DNA of 64,000 bases. It comes from Gyrodactylus bullatarudis. Taxonomy: Eukaryota; Platyhelminthes; Monogenea; Gyrodactylidea; Gyrodactylidae. The first letter of the stretch is position 1; every line of letters begins with the position of its first letter. The position numbers and the translations under genes were made by a program. This document shows positions 1 to 64,000 of the stretch, piece by piece. The stretch is taken from positions 8,786 to 72,785 of the forward strand of contig SSNU01000157.1 in assembly GCA_012064415.1 (NCBI GenBank), read 5' to 3'. Under the pieces are notes generated by a model. It was not told where the DNA came from. It worked only from the letters and a program-made list of their open reading frames with translations, and ran no database searches.

Positions 1-103
1 CAATCTCTTCTAATTCTTCATCAGAGTTTTCAGCATCTGGAATTAAGACAACTTGCCAAAAATCTCCCTTTCTTGATTCTTTATATGTTGCTTCACTATC
101 CAT
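1..103 (-). CDS. N-terminal start of piggyBac-like transposase (partial)
   Basis: From the ATG at 103-101 the minus strand stays open for 34 codons to the window edge. It begins MDSEATYKESRKG and runs into an acidic stretch ending DAENSDEELEEI. Acidic N-termini are common in piggyBac transposases, and the gene starts about 380 bp inside the transposon terminus in the right orientation. The DDE/D catalytic core would lie outside the window. The identification rests on the terminus and orientation, not on conserved residues. It could equally be the start of a decayed copy. Confidence 0.5.
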   Translation of the reverse strand, partial: MDSEATYKESRKGDFWQVVLIPDAENSDEELEEI

Positions 104-487
104 ACCTTTAAGTGCCGTTTGGACATACATGTCCTGTAGTTTGAACGTTAATAACTCTTTCTACCATCGAGTTACGTAATCCAATAAAGCTTCATCATAA
201 AGTCAAGGTTGAATTCTATTGGTCACCTAAATTATAAAATGATAAAACATTGTTTTTCCCATGGAAAACTTATGAAAAAAATTTTCAATAAATCAAAAAA
301 AATTCTCTAAATAAATCTTCAATTTTGAAATAGAAAAAAATGGAACATAGTTAAAAAACACATCATTAGAATGTTAAAAAGTTCATGATTAAGTGAAAAA
401 AAATCTTTGTAAAAAAATGAAAAATAACGAAATTATGTAGGTTTAAAATAGATGGACATATATGTCCATCGGCACCGAAAGGGTTAA
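1..487 (-). mobile_element. piggyBac-like DNA transposon, one terminus (rest lies left of window)
   Basis: Read on the minus strand, a TTAA (484-487) is followed directly by a terminus starting CCCTTTCGGTGCCGATGG (483 leftwards). TTAA target sites and CCC/CCCTTT-type ends are the hallmark of the piggyBac superfamily. Next to the terminus is the perfect palindrome GGACATATATGTCC (454-467). A near copy, GTGCCG-TT-TGGACATACATGTCC, lies at 113-134 in inverted orientation, as expected of a subterminal transposase-binding repeat. The start of an acidic ORF (1-103) points inward, away from this terminus. The other end is outside the window, so completeness cannot be judged. It appears to sit upstream of, or in an intron of, the receptor gene. 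Confidence 0.75.
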
Positions 488-1372
488 GAAGAAGCTTGTA
501 ATCTGGGCTCTCTTCAATTGTTCAATTTTGATATTGAATTAAATTTTAAACTCATCATCAGATCAAACTAATTATTTCAAAAAAATAAAATTAACTCTAT
601 ACTAGATCAATAATTTATAAAGGTCTCGTTCTCTTTTCGTATGAGAGGTTTTGGAAAAAGAATTAACTTGAAAGCTTTCAACTCTCGGGCATCTTTTCTC
701 AGTCATTTCTACCAATTACTAATTTCTGTTCTCTCTATTTATTGAGAGGGGAGGAAGAATTCTTTTTACACTCATGGGGAAAATTTTACTTTTTGTGTTT
801 TGTATGCAATAAAAACCACTTTTTTCTTTCGTCTAACTTTAACTTGTACGAACCACATCGATAATACAGTAGTTGTAGCAATACTATATACAAACTTTCT
901 CCACAAAGATTACCATGTTAAATTATTGTTGAATTATTAGGGTAGAAATGGATTTATAAATGCATTTCTTTTCAAATGATTTATTGAAACCTGTAGGTCT
1001 TCTCTTCTCTCTCCCTCTCTCTCTCTCTCTCTCTTACTTACTTTCTGACATGCATACAAGGAAATTTTCTTTTCGAAATTTTATTAATTCTCTTGTTATT
1101 AGATAATTATCTAATTATTATAATAATTGTTAGCTAATCCTCCCATGAAAAATACACTGGATTATGAATGCCATTTGTCCATTTTTTCATGAAATCATTT
1201 CCCCGTTTAAATCGTAAAGAAGTTTATTTATTTTTGGAGTTATACTAAATAAAATCTAAAGTCTAAAAAATCTCTAAAAGCACTGTAATCTCTACATTGT
1301 TATCATTCAAAATCTATATAACCCTATTTTTCAATCAAGGAAGAAAATAATAATTTTTTATTTTACTTTCAG
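488..1372. other. non-coding stretch, probable intron of the amine receptor gene
   Basis: No open reading frame resembling receptor TM1-TM2 was found on either strand. The segment ends in a good acceptor (polypyrimidine tract and AG at 1371-1372) feeding the receptor exon. It contains a CT-rich microsatellite and an AT palindrome at about 1099-1114. The upstream receptor exons must lie left of the window. Confidence 0.6.
1012..1034. repeat. (CT)n microsatellite
   Basis: Nearly pure CT dinucleotide run within a longer pyrimidine-rich tract (about 999-1034), in the presumed receptor intron. Confidence 0.9.
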
Positions 1373-2820
1373 GTATGGCTTTGTGTGACATCTGGATTTG
1401 CAGTGATGTCCTTTTATGTACAGTTAGCATATTTCACTTGGTCGCTATTGCTATAGATAGATATTTTGCCATTAGTCGACCGACCTATCTACAAAAGAGA
1501 ACAGCTAACCAAGTTTTATTCATGATTGGTGCCTGTTGGCTCAGTGCAGCGGGAATAAGCATTCCAGCAAGATTTCATACTAAACGTGCTGAAACTTTCA
1601 AAACTGTCTACGAAGAAGGAGGCTGCTCGGTTAATGAAGAAGTCTGGTATACCATATTCTCAAATCTTGGCGCCTTCTACATTCCTATAGGCTTCATGCT
1701 AGTTATTTATGCTAAAATTTGGATTCTCGCCCGTCAGCGAATAAGAAAGAAAAAATTTCAACAAGCAGAAAAGCGCAGAAAGTCTCTCTTCACCCAACGA
1801 CCTGGAGATGATGGCCAGGTTTTCCTCTCTGATAGATTCCCTGATAAATCTGACCATGATGGACTGAGTCAGCTCAATAAATCGTTCAAGGAAAAATGCA
1901 GGCAAAGACTATTTTGTTTCATATGTAACGGAAAATGCTGCATATCCACTAATAATACAATTAATGGAAGCAATAATGGTAACTTAACTGGTGTCACAGT
2001 CGGAGCTGTTGCAGCTGGCATGCGAATGGCTTCTGCTATAATGACCACAACAAAATCTAGTCCGATAAGGCCTAGTGTTGATACCAACTATTTGCTTTAT
2101 CTCAATCCCTATATAAGTGAATCATCCTCTTTGGACTCCATCTCAAGTTTCCATAGGGAGGGTCAACTGCCTTTATCTTACAGCATTATTATGAAACACA
2201 TACACCGGAAACATGGAAATTTTAACTCAGATGAAGAGAATGGTGGTGGACCTCTCAAGAAGGACCCTTCTATAATGTTTGCTGATGATCAGGTTTCAAA
2301 TATTTACACAATTACCCCTTCCTCGAGTCTGAATATTTGTCAAGAGACCAAAAAGACTTATGATCCAGTATCTCAGAGAAATTCCAACTTCATTTCTCTT
2401 TCTGCATATGAACGACGAAAAAAACAAATGAAATGGCTTAAAAGACAGAAAATTCTTGAGAAAGCAGCTAGCAAAGCGATGGATATGATTGTCTTTGATA
2501 GTCCATCTATTGATAGCATCACTGGGGTACAGTTGACACCTCGAGAAAGACTCGAACAAAAAAGAGAACGAAAAGCATCGACAACTTTGGCAATTATTAC
2601 AGGTTGCTTTTTATTGTGTTGGCTACCATTTTCTTTGAACACTTTTATTCGAGTGGTATTCTTAAAAAATGATAACGCTGAGAGATCCGACCTAGATGCG
2701 GTATTTCTTTGGTTAGGTTACACCAACTCCCTATTAAATCCTATTATTTACACTATATTTGCACCAGATTTTCGAAATGCCTTCAGAAAAATATTATTTG
2801 GAAGATACAGAAGAAGGTGA
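1373..2820 (+). CDS. Biogenic amine GPCR, serotonin (5-HT1/7-like) receptor, last exon (TM3-TM7)
   Basis: The exon begins after an AG at 1371-1372 and carries about 482 codons to a TGA. Numbering from the first Met: the amine-binding Asp of TM3 is D11, DRY is 28-30, the TM4 Trp is W55 and the ECL2 Cys is C84. TM5 reads SNLGAFYIP (97-105), a GAFYIP signature typical of 5-HT receptors. A roughly 280-residue third cytoplasmic loop follows. TM6 is CWLPFS (415-420), TM7 has LWLGY (445-449) and NPIIY (455-459). The tail ends FGRYRRR with no palmitoylation Cys. TM1-TM2 must come from upstream exons. The subtype is inferred. Dopamine or octopamine receptors are less likely because the second and third TM5 serines are replaced (N98, A100). 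Odd point: position 6.52, almost always Phe in amine receptors, is Ser420. Confidence 0.85.
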
Positions 2821-3234
2821 TCAGATTGTTAAATTAAAATACTTGTAATTAAAGAAATGTAAATGAAAATTTTCAATTTAACAAATTTATTTGAGATGAG
2901 AAAATTCATTTATATTAATATTGATACCAATAGCTTTATTCAATTATTATCAAATATATATTATTTTCATGGAAAAGAGTTTTTAATTGATGAGATATGA
3001 ATCATATCATATGATGCAAGAATAGCATCAAGAAAAGGGCCTTAAACTGTATTTAAATTCAAAATTATCTTTGGAAATTATTCAAAAATGATTTAAACAA
3101 AATTGTGTTTTGATTGATTTGTTGGTATGAATGTCGAATTCAAATAGATTCAGATAATTGGATATCAATTATTCAATAATAATAACTATTATTGGAATTA
3201 GATCCAGGAAGAATTCCGAAATTGAGTACCAAAA
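2821..3234. other. intergenic spacer between receptor and VPS11
   Basis: AT-rich, without coding potential on either strand. It should hold the receptor 3'UTR and the VPS11 promoter. No distinct motif is recognised. Confidence 0.6.
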
Positions 3235-6200
3235 ATGGTTTCGGTAAATAACTTAAATAATTTTCTAGTTTCGAAACTTTAATTTCTTTGAAAGCAATCC
3301 AATTGCTGATGTTGAATATTATTGTTCCCTCAAAAATTTACAAAATGTTCGTATAACTTCTATCGCTGAAGGAAACAATTTCTTTTTCATTGGAGATTAC
3401 GAAGGTCTTGTATTTTGTTTTGACAACTCATTCAATCTACGTCATTTCCGTGCATCAAACTCCTTCTCTGAGATATTTCTCATGAAGTTCAATAACAATA
3501 CAGAGTATCTGTATACAATTAGCAAAACTGAAAATTTCTCTTCAAATTCCAACATTAACATTTGGAACATAAAAGATTGGGCTGATAAACAATTGCCATC
3601 AATTATGAAATCTATAGTTGTGTCGTCTCAAGAAAATAGCAATATTTCTTGTTTTGATTTCACCCCAGACAATCATTTTTTGCTCATAGCCAATTCTTCG
3701 AAGAGTCTTGAAATTATTCGTTTTAATCTTAATAAAGATCAACCTGAGAAGCGTAAAGTATTGAGGACTTTTGATGCAGAAATTACAAATATTTTTTTCG
3801 ACATAAAAAAGTCCAGCTCATCAAAAATTCATCAATTTTATCTTACCACAAATGATAAGATTATGTATTTCTCTATAAATAGAAATCTTGATATTGATAA
3901 TCAGATAAATCTTGACACTAGAGGGTGTTCTCTGTTATGTGCTGTTTTGTACAGAAATGAGAGGTTAGAAACAAACCTCATTGTGGCTAGAGATGATGCT
4001 GTTTTCTTTTATGATCCCTCCGGCAAAGGTCAATGCTTTGCTATGGGTGGTGAAAAGGTTATGGCCAAAGTCTACAAACATAAAATTATCCTTTGGTACA
4101 CTACTGGTATTCCTGAAGAATTAGACGAAAGTAATCCACCTGAACAAAGTGTTTCATTATTATCAAAATTGGCTGATAAGCCCATGGCTAAAATCAAAAT
4201 ATTTGACATTAGTAATAAATTCTTTGCAGGAGAATTCAATTTTTCATTCATGTGTGGAATAATCAGCCTTGATGATAAGGGTATTTTTATAATTTCCTCG
4301 AGGGAGTCAGTTCACGAGCCAAACTACAAGAATTCAATGACTCTCTTGACTGAAAAGAACAACAAGAGCATTTTAGAGATCCTCTTCCAAAAGAATCGCT
4401 ATGACTTGGCCCTAGAATTTGTAAAGAAGAACAATTTGGACCCTTCAAACATCTCCTATATCAATTTAAAGCATGCAGACTATCTGTATAGTAATAAGGC
4501 ATTCTCAGATAGCATTGAAAAGTATATATTCACCATTGGGAACGTGGATTCCTCAGTCATTATACAAAAATTTTTATACTGCAATCGTATAAAAGAGTTA
4601 TCAACATACCTCGAAGCCTTCCACAGGGATGAGAATATTCACTATTGCACTGGTAATCATACACTTTTGTTACTCAACTGCTATACTCGTCTGGGATTAG
4701 AGAGAAAAATTATTGAATTTATTCAAGTGAGTGATTAATCCAACTGTATAATCATAATAACCCCTGAAATTCTGCGAGAAATTAATTTACTATAAGAATT
4801 AAAACCCTTAAGTTTGACTTTTTCCTTGAATCATTTAAAGTGTGATTATAAAAATCATTTATTAAGAGGAAATTTCATAAAATCGTTTTCTTTCACCCAA
4901 TTCTATTTATACTGAAATTCCTATCTACTTGTAGGTAATTTAAAAAGAAATTTCGCCAATGAGAGGAATTATTTGAAAATGTAACAAATAACTCGATCTG
5001 AATACAAAAAAACTTGATAATAATAAAACTTGTAAAGTATTTTATCCATTCCTTGTACTACGTTGGATTTAATGTTCTTTTTTTAATTGTACATATAAAG
5101 ACTTCAAAGGATAAAAAGAACTGGCCTCGATATGATATTTTATCGGTTATCAGATCACTCAGACGATCCTATTATTATTCAGCTGCTTTTGAGCTAGCCA
5201 ACATAAACAATTTCTTCAGTGAAGCAATTGACATTTTGATCGTGGACCAAAAACAGGAAACCCTTGCCATTGATCTTCTTCTTAAGCTTGACTTTAAGCA
5301 GGCAAGTCATCTGACTCATTTTTCTCCATCCTCATTTGAATCCTTTTTTTCACAAGATTATGAAATGTCTCGGACAGTATGGCCGAGTACTCTTCGATAA
5401 GCATCCAGAAAAGGTAGAGGAGATCCTAGAAAGACTCTCTCAGAATGCAGGTAACTTGCTTGTATTAATTGATGATACTTTTTTTCATAGATTTTGACAA
5501 AATTCATCCTGATGACTTTATTAAAATTTTCAACGATAATAAAATTGCCTTGTTAGCTTTTATGAATCGTCTCTACTCAACTGTGAGTGTCTATATATTT
5601 TGAATAATAATTTTACTTAAAGCATGAAAACAACTCGAAACTGGGCTCTAGTGCTTGGCTCATAGAATTCTTGTTGGAGTTGTTACTTTGGGATTATTCA
5701 AACAATAACCAGACTCCTGAAACTCTCAATAGAATTCTCAGTATCCTCAAGAATAAAAAGGATGTCTACTCAAAGGAGAAAGTGTTACTCATGTGCAAAG
5801 AAAAGTCATTTATCCAGGGTTGCCTGATTATCTGGAAAGATCTAAAAGAGTATTTTTAAATAATTATATTTTACTACTGCAGCTATGAAAACCTCATACA
5901 ATATGCCATGGCACAAGATGATTTTGATAAGGTATTCATTCTCACAAAAGAGTACGGGTGTGTTTTAGCTAACTATTTTAATTTAAAAAGAAAAGTTTAT
6001 TATTTCTAATAATAGATCATTGCAGAAAAACTGCTATCTCGATGCCCTCAAATACTTTGCCTCCAAGCAACCCGAGGCGGAGAGTTATCTTGTATCCGTT
6101 CTCAAAAGTAACTTGTTACAACTCTCATCTGTACTTATTTTAGTTATTGATCAGGAGAAAATTACAACTCCAATAAATGTTCTTTTATTACTTCTGGAGA

Positions 6201-6707
6201 AGAAAGGAGACGAAGAGAACAAGTGTAAAATTGGAACTGTCAAGGTAACACCATATATTCATTTTTTCTCCTCGAAAATTAGGAATATTTGTTGAACTGT
6301 TTGAGGAATAGTCAGACACAAATCGATCGGATTCGTTTAGAAACTAGTCAAATTCGTCAAGAGACTGCAAAGAATCGAAACTTTAACAAGCAAAACAAAT
6401 CCAGGTTTGTTATTTATCAGCAACAGAAGTGCATGCTATGCGAGAAACAGCTTGAAGTTCCATCCATTCACTTTGTGTGTGATCATTCATACCATTTGGC
6501 GTGAGTATTTTTTATAGCATTGAATCTAATTAATGACAAATTGAATGTAGAAAATTCACCCCTCATAATCCAATTAGATTAGAAAGAAATACATGCTAAA
6601 TTAGCATTGCTAATCTCTGGTTATCATAATCTTCTCCCCATTACAGATGCCTTGAGAACCGATCTGATGACAAAGCATGTCTCCATTGCCGGTCAAAGTT
6701 CAAGTAG
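3235..6707 (+). CDS. VPS11: VPS11, core subunit of HOPS/CORVET endosomal tethering complexes
   Basis: Exons inferred: 3235-3243, 3269-4726, 5101-5301, 5357-5450, 5491-5582, 5623-5849, 5883-5957, 6016-6107, 6144-6244, 6283-6500, 6647-6707 (all phases agree; about 875 aa). The N-terminal half is a beta-propeller starting FRNFNFFE, matching the WRRFVFF start of animal VPS11. Then come clathrin-repeat-like helices (HTLLLNCYTRLG, VLLLLLEKK), a coiled coil (IRLETSQIRQETAKN) and a C-terminal RING-H2: CMLC, FVCDHSYHLAC, CLHC. The family brings vesicles to lysosomes or early endosomes through Rab7 or Rab5. Introns are very short (25, 33, 36, 38, 40 and 40 nt among others). The first coding exon is only three codons, and one intron looks like GC-AG. 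The stop falls right after the RING. A phase-2 donor (AA|GTAGGT at 6704) could instead splice to 8317. Confidence 0.9.
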
Positions 6708-6750
6708 GTCTTTAATAGATTTTCATAATTTATATATGTTGTGACGAATT

Positions 6751-7164
6751 TGGATAATTTGCCGATTATGCATAATTAGCAAAAACCTGACGAATATGCA
6801 TAATTTTATTCAAATTCATCAGGTTTTTGCCAATTATGCATAATCTGCAAGATATACCTTGACGAATATGAATAATAAGGAATTAAAGGGTGGATGGGAA
6901 ATCGATCTATGCTTATACGTATTAAATATGTATTATAGTTTTAAATAATTGATAAATACAGATTTGTATAATTTTTTTTGATAAATATTTATGATTAAAC
7001 AACGTGTTTTCTTGAAATAATATTTTATTCACTATTTATATTTACTTTCTTTAATTTGAATTGAATTATAAAAGTCAATTTTTAACATTAGTTTCGCTGT
7101 TGATTAGAAAAAAAGGGTTAGTGTAGGAAAACTTGCAGATTATGCATAATCGGCAAATTATCCA
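6751..7164. repeat. nested inverted-repeat block (TATGCATA palindromes)
   Basis: A 26-nt sequence (6751-6776) recurs as an exact inverted copy at 7139-7164. Its core is TTTGCCGATTATGCATAAT. Inside the left half is a large hairpin: arms of about 35 nt at 6764-6798 and 6811-6846 share GCAAAAACCTGA / TCAGGTTTTTGC. The palindrome TTATGCATAA occurs four times. The right copy overlaps the 3' end of the LINE-like ORF. It could be a MITE or an inverted duplication of the retroelement 3' end. Confidence 0.6.
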
Positions 7165-8290
7165 GATTTGATTTATTGAAAAAAAAATTGATAAAAGGAT
7201 CATGATTATCTGGTACAAAAATAATAATTTTCTTTGAGATCTGATTTATAGATTGGTGTTTGAAATTGAATAAGTTAACTTTAAATCTGAATCTTAGGGG
7301 ATGCACTGTCTGAAGGAGGATTTTGAAACCGGTGGGATGACAGAGGTTGTAATTATGTTCCAGAGATGAGGGCAGTTTGTTGAATAAAGCGATTGTAAAT
7401 GCAATTTTCCTGAGCCAATTTGGGATGAGATTGCATTTGGATAGAAGTTCACTGTAAGAGTATAGACCCAAGCAGAAACGAAGAAAGTGAAATTGTAGAC
7501 GTTCAATCTTTTTTTGAGTGCTTTTTGGAATGTTGGAGACGAGAGCACTGACATAGTCGAGATGAGGAGGAATACATTGTTTATATAAGAAGAGTCTGAG
7601 TTCCGGGGAGTGTACAAACTTTCTGAGGAAATATGATTTAATTCTCAGCATCCTTAGAGTTTCCTTAGCATGTATACTGGTGTCTAGCTTCCGGGTGTAG
7701 TTGAGGCCGAGATCATTGATTTGAGTGACTAGAAGTGTGTTTAGATCCCGATTGAGCAGGATGTTGTCACTAAGGCACATGATTTTAGTCTTATTAGTGT
7801 TTAGAGATAATTCTATTAGTTCAAGTTGAGATGACAGATGGGCGAGTTCAGAGTTGATTGCAGCGGGTCCATGAGTTAAGGGACAGAGGATTTTTATGTC
7901 ATCCGCGTATTTGAAATATGACACTGATGAACTGGATGGGATGATTGAGAATAAGACTATGTTATGTCCCCCTGGTTGTAGAGGGACACATGTTGAATTC
8001 TTTTGGAGAGGAAATTTAGGGTTAGGTTGATGATCAATAGGTTAACCTTCAGTTTGGTGAGGCAATTTTGGATGATATGGAAAGGTAGTCAGGGTCGAAG
8101 GCCTTAGCAATATCGACAAAGATGTCAACTGCTGGGACTTTTTTGTACTTAAGGTCGTTGGCTTTGTCGAAAAATGCGATAAGATTAGTTGAAGTGCTTC
8201 TACCTTAAACAAAGCCATATTGATTCGGGTCAAGAGATATGATATCTATGTTCTGGAGGAAGGTTTTTATATACATAACAATAATTGATA
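7118..8290 (-). pseudogene. decayed LINE-type reverse transcriptase
   Basis: Reading leftwards from about 8275, the minus strand encodes reverse-transcriptase blocks in order. These are LDPNQYGFV-stop-GRSTSTNLI, VDIAKAFD with the motif-A Asp, a PQG-like turn now QPGGH, and YADDIKI (the catalytic box, in the intact ORF 7924-7118). A thumb region follows with CIPPHLDYVSAL and KKIERLQFHFLRFC. This is the arrangement of non-LTR retrotransposons of the jockey/CR1/RTE type. There is an in-frame stop at the GRST block and at least one frameshift between motif A and YADD. The endonuclease and 5' part are missing, so this is a 5'-truncated dead copy. It lies between the VPS11 RING exon and the NPF exons. 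Confidence 0.8.
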
Positions 8291-8316
8291 AAAAGATAAT
8301 TTGGTTGAGATGAAAG

Positions 8317-9319
8317 AATAAATATGGCATTTTCTCACCTAAGGGAAGAGCTAAGCAACAATTATGGCCAAGAGAATGTCTTCCTTGACAGTCATTTATC
8401 TATAAGTCTCAAAACTATTCTTGACCTGGCTAGAACGGGTTCAATTCAATATAAAAAAGAAGAATCCAGCTTTATTATCGAGAGGGTACTAAAGAAGAAT
8501 CTATCTGATATGCAACGAAAATTCTCTCAGGACAGTCAGCTCAATCCCTTCGACTCTCTTGACTCATCTGGCTACGGTACATCAAAGTGAGTAATATCCT
8601 CTTCATCTACTTTAGCTATACCTTGAATTACTTTTATATATCTTTTATGACCCATGAATAAAATACAAAATAAACTGAAATTGCTTTCTTTGGAAAAACT
8701 TTTAAAGATTATCCTCGTATGTAGGATGAATAAATTTTTATCAAAAACTACATCATCCATTTGAAAACTTATTGATTTATAGAATTGTATTGTGTTGAAC
8801 TTTGAATTGTTTTCAAAAATTTGTTTTTTCATTACCTATAATACAAGCCAAACATATTCCATATAGGGTTAACTTATTCCCCAAAATACATTCTACGGTA
8901 TTCTTCTACCGTCTGAAATTGATTAAATCTTGACTTTGATTTAAAAATTTAGTTGAGCTCATTTTACCACTTGAATCTTTGAATATAGATCCTTTCAATC
9001 TGAGTCGTTATCGTCGACGTCTGTATCTAGCAGTAAATATCCAAAGCATGAGATGCTCCCCAAGCCAGGAATGAATCCTTTCATCGAGGAAGAGGACGAA
9101 GAGGAGAGAGATAATGGAAATCGGTTTACTCCTGAGATATCCACAGCACAAATAAAGATTCCTATTACTCCAGTCTATCAGTCAGTACCAAACAACGGTA
9201 GTCCATTCTCGATGAGAGCAAACCTGGAGAGTATTGTGGAACATAATGCAGGTAAAGATAAGAACAAAGGAACTCCCAGTCAGAATCTAGATTATCCTAG
9301 CCATTTAAATCCGTTTTAA
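8317..9319 (+). CDS. two exons with three NPF motifs; candidate VPS11 C-terminal extension or separate small gene
   Basis: Exons 8317-8586 and 8989-9319 join in phase (AA|GTGAGT to AG|A), and the second ends in TAA. The encoded 200 residues start INMAFSHLREEL and have an amphipathic first third. They carry LNPFDS, MNPFIEEE and a C-terminal LNPF, separated by Ser-rich and acidic stretches. NPF is the ligand of EH domains (EHD, Eps15, intersectin), so an endocytic role is plausible. The 8317 boundary needs one base to finish a codon, exactly what the VPS11 donor at 6704 would supply. That would make a VPS11 of about 1074 aa with the LINE in its intron. The acceptor has a poor pyrimidine tract. 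Alternatively translation starts at the ATG at 8324 as an independent gene. I do not recognise the family. Confidence 0.5.
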
Positions 9320-9449
9320 TTTGATAAAATTATTTTAATAAGCAATGATTAGTACATGTGATTAAATTCTACTTCATTTTTGATGAGAATCTAAATAAAT
9401 TATTTATAATTCTTCTCAAGATCTACTCAATAATAGTTATCTAATAATT

Positions 9450-10100
9450 TCAAAAATTATTTTTCATTTTGTTAATGACAACATTTGGTTCAATACTCTG
9501 GGTTAAGGCACTTCCACAAACCAGCATGTTCGCCCCACTTTGCCGACAACTATTGCAATTTTCTATGTTCACGCCTCCGTCTACACTAATGTTTGATTCA
9601 GGATACATCTGACGCAACCATTCAACCTTTTTCAACATATCATGCATAAAAGGCTGACCTCCGAAGCCTGGTTCTACAGTCATAACAAGTAGCATGTTTA
9701 AATTTTTGACTAATTCTGGTGTGATCACTTCCACAGGAGTTTTCGGCTTTATAGCCATGCCAGCAAACATACCGCTCTCCTTGATTAATCTTATGCAATT
9801 GCCAGGATATTCTGTGGTCTCATAATGAAATGTGTACTGACTAATGCCAGCATCTGCCATGCGAGAAATCCACTTTTCTGGATTTTGAATCATCATATGA
9901 CCATCTAGAAAACAGTTTGGTTCTAAATTTGATTTAAGACATTTAATGACAGGATGCCCAAAAGTTAAGTTATCAACAAAATGACCATCCATAACATCTA
10001 AGTGGAGGTAATCTGAACCATTTCTCAAAAGACGATTGCATTCATCAGATAATTTGGAAAGATCTGAATTTAAAACTGATGCACCTATTTGGAACTTCAT
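9450..10100 (-). CDS. RPE: Ribulose-phosphate 3-epimerase
   Basis: An intronless 216-residue ORF covering the whole TIM barrel of the family (animal enzymes are about 228 aa). It interconverts ribulose-5-phosphate and xylulose-5-phosphate in the cytosolic pentose phosphate pathway. Visible signatures are HLDVMDGHFV with metal ligand H33 and catalytic D35, DGHMM with H68, the phosphate loop MTVEPGFGGQ (140-149), VDGG with the second catalytic Asp D174, and the C-terminal phosphate-binding GSA. All active-site residues are present, so the enzyme should be functional. The 3' end converges on the NPF exons 130 bp away. The 5' end is head-to-head with WAPL. Confidence 0.97.
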   Translation of the reverse strand: MKFQIGASVLNSDLSKLSDECNRLLRNGSDYLHLDVMDGHFVDNLTFGHPVIKCLKSNLEPNCFLDGHMMIQNPEKWISRMADAGISQYTFHYETTEYPGNCIRLIKESGMFAGMAIKPKTPVEVITPELVKNLNMLLVMTVEPGFGGQPFMHDMLKKVEWLRQMYPESNISVDGGVNIENCNSCRQSGANMLVCGSALTQSIEPNVVINKMKNNF

Positions 10101-10449
10101 TCGACAAGTGGTTTCTCTATTATACTTCTTAATGAATAGAAAATCAAATAATTATTAGCTCATAAGTTTAATCAATGAAAAAATGATCATTGGTTAGCTA
10201 AAAACCAATGAAAGATGGTACTATAAGTGCTATCAAGAAACCAAGAAGCATTTTTTCCAGTTAAATTTAAAAACGTTTTGTTCAATACCGGAAAATAGTT
10301 GTCTTTTCATATCTTAAAATATAGATTTTTTACAAAGAATGTAATTATTTGGTGCAAAATTCAATTTTTCCGAAACCTTCATGCATAATTTGTTTAAACG
10401 AGTATATACATTTCCTCCACAAATTGTCTGAAATGAGATAGATTCTATA
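10101..10449. promoter_or_regulatory. divergent promoter region RPE / WAPL
   Basis: About 350 bp separate the RPE start (minus) from the proposed WAPL start (plus). It contains the hairpin CATTGGTT...AACCAATG at 10187-10210, which is also a back-to-back pair of CCAAT boxes facing outward. CCAAT boxes are typical NF-Y sites of TATA-less divergent promoters. Function is inferred from position. Confidence 0.45.
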
Positions 10450-13400
10450 ATGGATGTTAGTTTCACTCTCTACTACTAAATTATGGCTTAATAATCTTTC
10501 TTTAGTATTATTTCAAGAAATTTTCTGTCCGGCGATCCCAAGATGTGCAGTTTGAGCAGGCCAGAGACTTTCCTGTAGCTAACAATGCTGTTTATAACAA
10601 TCAAAATGTTCAAAATGAAGATAAAAAGTTACTTTCTCCCAGGAAAAAAGTAAATGTTGTTTCTTTTTCAACTGGTGAGCCTCCCAAGATTACTGCAGAT
10701 AGCTCATCTCTACAGGTTAATGATGCTTGTCAAAAATCTCATAACAGTCCCACTAATGTTCCAGATTTTCGTACTCCTTACCCTACAATACCATCCAATT
10801 TGCGAAAAGACGAACAAAAAAATAACTCACCCAATAATCATAATCGAATTAACGACAAAACAATTGTACTTGGTGTCAATAGTCAGAAAAAAGACAGACG
10901 CTTACTATACAACCCAAGGTCCTGGCAAAATGATTCTGAAATTGAAACCAAAATAACCATCAAGGTATTTCAAAATCTTATCCCTTTTTTTGTTTATCTT
11001 TATTTTTCCTTTAGCCTTTGAATGAATCATCTAAAGGGTCTACTATAACTAAGACAATTAGAAAATCAGAGCCGACTTTTAAAACTCCAATGCTTCCTGT
11101 CACGTCAGAATTCGACATGTTCCCCTCAGATGACGAGCCAAACAATTTAAAAATTCCCAAGTTGAAGTCTCACAAAGAGCGTCTCGGTCCCAGAGTTACT
11201 TTTGCTGATCAACCTGAATTGAAACAAGAAAATAAAAAGCTATTAGTTAAAAAGAGCGAAAAAGAACTTTTTACTGTTGTCAAGAATACAAATAATGCCG
11301 CTCAGTGTCAAGACAAGGGTTCTACTCAACATTCCAATGATGATTTCCGTTATCTTATTGAAGGAATTGGAAAGGAAAACATGACCAATACACGTTCTCT
11401 TAGGTAAGTACATTTAATCAAATTTTTAAAATTTAACTAACCATTTTTCTAGTATTCTTACCCTCGCTAATCGTTGTGTCGATAAAAATTTTCGGAAAAT
11501 TCTCAAACCAAATCGTTGCCTATCAATTATCTCTGAAAAACTTGAGGACGCCTATCTTGACTTTGTAAGTTGTTTTTATGTTACAAAATTAAATCGAAAT
11601 TAGATATTTTATTTTAATTATTGTAGTCTTTGGGCCTGACGACTGCCTGCCTCATTTATATTATTTCTCGTGAACGTGATCCTTCACATTTCAACCAGCA
11701 GTCTATGAAATTAATGATGAGCCTGATTAAAACTCCAAACATGATGACATCATTACTGTGTGAAGAAATGGACTCGCAACCATCTCCAGAAACCCAGAAT
11801 ACCAGTTCTAAAGCATCTTCACTCTTCTCGTCTTCGGGTAAATTTTCCTTTGCCAGCCGACGTAATAACCTTTGCTCGAGTGGAAATTTTTCATCAATTC
11901 GCTTGGCAAAAGAATCTGAGCGTCTTCGTCATAGGATAAAGGCAACGCTTGAAATGATAAAACCCAAAAGAAATCCTAACGAATCTTGTCAAAAAGTTTC
12001 TAGCAGCAAAGTGGAAAATCTCTTTTCCAATTCCTCTTCCATTGTGGCTGAAAATCCCTTGTCACGTCTCAAATTTAAGCATATTGACATTGAGAAACCA
12101 ATCAATGTGAGTTTAAACATTCTCTTTCCGCATACACTGATATGCATGCATATTAGTCTAGTCTTGATAATTAAGTGTAGTAGTATCATGTCAACAAAAG
12201 TAAATCACCAGTAAAAAATTGCATCTTTTTCTAATTTTTTTCATTTTATAGGCTCGAGATTTAATAATTGAATCATTGATCAACATTGGTCTGAGAAAGA
12301 CTTCTTCTCAGTTCAAATCAATGATTCGTGAGCATGAAGCTATTGATCACATAGCTGAGGAAATAATTGCATCAGTAGATTACCTCAAAGATCTCGAATT
12401 AGACACAAAACTTTTACAGGCCAAAACTAATCAAATTCATGTTGATGAATTTTCCATTAGTAAACTAAAGAAAATATTTCATTACACACGTTTCCTTGAG
12501 AATATGACCTATCTAGAAGTGGATAATCAGGCATACTTGGTTCGTTACAAAGATGGACAATTAATCTCTCAACTTGTACGAATAATAAGAATTTGCTCAT
12601 CCCAACTACCAAAGCATCCATCGCCTTCAAAATATCTATCCAAATGCCTTGCTATCTCTGTCAAAGGAAACGAGGAAAACGAAAAATTACCTGTTGTCCA
12701 GATCTACGAAAAAATGGCTCAACAATACCCAATGATTATAAAACCCTCTGAGGAGCAGACAATAATTCTCGACTGTCTCACACGGACCTATCGTCTCATG
12801 GTCAATTTGTCCCAGAATGAATTTGTTTCACATGTCTTTAATAGTGTCTCTAATGTGGTTGAAGTAACAATGGATATTGTACTTCATATGCCCAATCGCC
12901 TTCCTGAGAGTCATCGTTTTGACTTATTAGTGTTAACCCTTTGTACTTTGGTTAACCAATGCCAGCACTTTCCAGAAAATAAATCTCGAATTGTCCACAT
13001 GGAATTGCCCACTATCCCCTGCAAGGATGATGAAGATAAAAAGATTGAAGAAGAACAAGTTAAACCAGATACTAACAAAGCTTCCCTTCTTCCCTGGGAT
13101 GACAAAAGTAGTCAAGCTCAAGTCTTTGATGAGATCATCTCCCTTTTCCTTTATCGTGATGAACTAGTCAAATCGCATGACTTTGAAAGAGATGATGGAC
13201 AGCACAAAGAATCTGAGAATCCCATGACCATTGATAACCCTGAGGTTGCCGATGATGATGATGGTGTTAAAAACCTTGAAGGTAAAACTATTGAAGAGGC
13301 TGGCCTAAAGTGGCGCCTTGTAAAGCAAAATTCTCAGAGTAATGGCTCTTCAACCAGTACTGCTCCTTCCAATACTAACACTGATAATGAAGCTATTTCC

Positions 13401-13973
13401 CAAGTGAAAAGAAAAAGCTCTAAAAACGGAGATGGTCCTGTCAAGAAGAAAAAGTCCAGATTACGCAAAAATTCTAAAAAAGTGAAAGATGTTAATAATA
13501 GTGAGGAAAGCGATGAAGATGAAATTATCGAGTCAGCAGAAGAAGATAAATCCGAAGAAGAAGATGATGACGATGACTTGAGTGATGAAGATAGTGAGGA
13601 AGAGGACACAGAAGAAGGTGTCGACGTAGAATTTGTCACAGAAACTAAAGAGGATAAAGATCGTCTTAAAGAACAAATGTCTTCTGCCCATCAACACATG
13701 GAAGATTCTGTGGTAGCTGCCTATGTAGCCTTATTATTGGGTTGCATCATCCAAACAAGTAGCAGGTATACTGAGAAAATCAGAAAAAAATTGCCTGACG
13801 GTAAATTCAGACCAATGGCCATCATGCTAGCCAAGCTATGTTCATTCCTTTCACTCACACAAAATATTGACAATGTTGCGCATGAGAATATTTCACGAGT
13901 CATCAAGAACCTTGAGAGTCTCGACCAACCCACTTCTACAAAGACTCCGACTTCCGCCACAACTACTTCCTGA
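10450..13973 (+). CDS. WAPL: WAPL, cohesin release factor (wings apart-like)
   Basis: Exons: probable 10450-10455 (Met-Asp only), 10518-10964, 11015-11403, 11453-11564, 11627-12106, 12252-13973; phases agree, about 1051 aa. The N-terminal third is Ser/Asn-rich and poorly conserved. The WAPL domain starts at ANRCVDKNFRKILKPNRCLSIISEKLEDAYLDF and continues to the C-terminal block VVAAYVALLLGC...FLSLTQNI...ISRVIKNLESL, the typical family end. The large last exon contains a basic stretch and a long Glu/Asp run inserted before the final conserved block. WAPL with PDS5 opens the SMC3-SCC1 gate and removes cohesin from chromatin in the nucleus. I see no FGF motif, which vertebrate WAPL uses to bind PDS5. 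The start is uncertain: the two-codon exon is the only in-phase ATG with a fair donor nearby. Confidence 0.88.
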
Positions 13974-14308
13974 TTTTGACATGTAAATATTTTTATTTGA
14001 TAATAATATCATGAATATACATACTAAGACACTGTTATAATTAGTAATAATTACTATGGTATCCATCTCGATAGAGAAACAAAATCCAAAGAACCGTTGT
14101 TTCTTCAACCCCTAAAAGTTCTTTCTCGTTGTATTTTGCACATATACATATATGAATATAGTATACACAAATATTTCTATATTTGCTATATAAAATATAC
14201 TTCTACACATCTACACAAACTAGCTATTTATATGGAGAAACCAGAAATTAATAGAAGCAATTTAATTTGATTTGAATCATTTATTATTTTGCAAAATATG
14301 AACAGGGA
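13974..14308. other. convergent 3' spacer WAPL / EXOSC3
   Basis: AT-rich, no coding sequence. It holds both 3'UTRs, including the EXOSC3 poly(A) signal on the minus strand. Confidence 0.6.
14280..14285 (-). terminator. poly(A) signal AATAAA of EXOSC3
   Basis: AATAAA on the minus strand about 24 nt past the EXOSC3 stop codon, implying a very short 3'UTR. Confidence 0.55.
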
Positions 14309-15261
14309 TCAGTTGAGATATTTAGCAAAGAGTATAGCATCCTTCTTGTTCATTTTTTCAGCAAGAAGTATTGCGTTTGATAGGAGTTGAACTTCTTTCG
14401 GTGTACGACCATGAAGCCATATGATCCCATTGGAGCCAAGGTAAATTTCAAATGGGAATCTTTTACTCAATTCTGCCATAAAAGGGAAATCCCCTTCTGG
14501 ATCTGAAAGTAACCCAATCAAACTAGGATTACAAGACAAAAGTACTCCGCCTTCTTCTGATCCAGCGAATCCAACACCTCCAGACTCATTCCTACCAATA
14601 ATACCTAGGCCATTTGATGTTCCTGTCTGTTCATCAACACAAGTAAGTTCAATATCAAGATCAATATCGGCTACTAAAATTGAAGCATAGACAATGTCAC
14701 CAACTTTGACATCTGGAAGCTTTTTCTTTCCGGCTCCTTCGAATGAAAAAGCGTTCAGTATAGCGGTACTGGATGTGCCAATGTCGATATGGAAATTAAG
14801 AGAAGTTTTTTTGGTACAAATTCCGACAACTTTGTCGCCTTTCTCGAATTGACTCACATGAAAGCGTCTGGGAAAATTAGATTTGGCAATACCCATATGG
14901 TTGTCAAAAGAAATAAAATTATCTATCCATAACTTGTGATAAATTTTATTCTCTTGTGTGAATTCTTTATACTTGAGTATACCAAACTAGAAATATTATA
15001 TGGGAAAATTACATTTTTTATAAGAACAATAGGTTTTAGGGTTCCCGAATCTTGAATGGAAACTTTATTTTCTAGATGTATAATTCCAGAACCGATAATC
15101 CAGGAATGAGAGTTAGGATCTAACTTATCCGCAACTAGCATTTGACCAGGTTTAACATGATTGTTGAAATAGTTACTGATTGGTTCAAAGGAGTATTGTT
15201 TATTGCCATGCGATTCTGAGTCAGTAGGAAGGCTAGCAATTGAGATCGCATCACCTTTCAT
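14309..15261 (-). CDS. EXOSC3: RNA exosome cap subunit RRP40 (EXOSC3)
   Basis: Two exons, 15013-15261 and 14309-14986, joined across a 26-nt intron (14987-15012, GTAATT...TTTCTAG); 308 aa versus about 275 in human. The N-terminal domain begins near VKPGQMLV and IIGSGIIHLENK. After the intron comes FGILKYKEF and LWIDN, then the S1 domain with GDKVVGIC, FSFEGAGKKKLPDVKVGDIVYA and GLGIIG. A KH-like C-terminal part carries LGSNGIIWLHG. RRP40 is one of the three S1/KH cap proteins that thread RNA into the nuclear and cytoplasmic exosome. Without the intron the frame hits a stop before the S1 domain, so the intron or an assembly indel is required. The start is the first ATG giving a complete N-domain. 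Confidence 0.85.
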
Positions 15262-15933
15262 TTTTTCATAAATGGGAACCTTTTAAACAATTATATCTAA
15301 GAGAAACTAGAAATATTTGTTTGAATCTACCTATTTAATAAAATTCAAAGAACAATTATATATTAAATTCAACTGTTGAATAAGTGTTTTATCGAGTGTC
15401 GCAAAAAGTCACTGAGAAAAATGTAATATTTTTAATGTTATATATGAGTAGACAATGGAAAAAACGTGATTGTTAGTCAATTAAGGATTTTGGATTTGCT
15501 ACATATAAGTAACATTAATACTTACCACATTTTTTCATCAACTTTTTGGTACATCCGGTAAAACATCATTCGAACTTCTGAAATTTGTTTTAAACAAGCT
15601 AACGTTTTCATTCAATTTCAAACGAAATTTTTTGAATAACTTAAAATACAAGTCTTGTTACAAGGCTCTTGCATATTATCTATTGTAAAATATTACCGTA
15701 TAAGTTAGCTTTTATTCATTCTTCTCATTACTTTTTATATCCACATTGAAATTCTGAATCAAGATTTTCGAGTCCACTAGCTTCAGTTTAAACTTTAGAC
15801 TCTAAAAATTAAAACTTATTTTATTACTTTTGAATCTCATATCTCAACTTCAGACATCAATGTTATAATAAATCATAAATATCAATTTATTAATAACAAA
15901 ATAAAGAATAAAACAGGAGCATAAATGATAAAT
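15262..15933. other. spacer between EXOSC3 5' end and neurexin 3' end
   Basis: No coding sequence recognised on either strand. It contains the EXOSC3 promoter and the neurexin 3'UTR. AT-rich and featureless. Confidence 0.55.
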
Positions 15934-18900
15934 TCAGCGCTGCAAATAATAACCAGTCGGTATAAATGTTTGACTTTGATTTGTCTTAAAAGATTCACTA
16001 GCTATTAAGATATTCTCATTGTCATGGGTTTGGTAAACCCAGTTATCAGGCGGAAAGACACTAGAATAACCTGGTTGGCCCAGAATTGATCCAGAAATAT
16101 ACGAATTACTTGTGTCATTCAGACAGATTCCCTCACGAACAGAATGCATGATTGAAATATTGTCCTCTGAATTCCTAGATGTAGAAAGTATTTGACCTTA
16201 GTCTTGTACAGTACAGACTAAATCTGTAACAGACTCTACTTTATACCATAAATTATGGTACATAATGATCATAATCATTATATGATTACGATTACAGAAA
16301 ATGTTATAAATAAATGTATTATTGTTAAATAAGGGACTAAGTACTTCTCATTAAGAAGTTCTTAGCATCATTGATTAATTTTTTAAAGTATCACTCAGAA
16401 TTCTGTTGTATTATACAACTTTTATGCTTCAAATAATTTAGTACATTATTACTAAAATATAATAATTATAACTACTTAAAAGTAATCAAGTAATAATTTT
16501 ATTTAGCAGAAACAATAAAACTCACATTTCATCATTTTTCCTATCAAGAACGACAACATCATCATTTACTTGTGGAGCTAAGGAATATTTCTTAGACCTA
16601 GTCTTCATTTGACATTTGTACATGAGGTAGATTATAGAAGTAATTAGTAATATTCCTGTTACCGAGAGTATCACTATGAGCCATGTGTTGATATCTTGGC
16701 TAACAAGAGCGAAGATGTCATTGAATTTGGAGAAATTCCAGAGATTATTATGCTCAAATTTAGTGTCAAGTTTTCCAACTATATCAAGAGAAGTCAGAAT
16801 TTCTTTCGTTTTTGTAAATTGTGCATCCCCTTGGAGGCGAAAGTTTTGCAGTTTGACGTGTGTCTGATTCTTCGAGGCATTGTCATTGGGAAAACTGAAG
16901 AGATCATCTGATGAGGCTGTATCAATCAGTGTGAATATTGAATTATTTTTGATTTTTGGTCTAAAGTCCTTTATAAGATGAATGTTGTGTTTAGTAACGA
17001 TGAAATACTTGTTGAATTTTGATACTGGAATATGATCGAATATTTGTAGACCATTAACATAAATTCCTAGGCAAAAAGAATTTAATCAATATTAAGCCAT
17101 TATAGGAATAATCTTCGCATATGACGAAAGCAAAATACTATTCACTTTTCAACGGAATTGAAGAATTAATTAAATTAACTCAAATATTTATGGGATTAGG
17201 AAAAATATACCTGAAATATGACCGGAAAAGTAGTCTTCAATATTAGTTGAAGGATAATGCCCAATAGAGATTGAGTTTTGGTTATTGAATTGTACTGCTT
17301 TATTTTCGCCTGAGGAAAGATGTAAAAAAGATTAAAATAAGTATTATCATCAAGAATCTCAGCTTGAATGACTAACTCATGATTGAAAAGGTGGAATTGT
17401 CCACAATCACCAACATTTGAGGGCCATTTCGGTGTAACAGGACTCTGTGGTAATATCCATCATCGAGTACCTGATCAAAGGCAGCCCTAGCTATAGGTCC
17501 ACCTCCCATGTCGTACTCAACAACAAGAATTCCATTTATCTGGATAAAATGGAAAATAATGGTGGGTCAGAAAAAAATCCAAAACTATTTTTTAATCTGT
17601 GAAAGTGCAGGAGAGCTCTTGGTGTCTCTCCACTAAATACCTTAGTACAAGTACATTTGAATCAACTTTTTCGGTAGTATAATAACCTACCAAAATAACA
17701 TGAATATAATCTTCATTTTTCTCAGAAGTTATCGTCAACAATGTTTGGATGGAATGAAACTCCTTGAATAGGTTACTAAACTTTCTAGACTGAATAAACT
17801 TTAGAGTGTTCATGTCAAGTTCAGTATTTTTGCCAGAATCTTGACCGGTGGCGTCAAGTTGGAAGCCGATGGCTATTTCATCCCGACTTGAGGATTGCCG
17901 ATCCCGAAAGGTGAACTCAATGAAGCTTTTTGGAGCACTGGTAACCTTGGAGTTTGTCAACTGGATTGTTGTTCCAGCTGTATATATTGAAAATACCAAA
18001 AATAAAACATTCATGATTGACATATTTATATTTAGGGAATAAAAATACCGACCTTTGCCGCATCTCTGTCCTGAGAAAGTAGTCATTTCACAAAAGCATT
18101 TTATCTCATTCCAATGGTGTAAGCATTCACCACCGTTATGGCAAAAGTCATTTTTCTTGTAACAGGATCTGGCCTCACTATCGATAACTGTTTCATCACA
18201 TCCTGTCTGGACACATTGGTACGAAGTAGTAGTCTTTTTGGCTTGATTCTCAATATCTAACCTGATCTCTTGATCCTTAAGTGGAGAAAGATTAAGGAAG
18301 CTTTGACTTTTTTCATGAACCAATTCAAGGACATCTTCAGCTGTCTGACCATTGTTGAAGGAAAAATTTCCAAGACAACCCTAAAACAAGTTGACGAGTT
18401 AGTTCAGCAGAAGGACTCATTAATTAAAGAGAACCAACATGAAATCCAAAAGGGGAAGTGAATCTTTCCCGATCGATTGTAAATTTTTCTTTTGGAGCTC
18501 CTCCAAGGAACAGGGGTCCTTTGAGGTCAAAGTTTTTAGCATGCTCTCCACCCTTGACTAAAATTTCTTTCTTAAAACCCTTGGAAGTATTTGGATCGAT
18601 CTCAAGTCGCAAGACATTTCTTACAACATCATTCCTTGATAGAATAATTTGATGCCATTTCTTATCGGCTAAGGATGGAGAATCTATCTTGAGCCAATCA
18701 ATACCTCTTCCCATGTTGTAGATCATTTGTATTTGGCCGTTTGTCAGTTCAAATGCAATAAAGTCACTTCCTGATATTGCCTCATTGTAGAGTATTAAAC
18801 CATTTGGCTGGGTTGTCTTGAAAGAGAATTGAAATACAAATTTATCATACAAGTTCATAGACTGTGATTGAAGATAGCAGTCAGCACTGCTGAAGGAGAT

Positions 18901-21900
18901 TGGATAGGTAGGAGGTACTTTGGGCTCGACGCCTGAGCCATCATCGGGTGATACTTGAATGCTGTACGTATAAGTTGACCAGGCTCGCTTATTCCTGAAA
19001 TAAATCCATGTATATATTTCCATCATTATACATATCTTTTTAGTTAACCAAAGAATAAAAAGGTAAAATGAATTTCATATAACTGTAAGAGTGGGTCTCT
19101 CCTCACCTTTTGAGTGATAGTTCAGTACTATCACTGGAACTACTGAGAAGGGACCTACTACTTCCCTCTTCAAAAGGACATAGACCATTGAAGCAGAACA
19201 ATCTGATGTTGCCAACGAAACCCCGGACTTTTGATATCTTCTCCATGGTCATGTTCTCCATTGTCAAGACTGCCTTGCCGACCATTAGTTGAGTATATTC
19301 AAAAGGCAACTCCTTGGCTTTGTCAGAAACTTCTGGGGAAGGGATGAAAATTTTATTCCTAAACTTTAAATTCAATGCCGATTGAGAATGAGCCGAAAAT
19401 TAGGATGTAACCGGCTTGATAGAGGTACTTCTTACAGATCTTGTATCACTCTCAATTTGACTCATTAATTTTGTAGGTTTAAATAAAATAAATATTTTCT
19501 AAATTTAGCCATCGCGTGCGGATGAAATTCAAACTCAAAACAAACGTATCTTGAAATAATAATTATCTTGGGACATGCTGAATAAAAAAGAGAAACTAAA
19601 AAGTTCATGCAGGCAGTTAAATTGATTTATCATCAAATTAACTAGGAGGATAGCAATAGGGTTTTCTTCTGTAAAGCAAAAGAGAAAAATGTATCAAAAA
19701 GAAATCAAAATAAAACTTGGCAAAAATTAGATATGAAACGGTGTAAATCAAAAGAGGGGGGGGAGTGCAATTGTGAAATACAAAAAATTACAAAAAAGTG
19801 CGTGTGTATAATTATTATATGAGGTTAGATTGGTTAAAGACATGAATATTCATCATACCTTCTAGAACTGATAAGCTTCCAGTTATCAATTCATAGTGGT
19901 TGAGATCCGCTATAGCTAAAATACTATATTTAGTGAAAAAATTTCTTCAAATTACATTGTACAATTCACTCAGAAATTTTTATTTAACAAGAATTTCACA
20001 GATCCCTAACTAGGACAGAGATCCCATTCAACGAAGGAGGTACACACTGAGAAAGAATCAATTCCTGATCAATCTAGCATTTGAAAAGCACCTTAGAAAA
20101 GAACTAAACTCGGTTTATTATCAAGACTCTTAAGTTAATTGTGAAATAGAGGCATAGTTTGACTCTTTTCAAAAATAATTCTTAAATTTGTTCTTGAATT
20201 TTAATCTAAACGTAGGGATATTTAAGAGAAGAAATAGTTAAAATTTGTATGATAAAACTTACTCATGTAAAATGGATGATCATCGAGGTTGATGACAACC
20301 TGATCCCATTCTCTTGTCAGATTCATGTAATGCCAGTTTCCATCATGTACAGTGGGAGTAAGTTTAAGAGCCTACAGAGACGAAAATAATAATTTTTATC
20401 ATAATTTCTTTTTAACATACTCACACTAATTTGATTGGATAGTTGAAATTTGACAAATATTCTTCCATCTCTGAGGAATACTGATAGAGAATCATCAGAT
20501 TGAGAGGGTTTATCATTCAAGTCGTCTATCTGAGACTTTTCAAAAGTTTGAAAGAGAACACCGTTGGGTTGTATTGTTTGGAAGGATATCTCCAAGGTGT
20601 CTACAACTGACTTCTGCTTAACTGGATAGTTGATTGACATGTAACCTGATAAAACATATGTTCGATATCCTGAAATTAAATAGTATTTGCAATTACTGTT
20701 CAAGCCAAAATATGACTTGAAAATTTCAAAATATGCTCATATTTTACCTTATGCTTAAAATGATTGCTTCTATGACTAAAAAATAATAATAAATCACAAG
20801 TAGTATGATCGAAAATTAATTTTTATTAAATTTGTTCATAGCATTAATTCTGATATTTTCATCCTCAAAATTGTATCTTTTTTAATTTTAAGAATCGTTT
20901 TTCGCAATTCTAGACTAGGACAATCCAGATTCAGTATTTGACAAATATGAATTAAGTTGCCCTGCTAATAGCTTATTGGATAATCTAAAGTGTTCAATGT
21001 GGGTATCGAGTAGTTCATAAATCTAAAAACTAATATATTAGGCTGTGCGAAAGGTCATGTTAACGGTATTTTGGACCATGAAAAACATTGTTCATTACGA
21101 GCTGTTAGATTATGGCATTTTTCGCTGATGGTATCAGATAACTTCGAATTCATTGGGAGAAATGTATTAATTCGTCAGAAATTATTTTCATTGATATCCT
21201 ATACATATTATATATATTTAAAAAGATTTTTCAATATATTAATTTTTTATATTTAGTCCCATTACTTATCGCACAGCCTAATTATAATATTCATTGAATA
21301 TGGAAATTAACTCAATAGTAAGAGCTGTTCAATGCCGAAGATTATGGTTCGATTATTAACTACGCTTTTTGCTAATTGAATAGTGAATAGATATTAAAGG
21401 GTTAATTACAGAAATTTCGAAAAAATGACCCTAAAATTTATATATAAATTCCTTTACGAACTGCGTTGTCAAAAAGAGAAAAACTTGCAGTTTTTAAATC
21501 CTTTTCAACAGATTATTGAACAATTTCGTCTCGAAGATGGTGTCAATATTTTAAAGAATGAATTCAGTATCGACAGTTGCTACAAAAACTTCATGCGAGG
21601 ATTATTGGAAATAAATTCAGAAATAAAAAACTTAATTCTAAATTCTCTATGGAACCTACATAAGTTACAAAATAAGTTGGAGTCTGTATATTTTTGGTTT
21701 AGAAAAATAAATTTAAATCTTCAAAAATTTGAGATAGGAGACGAGTTATTTCTGGAAGAATATATTCTCTTTGGGGTCCGTTCTGGAATCAAAACGCTTG
21801 AATAAAATTATGTTTGCATCTACATCGGATAGAACTGACAGAGCTTGCTTTTATTATCAAAAGAACTGTCAATTTTCAAAAAGTAGTTGCACCGGATCAA

Positions 21901-24900
21901 GGTTCCTTGTTATTTGAGTAGCGTATAGTTTTATGAGTGTAACCGGGCAAAAAGTAACAAAGGAAGTGATAGTAAAAGTACTTAAAAATAGAGAAAAATC
22001 TGTGAGTGCGTATGTGTGAGTTTCCTCATCATAATCATTGTCACTAGATTTATTATTATTATTACAACAGAGTGAATTTCATAATGAAATAAGAAATCTT
22101 TAAAGTTGATTTTTTTCTCTCAATTCATATCCTAGAGAGGAATATCAATCAAGGAGTAATAAAGTAATTAGGATTATTTTGATCTCTTCTCCATATAATC
22201 AAATGCACCATTACTATCAAGTTAGAATAGTACAAGCTTTTATTATTATTTTTATAGTGTATATGGAAAGATATTCAAGATAAGTATAGTAGTGGTAGAA
22301 TGAGGAAAAAGATGGTAAGTTCATTGTGAAAAGGAAACTTTGATAAAATCATACTATTTACAAGGAATTCTTAAGAGAGGTAATGAGGAAGAACTCCAAG
22401 AGAGTAGTAGTTGTGAATAGTGGATTCTACTTTCAAAATGATTCGATTGTTTTCCCCTAGGGCGGAAAAAGAATCGAGTTGAAAGAGAATCATTTCAAAA
22501 TGTACATTAGGAATAAAGCTTTTTTCATCATTATCTAGTTTTTGTCAAATAATCAGAGCAGAATATAGGAATACTCACTAGTTTCACAGATGGCACCTGT
22601 TGTAAAACGTTTATCACACCTGCACAATGGACGATTGAAGCCATTTTCACAATGACCACCGTTTAAACAGACAGGCAAAGCGTTATCAGATAGCTGACGA
22701 TTACACGAATTGTTAATTTCAGCGCCACTTCCGAGTTTGATGATGGACACGTCAGCGCTATTTTTGCTGCGAAAAGCACTCTCAATGTCGAGATCATGAT
22801 TGTTGAAGGAAACTCTAGTAAATTATAAAAGGTAACTTTGAAATTTGGAAATAAATTAAATTTCAAGAGAATTCCTTACCTCTGGATGGATCCGATGAAA
22901 TTCTTTTTCCTACTGGTAACAGACAAGAGGAGAGGATCAACACGTGACATGGCCATCTCAGCCAAAAAGTTCATGCCGCCAACAAATAAATCATTACCGA
23001 ATAGCCTTGTTAAAGAGACATACTTGGCTTCTAGTATCTTTTCATTGTAGACTTCGTTAGAATTTAGAGTTATTCGAAGAAAACTTTCATTGTTAACATC
23101 CACCTGAACAATATTGCGTTCTGGCAGCATGCGAGCGATAGGAAATCTTTCAGTCGTTCTATTCTGATCACATTTATATACAAGGATAAGGCTGCCTCTC
23201 TCGAATTCCATGGCGATAAAGCGTTCATCAGGGTATGTTTGAATATGACCCCAACTGAGATGAAATAAAAGGCCCGAATGGTATTCATTCGACATGAAAT
23301 CAATACTCAACTTTGACTGATCTTCCTCATTGTCATAGTATCTGGGAAGGCGAAGCTTCAAAAAGGCAATACTTAGACTCTCGGAAAGGAATGTTACCCC
23401 CACAAGGGAACTCCTCGGCGGGTAAAGATTTCTAACTCTGTTGTCATTTTCGATCTTGAAGTTATGCTTCGAACTGCTAGCATACTCAAGGATATTGATT
23501 TGGCCACCATCCAGTTGAAAGATTGCCTGTGACATCTTTCCTGTGAAGAGATTGCTAGAATGACTACCTTGATGGGAAGGGTTGTCTGGTGTGAAAGTAT
23601 TGCCCAATATAATTTGTTCATATTCCAGATTAGAGAGAGTGTTCTTTTGTATTTCAAGTTCCTTCTCATAGATGACTTGACTGTCAAGTTGTATTTGAAT
23701 CTAGATTGGAAATAGATTCTCAATGAGTAAAATCCTTAATCTTTGTGAGGAATGCTTACAGTTTGTGAGAATCTCTGGTACTCCACAACATGCCATTGGT
23801 TGTCGTTTAGTGTAAACGGGTAAAACTCATCTATAGATTCCACAGCAAGGTCAATCTTTGGCTGATCTCCGTACGTATTATTGCTCAGTAATTGTTGAGG
23901 ATTTAGTTGGGAAACAGAACCGACAGTAGTTATTAGTCTCAAGCGTAATGAGATTCGAAGTATTCCATTTCGAAAGCTCACGTTAATCCCGTAATCACGG
24001 CTTCCTACAAATTGAAATTGAGATTATTAAATTGGATTATTACGGGCCAAGTCTATGATGGGAAAAAAGAAGAAAGCATACCATAGGCAATTAGACTAAT
24101 CTGGCCAGTTATCGCCTCGGCAATAAAACAAGAAGAGATTTAGACCAGATTAAACAGAAATTGAGGATAAAGTTTCTCGTGAAAAAATCTCTTTCAAAAA
24201 TAATTCATAAGATGCTTCAGAATGGAGGAGCAATCAGCAAGATTAAACTTGATCAAATGAATCAATCCCAAAAGAGTTCTAAAGTACTAGAAAAGAAAGA
24301 GAGAGAGAGAGAGAGAGAGAGCGGAGAAAACCAGAGACGTCTTAATTAATGGGAAATAATATTTTTTCTTTAATTTATTTATTTCCATTAATTATGATTT
24401 TAGAAATAAAAATAGAATTTGAAGAGCATTTACGTGTGTACTTGAAGCTCTCCTATTTTTGTAGGGATTTATATTTATTGGAATTTGCCCATGATGACCT
24501 ACAAAGGGATAAAAGTTACTGATAGATTAATTCATTAGGTTTCCATTTTACACAAGACAGCCCGAAAAAGTCATTTTGTAGGGAATTTATTGCAAGTTAT
24601 GACATCACCGAAAATAAAAAGAGTTTCGGAATGTATCACACACATTTTACGGGAAAAGAGCATAAACACACACATGAGAAAAAAAGACAATAAACCTGAC
24701 AGTTTCTCATCACTCGGGTGAAAAATAAGGATGAAAAAAGTAGACCATGAAATCTTTTCCTGATAACTTTTTACTGCTTCTTCTTTTACCCAAATGTTTA
24801 ATTTGGACTCGGAAATGTTGCAAGTTATCTTTTTATTATTATACGTTCTGGTTACATTTCCCTTTTCCCTCATTCAATGCTAAGAGAGTATATGTATTAA

Positions 24901-25485
24901 AAAGGAACACTATATCAATCTAGAAATAACAGAGGTAGTACATAGCTGTTTGCAATACAATGTGTATAGTCTAGTGTGTGTGTGTGTGTGGTTATTAAGC
25001 TTGACATTCACAGTGAACAGTGTTCGGTGTATTAGTTGGTAGTGAGTAGTAGTAAATTGACTCATTTATCCTAACAATGAATTTTGTACAAAAATAATTG
25101 TATTATTTAATAATAATAGGCTGTTTATGATAATTAAATAGGCATGAAATGTCGGAAATTGTAACAAAGAGACAAATATACTGTTAAGCTGAAATCAAGA
25201 ATATATCTTTCAAGCTATCGAATAGTATTTAGTTGCTCCAATAGAGTATGAGTGAATCAGACTATTGAAGGGCTCAGATTATATCCCAAAAGATGAAACT
25301 TTAAAATAATATTTTAAGCTTAACTTGCAAATTTGAACAAGGAAAATATACATTTAACCGTCAAATTTATACCTTGTTCAGATTTGGTTAAAGGAAAACC
25401 AACCAAGGCAAGAGATAACAACAACCTCTTATCACCATTAAGCGTCCCTCATAAATCTAATAGACACAAAAGTTACGTAGTAATC

Positions 25486-25516
<31 letters not shown>

Positions 25517-28500
25517 CCAACACTTTTGATCTTTCCATTCGTTATATAGATTTGTATATGGAAGGGAAAAGAGGGAATGTGATTGTGTTACTCAGATACA
25601 CACATGAAATGTTTCCTAAAACTCTTTAATAGGGGGTATTGTTAAACTCTTTTTTGTGTATTCGACTCTCTGTGTATTCGAAAAAAAAGAAAAAATTGGA
25701 AAAATTAATCAGGTGTAATTCCTTCAAATAATTTACTATTCTTCTCCAAATAATAGTGTTAATAATAAGTACAGAAGCTAGCTACTTTATATTGAAAAAA
25801 AACATGAAGAGTGAACACAGATAATATGACACTTTCTGTGTCTGTCCATCTTTTAATAAATAACAAAAAGCATAAAGTCTAAACTATAGATAAGAACATG
25901 ATTAACAAGGCTGAGGTAGAGGTCACCTTGAAAAGTCACAAAATGTAGCAAAAACAGAAGAGAGTTTGTTAATTTTGGTCTATTTTGATAACATGAAAAA
26001 CATGAATGAGATAGAAAGACAGAAATTACATCATTTTGTTCAGGAGTAGAAGGAAACTTTCCCTTGACTCTTATATTTTCTGAGCTATTCCAAGTCTAAT
26101 TTGAAAATTTACCCATATATTTCGAAATTCCTCAACTTCAACTCAGTTTTATGTCTATTTAAGCACCTAGTAGTAAAAAAATATACCTCAAACGATGATA
26201 GGGTTCTTCTCAGAATCTGATTTAGCACATCTGATTTCTTTCTCATAGTGTGAATCCTGAATCACTTTCTCAATATGAAATCAGCAAAATTTTTCAAAAA
26301 AATTTTTCTCACATGGTTAATATTTGATCAAATTCGATTTCTTGATGAAAAAATTGAGATTCTTTTAAAAACCATAAATTCCCATCTCCATATTAACTAG
26401 CTTTACTAGCTTGTTATAAAACTTCTTAAACCTAATTAGAGTCTATTTTTATGATTCTTAATGTTTTGCAAGGAAGATACAATTTCATCCCAAAATTATA
26501 CATAGAAAAAAAATACAGAAAGAGAGAGTCATTGAAAAATAAAATCTAAAAATTTATATGATTATGGGGTATGAAGGAGGGAGAGGGTGATGGGTGAAAG
26601 AGTAAGACTCAAACTCAATGACCGGATGCTATAGAAAAAAAATGTACATTGTATTCACTTGATAAAAAAATGGCAGTTTTAGAGTAAAAAATATATAGAC
26701 TCCTGACTGTATCTGTGTGCGTGTGTGTGTGTGTGTTATTGTTATGTTTACTGATGATGAGATAAGTCTAGGACTATAGAAAGAAAAACTCAATTTTGAC
26801 ATTCGTTCCAGATGAAATGATCAGAGAGAAACAGTATATAAAAATAAAGTATGATATGTATCTAAATGACTAGTTTTTCCTGGTGTACATTTGTTATCCC
26901 AGTGCATATTGCAAATATGCATGGTTGAATAGGTGATTTTGATAGGGATCATCATACTCAAATTCAGATTTATGCTACAAGAGACATTGTAATGTATATC
27001 CGAATCATTTTTGAATTATGTTGCTTAGAATTAATCTACCCCCAATCCTCTTGTCTGTCTTAGGGTAGGTATAATGGATTTAGGAGCTCATCAGATCCGG
27101 CGTGTGGAGAACTATGATAGGATTGTCTCGAATGCGCATGAATAAAATTTTCTTGAGTCTTGACAATTTTAGTTATTAGTTACATGATCATTGATAACTA
27201 ATATTAGAATACTAATTAGTTACTACAGTACAATAGCAGCTTAGACAAAATGATCCAGGTCTAATAAAAAAGAAGAGATTTTAATCTCAACTTGAAAAAC
27301 ACCTTCTAGAGAGAAGCAACAATTTAGTTGTTGTAAAATAAAGAAAGTAGTACAGACTACAACAAAATAACACATACACACTGAGAGTATGTATGGGTGT
27401 GGGTGAATGTTGAAAGAGAAAGAGTTGTTAAGATCAGAGAATATCATTTGATAAGATCTCTCTCCATGATCTTCCCCCTTTATTTATTTATAAGAGGCAT
27501 TTGTGAACATTTTGGTTTTATCTGATACTACTGTATTCTTATCATTATGAAATAAGTAAAATACTGATTAAAAATTGTTGATTAAGTAAACATTATATTT
27601 TTGATAACAGCAGGATAATCAGAGGGTGAATAGATGAGTAATACAAATTGAGTATAAACTTTTTCAGTGATTTCGAGCTCACTCCATTTACATGGATCTG
27701 ATCACTCATGGACCCGGATTCTGAGTATTTTCAACAGGTTAGATTTCCTATAGACATAGTTATAACCTGCGACCACACGGCAAGCAGGTTTAATGTCTAA
27801 AGACCCAGTAATTTCTACAGAGAGAGAAATTGTAAGAAAATAACCTTTCTGCAAAGATATGCCCACCTTTCAATCTCAAATGCATGCTGAATTCACACCA
27901 AATTTTTGAACTAGAATTTTAATTGTATTGAATAGTTTTAATTTCCAAGTGGGATAGAAAAATTTGGAAGAGTATCATTTTAACAGGTCGATTAATGAGA
28001 CAGCAGAGACTTTTATTCAACCTTTGAATGTAGATTTTACACAGGGTGAAGTTGATCATGTTGCAAGGAATCATGCAGAGAGACAGAGGGAAAGGGAGAT
28101 GTCTTGAGAATTTACCTGTCATTAAAAATAAGAGAAATTTTTGTTAAATGAGGAAAGAAAAGAGATAATTCTTCCTTTGGAATACAGGGGGAATGGAAGA
28201 ATAGTGGTGTACATTACCGAGAGACTGACAATCATCATGTAAAATTTTGTGAAAATTTCCCACAGTTCAACATTATCATCATCAAGAAAGGGAAAATGCA
28301 AAGTCACACACACAAACAAACAGAGATATTTCCGATATCTTGGGAAAAAATGAGTGTAAATAAATAGGAAATGTCCAAGAAATCCCCTGGTAGATGACTG
28401 ACTGATTGGCTGATTTAATCAGGTTCCTAGAGATTAGGCAAGCACTAGAAATATCAAGAAAATAGCTAAATATTCCGACAGTCTTTTGTGTGTGCTTTTT

Positions 28501-31500
28501 ATCCTATTTTATTCATGGATGACTGAATGTGCCAATGTCTGAATTTCGCTGGACATAGAATTTATTTATTTTCTATTTTTTAAGGGAACCAAATCAAAGT
28601 TAAAAATCAGAGATAAAAAATAGATGGAAACCTAAAGGAGGATGATTTTTCACATTGGAAATAAAGTTGATGTCAATTGAAAAAGAGAACTTTTGTATCA
28701 GTTCTTGTTGGGTGCGTATTTGCAAGCAGAAGGAAGAGGAGAGGTAGAATGACATTGATTGTTTTTTATTCAATATGTTCAAATTCAAGATCCCAAATAA
28801 ACAAATTTTGACTTGACTGCCATCTTCCAAAAGTAAATTTCTCTCTTTTTTTTACCTACAAGTAGACTGAATCCTCACAAATCTTAGCCTCGTCTGTCAG
28901 TCCAGAGAGAAATGAAAAGAATTAACAGACAGGCAATTAAGATTCGGGCGATCAAAATCTACACACTCTGAGCAAGAAAGACAAGTCCACCATGATTGGG
29001 AATAATGAAAGAATTGAATTCTTTCTCATGAATTGGGTTCATTAGATAGGAAAGATACACAAAGAAATCAAATATCAATAGGCAAATATTTTTATGACGA
29101 CAAGTGAAGCCAGATAAGCGCAATGGTTCAAGCAGTAAGAGGTTAGTAATTCTCTTTATGTTGTAATTTAATGATTAATATGTTACTTTGTATATTGCCA
29201 GCCTAGGGGATAACTGCTGGTTAAATTATTCAACATCTAGAAGAGAGAGATTTATCTAGAAAAGATAAAGACTAAATAATAATTGGAAGGGATCATTCTC
29301 TATCGTGATAATGGGAATAGAATTGGAAAAATATTAATCTACACCTGATTTGGTAAATTTTTCAGGTTGTATTATAAAAATCGAACTTGTCAAAAGATAA
29401 CAATGTAGATATTGTCGCAAGAGGTATTTGTAGATTTGGTTACACGGAAATTCGCATTTGGTTAGAAGGCAAAATTGCTTAGTTAGATAAGTTCTACAAG
29501 ATTATAATTATAATCCTGATTGCGACATGGATAAACTTTAATACAGGGATGATTGACTAACCAGATCAGCAATTATTAGATTACAACACCATAAAATGAG
29601 AAAAAATATGGCTGAAAATGGAACCATTAATTTTGAGGGATTCTTCTATCCAGTGCAAAAGAGTGACCATATTTGCAAAGGTGAATATCTAAATTTGATT
29701 TGTTTTCAACTATAGTTTTGAGTATTTCTGTATTATTTAACGAGTCTCAAGTATCAAGTCAAGATCCGATTATTGATGGAAGATGAGAAATTTTCCATGT
29801 CTCATCTTCCTTGAGTATCAAAACAGAAAGTTTGTTTGTTGTTATTCTGTAAATTTGAATAACTAAAACCAGAGAGAAAGAGAGAGAGATAGTTAATTTT
29901 ACAATAAGGGAAATAAATTACAATTTCCCCAGTAGAAATAGTAGATGTAGCATTAGTAGAATGGTTTAATTGAACCATGAAAAGTTATACCCATGAATAA
30001 TATGTACAATCGTCTTCTCTATCTCTCCAATTTAAGCACTAAATCTTGCCCATCTGTATTTCTCTCTCTTCTTCCGAGTACAGCAGTAGTACTGAACTCT
30101 CCCTCTGTTAGTGTAGTAATTCAGTGGGGAAAAGCTATGTTTTAGTATTTCACTTTCTCCCTCTCTAATCCAGTCTACAGAACGTGGAGTCTACGCTGTC
30201 ATAAATTATGAGGGTAAGAAGATTTTGGAAAAAGAAAAAAGTTGAATACATTAGTCATTCGATTCCAACTCACCAGCATAGAATAGATGACCATCAGTCT
30301 GACGAGTCTGAAACTCAATGAGGAGACTTTCACTAGAGCTAAAGGCTTTTCTTTTGAAGATGTTCCTAATGTAACTGGTTCCGTTGAATGTGAAGGAATG
30401 ATTTTGATCATCTGAAAGATAAAATTTATTTAATTAAATTAATCAAACCTAAACTGAGATAATGGTGATGGATCATTTGAGTGTTATCAAATGCCTCAAA
30501 AAAGAAGGCATATTTTAAAATTTGCTCTAATCTTTCCAAAAATCGGATGTACTCTTAGGCCATAATTACGAAAATGAGAGGATTGCGATTGTAATTGGTA
30601 AGGATTAGATGGATGCTGTAATAATTAAAATATCCTACTCGTATACCCCCATACACACACGTGTAGAACGTATCATATATGAATGAGGGAGAGTCCATCG
30701 ACCAATAGTGATTTAATCTAATGTTTAACATGGAAAGTATTAGTTCAATCTTGACTTCACCTGACTTTAGTTTCTTGTGTTTTGTGTGATGAGTCTTGTG
30801 ACCCTGAGATGATGTGTGTGTGTGTTTCTGTGCAAGAAGGAATCACTAATTAATGAGAGATTCAAATTAACAGAAAATATCGAGATTATCATCGAAAACT
30901 TAAAAGTTAAAAAAAGGGAAAATTGCATTAATTGGGTTAATTCAAATAAAGATAAATTAATGCTTATAATTTTCATGTTTCTGACAGGTAAGTGGATACT
31001 CTCTCTCACATGGCCTGGCGAGTACATCTGAGATGAGAGATTGTGAGTTGGTTGATTCTTATCAAATCCATCTCTTAACATTTTCACTCGCATTATCAAA
31101 TGAATCAATTAAGTAGAGAAAGGGAAAAAACCAATTTCAATGGTCAATGAGAGTTAGATATTTGTGATTGATGACATCAAGTTGAAATAAAGAAAGACAT
31201 GAGTGGACACTGGACACTGTGATGAGGAAAAGATTGATCAGTCATATTAAACACAATCCAGTAAGCAATCTAGTTCGCCTAGGTTGAACAATCAAATTGC
31301 TTTAGTTGGCTAGGCTAAACAATCATCTTTTTTCATAGAAATGCTATTCCTTCAGACTACATCAGAATGACTTGGATAAATAAAACAAGTCTGAAAAAAG
31401 ATGTATAAATATAAATGACAAAGTAAAAGAGATTAGAATAATGAGAGTTATTTTTCCCCTTTTAATACAAATGATCTTCTGGCTGGAGATAGAGAGAGAG

Positions 31501-34500
31501 AGTTAATCATTTGATCAAAAGATGTTGGCCAGAGAAGGTAGTTTATAGAGGATGTATGTGCAACATCATTCATTTAATATGCACTGCAGCTCTGTAGGAG
31601 AAATTCAATATGACAAGAGACCCATCTCTGAAAGGGAAATTGAGATTACACGCAACCTCTATTCTGTAGGTAGTTGGGGCCCTGCCCATTAATTCTGTCT
31701 ATTGCTAGTAAATATGATATGCAAGGTATTACCTATTCCCAGTGTATTTGAGCACATAAAAATATAGTAGTAGTATTGGGAAAAATTTGTAAAAAAGGAG
31801 AAGACAACATAAATGACTCAAATTAATCAAAGAAGATGATTGACGAGAAATACTCTTCCCTTTCTTTTCTGGAATACTCAAATTAATTTTGATATGTTCC
31901 AAGGTGGGAGAAAGAAGATCCTTTAAGAATTTAGAGCAACAGTTGATTCTAAAGTTTGACAGATTCAACCAAGTAATTAGTAAAAGTACAGCCTCAAGTT
32001 TTCGACTTAATCTAGAGTCAATAAACATGATCTGAGAGGAAAAGCCCATGGAAATGGCTGGTTTCTCTTTCGTAATATATTAACAATAATGTAGTAAGAA
32101 ATTTAGTAGTATTTGTTTCCGTAGACATACCGAGAGCCGAGAGAAGAAAGACACACAGAAAGAGAGAAAAAACCATAAAAAATACGCATGGAGAAAAATA
32201 ATTATTGCTTCTATGAAATCATTTTGGATTTAGCAGGGTTGAATAGGGAGGAGGGGGAGAATAAAGAGAAAATGCAAAAATCTTTAATGGTTGAAATTTG
32301 AATTTATGTCCCCTATCATCATTGGGATCATGAAAGGGAAATTAAAGTTACGATCATGATCTCATTTCTGATGGTTAGCATCATTATTAATATAGGAAAT
32401 ATAGCCAGATGGAAAATATCAGTCCGTAGAATTTCAACAAAATCATAGAGAGGAAAATCATTTGTGTGTAAGTCTCTTAAAGTCCCACTGGGTTAATTTT
32501 ATTACATCTCATTGTAATTCATTCAAGACTCTGTTCAATACCCATTTGATAGGAAATCTATTAATCTCCTGGAATACGCCAAGTCTCAGCTCTATCCTTC
32601 GTAAAACTCGTGCTATACTAATTCAAATAAAGTTAATTTATGTTTAAAATGATTTTATGAAAACCTACTTCTCAGGGTCATAGATAAAAAGTAAGATAAC
32701 TTTTATCGAGTAATCAAAGCTGGAGAATACAAATATGCAATCGCCTGAACTCCATCTGGTTAAGTTTCAAAGATTACCTATTTTTTAGATAAAATAACAT
32801 ATTCGTAATCAGCGTATCCACATTGGATAGACAGAAGATTGAATGCGAAAAAAAAATTCTCTGGAACTTTTAGGGTTAAAAACAGAGTTAAAAATAAACG
32901 CACTAGTGTTGCATAAAGAAGTGTTTTACAACTTGAATATTTTACTATTATACAGTAGTAAAGCAAATTAAGAGAATATGTATTGCCATGTAAATGGGAA
33001 AATTACACGAGCAATCCTCAGGTAAGGCTATTATTACAATACGTCTTGGTACGAAAAGTTAAGTAGTAGTTAACAATTGTCTGGTTAAAAATACAAACAT
33101 CCTGTTACATCAATTCGTAGCATAAATTAGTTACATTGCCCATCTTTTGGTTTCAAAATCAACACACAATCCTAAATTTCTTCCAAGTTTCGAATCCAAT
33201 GGAAGGTGCTGATGAGGGAATAATAATGATGATGATAATAGTTCTTCACTTCACTTACACCCTCTTTTTAATAATAATAATAACCTTTTGGAAAGTGTGC
33301 AAAGTTAATAATAGTATAAGATCCTAAACTCTGCATTTGATTAATATTGCTTGCATGCAATAGAATGTCAGGTAAATGTGAGAAAGGAAAATGAATTACA
33401 TAAATTTAATAGCTAATTACACTTTTGCCGAATGCAATAATCCCAACGAATACCTACGAGTCAACTTTAATTCAAGACAATCAATAGAGAAACAAAAACA
33501 CGGCAAACTACACTGAGTTAGGTCTTTCAAGTAGGCTTTGTCGAGAGAGAGAATTCGAGTAACGAGACGCTTAGATATCATACAAATGTAGAACAACAAG
33601 GTGTACAGAAGAGAAGATGAAGATTTTGCTGGAGAAATGACATCTTGATGATTGAGAAAGCCATAAATTATGATTTTATTTTAATAATTTCATTTATACT
33701 TTTAGTTGATTTCTTATCAGTTTATTTCTACAAAAATTTACACATTCAAAATCGTCAGGAAGGGAGGGAGATGTGGGGATGGATGAGTGGAAAGAGTAGG
33801 CATTTTTCCCTTCTAAACTAACCAAGAGATAGAGAGGGAAATGTTGCCTCTCGAATAGAACGTGATGATAAATCAATTCGTGAACGATACATTTTGTGGA
33901 AGGGTTATCGAAGGAGGCCATCTCTCTTTTAGCGTCTCCTCAAAAGAGGTTTGTTGTCATTTCTTAATGTACTACGATTTTCAATTAAAATTCTTCTTTC
34001 AATTTCCATAAGAAATTGTTATAATAAATCAATCAAATTTTCCGTGATTATTGAACATTTCACTCTTGAGGAAATTTTTTATTTGAGTTTAGAGTTTCTC
34101 TCTTATTACAAGAATTTTCTCTTGTACCTGGATGCAAGATGAATAGTAGAACCAACTTGTACAGGTGTTTAGTGAATTGCTTTTGTTGATGAAAAGGAAT
34201 CGAAAAAAATTGATAAAGAACACCTCAGAATAATAATTATTATAATCTAAACTGTGAAGGATTCTCTTTTGAAAAAGATTAATAATTCAGGAAAAAAATC
34301 GGTTCTTTTATTCATTTCGTTTCAGAAAATAAATCAGACTTATTGATAGTAATGCGAATATTCAAGAGACTAACTGGAGAATTTTTTTTTTCAACTTGAG
34401 AAAAATAGTTTTGAAAAAAAAGAAAACTAGAAATCAATCAATTTTAAAAGTAAAGTAAAATATATTCTATGAGCTTAAAAACTACCAATGTTTCTTTGGA

Positions 34501-34710
34501 TTTAATTAATACCGAATTCTTATAATATAGAAAGCGTAACAAGAATTTTTATTGGGTTGTAAACTATCTCAGGTATCCAAGGTTTTTTAAATAAAATTTC
34601 AGTATTTAAAAATTGTTCGTTATAGTAATAATTAGATATTAATACTCACTAGAACAGATTGGGGCTATAGTCCAATTGATTAGAATTAGGAATATTTTTA
34701 TCAAATTCAT
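15934..34710 (-). CDS. Neurexin (5 LNS, 2 EGF, TM), lacking the usual first LNS-EGF module
   Basis: Sixteen exons, all in phase, total 4353 nt (1450 aa): 34650-34710, 30274-30411, 23760-24004, 22880-23700, 22579-22814, 20425-20669, 20263-20371, 19859-19915, 19107-19332, 18439-18994, 18053-18380, 17691-17977, 17377-17539, 17211-17309, 16526-17066, 15934-16174. Signal peptide MNLIKIFLILINWTIAPICS is followed at once by an LNS domain (FTFNGTSYIRN...), a second LNS, EGF (six Cys, 459-498), LNS, LNS, EGF (971-1005) and a last LNS opening with the neurexin-typical KAGTT and DEIAIGF. A transmembrane segment (about 1319-1341) and a 109-residue tail ending GYYLQR complete it. Neurexins are presynaptic adhesion receptors. 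The order equals LNS2 to TM of alpha-neurexin. The tail lacks the usual C-terminal YYV PDZ ligand. The first exon is assigned by phase and signal peptide only. CASPR is excluded because there is no discoidin or fibrinogen domain. Confidence 0.85.
21041..21278. mobile_element. 238-bp MITE, mariner/Tc1-like ends, TA target duplication
   Basis: The segment starts GGCTGTGCGA and ends TCGCACAGCC, a perfect 10-bp terminal inverted repeat, flanked by TA on both sides (21039-21040, 21279-21280). It has no transposase ORF. TA duplication and the GGCTGTGC-type end fit non-autonomous Tc1/mariner elements. It lies in a 1.9-kb neurexin intron. Confidence 0.75.
21425..21805 (+). CDS. hypothetical 126-aa protein nested antisense in a neurexin intron
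   Basis: An ATG-initiated single-exon ORF on the strand opposite to neurexin, inside intron 20670-22578. The product is mostly helical and rich in Leu, Lys, Glu and Phe. It begins MTLKFIYKFLYELRCQ and ends GVRSGIKTLE. The aromatic/basic helical start faintly resembles small mitochondrial assembly factors (LYR/FMC1 type), but no family motif is convincing. Its length exceeds the other chance ORFs of the surrounding non-coding DNA only slightly (up to about 113 codons). It could be a nested gene, a retrogene or chance. Confidence 0.4.
   Translation: MTLKFIYKFLYELRCQKEKNLQFLNPFQQIIEQFRLEDGVNILKNEFSIDSCYKNFMRGLLEINSEIKNLILNSLWNLHKLQNKLESVYFWFRKINLNLQKFEIGDELFLEEYILFGVRSGIKTLE
24082..24115 (-). 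other. exon-like 34-nt segment encoding an LNS-like strand
   Basis: Between a good pyrimidine tract ending in AG and a GTATGC donor, the minus strand reads AITGQISLIAYG. This resembles the beta-strand end of an LNS domain (compare QTDGHLFYAG at the end of exon 30274-30411). It enters in phase 0 and leaves in phase 1, so it cannot follow the known upstream exon. It could be a relic or an alternative exon. Confidence 0.25.
24297..24321. repeat. (GA)n microsatellite
   Basis: Pure GA dinucleotide run in the large neurexin intron. Confidence 0.9.
24974..24991. repeat. (GT)n microsatellite
   Basis: Pure GT dinucleotide run in the neurexin intron. Confidence 0.9.
25486..25512. repeat. (GA)n microsatellite
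   Basis: Pure GA run in the neurexin intron. Confidence 0.9.
26713..26737. repeat. (GT)n microsatellite, one interruption
   Basis: GT run with a GC interruption, in the neurexin intron. Confidence 0.85.
30412..34649 (-). other. 4.2-kb first neurexin intron
   Basis: Lies between the signal-peptide exon and the first LNS exon. I looked for an extra LNS or EGF exon and saw none: no six-Cys pattern and no LNS strand motif. Contains short GA runs (for example 31489-31502). Confidence 0.55.
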
Positions 34711-35749
34711 CTATTGTCTCTCTGGCGTTGCATGTTGGGATAAAATACAAACTACCTTTTAACACAATACACTAAATTAGCAGCGTGGATTAGGATTTCA
34801 AAATCTTTTCATTTCTATTGGTTCATTTCTTACACCAATTAAATCACGAGTAATGCAATTAACCTAGTAAAGTTGTACAAAGTTGTATTGCAATTAGCTC
34901 ACACCTCTCTCTAACAACAGTCTCATTTGGTTTTCTCAACTTTTGATTACTCTTCTACTTTCTTGGATGACTCACAGAAGTATTTTATAATTTTTTGGCT
35001 TTTGCAAATTGATCTGGCACGGTACACAATGTACCTAGGATGTATTAAGGGTATATACGACTTCCACAAATAGAATTTAACACTCCCAACTTTTAGAAAA
35101 ATATTTCAGAATAATCTCTACTAGGAATTACCTAGAAATAAGAATATGCTATTTCATGTAATGACGGCTTTTTTTCTCCCAGAATCTGTTGTGGTTTTAA
35201 TTAATTTGAGTGAATCTCTAAGTTTACCTTTTTACGTTTGAATGATCATTTAAAACTTGGTTAGTCACTTGTATATTGGGGTATTTTATCGCAATAAGGT
35301 TAAAAAGTTTATCCTAAGGTATTTTATTAAATCTACTTACAAGTAGCTACCACTAAATTGGTTATATTTACAACTTTTGAAAGGGTGATTCACCCTGGGT
35401 GAATGGAAAAAATACATTTATAATATAAATTAATTTATATTTTTAAATAATGATAAGCAAAATATCTATGTAATAATAGAATTTAGCTATAAGCTAATAA
35501 AAGTGGAAATGTTTCTTCTTTTCATATTTTTTTCAAATATTATCAACAATAATGGGAGCAATTACTAATTACATGGAGCTTGCCTTGAGTTTGTGTGAAA
35601 AATTAGATTATATTTTTTGTATATTTCAGAGTTTTACACCGGATTTTTTTTGGTTTTTATGTGAATAATGATACAGTATGTTGGTTTGTTGGAAAAAATT
35701 GAAATTTTGGATTTGGTTGAATAAAACGAAAAATGCTGTTTTTCTTTAT
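34711..35749. other. neurexin 5' flank / F-box gene 3' flank
   Basis: About 1 kb without coding sequence. It should hold the neurexin 5'UTR and promoter on the minus strand. No TATA box or other clear element is assigned. Confidence 0.5.
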
Positions 35750-35750
35750 T
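35745..35750 (-). terminator. poly(A) signal AATAAA overlapping the F-box gene stop codon
   Basis: On the minus strand the stop reads TGAATAAAG: the AATAAA begins with the last A of TGA (35752-35750). This implies an extremely short 3'UTR. Confidence 0.5.
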
Positions 35751-37786
35751 CAGAATGTACAGATAGGCAAAGATTTTTGACGGCAATTCTTGTGATTCCA
35801 AATTACACCTTTTTTATCGAAAGCTTCCAATTGAAATAGAGGAGTTGTACATTCATAAATTAATTTTTTCCAGTTATCTAACTGAGAGTCCACCTGGAAG
35901 AGGTGAATTTTAGAAAGACGTGAATGATGTTGAATAATTTTTCTGACGAAAGTAGGCTCGAGATCATCAGAACAAGTTATCCATAGGCGTTCAAGATTTG
36001 GGAAAGACATGTAGAGAATATTTGTTAGACCGTCAGGTGTTACTCTAGTACAGGAAATATCCAATGAAATCAATGTCTCACAAGAATTTTGGCCAACACT
36101 CTGTAAACAAAGGTCATCAAATATAGTAACTCCGCAAACATCAAGATATTTAAGATTTGTTAGACGACTGAAAAGTTTAGAAAGACCGGCTGATGTCTGC
36201 TGTTTTGGCTTGATAACTGGCCGATAATTGGAGAGAATAAACCTTTCCAAATTCTGTAGAGCATTACCCAAAAGGGCTGCATTATCATCGGATCCAAGAA
36301 TCAAATTGGTTCCGCTAATATCCAAAACTCTGAGATATGGCATTGATTTAATTGTTTGTATGAAACGTTCATCATCAGTAAGATGTTTAATATAACCAAG
36401 AGCCAAATGACGCATTCTATAACATGTTGAAAGACAATCAAAAATATCGGAATTCAATCGAAAACAGCCAAATAACTCTAGACGTTCCTAAAAAATAAAA
36501 AAAAATTTCAATAAATTTAGAGATAATCAAATAGTAATTTTGAATGTTTAAATATTGGAAGGTTTATAGGTTTTTGTCATGATGAATAATTGAAATTTAA
36601 AAGTATCATCTTACCAAAGTTGAATAGTGATGATTTGTTATGGATTCAATGGCCCGATTAGATATTTGATAGGCTCCATTCAGAAGTAAAGTTACCAATT
36701 GTGGAACAGCATGCGAGATTGTAATAACAGTTTGATCTCGTAATTTTTTAAGTGATGATATATCAATATGGCGTAAATTACGACATCTAGTCGAGCAAGT
36801 TAACAACAATCTATCAGTGTAGATTTCATTCTAATAAAAGAAATTAATCAAAATAAAATAAAAATATAATTTTACTCAGTTCAAGTAATAATCAGGTAAA
36901 AATATCCAGATACAACTATGCATATTGAATTTTTATATGATTATAATTATTCACTAGTCTTCCAATCCTCTTAATGAATTACTCATTAAATAGCTCAATA
37001 ATTATAATTATTAATAATTATAATAATTATTATAAGCTAATATAATATTTTTGGAAATTTATTGAGTATATTTTGATTAAATCTTATATAAATTACAGTA
37101 CTCACTAGTGTAGAACCAACAAAAGAGAAATGCGTCAAAGTTTCATTATTAGATCCAAATAGTTGATATATTCCTTTAGGAGTGACCTTTTCCCCCTTAC
37201 ACTTGAAGAAGTGAATTTGAGATGGTTTCTTGCGACCAATTCCACTCAGAGTATTATCATTGATGTTTTGACGTTTTGAAAACTTTATAATCCTCCAAAT
37301 ATGGGAATTATTGTTAAGGTTTAAGAAAAATCGACAAGTTCGAGCGAGATTGGCTCTATCTTCATATGAAAGATAATCAAATATTGACAACCAAATTTCG
37401 AGGGGCAGTCGTAAAAGAGGACTGTTCTCCTAAAAGTAGAAAAAAAATTAAAATTCTCATTAAATCGATATATTGAAGAATATCAAAATTACCTGGAATT
37501 GTTGTTTCTTTTCATTTGAACGATTTCTATAAATTTGAGGATTGTTGAAAGGAATTTGACGTTTTTTTCTAGATTTTACAGTGGAAAATTGTCGGTTATA
37601 AGGAATTTGTTGGCAATGAGTTTGAGTATGTAAAAGCATAGGATTAAAAAAGAAGATGTTATTCCGGAAATAATTTTGATGGTCATTGGTCGGATATTGG
37701 CCAGAGGAGAATAGTATTTGACACTTTGGACAGTAAGATTGTCCATGTGCTATAGGAAAGTAGCACTGAGGACATGAAAAAGTCAT
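35750..37786 (-). CDS. F-box / leucine-rich-repeat protein with N-terminal zinc ribbon
   Basis: Exons 37493-37786, 37106-37429, 36615-36830, 35750-36487, all phase 0; 523 aa. The N-terminus is a compact zinc ribbon, CPQC (5-8) and CPKC (19-22), followed by a basic linker. The second exon opens with the F-box: LPLEIWLSIFDYLSYEDRAN and ARTCRFF, then HIWR. The rest is leucine-rich repeats of the cysteine-containing/AMN1 type, for example CRNLRHIDISSLKKLRDQTV and LKYLDVCGVTIFDDLCL. F-box/LRR (FBXL) proteins recruit substrates to SCF ubiquitin ligases through SKP1. The zinc ribbon in front of the F-box is unusual, and I cannot assign an orthologue. It is divergently transcribed from geminin, 163 bp away. 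Confidence 0.8.
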
Positions 37787-37949
37787 TACTAAAAAAATTG
37801 GTTATTCATCTGTTAAGTGTTGAGCGCAGGAAATATTCATTAAAACAATTTGGAAATCTGAATCTTGTATGATTATTAGTATTTAAGTCAGATGAATGAG
37901 CGCAATATTCGTCATTTAATTTTAAGATATCTCAGATCTTCTGTCCACA
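37787..37949. promoter_or_regulatory. 163-bp divergent promoter F-box gene / geminin
   Basis: The spacer carries two copies of TGAGCGCA (37821-37828 and 37897-37904). The GCGC core is compatible with E2F-type sites, which would suit a geminin promoter. An inverted CCAAT (ATTGG, 37797-37801) lies just upstream of the F-box gene start. Function is inferred from motif and position. Confidence 0.45.
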
Positions 37950-38396
37950 ATGCAGACTGTTGAGCGACTCCCACTTCAAGAATTCTGCTTCCATGACTTC
38001 AAATCCAGTGGATTCAACAAAGAAAATGCTCCTCAATCTAAATTGAAGAACAATGTTTTCGAGAAAACAATAATAGACTCTAAAAAGTATTCTATTGACA
38101 TCTTTGTCGATGAAGCTCAAGACACTTGCAAATACTGTGGTCTAGTTAAGCCTTTTGCTCCGCCCAAGAAAGATTCCGTCTCAGTTCAAACAGATTTCAT
38201 TAGCTCGGAGGTTGATCTTATCACTTCTGATGAACCGAGTCTTGAATACTGGAAAGATTTGGCTGAGGAGCGTAGAAGTGCACTGGAAGAATCACTATGT
38301 GAGAACAAAGATCTCTGCGATATTGTTGAAAGACTTGTTGATGAAGTGGAAAGATTGAAGGCGGATTTAAACTCAAGCTCTGTTGTCATTGAATAA
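37950..38396 (+). CDS. GMNN: Geminin, inhibitor of replication licensing factor CDT1
   Basis: An intronless 148-aa ORF. The diagnostic segment is SLEYWKDLAEERRSALEESL followed by a heptad coiled coil (about residues 97-142). It matches the YWKEVAEKRRKALYEAL coiled-coil start of vertebrate geminin, which dimerises and clamps CDT1 in the nucleus. The N-terminus has a KEN box (NKENAP, K24-N26) and an RxxL (R6-L9), both potential APC/C degrons. It also has a CKYC pair. It is shorter than human geminin (209 aa) and the coiled coil ends near the C-terminus. The family also contains Idas/GEMC1. Geminin is preferred because of the degrons, but the split is not certain. Confidence 0.8.
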   Translation: MQTVERLPLQEFCFHDFKSSGFNKENAPQSKLKNNVFEKTIIDSKKYSIDIFVDEAQDTCKYCGLVKPFAPPKKDSVSVQTDFISSEVDLITSDEPSLEYWKDLAEERRSALEESLCENKDLCDIVERLVDEVERLKADLNSSSVVIE

Positions 38397-38676
38397 GTAA
38401 CCAGCAGTCTTAATGTTTTCGCTACAGTTTGAACCTATTTAAATTATTATCCCTAATTAATATTTAATCCATGTGTAAGATGAAGCTGAGAATATATATG
38501 TAATAAATAAATCTATGTGCTAAATGAATAAAAATTTATTTCTGATATGAATATTTAAGATTTAATGAGTGGATACTTGTTTTGGTACAAATTTTATAAT
38601 TTAAGAAATCCCACTTGAACAAGTTAATTCACAGCCGGGTTTAATAATGTCGCCTAAAAGTTGTATTATAAAAAAG
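38397..38676. other. convergent spacer geminin / SETD2 with poly(A) signals
   Basis: AT-rich 280-bp convergent intergenic. AATAAA copies on the plus strand (for example 38527-38532) can serve geminin. Confidence 0.5.
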
Positions 38677-41600
38677 TTAATTTGTTACTGCGCTGGGAGG
38701 CTTTGTCCGATAATAAACTGGTCCTTTGGAAAGCATATACTTGGTTATTGCTGCTCTGAGTTTATCACAAGTACTTTTATTTAGTTCACATTTTCCAAGT
38801 TGATGTTTGTATAATTTTGTATAAAATTCACATGAAAACTAGGAGATTTATTAAATTGATTAGCGTAGATTCAAATAAGAGAAAATGTTTGCATACTTTT
38901 TTAGTTAAATGTTGCAAGTCTTGGGAACTTGTAATCCGACCAGTGACACAATTGTTTAGGGTATACGGTTTTAGGGTCTTATGAACAAGGGCACTAATTC
39001 TCATATATAATTGATTTGTTTTCTGCAAGGATAAATTAATAAGTACAGTGAATTCTCTAAAAATTATATACAAAAAAGCCCAAGTCGATAGAAAATAATC
39101 GACCCTCTAATTTAAAGTAGGCGTATAAAAATCTAAAATAAAATGTAAAAAGTCCTACTTAAATCAACGTTTCAAAACAAAAGATTTCAAGAAGACGATT
39201 TCTAGTTTTTTTACATAATTCATAGATAAAATTGATACCATTCGATTATGAATCAAAAATAATAGACGTTTCCACTATTTTTAGAAAAAAACGCAACAGA
39301 AAACATTTCTAAAATCAATTTCCAGTTTTATTCGCTAAAATTTCATTTCTTAAAAGTTATCTGAATTCCAGAGCTAACTTATGAAGGAATTGACTTTGAT
39401 GTAAATCAGCTCTGACTCTGAATACTAATGAATTACAGAAGAGAGAAACATACCTTGGAAGCACTATCGTCTTTTTTTTGGTCTTGCTCCATGACCGTTG
39501 GCGCTGGTATAATATCTTTTTGAGGTGGAAGTGGTATGTTACTGGGATCTCCAATGAACTCGCTGACAATTGGCACTGAGGGAAATGTCCACTGGGTTTT
39601 ACCAAGACTGATATTATAATAAAACTTGTGGCCTGTTAAGGGATCAAGACTCGACTGCCAGCCAAAAGGAAGGCCTTCTATATTTTTGACATGATCATCA
39701 TTTTTATCTTCAAAATGATTGGTATCGGTATTATTATTGGGTACAGGGGGAATTGTGGGACTAGCAGAGGTGGATTTCATCTCGTCATTGGTTGACAGAA
39801 TTCGTTTCTTTTTCAATTGTTTATTATAAAGATTGTCAACAATTTCTTGGATTGCCTTACAGTCATTTGTCATCTCAACCAAGAACAAAATGGCTCCGGT
39901 AACATCTTCCATTTGATAAAGGCTCGGCAGACGTAGAGATAACTGTTGTACTGATGATGTGAGTCGGTAAATAGTCTCCTCATCAAGTCTCTTGTCTGTG
40001 GAATTTTCCTTGAGGATAGCCTCTAACTTGGTCATGTGCATAGCCAAAGCCTTACAGATAATCTTCAAGAGTTGCTTACAGTTAACTTGATCCAGGTTCT
40101 TGATGGATATTTCAAGTTTTTTCACTTGTTCTTCCCTTAGTCTAGTCTTTTGCTTGGCCTCTTCCATCTTTTGAATTTTTTCTTCAAAGATTTCTCTGTG
40201 TTTCATCCTTTTCTCTAGATTAATTCGTTTCTTTTCTGACTTGTTGCGCTCTTTTATCTCGTTCTTAGAAGAGGACATAGATAAATGACCTGTGGTATTG
40301 TTAGATTGAACACAATTTTTATTAATATTCTTTGGAAGGGCAATTCTTCTTTTTTTCTGACAATCAATTTCCTCATGAATATCGTCCTCTTCCTCTTCCA
40401 TTTGGTCCTCATGACAGTTCATCAGGAGACTCTCTTCAGTGACCTGACGATCTCTCCTTGGAATTCTGTAACATTCCCAGGGGATATCTTCCCACTTTGT
40501 CAGCAGCTGACTGGCTAATTGGATAATTTCTTCTTTTGTTGCGGGTTCTATCCAATTTTTCAATTCTTGTTGAATGATTGCCTCACGCGAGAGAATCGCT
40601 CCCAAGTCTTGAGATTCAATTGGTTTCTGACTGATGGCCTGGTTATCTTCATTGATTGGGGAAATTTCGTTGATTTCATTGTCTTCATCAGTCAAGTCGA
40701 TAACCTTGTTTTCATCTTGATCTAAAAAATTACAAGTCACTTTATATTTACGAGAGATGAAACTCTCTAAGAATAAAGTTAACCAACTTGAAATATTCTC
40801 TTGTATGGGATTGTCAATCCTGGCTCGACAATACTTGGGATCCTTTGACCATTGTTCAACAATTTCCATTAGACGAGAGTCTGTATTCACTTGCTTACGC
40901 TCAGTTATCGGGATTAGCATAAGGCATTCAAGAATCTAAAAAAATATGTAATTTCAATATATAAAATTTTATAAACTACTTAAAGCATTAATCTAGAGCA
41001 TGGTTCTTGGAATTGGAGAAGAGAAAATTTACTGACCCGTTTCTTCATTGGCCAATCAAAAGTTTCTGAATCACACATGTAAGAGGCAATCAGTTCAAGG
41101 CCGTTATATTGTCTAAACAGGGTATAGAGGGAATCATTTTCACAATTTCTTAAAAGCCCAAGGAGACGATAACGAGCATACTGATTCAGGCATTCTTGGA
41201 CCATAACTTGTAAAAGTAGAGTAATTTCATGGCTAGTCCGGATTTTTTCCAACTCCAACAGACGAAGGGCTCGTTTCTCGATCTATATAAATGGAAATTA
41301 AGGAAGAAAAATATCATCTTGAATAGGCACTTACACTTTTGGTGTCCTTGGTGCAAACCTTGTTCTGAAAGTTTTTACTCGAAATTCCCATAACCCCACT
41401 GCAATTCTCTGAGCCACAATAGCATTTTTGTTCTTTAATTCTACAAATTAATTAATTAATTTAAAGGAATGCTCACTAATCAAATAATTAAGTTTATGAT
41501 CATTAGAGAAAAAGAAAAACGTACCCAAATTGAATAAACTGGTAGTCCATTGTGATCTCTTCGTCTTTTTCAATATCTTCAATTGCAAAAATACCAATGC

Positions 41601-42959
41601 AGTTTGAGCCAAGAACATTCCACTGAAAAGGTTGAAAAACAGTAAAAAGGATACGGAAATTTATGATTAGGAATTATTAATTACTTTTTGAGTTTCAGCA
41701 TTCGGCTGACATGAATGATTAATAAATCTGGCCCAATTTCCTTTTTTGGCAGCATCAATGAAGAAGCTTGGACCACTGGACATGAAATAGTGGTGGGGAG
41801 AGTTTTGTTTTTCATACTTTCGAATGCGACGCTGAAATTCTCTAAAGCTAATCACTTCACCAACATATTCTATGATAAAAGTACCCCTGAAAGAGATAAA
41901 ATTAATTATGGTTTAAAAACAAAACATTTTAAAAAGGGATAATCTGAAGAAGTCATCAGATAAATTATTCATATCCGCTATTCATGCGTTATTGCTCAAC
42001 TTATAATCTGAGTTATAATAAAAATAATTATAAAAAATCTTACTTTTCGATAAAGTCAGTTGCTTTTAGACCCCAGCCCTTAGTTCCAGCGAAGAAGGGT
42101 TCAACTGAGGCGTATTCCATCCTTTGGAAACGTCGATTACCACATATTTCGAAAACGGGGCATCTTGGGCCACACTCAATGTTTAGGGCTTTATTAATGC
42201 ACTCCGACATACAGGGTAATTCTCCATTGAGTAAGGCTTCTTTATTTGGCACTTGACAGTCACAGATCCATCTGGAACTACCTCGGTTTATTGAAGAATT
42301 TTTTTGAGAACTTTCTATCGAAGTGGAGTCATTACAGACAATATGTTCGTATATTGGCCTATTCTCTGGATGTTGATTGAAGTATACATTGTTCAAGGAT
42401 AAATGATCCGAGTTTGGAGTGGGCTCCTCAGAAAGATATCTCGACAGTCTAAATATTTGAAATTTTAATGATTGATAAAATTCCAATGACATATTATTGC
42501 GGGTTGAAAATGTCCAGGAATAATAATAAACTGTAGACATTATTCCCTATTTGTATTATAAGCATATTTCAAAAATCTCAAATGGTATTGAGAAAGTAAA
42601 CTCAATCAACTCAGAGGATAAGTTAAATCTCAAAGCTTGAATATACTCAAAAATAAAATACATTTTTACCAACTTTTTTAATCAATGATTTTCCCAAGAA
42701 TCTCATTCATTATACTAATTACTCTCTAATGCTTAAGTCAATAGGTTTTAAAATTACAAATAAAAGATGATACAAAAATGAATAAATTACATAAATTATA
42801 TGATATAATAAATACTTACAAATTACTTTCATTTTCAGCCATATGCTTTTTGGCTTCGTTAAGGATCTGTTGAAATTCCAAACGTTTTTGATTGGCTTTT
42901 GAAGATCTCTCTCGGAGGTTATACGTAACCTTTGGAGGTTTTTCAGCTTCAAAATGCAT
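38677..42959 (-). CDS. SETD2: SETD2/Set2 histone H3 Lys36 methyltransferase
   Basis: Nine exons in phase: 42820-42959, 42044-42448, 41685-41886, 41525-41622, 41335-41440, 41037-41282, 39454-40935, 38897-39022, 38677-38838; 988 aa. Domain order is that of Set2. AWS (CDCQ...CINKALNIECGPRCP...CGNRRFQRM) is followed by SET, with GWGL, FIIEYVGEV, the cofactor motif RFINHSC and catalytic MDYQF. Post-SET is CYCGSENC. Next come helical and low-complexity regions including LLTKWEDIPWECYRIPR and a WW domain (LPFGWQSSL...KFYYNISLGKTQW). The C-terminal SRI domain (LKPY...GRITSSQDLQHLTKK) binds phosphorylated RNA polymerase II CTD. All visible key residues are present. It lacks the long N-terminal extension of vertebrate SETD2 (2564 aa) and is closer to yeast Set2 in plan. 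Confidence 0.95.
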
Positions 42960-43192
42960 TATTTAATATGGAATAATTTTAAAAATTATAATTCCTTTGT
43001 CTGGTGATTGTGGAAGAATAGCCTTTGGTTAAATACTGGAAAATAAATATAAATTCATTATTCTTCAAAGATTAAACAAGATTTTAATAGAAAATATAGT
43101 TTAGATTATAAAAAAATATTCTATTTTAATAGAAAATTTTGTCGATAAAACACGATGAACGAATTCGTTTGATTAAAATATTTTTACAAATT

Positions 43193-43907
43193 TCAGGTTT
43201 TAGTTGAACTTTTTGTGGATCTATGATCTAGGGATTTAGATTTGGAGTACCGAGATGTTGATCGTGAACGACTTCTTTCGTTTCTTCTGTTACTTCGACT
43301 ACGTTCTCGGGTATAACGACTCCTCTTATGATGCGAAGAGTTTTTAGAATACGATTCTGATTTTGAGCTTGACACTTCTGACTGCTTGCTTGTTTTTTTT
43401 TCGTGCTTTTTATTAGTTTCTTCTTTAATGATATTTTCTTCTGGTTTAGGCAAAGTTGGTTCGCATATTTCATTTATAATTGGACTTGCGAAGACTTTAT
43501 CTGTAAAATCTGTTTTTAAACCCTTTTCGGTTTTGCAGTTAATCGGCTCGAATGCATTATTCAAAGTTTCTGATTCAATAAGTTTTTTTCCTGATTTGAA
43601 GTTGAACTTCAATGTAGTATTTTTATTTTCATTTAAATCCCTTGTTGATTCTAAATCAATCTCAGATTTAAGAGATTCTTCATCTTTTTTTGGCGGAGGA
43701 AGTGGTATATCTGACATTTTGAAAGATTTTAAATCCCATTGAATATCTGCCTTATGCCTTGGTCCTATGAGCTTGACATTGAATGCTTAAAAATATAAAT
43801 AATTAACTAACAAGGCATAGGAATCCGTGAAACCTCCAGTATTTCTTGTTCACTAAAAATAATTTAGAGAATGCTTACTCTGTTGGAAAGGCAGGGTCGT
43901 ATTCCAT
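43193..43907 (-). CDS. small RS-domain protein, probable splicing-related factor
   Basis: Three exons, 43879-43907, 43812-43852 and 43193-43785, separated by two 26-nt introns; 220 aa. The N-terminus MEYDPAFPTDEQEI leads into a conserved-looking block, FNVKLIGPRHKADIQWDLK, and KMSDIPLPPPKK. A Lys/Glu-rich middle follows, and the C-terminus is rich in Arg-Ser dipeptides (RSRYTRERSRSNRR, RSRSRSTSRYS). RS domains mediate interactions in pre-mRNA splicing and nuclear speckles, so a splicing-linked nuclear role is inferred. I cannot name the family. It lies 233 bp upstream of SETD2 on the same strand. It ends in its own stop codon, so it is not an extra SETD2 exon. Coding potential of the small exons rests on phase and splice-site consensus. 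Confidence 0.65.
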
Positions 43908-44288
43908 CACGAGTGAATCAAGGAAAAAATAATATAACTAGCATATATTAATAAAAGGTTTAAATATTCGCAAAACTATTATTTATTTAAACAAACAAGG
44001 TTACGCTATGTCACTTGTTTAATAAATTAATTTGTGAATGCTTTAAATTTTTTTTCATAAATTAGTAACTAAAAAAATTACTATGATAATCACAGTGTGA
44101 TTATTTGGTATACTTCGCTACTAGGGATAAATTATGATCCTTATTTTACGGTAAAAATTTATGATAAACTATTGATCTCTTAAATTCTAAATACTTTATT
44201 TTAAAATCTTTGTAAAAAAGACAGAAAAGTAATATTCTTTAGAATTTATTAAAATTAAATCGTTTAAATTATAAAATATCTACTAATT
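43908..44288. other. spacer between RS-protein 5' end and HADHA 3' end
   Basis: No coding sequence seen. AT-rich. Contains the RS-protein promoter. Confidence 0.55.
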
Positions 44289-46965
44289 CTAATATTTGTG
44301 GAATTTCTTCTCTGAATTTTTTGCATGTTCCATCAGTAAATCACATGGCTTAAATTGATTAGGGTGCTTTTTCTGGAATTCTTCCATCCTTTTAACAAGA
44401 CCTGCAGCCCCGTTCAAATCAATGTATCTAAAAGGTCCCCCAAAGTTTGGTGGAAATCCAAGACCAAATACAGCACCTACATCACCTTCTACTGTACCGT
44501 TGACTAAAATTCCTTCTTGCAAGCACAAAACTGCCTCATTAATAAATCTACTAATTAATCTGTACTGTATTTCTTCATCAGAAATTTCAACAGGCGGAAG
44601 TCTAAACTTTTCCAGGATATTTGATAAATCAGGATTCTCGATTCGATCTGATTTTTTAGAGCCTTCTCCATATACAAAAAGACCTTTGCCTGACTTGCGT
44701 CCTAAGTATTTTTTATTGACTAATTCTTTTAGCAGACCGACATTTCCAGATTTTATTCGGTCTCCAAGACGATTTTCTAAGTCTTCAGCCACATGCAGAG
44801 CAACATCTAAGCCTACTTCATCAGCTAATGTTGCCATACCCACAGGCCAACCGAATTTAGAAGTTACTTTGTCCATTCTTGTAGGACTAATTCCCTCTTG
44901 AAATAGGAGGACGGCCTCCAATAACATTGGAGCCAAAAGGCGAGTGGTATAGAAACCTGGGCCATCTTTGACAACAATGATTAGTTTTCCTTGTCTTAGA
45001 CCAACATTGGTAGCAATTTCTAAAAAAGTTAAAACGAAATTTTATGCCTATCTTCAAAATATTATAAAAGTTTTGGTTTTGATTTCTATCTAATTTTAAT
45101 AATTTTTAACTCTTACTCAAAGCCTCTTTTGATGTTTGGTCTGTTGTTATTATCTCAAGAAGTTGCATTTTATCAACAGGTGAGAAGTAATGCATTCCGA
45201 TGACATTTTCAGGATTCTTGCTAACTGAGGCAATTTCTTTTATCGGAAGTGCAGACGTGTTTGAGGCGAAAATTGAATCTGGCCTCATAATTTTTTCAAC
45301 TTCTTTAAGTATTTTATGTTTAACATTAATATCCTCAAAAACTGCTTCAATTATAAGGTCAGAATTCTTTAAATCATTCATTTCAAGAGTTGGGAACAGA
45401 TTAGACATGATCTTGTCACTTTCCAATTGAGTCATACGTTTCTTTTTAATTCGAGATTCAAAATTCTTTTGTATCTGATGGATACCTCGGTCTAGACCAA
45501 TCTGATTTATATCCTTCATATAGCATTTCATATTGTTTTGAATTGTTACCTGAGCTACACCAGCACCCATAAGACCAGATCCAAGAATGCTCACTGTTCT
45601 ACCATGAGAGTTTAGAAGAATTCAAACTCACTCTATAGGCTTATTTGGCTTTCCAAATCGATCTCTTTTACATTCAGTTTGGCCAGCAAACAAACCAAAG
45701 AGAGCTTTAGAAACTGAAGTTTGACCGAGTTCAGCAAAATATTGTGTCTCAAGCTTATAGCCATGCTCTTTACCCTTAGCAAGGCTCTGTTTTGTTAGCT
45801 GAAGAAAATAATCAATCTTTCTATCATTAAAATGATTGAATAAAGAGATAGAGAGAACGAATGACGATAAAATTAAATAATACTAAATCGATAAAAACAT
45901 GTCCAAAGTTCATTTTGATAATTAAAAAACTAACATCAATAATTTTTTCTGGGGCTGGATAGAGACCCTTGGTCATTTTTTTGACTTTCTTTTCAACCAT
46001 TCCAATAAAATAATCCCGACTCATGTCATTTTTGAAAAGTTTATTGGTGATTTCTAAAAAATTAACTTAATATTGACCAACTATCTTGTAGAGAGGGATT
46101 TGGTCTAGATTTTTTCAGTTTTCCAGAAGCTAAATCTCTAAATACAGATTATTTTTATGTAATTTACTTGGCAGTTTTGATAGCGACAGACTCTAAGTAT
46201 AAATGAGTGTTTTTCACTTCGTCATGAATTCCAGGTCCGAGAGGAGAAACTATCTGATCAATGATTCCTAGTTTTTTGGCTTTATCGGCCTTTTTAGGAG
46301 CACCAGTGAGCATCATTTGAAGACCTTCACTTACACTAATGCAAGATTCAAAAATCCTCTGACTGCCTCCAGCACCTGGCAAAATACCAAGCTGAACTTC
46401 CGGGAATCCAAATACGGTTTTTTTATCTTTAACTGCAATTCTGTAATGAGTTGCTAAAGCTAGTTCAAGGCCACCTCCAAGACATGAGCCCATAATAGCT
46501 GAAACAATGGGTTTTTTTGATTTTTCAATCAAATCAAATTGATCTTTTGCTTCACTATAAAGGAGAAAAATAATTCGAAAAATTACGATGACAGCTGAGC
46601 CAATTCTTTTTCAGATTTACAATCCTTCAACATTTTAATATCAGCTCCTGCAATAAAACAGCCTGGTTTTCCTGAGATTAAAACAGCAGCAGATGCACTA
46701 GGATCAGATTGAAATTTTTGGAAAGCATTTAAAAGTTCCTCAGAGAATGACTTTGAAAGAGAATTAACCTAGGAAATTATAAAATGGTGGATTACAGGAG
46801 AATCTGGTGCGTCAAATTTTATAACTGCGACATTTTCCTTGACAGTGTATGAGATAGCTTGTTTAGATGATAAGAATCGCCTAAAATCTTGATTTTATGT
46901 GGAAAATTTGAATTACTATAGCATGAATTAAGTCTAGAAATATTCTTGAGGTTGTACCGGATCAT
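44289..46965 (-). CDS. HADHA: Mitochondrial trifunctional enzyme subunit alpha (long-chain enoyl-CoA hydratase / 3-hydroxyacyl-CoA dehydrogenase)
   Basis: Nine exons: 46917-46965, 46796-46887, 46587-46768, 46168-46554, 46082-46137, 45935-46053, 45632-45798, 45117-45598, 44289-45019; 754 aa (human 763). The start gives a basic mitochondrial presequence with RRFLSS. The hydratase domain has the oxyanion motif [13 protein letters not shown] and catalytic Glu138 (GGGLE) and Glu160 (FPEVQLG), spaced 22 as in human. A linker [13 protein letters not shown] follows. The dehydrogenase domain has the NAD loop [16 protein letters not shown] and catalytic His in [16 protein letters not shown]. The C-terminal domains include [17 protein letters not shown] and [13 protein letters not shown]. 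It catalyses steps two and three of long-chain beta-oxidation with the beta subunit at the inner membrane. Six of its eight introns are 27-33 nt; retention breaks the frame or adds stops. Confidence 0.95.
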
Positions 46966-47059
46966 TTCTCAGAATGTTGTAATTGATCCTTAGCCTTAGA
47001 AAAACAAAATTTTCTGATTAGAATATTTGTTTTTTCTTTAAAAGCTTGTATTTTATAAA
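46966..47059. promoter_or_regulatory. 94-bp divergent promoter HADHA / EXOSC9
   Basis: Only 94 bp separate the two start codons, so both 5'UTRs and the shared core promoter must fit here. It is T-rich towards EXOSC9, with TATTTTATAAA immediately before its ATG. No CCAAT box seen. Confidence 0.5.
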
Positions 47060-48292
47060 ATGCTAAAACATGATAACAAATCTTATATTGAAAAATCAAC
47101 GTTACAGTCTCTTCTAGGAACAGATTTACGTCTAGATGGACGTTCTAAACATGAATATAGAGATATATCGATTACATTCCCTCCCAATTTTGAAACAAAT
47201 GGAGGCTCTTCCATTGCTCAAATAGGCAGTACCAAGATTTTAGCAACTACAACCTGGGATATTTTTGAACCCGGATTTAATAGGCCAAAATCAGGTTTCT
47301 TCTTCTGTTCTTTAGACTTGTCATATCTTTCTTTAACAACAGGTTAGTCTCTCTATCTTATTCTATTAGGAAAGTCGAAGCTCAAGGAAATCGAAAATGA
47401 AGGAAAACAATTATCCGGAATCATTCAGACACTTCTTAGGGATTCTATATCACTTGATGAACTTGTAATTAGCCCTTATGAACGGGTTTTTGCAATAAAA
47501 ATGGATCTCAAGGTTCTTTCTTTTGATGGAAATGTTATAGACTGTGGAACCTTGGCGGCAGTTGTGGCTCTACTCACCTTCAAATTGCCTAGTTTATATA
47601 TTGATGATTCTGGTAAAATAATTGTTGACGAATTCGGGAAAAAATCTTCTAAAGTATTCGTTAGAATGAACAGGATTCCTGTTCTTGTATCCCTTGGACT
47701 TACCGGGATACCAGATGGTACTTTGATTGACACGACGGCTAAAGAAGAGAACAACCTAATAGTTGGAAGAATCTTGGCAGGTGTCACAGAATACGGAGAA
47801 ATCTGTTGCTTTCGTACATCTCATCTTTCAAATCCTATCAGTTTTTATGATGTCTCTGAATGTTCAAAGATAGCCCTGATCAAAGGCAAAGATCTTATAA
47901 AATTCATAAAAATAGTAGTCAAAGATGTCACCAAGTACATGTTGGAATTTGATCAAAAGAGAAGGAAGAATCCAAGTGATCTCTTGGAAATTTCAGGTCC
48001 ACGTGTTTATCGTTCAGAGGAATTCTTCGGTCAGAATATCTATGCACCAAAGAGAGTAGATGGAGAAACTGGAGAGGTTGACATGGAAATTGAAAGTGCA
48101 GATAGTGACCAAGAAGATCATCCTAATCTTACACAAAAGTCTAAAATTGAAGACCCGATTCTTAGACCTTGGCCTGTTAAAGAAAAGTCTAATTTCCAAC
48201 AGGAAAGAGATCCTAAGGACGACCAGCTATATAGTATTGATTTCAGTGAATTCCTTCTTACTGCCAAGCCTGGCATAAATGATTATCAATAA
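47060..48292 (+). CDS. EXOSC9: RNA exosome core subunit RRP45 (EXOSC9)
   Basis: Exons 47060-47342 and 47370-48292, joined across a 27-nt intron (GTTAGT...ATTAG) whose retention gives an immediate TAG; 401 aa (human 439). An RNase PH fold covers residues 1 to about 290. It opens with LRLDGRSKHEYRDISITF, then IAQIGSTKILATT, then IKMDLKVLSFDGNVIDCGTLAAVVAL and NRIPVLVSLGL. The C-terminal tail is acidic and low-complexity, as in other RRP45 proteins. RRP45 pairs with RRP41 in the catalytically inert hexameric ring of the exosome. The C-terminal tail is shorter than in vertebrates. A second exosome gene (EXOSC3) lies about 32 kb away. Confidence 0.9.
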
Positions 48293-48293
48293 A
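48288..48293 (+). terminator. poly(A) signal AATAAA overlapping the EXOSC9 stop codon
   Basis: The end of the gene reads CAATAAATT: the TAA stop (48290-48292) lies inside AATAAA. Same arrangement as in the F-box gene. Confidence 0.55.
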
Positions 48294-50231
48294 TTTATCA
48301 TTATATCCTAAATTATTTCTTTCCATAAGTGATTATTAACTTATTCACTTAGTGTTACGTGAATACTTGAGCTGAAGAAGAGTATAAAATTAAAAATAAA
48401 TTCTAATCTTTAAGATTTATCATTAAATATAAAACTCTGGATAAAATTGGTGAATATACTTTCAAGTAGTTATACGATAAAACAAAGATAGCTTTGGTGT
48501 TCCTCTTGATTACAAAACTAAAAGATAAAGTATTGATAACGATAAAACTACAAAAGAACTACTGTAGTACGTATTTACGTAGAGAAATAGAGAAATCTTA
48601 ATTTTCAAAAGCAATCTGACAGGCAATTAATCAAATATTCAAATAACTTCATCTAAATTCATCTCCTCCCATATTGCTGTCTCTGTTATTCTTCTCAACA
48701 TCTTTTCATTTCCCTTAATATCCAAGTGTGTATGTGTGTGGTATAACACTCGGGGAAGAGTCAGTTTCCCAATGTCCCTTCATATCACACTCTCCTCCCG
48801 GCTTACCAATTGGAAGGTGGCCAATTTTCCATGTCTTTATTCATCTCCCAAATGTACAAAACGAAAATTCTTGTTAAATATTTTTAAATTAAGAAATATT
48901 CCCTTTCTTGAATATTCATACAAAAGCACACACATACGCATACTCTTTAAACAGGATTTTTCTCATTGACTTTATTGTGTCCTTGTTGAATGAGATTTCA
49001 AAAGAAGCAGAAATAGAGAGAAAGAGAAAATTGTTCGTAGAAAGAAATTGGTCATTTTACTCTTAGGTGACATTTTTCTAATGAATTTCATTTTACTATA
49101 AGACGGAGAATATTTCATTATAAGAGCAATTTCGATAAATCCACTCAAGCGTCAGTTAGATTAAAGTGAAAAATATCTATAAATGAGTAAACTAATTGTA
49201 GCAGTGCTACAAAATGTTTAAAAAAATTTAAATTTGCAATGTACTGAAGAAGAAATTACTTCAAGTTCAAGGTGGTAGAAAACATTAAGTGTCATTAATC
49301 AACTCAGAAAGATATCATGTTATCTTGAGTGAGGTGAACTATATACTTCTTTCAAGTCAAAATTTAACACCGAGAAATTGCTAATTTACCCTAGGTTAAA
49401 AATATATATTACAAAAGCATGTTAAATTAATAATAATGATACGAAGATAAATAAGCAGTACATGTGGAAAAGTTGGAGATAGACTGCTATAATAAAACTG
49501 AAATATAGTTGTACTGAAATATATTCTAGGGATCCCTTTCACCAACAAAAACACATTGTTGTATTACTCAATGACCTAGTTATCCAATTTTACTATCATC
49601 CTTGTGGAGTAAAGAGTCATTCTCTCATGTAATGATAACTTCAACCCTGAACAAAATTGACGTAGCTAATTGTAAAATGTCATTCATTTGGAGACAGAAA
49701 AAAACGTTGGCGAAAGAGAGACAAGGAGAAAATCTTCTCACGTACGCGAATGAATTTAGAGTTGAGGTTAGGAAGAAAAAATTCAAATTAATTACACACA
49801 CACATAATAAACTCATGCAAATAATTCTATTATTATTTCCTTTTCCTAATTTGAGCACCAAAAGGAGAATATTGAAATTCTATATAGTGGTTTACTTTTG
49901 ACGAACGATAAAGAGAGAGAAAGACAGAAAAAACAACCAAGTAGCAAATGGAGGACCCAGACAAGTTGATTGCCATTCCAAATCTCAAAGGGATGCTTTT
50001 TGAAATTTATTATTATTTTCATTTTTATCTTCCACTACCCCTATCGCCCACACACTCGATATAAGAGAGAATTTACACTTTGTTTTTTTTGAGAGAGAGA
50101 ACATGCAAATAAGCATAAGGTCACTACTACTACCAGACCACTCCAACATAAATCCCAGTAATGTACCTCTAAAAATTATTAATTAATCTGCTCAATATGC
50201 CTTATTAGATTGGAAATCTTTCTATTTTAGA

Positions 50232-50255
50232 ATCTCTCTCTCTCTCTCTCTCTCT
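50232..50255. repeat. (CT)n microsatellite
   Basis: Pure CT run in the gene-poor region. Confidence 0.9.
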
Positions 50256-51498
50256 AACTCTCCCTCTGGTTATTGGTTTTATTCTCGAATTTTTTAAGAA
50301 ATTCCTAACATTGTCTATATTGTTTTGTTTTGGATAGGGTAAGTAATAGAGGAATTCCCAGTAATATTATCTATAAATATGGGATAAACCAAGTTGATAC
50401 AAGGGTGGCTGATCAAGAAATCTCTCTAGTCTCTGAAATAAACCAAAATTTTTAGATTGAAAGATAACTAGATTTGAGAAAGTTTTTAAAATATCGAATG
50501 GTATTTGGAATTTTGGGAAACATTTGATAATTAAAATTGTGATCAGGTTGAAAAAGGTTAATTTAAGTATAATTTCATGCTATTTCTCTCAAACCAGAGC
50601 AAATAAAGGTAGTAGAACAACTCAATGCATCTCAGCAGATTCTGGTCCAACAACTACATTTAATATCAGGTGATCACAAAAGGAATCAAGGGCAGAAATC
50701 AGTTGTTTCTTTAGTTCCAACTTTATTTAACGTAAAATGTATCATTATCAGAGAACTTATTCAGTCAAATGAAGATTAGAGTAAAGAAGAGATTCTATGT
50801 AGTCAAGCTTAGACCTTAGATGGCATATAATAGATCTCGAATCAAAAAGGTTATAATGATTTTAATTATGTATTATAATACATAATTTTGAACCAAGTAG
50901 TTCTTCAGGGAGCTGTTCGGCATAGATTGATTATAACGTTGTAGATAACAGATAGACCAATACAAGCCAGAAGACAACATAGTCAGGTAACAAGCGAAAA
51001 ACGTTATAATCAATTATAATGATCTATTAAAGAAAACTTAAATTCTAAATATTTGTAATAGTCATTGAACAGATTCAATTTTCTTCTAATCGTAAAGTGA
51101 ACCTTATGATATGAATTTCAGAAGATCTTAATCTTACTCGAGTCCTTGAGACTCTTCAATCAATATTTTTTCCTCTCTAGGTCACTTATTTGTTTTTTCT
51201 CGATACTTGCTAAAAGGATTCAATGAAAATTCCATCCATCTTTTATAAGGATTATAGAAAAATAAACAGAGAGCTACAGTAGGCAGAACTGAAAAAGTGG
51301 ATTGTTCGTTTGTAATAGAAGTGTAAAAAGAGAAACTTTAACCCTAGGGAATTAAAACATACTGCCTTATAATTATAATAAGTCTAATCACAGACTCTCA
51401 AGTTGTAAATACAACAACAGAAATAAACAGTACAGTATGTAAATGTAAATTGCTAACAAGAATAGCAAGAGCAGTAGGGCACACTTTGGTGTCTTCAG

Positions 51499-51521
51499 GT
51501 GTGTGTGTGTGTGTGTGTGTG
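51499..51521. repeat. (GT)n microsatellite
   Basis: Pure GT run in the gene-poor region. Confidence 0.9.
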
Positions 51522-51686
51522 AACAATGTACATATGTTTTTCCCTTTACTGGTCAAAAATGATTACGTAAATGAAAGTGATTGGTCATTCACTCACAGAC
51601 AATTAACTTGTAGAGTCTTCCTCTCACTCACTCATCATAGCTTGTTTCATATCCCTTTCATTCTTCATTGCAGTATTATTATTAAA

Positions 51687-51713
51687 TATAGACTCTATAC
51701 TATAGAGTCTATA
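51687..51713. repeat. perfect inverted repeat, 13-bp arms
   Basis: TATAGACTCTATA, one C, then TATAGAGTCTATA. It could form a hairpin or cruciform, or be a dimeric protein site. Confidence 0.7.
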
Positions 51714-52766
51714 GTAAGGCTGGTTCTTTAGAGAGTATTAAATAGTGATGCAGTAGAGACCAACTACTCATGCTACTGTACAATACAGCTGCTCCTGAGT
51801 AGTTGTGGAACACACTCTACATTATCTACTCAAACTTTCCTTTCTTCCTAGAGGCAATCTCTATGTTTAGTAAAATTTTCATCGATTTCCCAGTGAAAAA
51901 GGGGAAAAAATTACTCAAAATATTGTAGGATACTTGAATCTGTATAGTTGATCTCAAATTTGGTTGATTTTTTTTGCCAGACTAGGTGTACTATTCATTA
52001 ATTATAACCAAATACATTCATTTTCCATGTCCTTGACCCAAGTTTAGTAATTCAATAATTTAGATAAAAGGTTTTGATGAATGAATTGAGTTATCGTTAA
52101 TTCCTATGCTGATTCAAACAGGTTGCCTGAATTCAATTCTACTTGATGCCATTGTTCCACTATCAATCAATGTACATGAATAGCATAGCAACTTGGATAT
52201 ATATTTCTTTATATTAACTTTAAAGTTCAATAGGATTTATTTATAATTAATAGTAGTAAAATAACTCAGGTAGATAAGTTGAGGCATATATCTTTTTTAT
52301 GCACAATGATTGACACGCAGTTCATCTTAAGTGTATGCTTACTATAACCGACACAATACAGTAGTATCTCTCTTTATTTCTAAATCTATTTTATTCCCAA
52401 TTACAGATGATTGTTCAAATATCTCTCCTATCAATCCTATGCTCAAGTTAAATACTACTTTTCCATTTAATTAATTGATCCCAATAAAAAAATAGTGAAT
52501 TAAATGAGAGAACCCTACTCATTAGATGTATAGACGAGGGTTGTAGAAAATCAATGATTTTCATTGAGAACACCAAGGTATTTAACACATAGACATGGTC
52601 TTGTTTTCTTCAGAATGAATGAATATGATTCATATCAATAAAGATTAGGCTTTTGTAAGGGAATACACTCAGTCCTATAATTCATACAATACGATAAACG
52701 CCAGGGGAATATGTTATTCTTTTTATATGATCCCTATGAGAATAAGAGAATGTCACCCTTGTTGCC

Positions 52767-52790
52767 CACACACACACACACTCTCTCTCT
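52767..52790. repeat. compound (CA)n(CT)n microsatellite
   Basis: A CA run followed directly by a CT run. Confidence 0.9.
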
Positions 52791-55360
52791 GATTATGGCT
52801 ATTAAACTTTTGATTTGCATTAGAGAGCTACATTTTTTTCTATTGTCAAATTTCTTTATTCCCTTTCCTGATACATACAGAATACGATAGTCCCAATGTT
52901 GTAATAATGCAGGAGAAAGATAGAGACATGGCATTTTCCTATCCCGAATCGAGTAGAGAGAAAGCATACAAGATTCTAACAGGATCTTTATTATTCTCTA
53001 AGGTTACTTGTACTCACACAAGAAACTACTCACAAGTGATAAGTAATTAGGAATAATTTTTCCAACTGCTTTCAGCTCATGATTTATTGTCGGCTGTAAT
53101 TTTGTTACTGTTTTAGTATTTTTTTTCATATAAAAATATGCCATACTCTCCTTGTGTGATATCCACCCCGTACATAGTATTATAAGTTTTGCATATATTA
53201 CAGTAGTTATATACATTACATACATTTAATGTAATCCTTGGAATATTTTCGCAAATTAGGACTAAACATTACGATTGCCTAAAATGTCAGAGCATATATA
53301 TTATAATTATTAATGATGATTAAAAAGATGCTAGATTAATCTTGTTTATAACAGAATGATAAATTACACAGGAAATTTTCAAATTTCTCAAAAGCCTAAA
53401 CTTTGAAATTCTTTCTTTTCTACAATGTATTAGGAATACCTATAAAAGAAGGATTTTTCACTTTTATAATACTGATTGGAAGGGTGACTTTGGACATTTT
53501 AATCTGACCCGTAAGCTTTAATTCTCTCCTAAAAACTAAAAAACGACAAACCTGATTCCGAAAAACTTCTTTTAGTTCATCTTCTAAATTATTAATTCCT
53601 TCTAAATACGAGGGTTAATCTTTCAAGTTTCCGGATAAACACTTTTGCCAGAGGGTTGGAAGTTTCAATTTTAAACTTGTCCATTCGGTTGGTACGAAAG
53701 AATGGCACACTCTAACTAAAGAAGGATTAACTACCACGATAAAAAAGCGTGTCTAGTACTCACACACTCTTCTATCTTTAACCAGAAGAATTTTGGGTGG
53801 AAAAGTATCGTGAAAAGAGTAGGAAATTTTTTTTTGGAATTTATCAAGAAATATGATTTGAGAAATGAGTAAAAGAGATATAGATAGAGAAGAAGACAAG
53901 TCCTATAGGCCATATAATGATAATGCTATTTTGTGGATTTTATCACTTGATTCACAATATTCAGGAGTATTTGTTAATGTGTGTGGGTGAGTGTGGATTT
54001 TGAAATTAGAAATATTGCTTGAAGGTGAGATTAAAATTCCCAACAAATGCACAAGAAATCATATTTAAAAGTGTGTAGTAGACGTTATTTCATTTCCACT
54101 GACAGTGAAATATTGCATTTTTTTCATCGAGATTTTCTGCTATATCACAATTTATCAAATATTATTTATTCATACTCTGAGAGAGAATCAATAATTTCTT
54201 AGAGTTTACTCTTTTTTCTATTCAATTCTATAGAATTAAAATTAAACTTCCCCTCCAAGTCTTCCATCCTGAATGAAAAGTCAAAAAACCAAAATATGCA
54301 TCTGTCAATGTTAACAATCTATCGTGAGATTTGTCAAATCAATATATTTCTGAGCTCTAGCTGTATCAGAATAAAAAGGTGTCCAACAGATGGACCATAG
54401 TTGGGACTTTATTGTTATTATTTAATATATAAGACTCATCCACTCAATTATTTCTACACATAAAATTCGTAGAAGCATCTTCCCATTCTTGTATCATGTA
54501 GAAGATGTATTTTATTTTAATTTAATTATTTACTATAATTTTTCAAAATGTATTGTTTTATTTTCTGATTCCTCTTAATAATAATACTATTAGTACATCT
54601 TCAAGTTTGTAACAATGTCTATGGGTATATTAGAAAAGTAAAAGACGATTGATTCTATATAGAGACCAATAGGAAGACGAATAGAATTAAAAAGTCAAGG
54701 CAAGAATAATACAGTAGTGAAATAAACAATGGTACCATTATTAAGTACTCTACCGCATACATATGAGTACATATGCGTATTATTACAGTGATTATTGTGA
54801 GATATTTATGGTATAAATCTCAGACTCGTGTCCCACCATATATAACCGAGAGTGGATGAATCAAATTTCATTTTCTCAAATTTCCCTGGGTAAATAAAAA
54901 AATTGACGTTGAATCAATTACTTTACTACACTATTCTTTATACAATATGGAGAACACTCTATTATAATATTAACATTATCTGCAAACTGAGAGTAAATTA
55001 ATGTAATCAAAATACACAAATTATTATATACATTTAATAAATAGGATAAACTACAGTATGATATATGTGGCAGTATGATGAAATGAAAAAAACATTAACT
55101 AAAAGAAACACTTACATTGAATTGAGATTGCCGTTTGTTAATTGTAAAGGGACAAACACACACACAGACAGACACTTATCTGGTAGTTCATCTATAGAAT
55201 ACATCTTTTCAGCTACCATCTCTGAGTCCTCTGTGAATGTATCAATAGATTTTGATGCAAGAAATTACTCCTTGTCACACAGGCATTCTTACAAATACAA
55301 ATTGAAAGCTAGAAAAAAATAGTACGTTGTGAGAATCAATAAGAGAATTAATGATAATAC

Positions 55361-55378
55361 AGAGAGAGAGAGAGAGAT
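55361..55378. repeat. (GA)n microsatellite
   Basis: Pure GA run in the gene-poor region. Confidence 0.85.
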
Positions 55379-56956
55379 ACGCTCACATTTACAGACACAA
55401 TCTCCCTTTATCTGAGAGGAGAATGTCACAAATAATTCACTCACGACATTTAATATGTTTAGGAAGGAAATTTTTAGCTCTCTCATATTTTGATATGTCT
55501 TCGGGGAAATTTGAAAAAGATAACATAATAAAAAACAAGTCAGATCTCTAGTATGAGAGAGGTTATCCTTTTTGTAAGCAATCTAAAGAATCTACTCACA
55601 AATTAGGCGTCAGTTGGTCATACATGATAGACACCAAAAATGAACTAAATAACGAGAGTCAATTTCGAGCATAGAAGAAGGAAGAGAAGAAGGCAACTAT
55701 AAAACAAATGAAACATGTCATTCGGAGTAACAATCGTTCTCCTAGACAAAGCTTTTTGCTACTGCTGCTAGAAAAATCAGATGTTCAATAGTTTAGTTAG
55801 GAGGGCGAATATCATATCTTGCCATGATAGGATCAGAGTCTTTCTTTACATTATTATTATTATTATTGTTAAAAAGGATAATGTTATAATTTTATTCAAG
55901 TGAGTAAAACTGCATCCGTCAATGGTCGATTGGTCGGTCGGTCTATTGGTTGACACGTCAAAAATTTTACAATGTATATTTTAAAAGTTGACTCTTGTGA
56001 AAAGGGAACTCGACATGTCATACACACACACACTTTATGTTATTTTCCATTATTAAATAGATTGGGAATCATGGGGAAATTCACAACTTTTGTACAATTT
56101 GCCGGAGAAGAGAAACCGTATGGTCATGATTCTAATCATCATCGTGAAGGAAGGATGAGGAAACTTCCCCCAGAGCTTTACACTTTTGAGCAGAAGTAGT
56201 TTGCATGATCTTACACTGGTATTGAGCATCTGCTAGGATAATCTTTTATTTTGTATTTTTTTCCCAAAAATAATATAGATAATCATTTCAATAGGGTTTT
56301 TTCTTATTCAAAAAATCTCACCTTTGTGTAAAAATACTGTTTTTGACAATACAACTGAGGAAAATCTTGAAATTTTTCACTTAATGTTTTTCTTTCAAAG
56401 ACAGCTATAATAGGAACCCTAACTAAACTTGGACAGTGGACTTGGATTAAAAAACACTGTTCATCTCCAGTACTTTCTTTCTGACCAAAGTCATATTATA
56501 GTTTCGTTCTACTTGGCTGCATCATCTTGTTCAACATGGCCTTTCATGATCAGCAATACAAGAATATTTACAGAGGGAATTTATGAATTATTGAATTCAG
56601 ATTTCTTTTGTTAGACATAAAACTTGTAAAAAATTATAAAAGAAATCTGATTTTACAAAAAAATGAATGAATAATTGTGTGATCGATCTGATCAGTTATG
56701 AAACCTTTAATAAAGAGCTCTTGAATTGGTAGATGACTTGGCGATAACATGAAGACTGGGAAATTCGAAAATCATCCGGTTAATGAAGATATGAATAAAG
56801 CAAAGACGTAGAGTAATCAATTTTAAGCCTGATATGAAAGATGACCCATTTAAGAGGAGATCATATAGTTCAAATCTTTTCTATAAATAAAGTTAAAAAC
56901 AGCTAATACAAAATAGTTGGGTCCAAATTTTGAATTTCACAGATTATATTTGTTAT

Positions 56957-57215
56957 CTGAAAGAGAATAAGACTAGGAAAATTTCTTGAATAAGAATGCA
57001 TATCTCCGGAACCAGAGAGGATCGGGTCCTGAGACCGAGATAAGAGCATTAAACGAGTCAATATGAGGAAAAATAGAGAGTGTAAACACCTATATTGAAC
57101 ACGTTCAATAGTTCGAGACTGAGAGTTATTTCAATTAGATAAAAGAGAAAAGGGGGAAACCAGTGGTTTGTAAGCCTTTAGTCTATCATCACTGGATTTT
57201 GAGAATTTCTTAAAA
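56957..57215 (-). repeat. LINE-like relic, copy 1 (minus)
   Basis: Read on the minus strand it contains AGACTAAAGGCTTACAAACC, CTCTTTTATCTAATT and TTGACTCGTTTAATGC in the same order as the copy at 58318-58560. Translated fragments resemble the thumb end of a LINE reverse transcriptase (RLKAYKPLV). Heavily decayed. Confidence 0.55.
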
Positions 57216-58317
57216 GTATGAATATTAAAATAAATTCTGGAGAGATCATTTCTATACGAAATATAAAGAGAGGAGAAACTTCGATATACATTTTATCTAT
57301 ATAATTCTCTCTGATAAAAAAACCCTGAAAACGACTTACAAGTCATGCAGTGATCCATGCTTCCATAAGATCCCCTGTAACATTTTTATTAGTTTTAGAA
57401 GAGGTATTAGAGGCTTTCATTAATCAAGGCAACCCAACGAACCCACAATTACTCAAGACTAAATATTAAATATTCGAATAAAGAAAATTAGAATAAATAA
57501 AATATTAGAACAAGAGAAATATCTAGCACAGCTGGCCCTTTGAAATTGCCTTGTGATAATCAGGATAATTTTATCCGCTAGAGAAAATATAAGAATACAA
57601 AAGGCTCAGAGGTATCCTAATACTAATTTGATTAGGAATTAACAACGATCCCATGGAAGTAGTCGATTTGTTATCCTTCATTGTAACAATATGCTCAACA
57701 AATTGCCTCAAGATTTCAAACATGGCAAAGTATGTTTTTCAAATGGAATTTGAAATGTAATAACCATAAATTTACATAAAAATATGAATACAGCTCAGTG
57801 TGTCCTATTGTGTTTTGCCCCCACATACTCACTTAGTCATTGGCTATTTTACTGGCTTGTTTTGCAAAATGCATCTAGGACAGAAAACAGAAGGATAAGA
57901 AGAGATTCATCTGGCCTACTCTGGACAAAAATCTATAACATATCCCTCAGTGGTACTGTTTAATTTAAAAGTGTATCCTTTTTACCAGTGTAAATTACTG
58001 CTCGTGTTCGGAATAATTCTTTAATTAATTCGGATAATTTAATTAGAAAATAATGTTATATGAAATTGTAAGGTTCCTTCGAAATTATTTGACAAACATT
58101 CTTTCAGTTACGACTCTTATGAGACGAATTGCTCAAAAAAGGGTTTGTTAAACAAAAAACTATAACGAATGCTGTTTGTGAAATAAATAAAATGAGATAT
58201 TCTGCAACCCTCATAGAATCGCTTCTACTTCCTGGAGAAGTTGTCTTCTTAACTTTGGAGTATGTCATCTAACTTTAAATTAAATCCTCATATTAAAATC
58301 CCTAGAATTATATATTA

Positions 58318-58560
58318 TAAGAAAATTCTCTAAATCCAATGACGTAAGACTAAAAGCTTACAAGTCATTGGTATTTCCTCTTTTCGACAACATTTTCCCT
58401 CTTTTACCTCAATCTCTAACAATTGAGCGGGTGTAATATAGATTTCTACATTCCCTATTTATATATTTGTATTGAGGTTACATTTGGACTCGTTCAATGC
58501 ACTTATCTCGTTCTCAGGGATTAATCCTCTCTGGGTTCTTAAATTAGTCATGTCTCTCAT
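58318..58560 (+). repeat. LINE-like relic, copy 2 (plus)
   Basis: Contains AGACTAAAAGCTTACAAGTC, CTCTTTTACCTCAATC and TGGACTCGTTCAATGC. It is co-linear with the inverted copy at 56957-57215. Fragments read RLKAYKSLVFPLFDNIF and LTIERV, as in LINE reverse transcriptase C-termini. Confidence 0.55.
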
Positions 58561-61500
58561 TAGATCTAAATTGGACTTCACTAAGTCTTTAGTTTACTCA
58601 TATCTTCATTAACCAGATGATTTTTGTTTTGCTTGCAGACACTAGTTTTTCATATTAATATATATATATATATATCGCCATTTTGCCTTCATAATAAAAA
58701 AATTTACAGAAACCTCCATAAAAATTGAACAAAATTATAATTTTAGAAACATTTCTCATCAAAATAATATTCTTCTTTCCTCCTATAACATTCTTTATGA
58801 AAAATTTAATTTGTCTAATTGGGATAATCTTTATTCCATTAAATCTATTACAGAACATATAAGATCAAAAGTTGATTACTCTAAGTCTCTTCTCTATCCT
58901 GATCTTCACTAATAGCTAGGACCAGTTTTTTTTGAAATCGAACATTTTTATTTATATACAAAATTAGTTTAATGATAATACATATAAGAGAACAGGAATA
59001 GAGTGTTAGCATAGAGGAGACCCTTAGAATAATCAAGTTTAGACCTAATGTGTGACACTATAGTTTTAATGTTAGTCAAGTCATGACAGTCAGAGATTTT
59101 ATATTTTTTATCAATCATATTATATGAAGATAGTAAATAGTGATTTGAAAAAGAGGGGTTTCTGAGGTTATTTCATTTTTGTATATATTTGTATTTATCT
59201 TTTTTTCAATATAGAATTTTTTTCTAACAAGAAAAATACTTTTCAATATTATTATTTCTCACATTCGCTGACCCGATGATGATTATTGTAGATTTTTTAT
59301 TTTTTTATATTTATTTATTATTTAAAAAAAGAGAACCTTTTTATCGTAGATTAAGCTATATTTATTTTGTATTTTCTATATTTCTACAAATATGAGTGTT
59401 TTTCCTAACAAAAATTATATTCTCGAATAAAAGTGTCCAATTTACAACAGCATTGCGGATGGTCAATGGGCAAGATTTTCCTCCAAAAAGAAGGGATAAT
59501 CAGCTATTAGTGAATGGAAAAAGAGACGATTGGTGATTCACTCCATCCTGAGTATGAAATTTACTCAACTAACTGATTTCATAGAGAAGTAATAGTTCAG
59601 ATTTCATATAACACAATGGAATAATCCTAAGAAATTATTCAACAATGGGTCGAGTAAATTGTTATATATAACACTCTCTCAATGATGTATGAATATTTTA
59701 CTTCGTCCTTGGTTGGAAAAGAGAAATATACAACAATAAGCATTTTTGTATAATTCAATAAATCCGATGCATTATCAACGGTCAAATTTTGCCAATTTTT
59801 ACATCACTCATATCGGTCGATTGGTTAAATACAAAAAATACGATAATTTATCCAAATTTCATAATAGCACTTGAAAAATATACATTGTTAATTAGAATTA
59901 TTATTCTATTAATTAATAATTATAATTTAGTAACAATACCTCTACTAATATATTAGTTGTGACATGGCAACCTAAGCTATATAGAATGAGATATAGAGAC
60001 AGACAGAGTTTGCTACCTAAAAAGCTGAATGAACTTTGAAATTATTGCTAGAGAAAATGGCAAGTATTATTGTAATAACGACAATTATGAGAAATCAATT
60101 ATCGGGTTTTATTCAATTTTCACTATTTCATGCCAGACATGTTGTATGGTCAGCGAGTGAAGGCCACATATTCCAATGCATGCAGAGAGATGGGGAGGGA
60201 GAAGAGTGTGAACAAGGGATAGCTCTCAGCAAAAAATTTAGTAACCATACTAAATTGAGCAGGGACATGAAATTTCTTTGATTAAATGTGGACTCGATAG
60301 ATTAATTAAGTAAGTTTAATGAGGTGATAAGTAGCAGTTTCTCTTTTTTTGATGAACGTTTTCAATTTTATAGTTTATGATTGATCAATTGGGAACTTGA
60401 TGATGATAACTTTTTAAATTAGTAGATCTAATTATGAGTTATTGGTCGGAACTGACTAGACAAACTAAAATGAATTGAATTTCATTAATACATCAAGTAA
60501 ATTTGAAGAAATCCAAAGGAAAAAAAATTCTCTAATTTTAACATTGTCACAAAAGAGAGAGAGTCATTGTCAATGGTCATTGACCATTGGTCAAGGAAAT
60601 AACAAGATTTGTCTGATAAAAATCTAACCTCAAATAAACTTAACTCTTGACATTATCAAATACGTATCCGTTCTTTTTTCTCTTGTAGAGAGAGAGAGAA
60701 TAAAACATCTTTTGTTTTTTATTTCATTAATAAAATTCCATGTAATGTTTATTTAGTTCTCTTAGTTGAAGCAGTAGCAATTGTGGTTCTTACCAAGAAA
60801 TATCTACAGATTCAAGAAGAATAAACATGATACGTATGATATATATGTTATACATGTGTCTGTCGTTTTATTCTTTAGTGTTATTCGGAAAGCGAATACC
60901 AGGTGTCACAATTTAACACGATAGAAGTAGATGAAGAAGCCATAATTCGAGATGGGTTGTTCTTGACAGAAATTTGAAAAATGCAAGTAAAATCAAATGC
61001 GTGATACATTGTCAATTTAAGGGAGGATTGTATGATGGCACCATATTTTGTTTGAACCATAGGACAGCTAGAGAGTACTAATTAGTATTCTCCCTCCCCG
61101 TGCATTAATTAGTACGGAGAGCTGAAACGATTGATATTCAAATGAGAAAAGTGGTCTACTCAAGGAATATCATTCGACCTTGATGTATGTTTTTTTCCAT
61201 GAAGAAAGCCATACCATACGGACCAGATCACAATGAAAAATTATCAAAACATCATAATTATGACAAGTCTCCAATTGAAATATGCATTTGTGTCAAGGTC
61301 ATTTCGTGTTCAGTGTTTTTGCTCCTTTTTCAATAACATCAACTTGCTTATTTATTTTTAAACTGATTCTCTTATGATAGAGGAAAATGATTTAATCAAC
61401 TTTCAGTTTGCAAAATATTTACACAGAAGAAAGGGTACAGATATTACTACAATGATTTGATGATCTGACAGAGAGGACAAAATCATCAGATGTTTAAATA

Positions 61501-61771
61501 TAGACAAGAAATACCAATCGATAAGCATCTCAAATACTTGTAATAGATTTGCTAAAAATGTAAATGCTTGTTGAAAAGAAAATTACCAATAGAGAAGCTC
61601 TACGCCATGGAATAGGTGAATGCTTTTGCGGATTTAATTTTATTCACTCACATCACAAGGTAAACTAATAAATAATGCTAACCTGTACTCTTCTCGCCTT
61701 GTAATTCTAGCCAATCACTGATAACTTTATCATCTTTCTTTTTACCTCAAGTTTTTCTCTCCTTCCCTCTT

Positions 61772-61797
61772 ACTCTCTCTCTCTCTCTCTCTCTCTT
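61772..61797. repeat. (CT)n microsatellite
   Basis: Pure CT run about 480 bp upstream of the zfh-1 start codon. Confidence 0.9.
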
Positions 61798-62276
61798 TTA
61801 CTCCATTTTATATTTCTACAGACTCTTTTTTGCTAATAGAATACAGAGTATAATGATAATAATGAAATTATATATAATTCAGTATAAAAATACACACCCA
61901 CAACATTTTATTCATAGATTTATTAAATATGTTTGTATGCTACAATAGTATATTATATATAAGTTTGTGTGTATATATAGAATAGACACAAGCATATATT
62001 GTAATATAGGGTATATTCTGTTATTTAGGTAATAAAGTATGTATATGTATACATAGAATGTAACACACCTCTACACCTATACGCTAACTATACCTATATT
62101 GTAGTAGTATTCTATATGATTGTGTACTTAAGAGAAGAAACACCGTCGGATGTAAACTAATCTCCGTTCCGTGTGTGTGTTCTCTTCTGCACAAGACATA
62201 TAAATACTCACTTGACAAAATTAAACAGCTCATTATACTGACTGTGGATTATCATAAATTGAACAAAAATATCGTA

Positions 62277-63530
62277 ATGGCTACAGATTCTAGTGATAAC
62301 GGTCTAAATTCTCCGACCATCACCAAAAATTATTTAGATATATTCAATCCAGCTCAATTATTATCCACAATGGAAATGCAAACTACGAACCCATCACCTA
62401 TTCCATCTTCCATATGTCCCAAGTGTGGCAAGAATTTTGCTAATATCTACCGATTACAACGACACCTTCTAAGTCATACGGAGAGTAAGGAATTGAGAAA
62501 ATTTCAGTGTGAACTCTGCTCAAAAGCTTTCAAATTCAAACATCACCTTAAGGAGCATACGAGAATTCATTCGGGAGAGAAGCCGTTTGCCTGTAAGGAG
62601 TGCGGCAAAAGATTCTCTCATTCTGGTTCCTACTCAAGTCATATGTCGAGTAAAAAGTGTAGCAATAACAACAACTGCAGCAGCATCAGTAACGGTAGCG
62701 TCAAGAGTCACGAAGACCTTCAACAGATATTGAGTGAGAACCAGTTTGGAATTAAACCATCGCAGACCTTTTCCTTTTCTCCGGTTTCACTAATTTCTGA
62801 GGAGAATAATAATAACAAAATCAGTATGATATCAGATTTAGAAATGAGAGAAAAGAATTCAACTTCAGAGGAACAGAGAAGATGTAGATCTGTGATACGT
62901 CCAGATCAAGTTGAGAAATTACGACACTTCTTCCGAATAAATCCCCTCCCATCAGCAATGGAATTGCAAAATCTAAGCCAAGAAGTTGGCCTCAAGACAA
63001 AAGTTATTCGTGTATGGTTCCAGAACGCTCGTTCTAGAGACAGAAAGTCGAATAGATACACTACATCAATTTCATCCACAATGAGCAATAGTCAGAGAGA
63101 GAGCCCAGAGCCATTAAACTGTGAATCGAAAAAGATACGATTAGACGAAATACCCCTTGACCTATCTCAGAATCATGAGGCCCACGATGAATCGACCAGC
63201 TCTCCCCTACAATATTGGACACGAATTTACCTGAAACTTAGCCAAGAGTTGAATAGGAACCTTGCTCCGCCAACTTTACCTTCCTGTCTAAATCCCAATC
63301 CTCAAATGCTCTTTGAAAATCTCTTCAGTGGTTCGGTAGCCAAGGAAAAGAACGAAGATTGGTCTCAAACATTTAATAATCTTCTGACAATACCGACGCC
63401 AAATGAACTTCTCTCAATGAATCTTCACAATCAGACAAAAATATCGCCCGATTTACCATGTCAAACGCTTAGCCAAACAACAAATTTAATCCAAACAGAT
63501 GGGTTGGACGAAAATGGATCCCTACAATTT
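62277..63530 (+). CDS. zfh-1/ZEB zinc-finger homeodomain transcription factor (5' part)
   Basis: The first 418 codons, from ATG 62277 to a phase-0 donor (TTT|GTAAGT at 63531). Three tandem fingers lie at 47-128. Finger 1 is [21 protein letters not shown]; finger 2 is [17 protein letters not shown]; finger 3 is [23 protein letters not shown], with the C2HC ending typical of zfh-1/ZEB. The homeodomain spans about 204-262 with [11 protein letters not shown] (247-257). PLDLS (293-297) is a CtBP-recruiting motif. The family represses E-box genes in mesoderm and neurons. The C-terminal finger cluster should follow outside the window. A further upstream in-frame stretch without ATG (from 62175) exists, so an extra upstream exon is possible. 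The N-terminal cluster has three fingers here, one fewer than usual. Confidence 0.92.
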
Positions 63531-64000
63531 GTAAGTCATTTAACCTTGAAATCAAATTACATACATACATACGGATTTATATTCATTTATCATATAATTT
63601 ATCACAATAATATATAGCAATATTTAGTTAATTTTGGACAAATATACGTTACCCACACTATGCCCAGTTATAAGTAGACCATATGCTAGGCTAATTATAA
63701 TTATGTCATTATTAAAAATATTCGTACAATATAGCATATTTATATTTATATGAAGGTGTTGAGCTTTTCTCACTTGTGTAACTTTAGACGACCAATTTTT
63801 ATTTGTTTTTGACTTTGGGAATTTAGATTTTATCAAATGCATAGACAGACAGATATATATTTGAGTAAACATGAAGAAAAGAGAAAAAACCTAATTTCTT
63901 GTATGTGTGTGAGCGTATAGAGTGAGGGAGGCTAATGATAACACCCTTGGATAATTTGTTTTATCCTCTGCTGCCATTTAACGAAGCGTAGATGTAAATT
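63531..64000 (+). other. start of a zfh-1 intron
   Basis: Begins with GTAAGT. No coding sequence seen to the window end. AT-rich. Confidence 0.6.

Follow-up and report, generated by a model that had tools for sequence, protein, structure and literature searches.

The window analysed here, a stretch of 64,000 nucleotides, carries genes for trifunctional enzyme alpha (HADHA), EXOSC9, EXOSC3/RRP40, VPS11 and an RS protein. A sequence-only reading had proposed that 12 segments in these genes are ultra-short spliceosomal introns, and all 12 were found where it had placed them, with lengths of 25-33 nt and GT...AG ends on the coding strand. Together with two longer HADHA introns that were absent from that reading, they are listed below by their positions in the window.

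3244..3268, forward strand: VPS11 intron, 25 nt; the first coding exon before it has three codons and its ATG at 3235; frame only
5850..5882, forward strand: VPS11 intron, 33 nt; in-frame stop if kept
14987..15012, reverse strand: EXOSC3/RRP40 intron, 26 nt; frame only
43786..43811, reverse strand: RS-gene intron, 26 nt; frame only
43853..43878, reverse strand: RS-gene intron, 26 nt; frame only
44289..46966, reverse strand: HADHA gene, spliced product of 755 aa
45020..45116, reverse strand: HADHA intron, 97 nt; gapless against human HADHA, found by the gene finder
45599..45631, reverse strand: HADHA intron, 33 nt; gapless against human HADHA, found by the gene finder without homology
45799..45934, reverse strand: HADHA intron, 136 nt; found by the gene finder, one-residue gap at the join
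46054..46081, reverse strand: HADHA intron, 28 nt; one-residue gap six residues upstream, found by the gene finder without homology
46138..46167, reverse strand: HADHA intron, 30 nt; gapless against human HADHA, in-frame stops if kept, found by the gene finder without homology
46555..46586, reverse strand: HADHA intron, 32 nt; gapless against human HADHA, found by the gene finder without homology
46769..46795, reverse strand: HADHA intron, 27 nt; gapless against human HADHA, found by the gene finder without homology
46888..46916, reverse strand: HADHA intron, 29 nt, GTAATT...CAAG, at the weakly conserved N-terminus; missed by the gene finder
47343..47369, forward strand: EXOSC9 intron, 27 nt; in-frame stop if kept, found by the gene finder with a small gain, distant homologs

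Retention had been claimed to break the frame or add a stop for most of these segments, and it does so for the whole set: seven of the 12 shift the frame, and the five with lengths divisible by three (27, 30 and 33 nt in HADHA, 27 nt in EXOSC9, 33 nt in VPS11) each carry an in-frame stop. The spliced HADHA product gives a single continuous alignment, spanning residues 14-753, with the human trifunctional enzyme alpha, and four of its six ultra-short joins (27, 32, 30 and 33 nt) are gapless against the human protein. The 27-nt join in EXOSC9 is consistent with solved relatives, which are distant at that point, and the intron adds just 0.9 bits to the gene-finder score. For five segments (the 26-nt intron of EXOSC3, both VPS11 introns and both RS-gene introns), the evidence consists of the reading frame and the splice consensus. 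The EXOSC3 domain match begins downstream of the 26-nt junction, and the gene finder picked a 170-nt intron instead of the 26-nt one; the VPS11 domain begins at the second residue past the 25-nt junction. The RS protein gave no Pfam match, and neither the VPS11 nor the RS gene was reported by the gene finder. VPS11 also has a 40-nt candidate intron, and a possible 66-nt intron was seen by eye in EXOSC3.

The assembly comprises 77.3 Mb in 471 contigs, and our sample outside the window covers 26 short loci and 200 kb of contig C467, where 17.5 kb are N. Among the short loci are nine chaperonin genes (one HSP60-like, the other eight from the CCT family) and part of PRP8. Four chaperonin subunits were named through solved homologs and the others by eye; for instance, locus C443 reads as mitochondrial HSP60 and C468 as a CCT-family match. 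The claim that the ultra-short introns form a recurrent class was borne out on other contigs by six further junctions of 28-33 nt in CCT beta, zeta, delta and theta, for which the gene finder returned full proteins. Compared with solved structures, the joins are gapless at introns of 28, 63, 54 and 59 nt in CCT beta, 31, 30, 109 and 57 nt in CCT zeta, 29, 33 and 58 nt in CCT delta, and 32, 69 and 56 nt in CCT theta. In ISWI, the join at a 56-nt intron is gapless and that at a 33-nt intron is conserved on the downstream side only; the two parts of this apparent single gene on another contig, which is our reading of them, are separated by a gap of about 3.2 kb, which agrees with the introns of up to 6 kb mentioned in the earlier reading. 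Longer introns coexist with the ultra-short class, as had also been claimed, for example with lengths of 53-71 nt within the same genes.

The gene finder combined codon usage of conserved exons with splice-site matrices and used no homology. Its matrices were built in the first pass from the 12 introns of the earlier reading and later from 33 introns, 21 of them from assembly loci outside the window; in later runs a flat prior gave equal weight to all intron lengths between 12 and 200 nt. At 12 loci, it returned 18 GT-AG introns of 25-33 nt compared with 0, 3, 3, 3, 1, 0 and 1 for seven decoy dinucleotide pairs, a matched-locus test in which the matrices were partly trained on introns of the same loci. 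The corresponding count for introns of 50-75 nt was 13 versus 5-12 for the decoys, and therefore that class relies on protein joins. When introns shorter than 34 nt were banned, each of the 10 loci with such an intron lost score (HADHA from 176 to 105, ISWI from 180 to 150, six chaperonin loci by 7-19, PRP8 by 3 and EXOSC9 by 0.9), and the two loci without short introns kept theirs. At three of the 12 loci, some decoys scored above GT-AG (two at CCT zeta, two at C404, three at EXOSC9), and at CCT zeta GT-AG with a 100-nt minimum also outscored unrestricted GT-AG; by our reading of these predictions, the higher scores come from models that run into a neighbouring gene or are extended spuriously. 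Among the 18 short predictions, one past the HSP60 domain at C443 is doubtful. A junction scan by codon score over 264 kb (17.5 kb of it N) gave no GT-AG excess over decoys, since the coding model lacked strength and also let through other frames within exons. With an intron-length limit, a gene-finder run over the same 264 kb gave a weak excess of five events at 25-35 nt versus 0-2 for decoys (threshold 4); a version without this limit fused neighbouring genes and was dropped. Taken alone, neither of the two 264-kb scans sets GT-AG apart from the decoys.

These results bear on the reading in which the segments are assembly indels or decayed pseudogenes that mimic introns. The analysis covered the sequence of a single assembly, which leaves such artefacts some room; however, all segments are 25-33 nt long with GT...AG ends, and the conserved genes that contain them are intact and spread over different contigs. 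After splicing, HADHA and the beta, zeta, delta and theta subunits of CCT can be aligned almost from end to end, and decoy ends rarely fit. We therefore consider artefacts of this kind highly improbable.

To describe the introns as a set, we gathered 37 from 13 well-supported genes, a hand-chosen and non-random collection in which introns of one gene are not independent. Of these, 23 measure 25-33 nt, 12 measure 53-71 nt and two are longer, and the range of 34-49 nt is empty. The collection omits the 136- and 97-nt HADHA introns, a PRP8 intron of ambiguous length (57 or 66 nt), introns that the gene finder placed away from conserved regions at C269, C404, C443 and C468, the 40-nt VPS11 candidate and the 66-nt EXOSC3 candidate seen by eye. 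Gapless protein joins were obtained for 10 of the 23 short introns, in five genes, and the remaining 13 have frame evidence or weak support, with no clean homology join. Among 28 further predicted introns of up to 80 nt, for which homology was not checked, eight measure 37-49 nt, and thus we claim two classes and not a clean gap between two peaks. A class of short introns below 75 nt is separate from longer introns, as in flatworm microintrons. The short introns also lie nearer the 5' end of genes than the 53-71-nt class (Mann-Whitney p 0.0009, 20 versus 10 introns from genes that are not independent); three short introns (two from VPS11, one from PRP8) and two longer ones (PRP8) had no gene position.

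All 37 introns have GT-AG ends, which the gene finder required for those beyond the initial 12. Donors of the short introns mostly read GT, then A or T, then A, and T makes up 53% of the intron interior and G 4%. The most branch-like A is placed at a median of 11 nt before the intron end (range 5-20) and 17 nt from the start, and no clear branch-point consensus was found in the short introns. A G at position +5 occurs in 11 of 23 short donors versus 12 of 12 longer ones (Fisher p 0.002), and in 0 of 2 short versus 12 of 18 longer predictions lacking a homology check; the contrast is thus tentative. The U12-type donor is RTATCCTT, and U12-type introns were rejected as a candidate because none of the 37 donors carries it.

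The same features weigh on a second alternative, namely that a non-spliceosomal route removes the segments (e.g., an endonuclease and a ligase, as with HAC1/XBP1) or that ribosomes frameshift past them. Its appeal is that 26 nt offer little space for all spliceosomal factors; against it stand the invariant GT-AG ends, the donor shape and the T-rich interior, the ordinary 53-71-nt introns that these genes also contain, and the PRP8, U2 and U6-like genes found in the assembly, so that this route appears extremely unlikely. Removal of the ultra-short introns by splicing is what we infer from their sequence features. We propose that an ordinary U2-type spliceosome would act by intron definition across a minimal unit. 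The donor would be GT(A/T)A, and the interior, rich in T and poor in G, would also serve as the pyrimidine tract. A degenerate branch A, which we would guess to lie about 9-12 nt before the AG, would pair with U2, and both U2 copies found keep GTGTAGTA intact. The U1, branch-site and 3'-site factors presumably cannot occupy 26 nt simultaneously, and this lack of room would call for sequential action or shared contacts. The shortness itself probably reflects deletion down to a physical minimum in a compact genome.

We further counted GTAAWT...TTYTAG pairs in the whole assembly and found 6535 at spacings of 18-48 nt and 2139 at 25-33 nt; the wide count takes one match per start and is thus slightly low relative to the narrow one, for pattern and control alike. 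The share at 25-33 nt is 0.327, compared with 0.290 for a flat spread and 0.274 for the reversed pattern (z 7.1), a control that is commoner overall and not dinucleotide-matched. The excess amounts to some 340-480 sites. Just two of the 23 known short introns carry this motif pair, and by a rough extrapolation the class therefore probably has thousands of members.

The protein matches point to the origin of the genome. The best match of CCT theta is Cichlidogyrus casuarinus (846 bits, 68%), and among its best 18 matches all 12 named proteins are from flatworms; HADHA also matches Cichlidogyrus best (957 bits), with a mollusc third, and the EXOSC9 protein gave no matches as a taxon query. Cichlidogyrus is a monopisthocotylean monogenean. 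The GC content is 0.325 over the 264 kb examined, and gyrodactylid genomes are listed with 67-91 Mb and 31-39% GC in the available part of PMC12677651. By these matches the source genome is a neodermatan flatworm. A dicyemid or ciliate origin was rejected on the basis of GPCR and homeodomain genes together with the flatworm matches. The dicyemid case deserves separate mention, because if the genome came from a dicyemid, the introns would repeat a published observation: intron lengths are similar, and so is genome size (67.5 Mb in the dicyemid). However, the best matches are monogenean, followed by trematode and cestode, in a comparison that did not include dicyemid proteins, and the GC content differs from the 36.7% of Dicyema japonicum; a dicyemid source is thus scarcely credible. 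Taken on its sequence, the locus very probably contains flatworm microintrons of the spliceosomal U2 type, reduced to 25-33 nt and recurrent in the genome, in a monopisthocotylean monogenean that is probably Gyrodactylus.

The snRNA genes raise the question of whether the worm spliceosome itself is changed. A single U6 core was found in the 77-Mb assembly, and it reads ACAGAAA instead of ACAGAGA; a search of the assembly with two U6 patterns, allowing three mismatches, gave no other core. The best U6 gene scores 91 bits, with an intact 3' domain, a GGAACG/CGUUCC pair and a poor 5' stem-loop, and a second copy is degenerate (54.7 bits); the covariance search behind these values scored 48 of 11714 candidates, and folding of the U6-like genes gave nothing above shuffles. 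The G changed in ACAGAAA (yeast G52, human G46) we take to be a catalytic triplex residue. Both U2 copies found read GATCATGTGTAGTA, where vertebrate U2 reads GATCAAGTGTAGTA; these two matches use up the three mismatches that the U2 search pattern allowed, so further copies may be missed. The ACAGAGA box has been tied to pairing with the 5' splice site and to tertiary contacts in the active site (PMC9505925, PMC4081067, in the portions accessible). Because Schistosoma mansoni has 9-55 U6 copies according to a table in PMC2770079, it is quite possible that an array of normal U6 genes is absent from the assembly, and the observed ACAGAAA copy may be a pseudogene. A change in the worm spliceosome itself is, on balance, unlikely. 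The ACAGAAA core in U6, GATCATGTGTAGTA in U2 and the half of the ultra-short donors that lack G at +5 are the observations cited for such a reading. If it were true, introns of 25-33 nt would be processed in an animal by a spliceosome whose catalytic centre has been remodelled.

Microintrons are known in flatworms. In the part of PMC6530080 available, Opisthorchis felineus has intron peaks at 37 and 90 bp, and microintrons are described from other flatworms too, with a preference for the 5' part of genes. As in that fluke, a very short class stands beside longer introns in our genome and is commoner at the 5' end; in contrast, the lengths here are 25-33 and about 53-71 nt, and O. felineus microintrons are closer to the splice-site consensus, whereas G at +5 is found in fewer than half of the short donors here. 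In tapeworms, the accessible text of PMC5036155 places intron peaks near 36 and 73 bp and reports the two-peak feature also for Gyrodactylus salaris, a relative that may belong to the same genus, and this pattern is matched by the two short classes seen here; however, peak-1 introns of tapeworms lie toward the 3' end, whereas our short introns lie toward the 5' end. Going by this source, the short peak of G. salaris may already be this short. In open-licence literature, we found no report of a 25-33-nt intron peak in a monogenean.

The sequence-only reading had named dicyemids as the animal precedent, which stands as far as length is concerned but overlooked the flatworm microintrons already described. 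Dicyemid introns have a median of 27 bp and about two thirds are shorter than 30 bp in the available text of PMC6543705; the length range is shared with our ultra-short class in another lineage, and the mean intron of D. japonicum is 38 bp, whereas longer introns are common here (PMC6543705, PMC6736024). Stentor has likewise tiny GT-AG introns of 15-16 nt and a spliceosome with all five major snRNAs (PMC9505925, in the sections available); unlike our case, it is a ciliate with nearly one fixed intron length, positions 10 and 11 as the usual places of the branch A, and an ACAGAGA box reported as conserved, compared with the ACAGAAA core found here.

Thus, the microintron class as such is already known in flatworms, and what is unusual here is its shortness, at the lower end of intron lengths. 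Our results suggest that microintrons in flatworms can fall about 8 nt below the published fluke and tapeworm peaks. Microintrons can be underrepresented in draft annotations through length thresholds (PMC6530080, available part), and gyrodactylid proteomes reach a BUSCO of just 57-63% in a table of PMC12677651; introns below the annotation threshold may partly explain these low values. With lengths like those of dicyemids, a monogenean flatworm joins the animals with the shortest spliceosomal introns, and the physical minimum of an animal intron becomes testable in a group that includes G. kobayashii, of which an experimental line is maintained on goldfish (PMC12677651, same portion).

The only U6 spliceosomal snRNA gene core detected across the assembly carries ACAGAAA in place of the ACAGAGA box; the 3' portion of this gene is intact, and its 5' portion is divergent. 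A second, degenerate U6-like copy is probably a pseudogene. Two copies of the U2 snRNA gene have the same cores and an intact branch-site recognition sequence, and both carry GATCATGTG where vertebrate U2 has GATCAAGTG.

L009:1501-1603 (contig C154 of assembly G000, 241223-241325), U6 gene core with ACAGAAA
L010:1501-1601 (G000, C426, 539063-539163), degenerate U6-like copy
G000, C241, 135233-135262, U2 copy
G000, C408, 230270-230299, U2 copy

The start region of the ISWI remodeller gene contains introns of 25, 33, and 56 nt, and a gap of ~3.2 kb is followed by a stretch that reads as the C-terminal half of this gene. The chaperonin-domain match is intronless in three genes, unlike in the remaining six chaperonin genes. 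Two genes in the window have long open frames.

C467, ~92591-99308 (L011-L020), ISWI remodeller gene
L031 (C404) and L032 (C468), CCT-family genes, chaperonin domain in a single open frame
L041 (C443), HSP60-like gene, chaperonin domain in a single open frame
1354-2820, rhodopsin-type GPCR
62088-63617, zinc-finger and homeodomain gene
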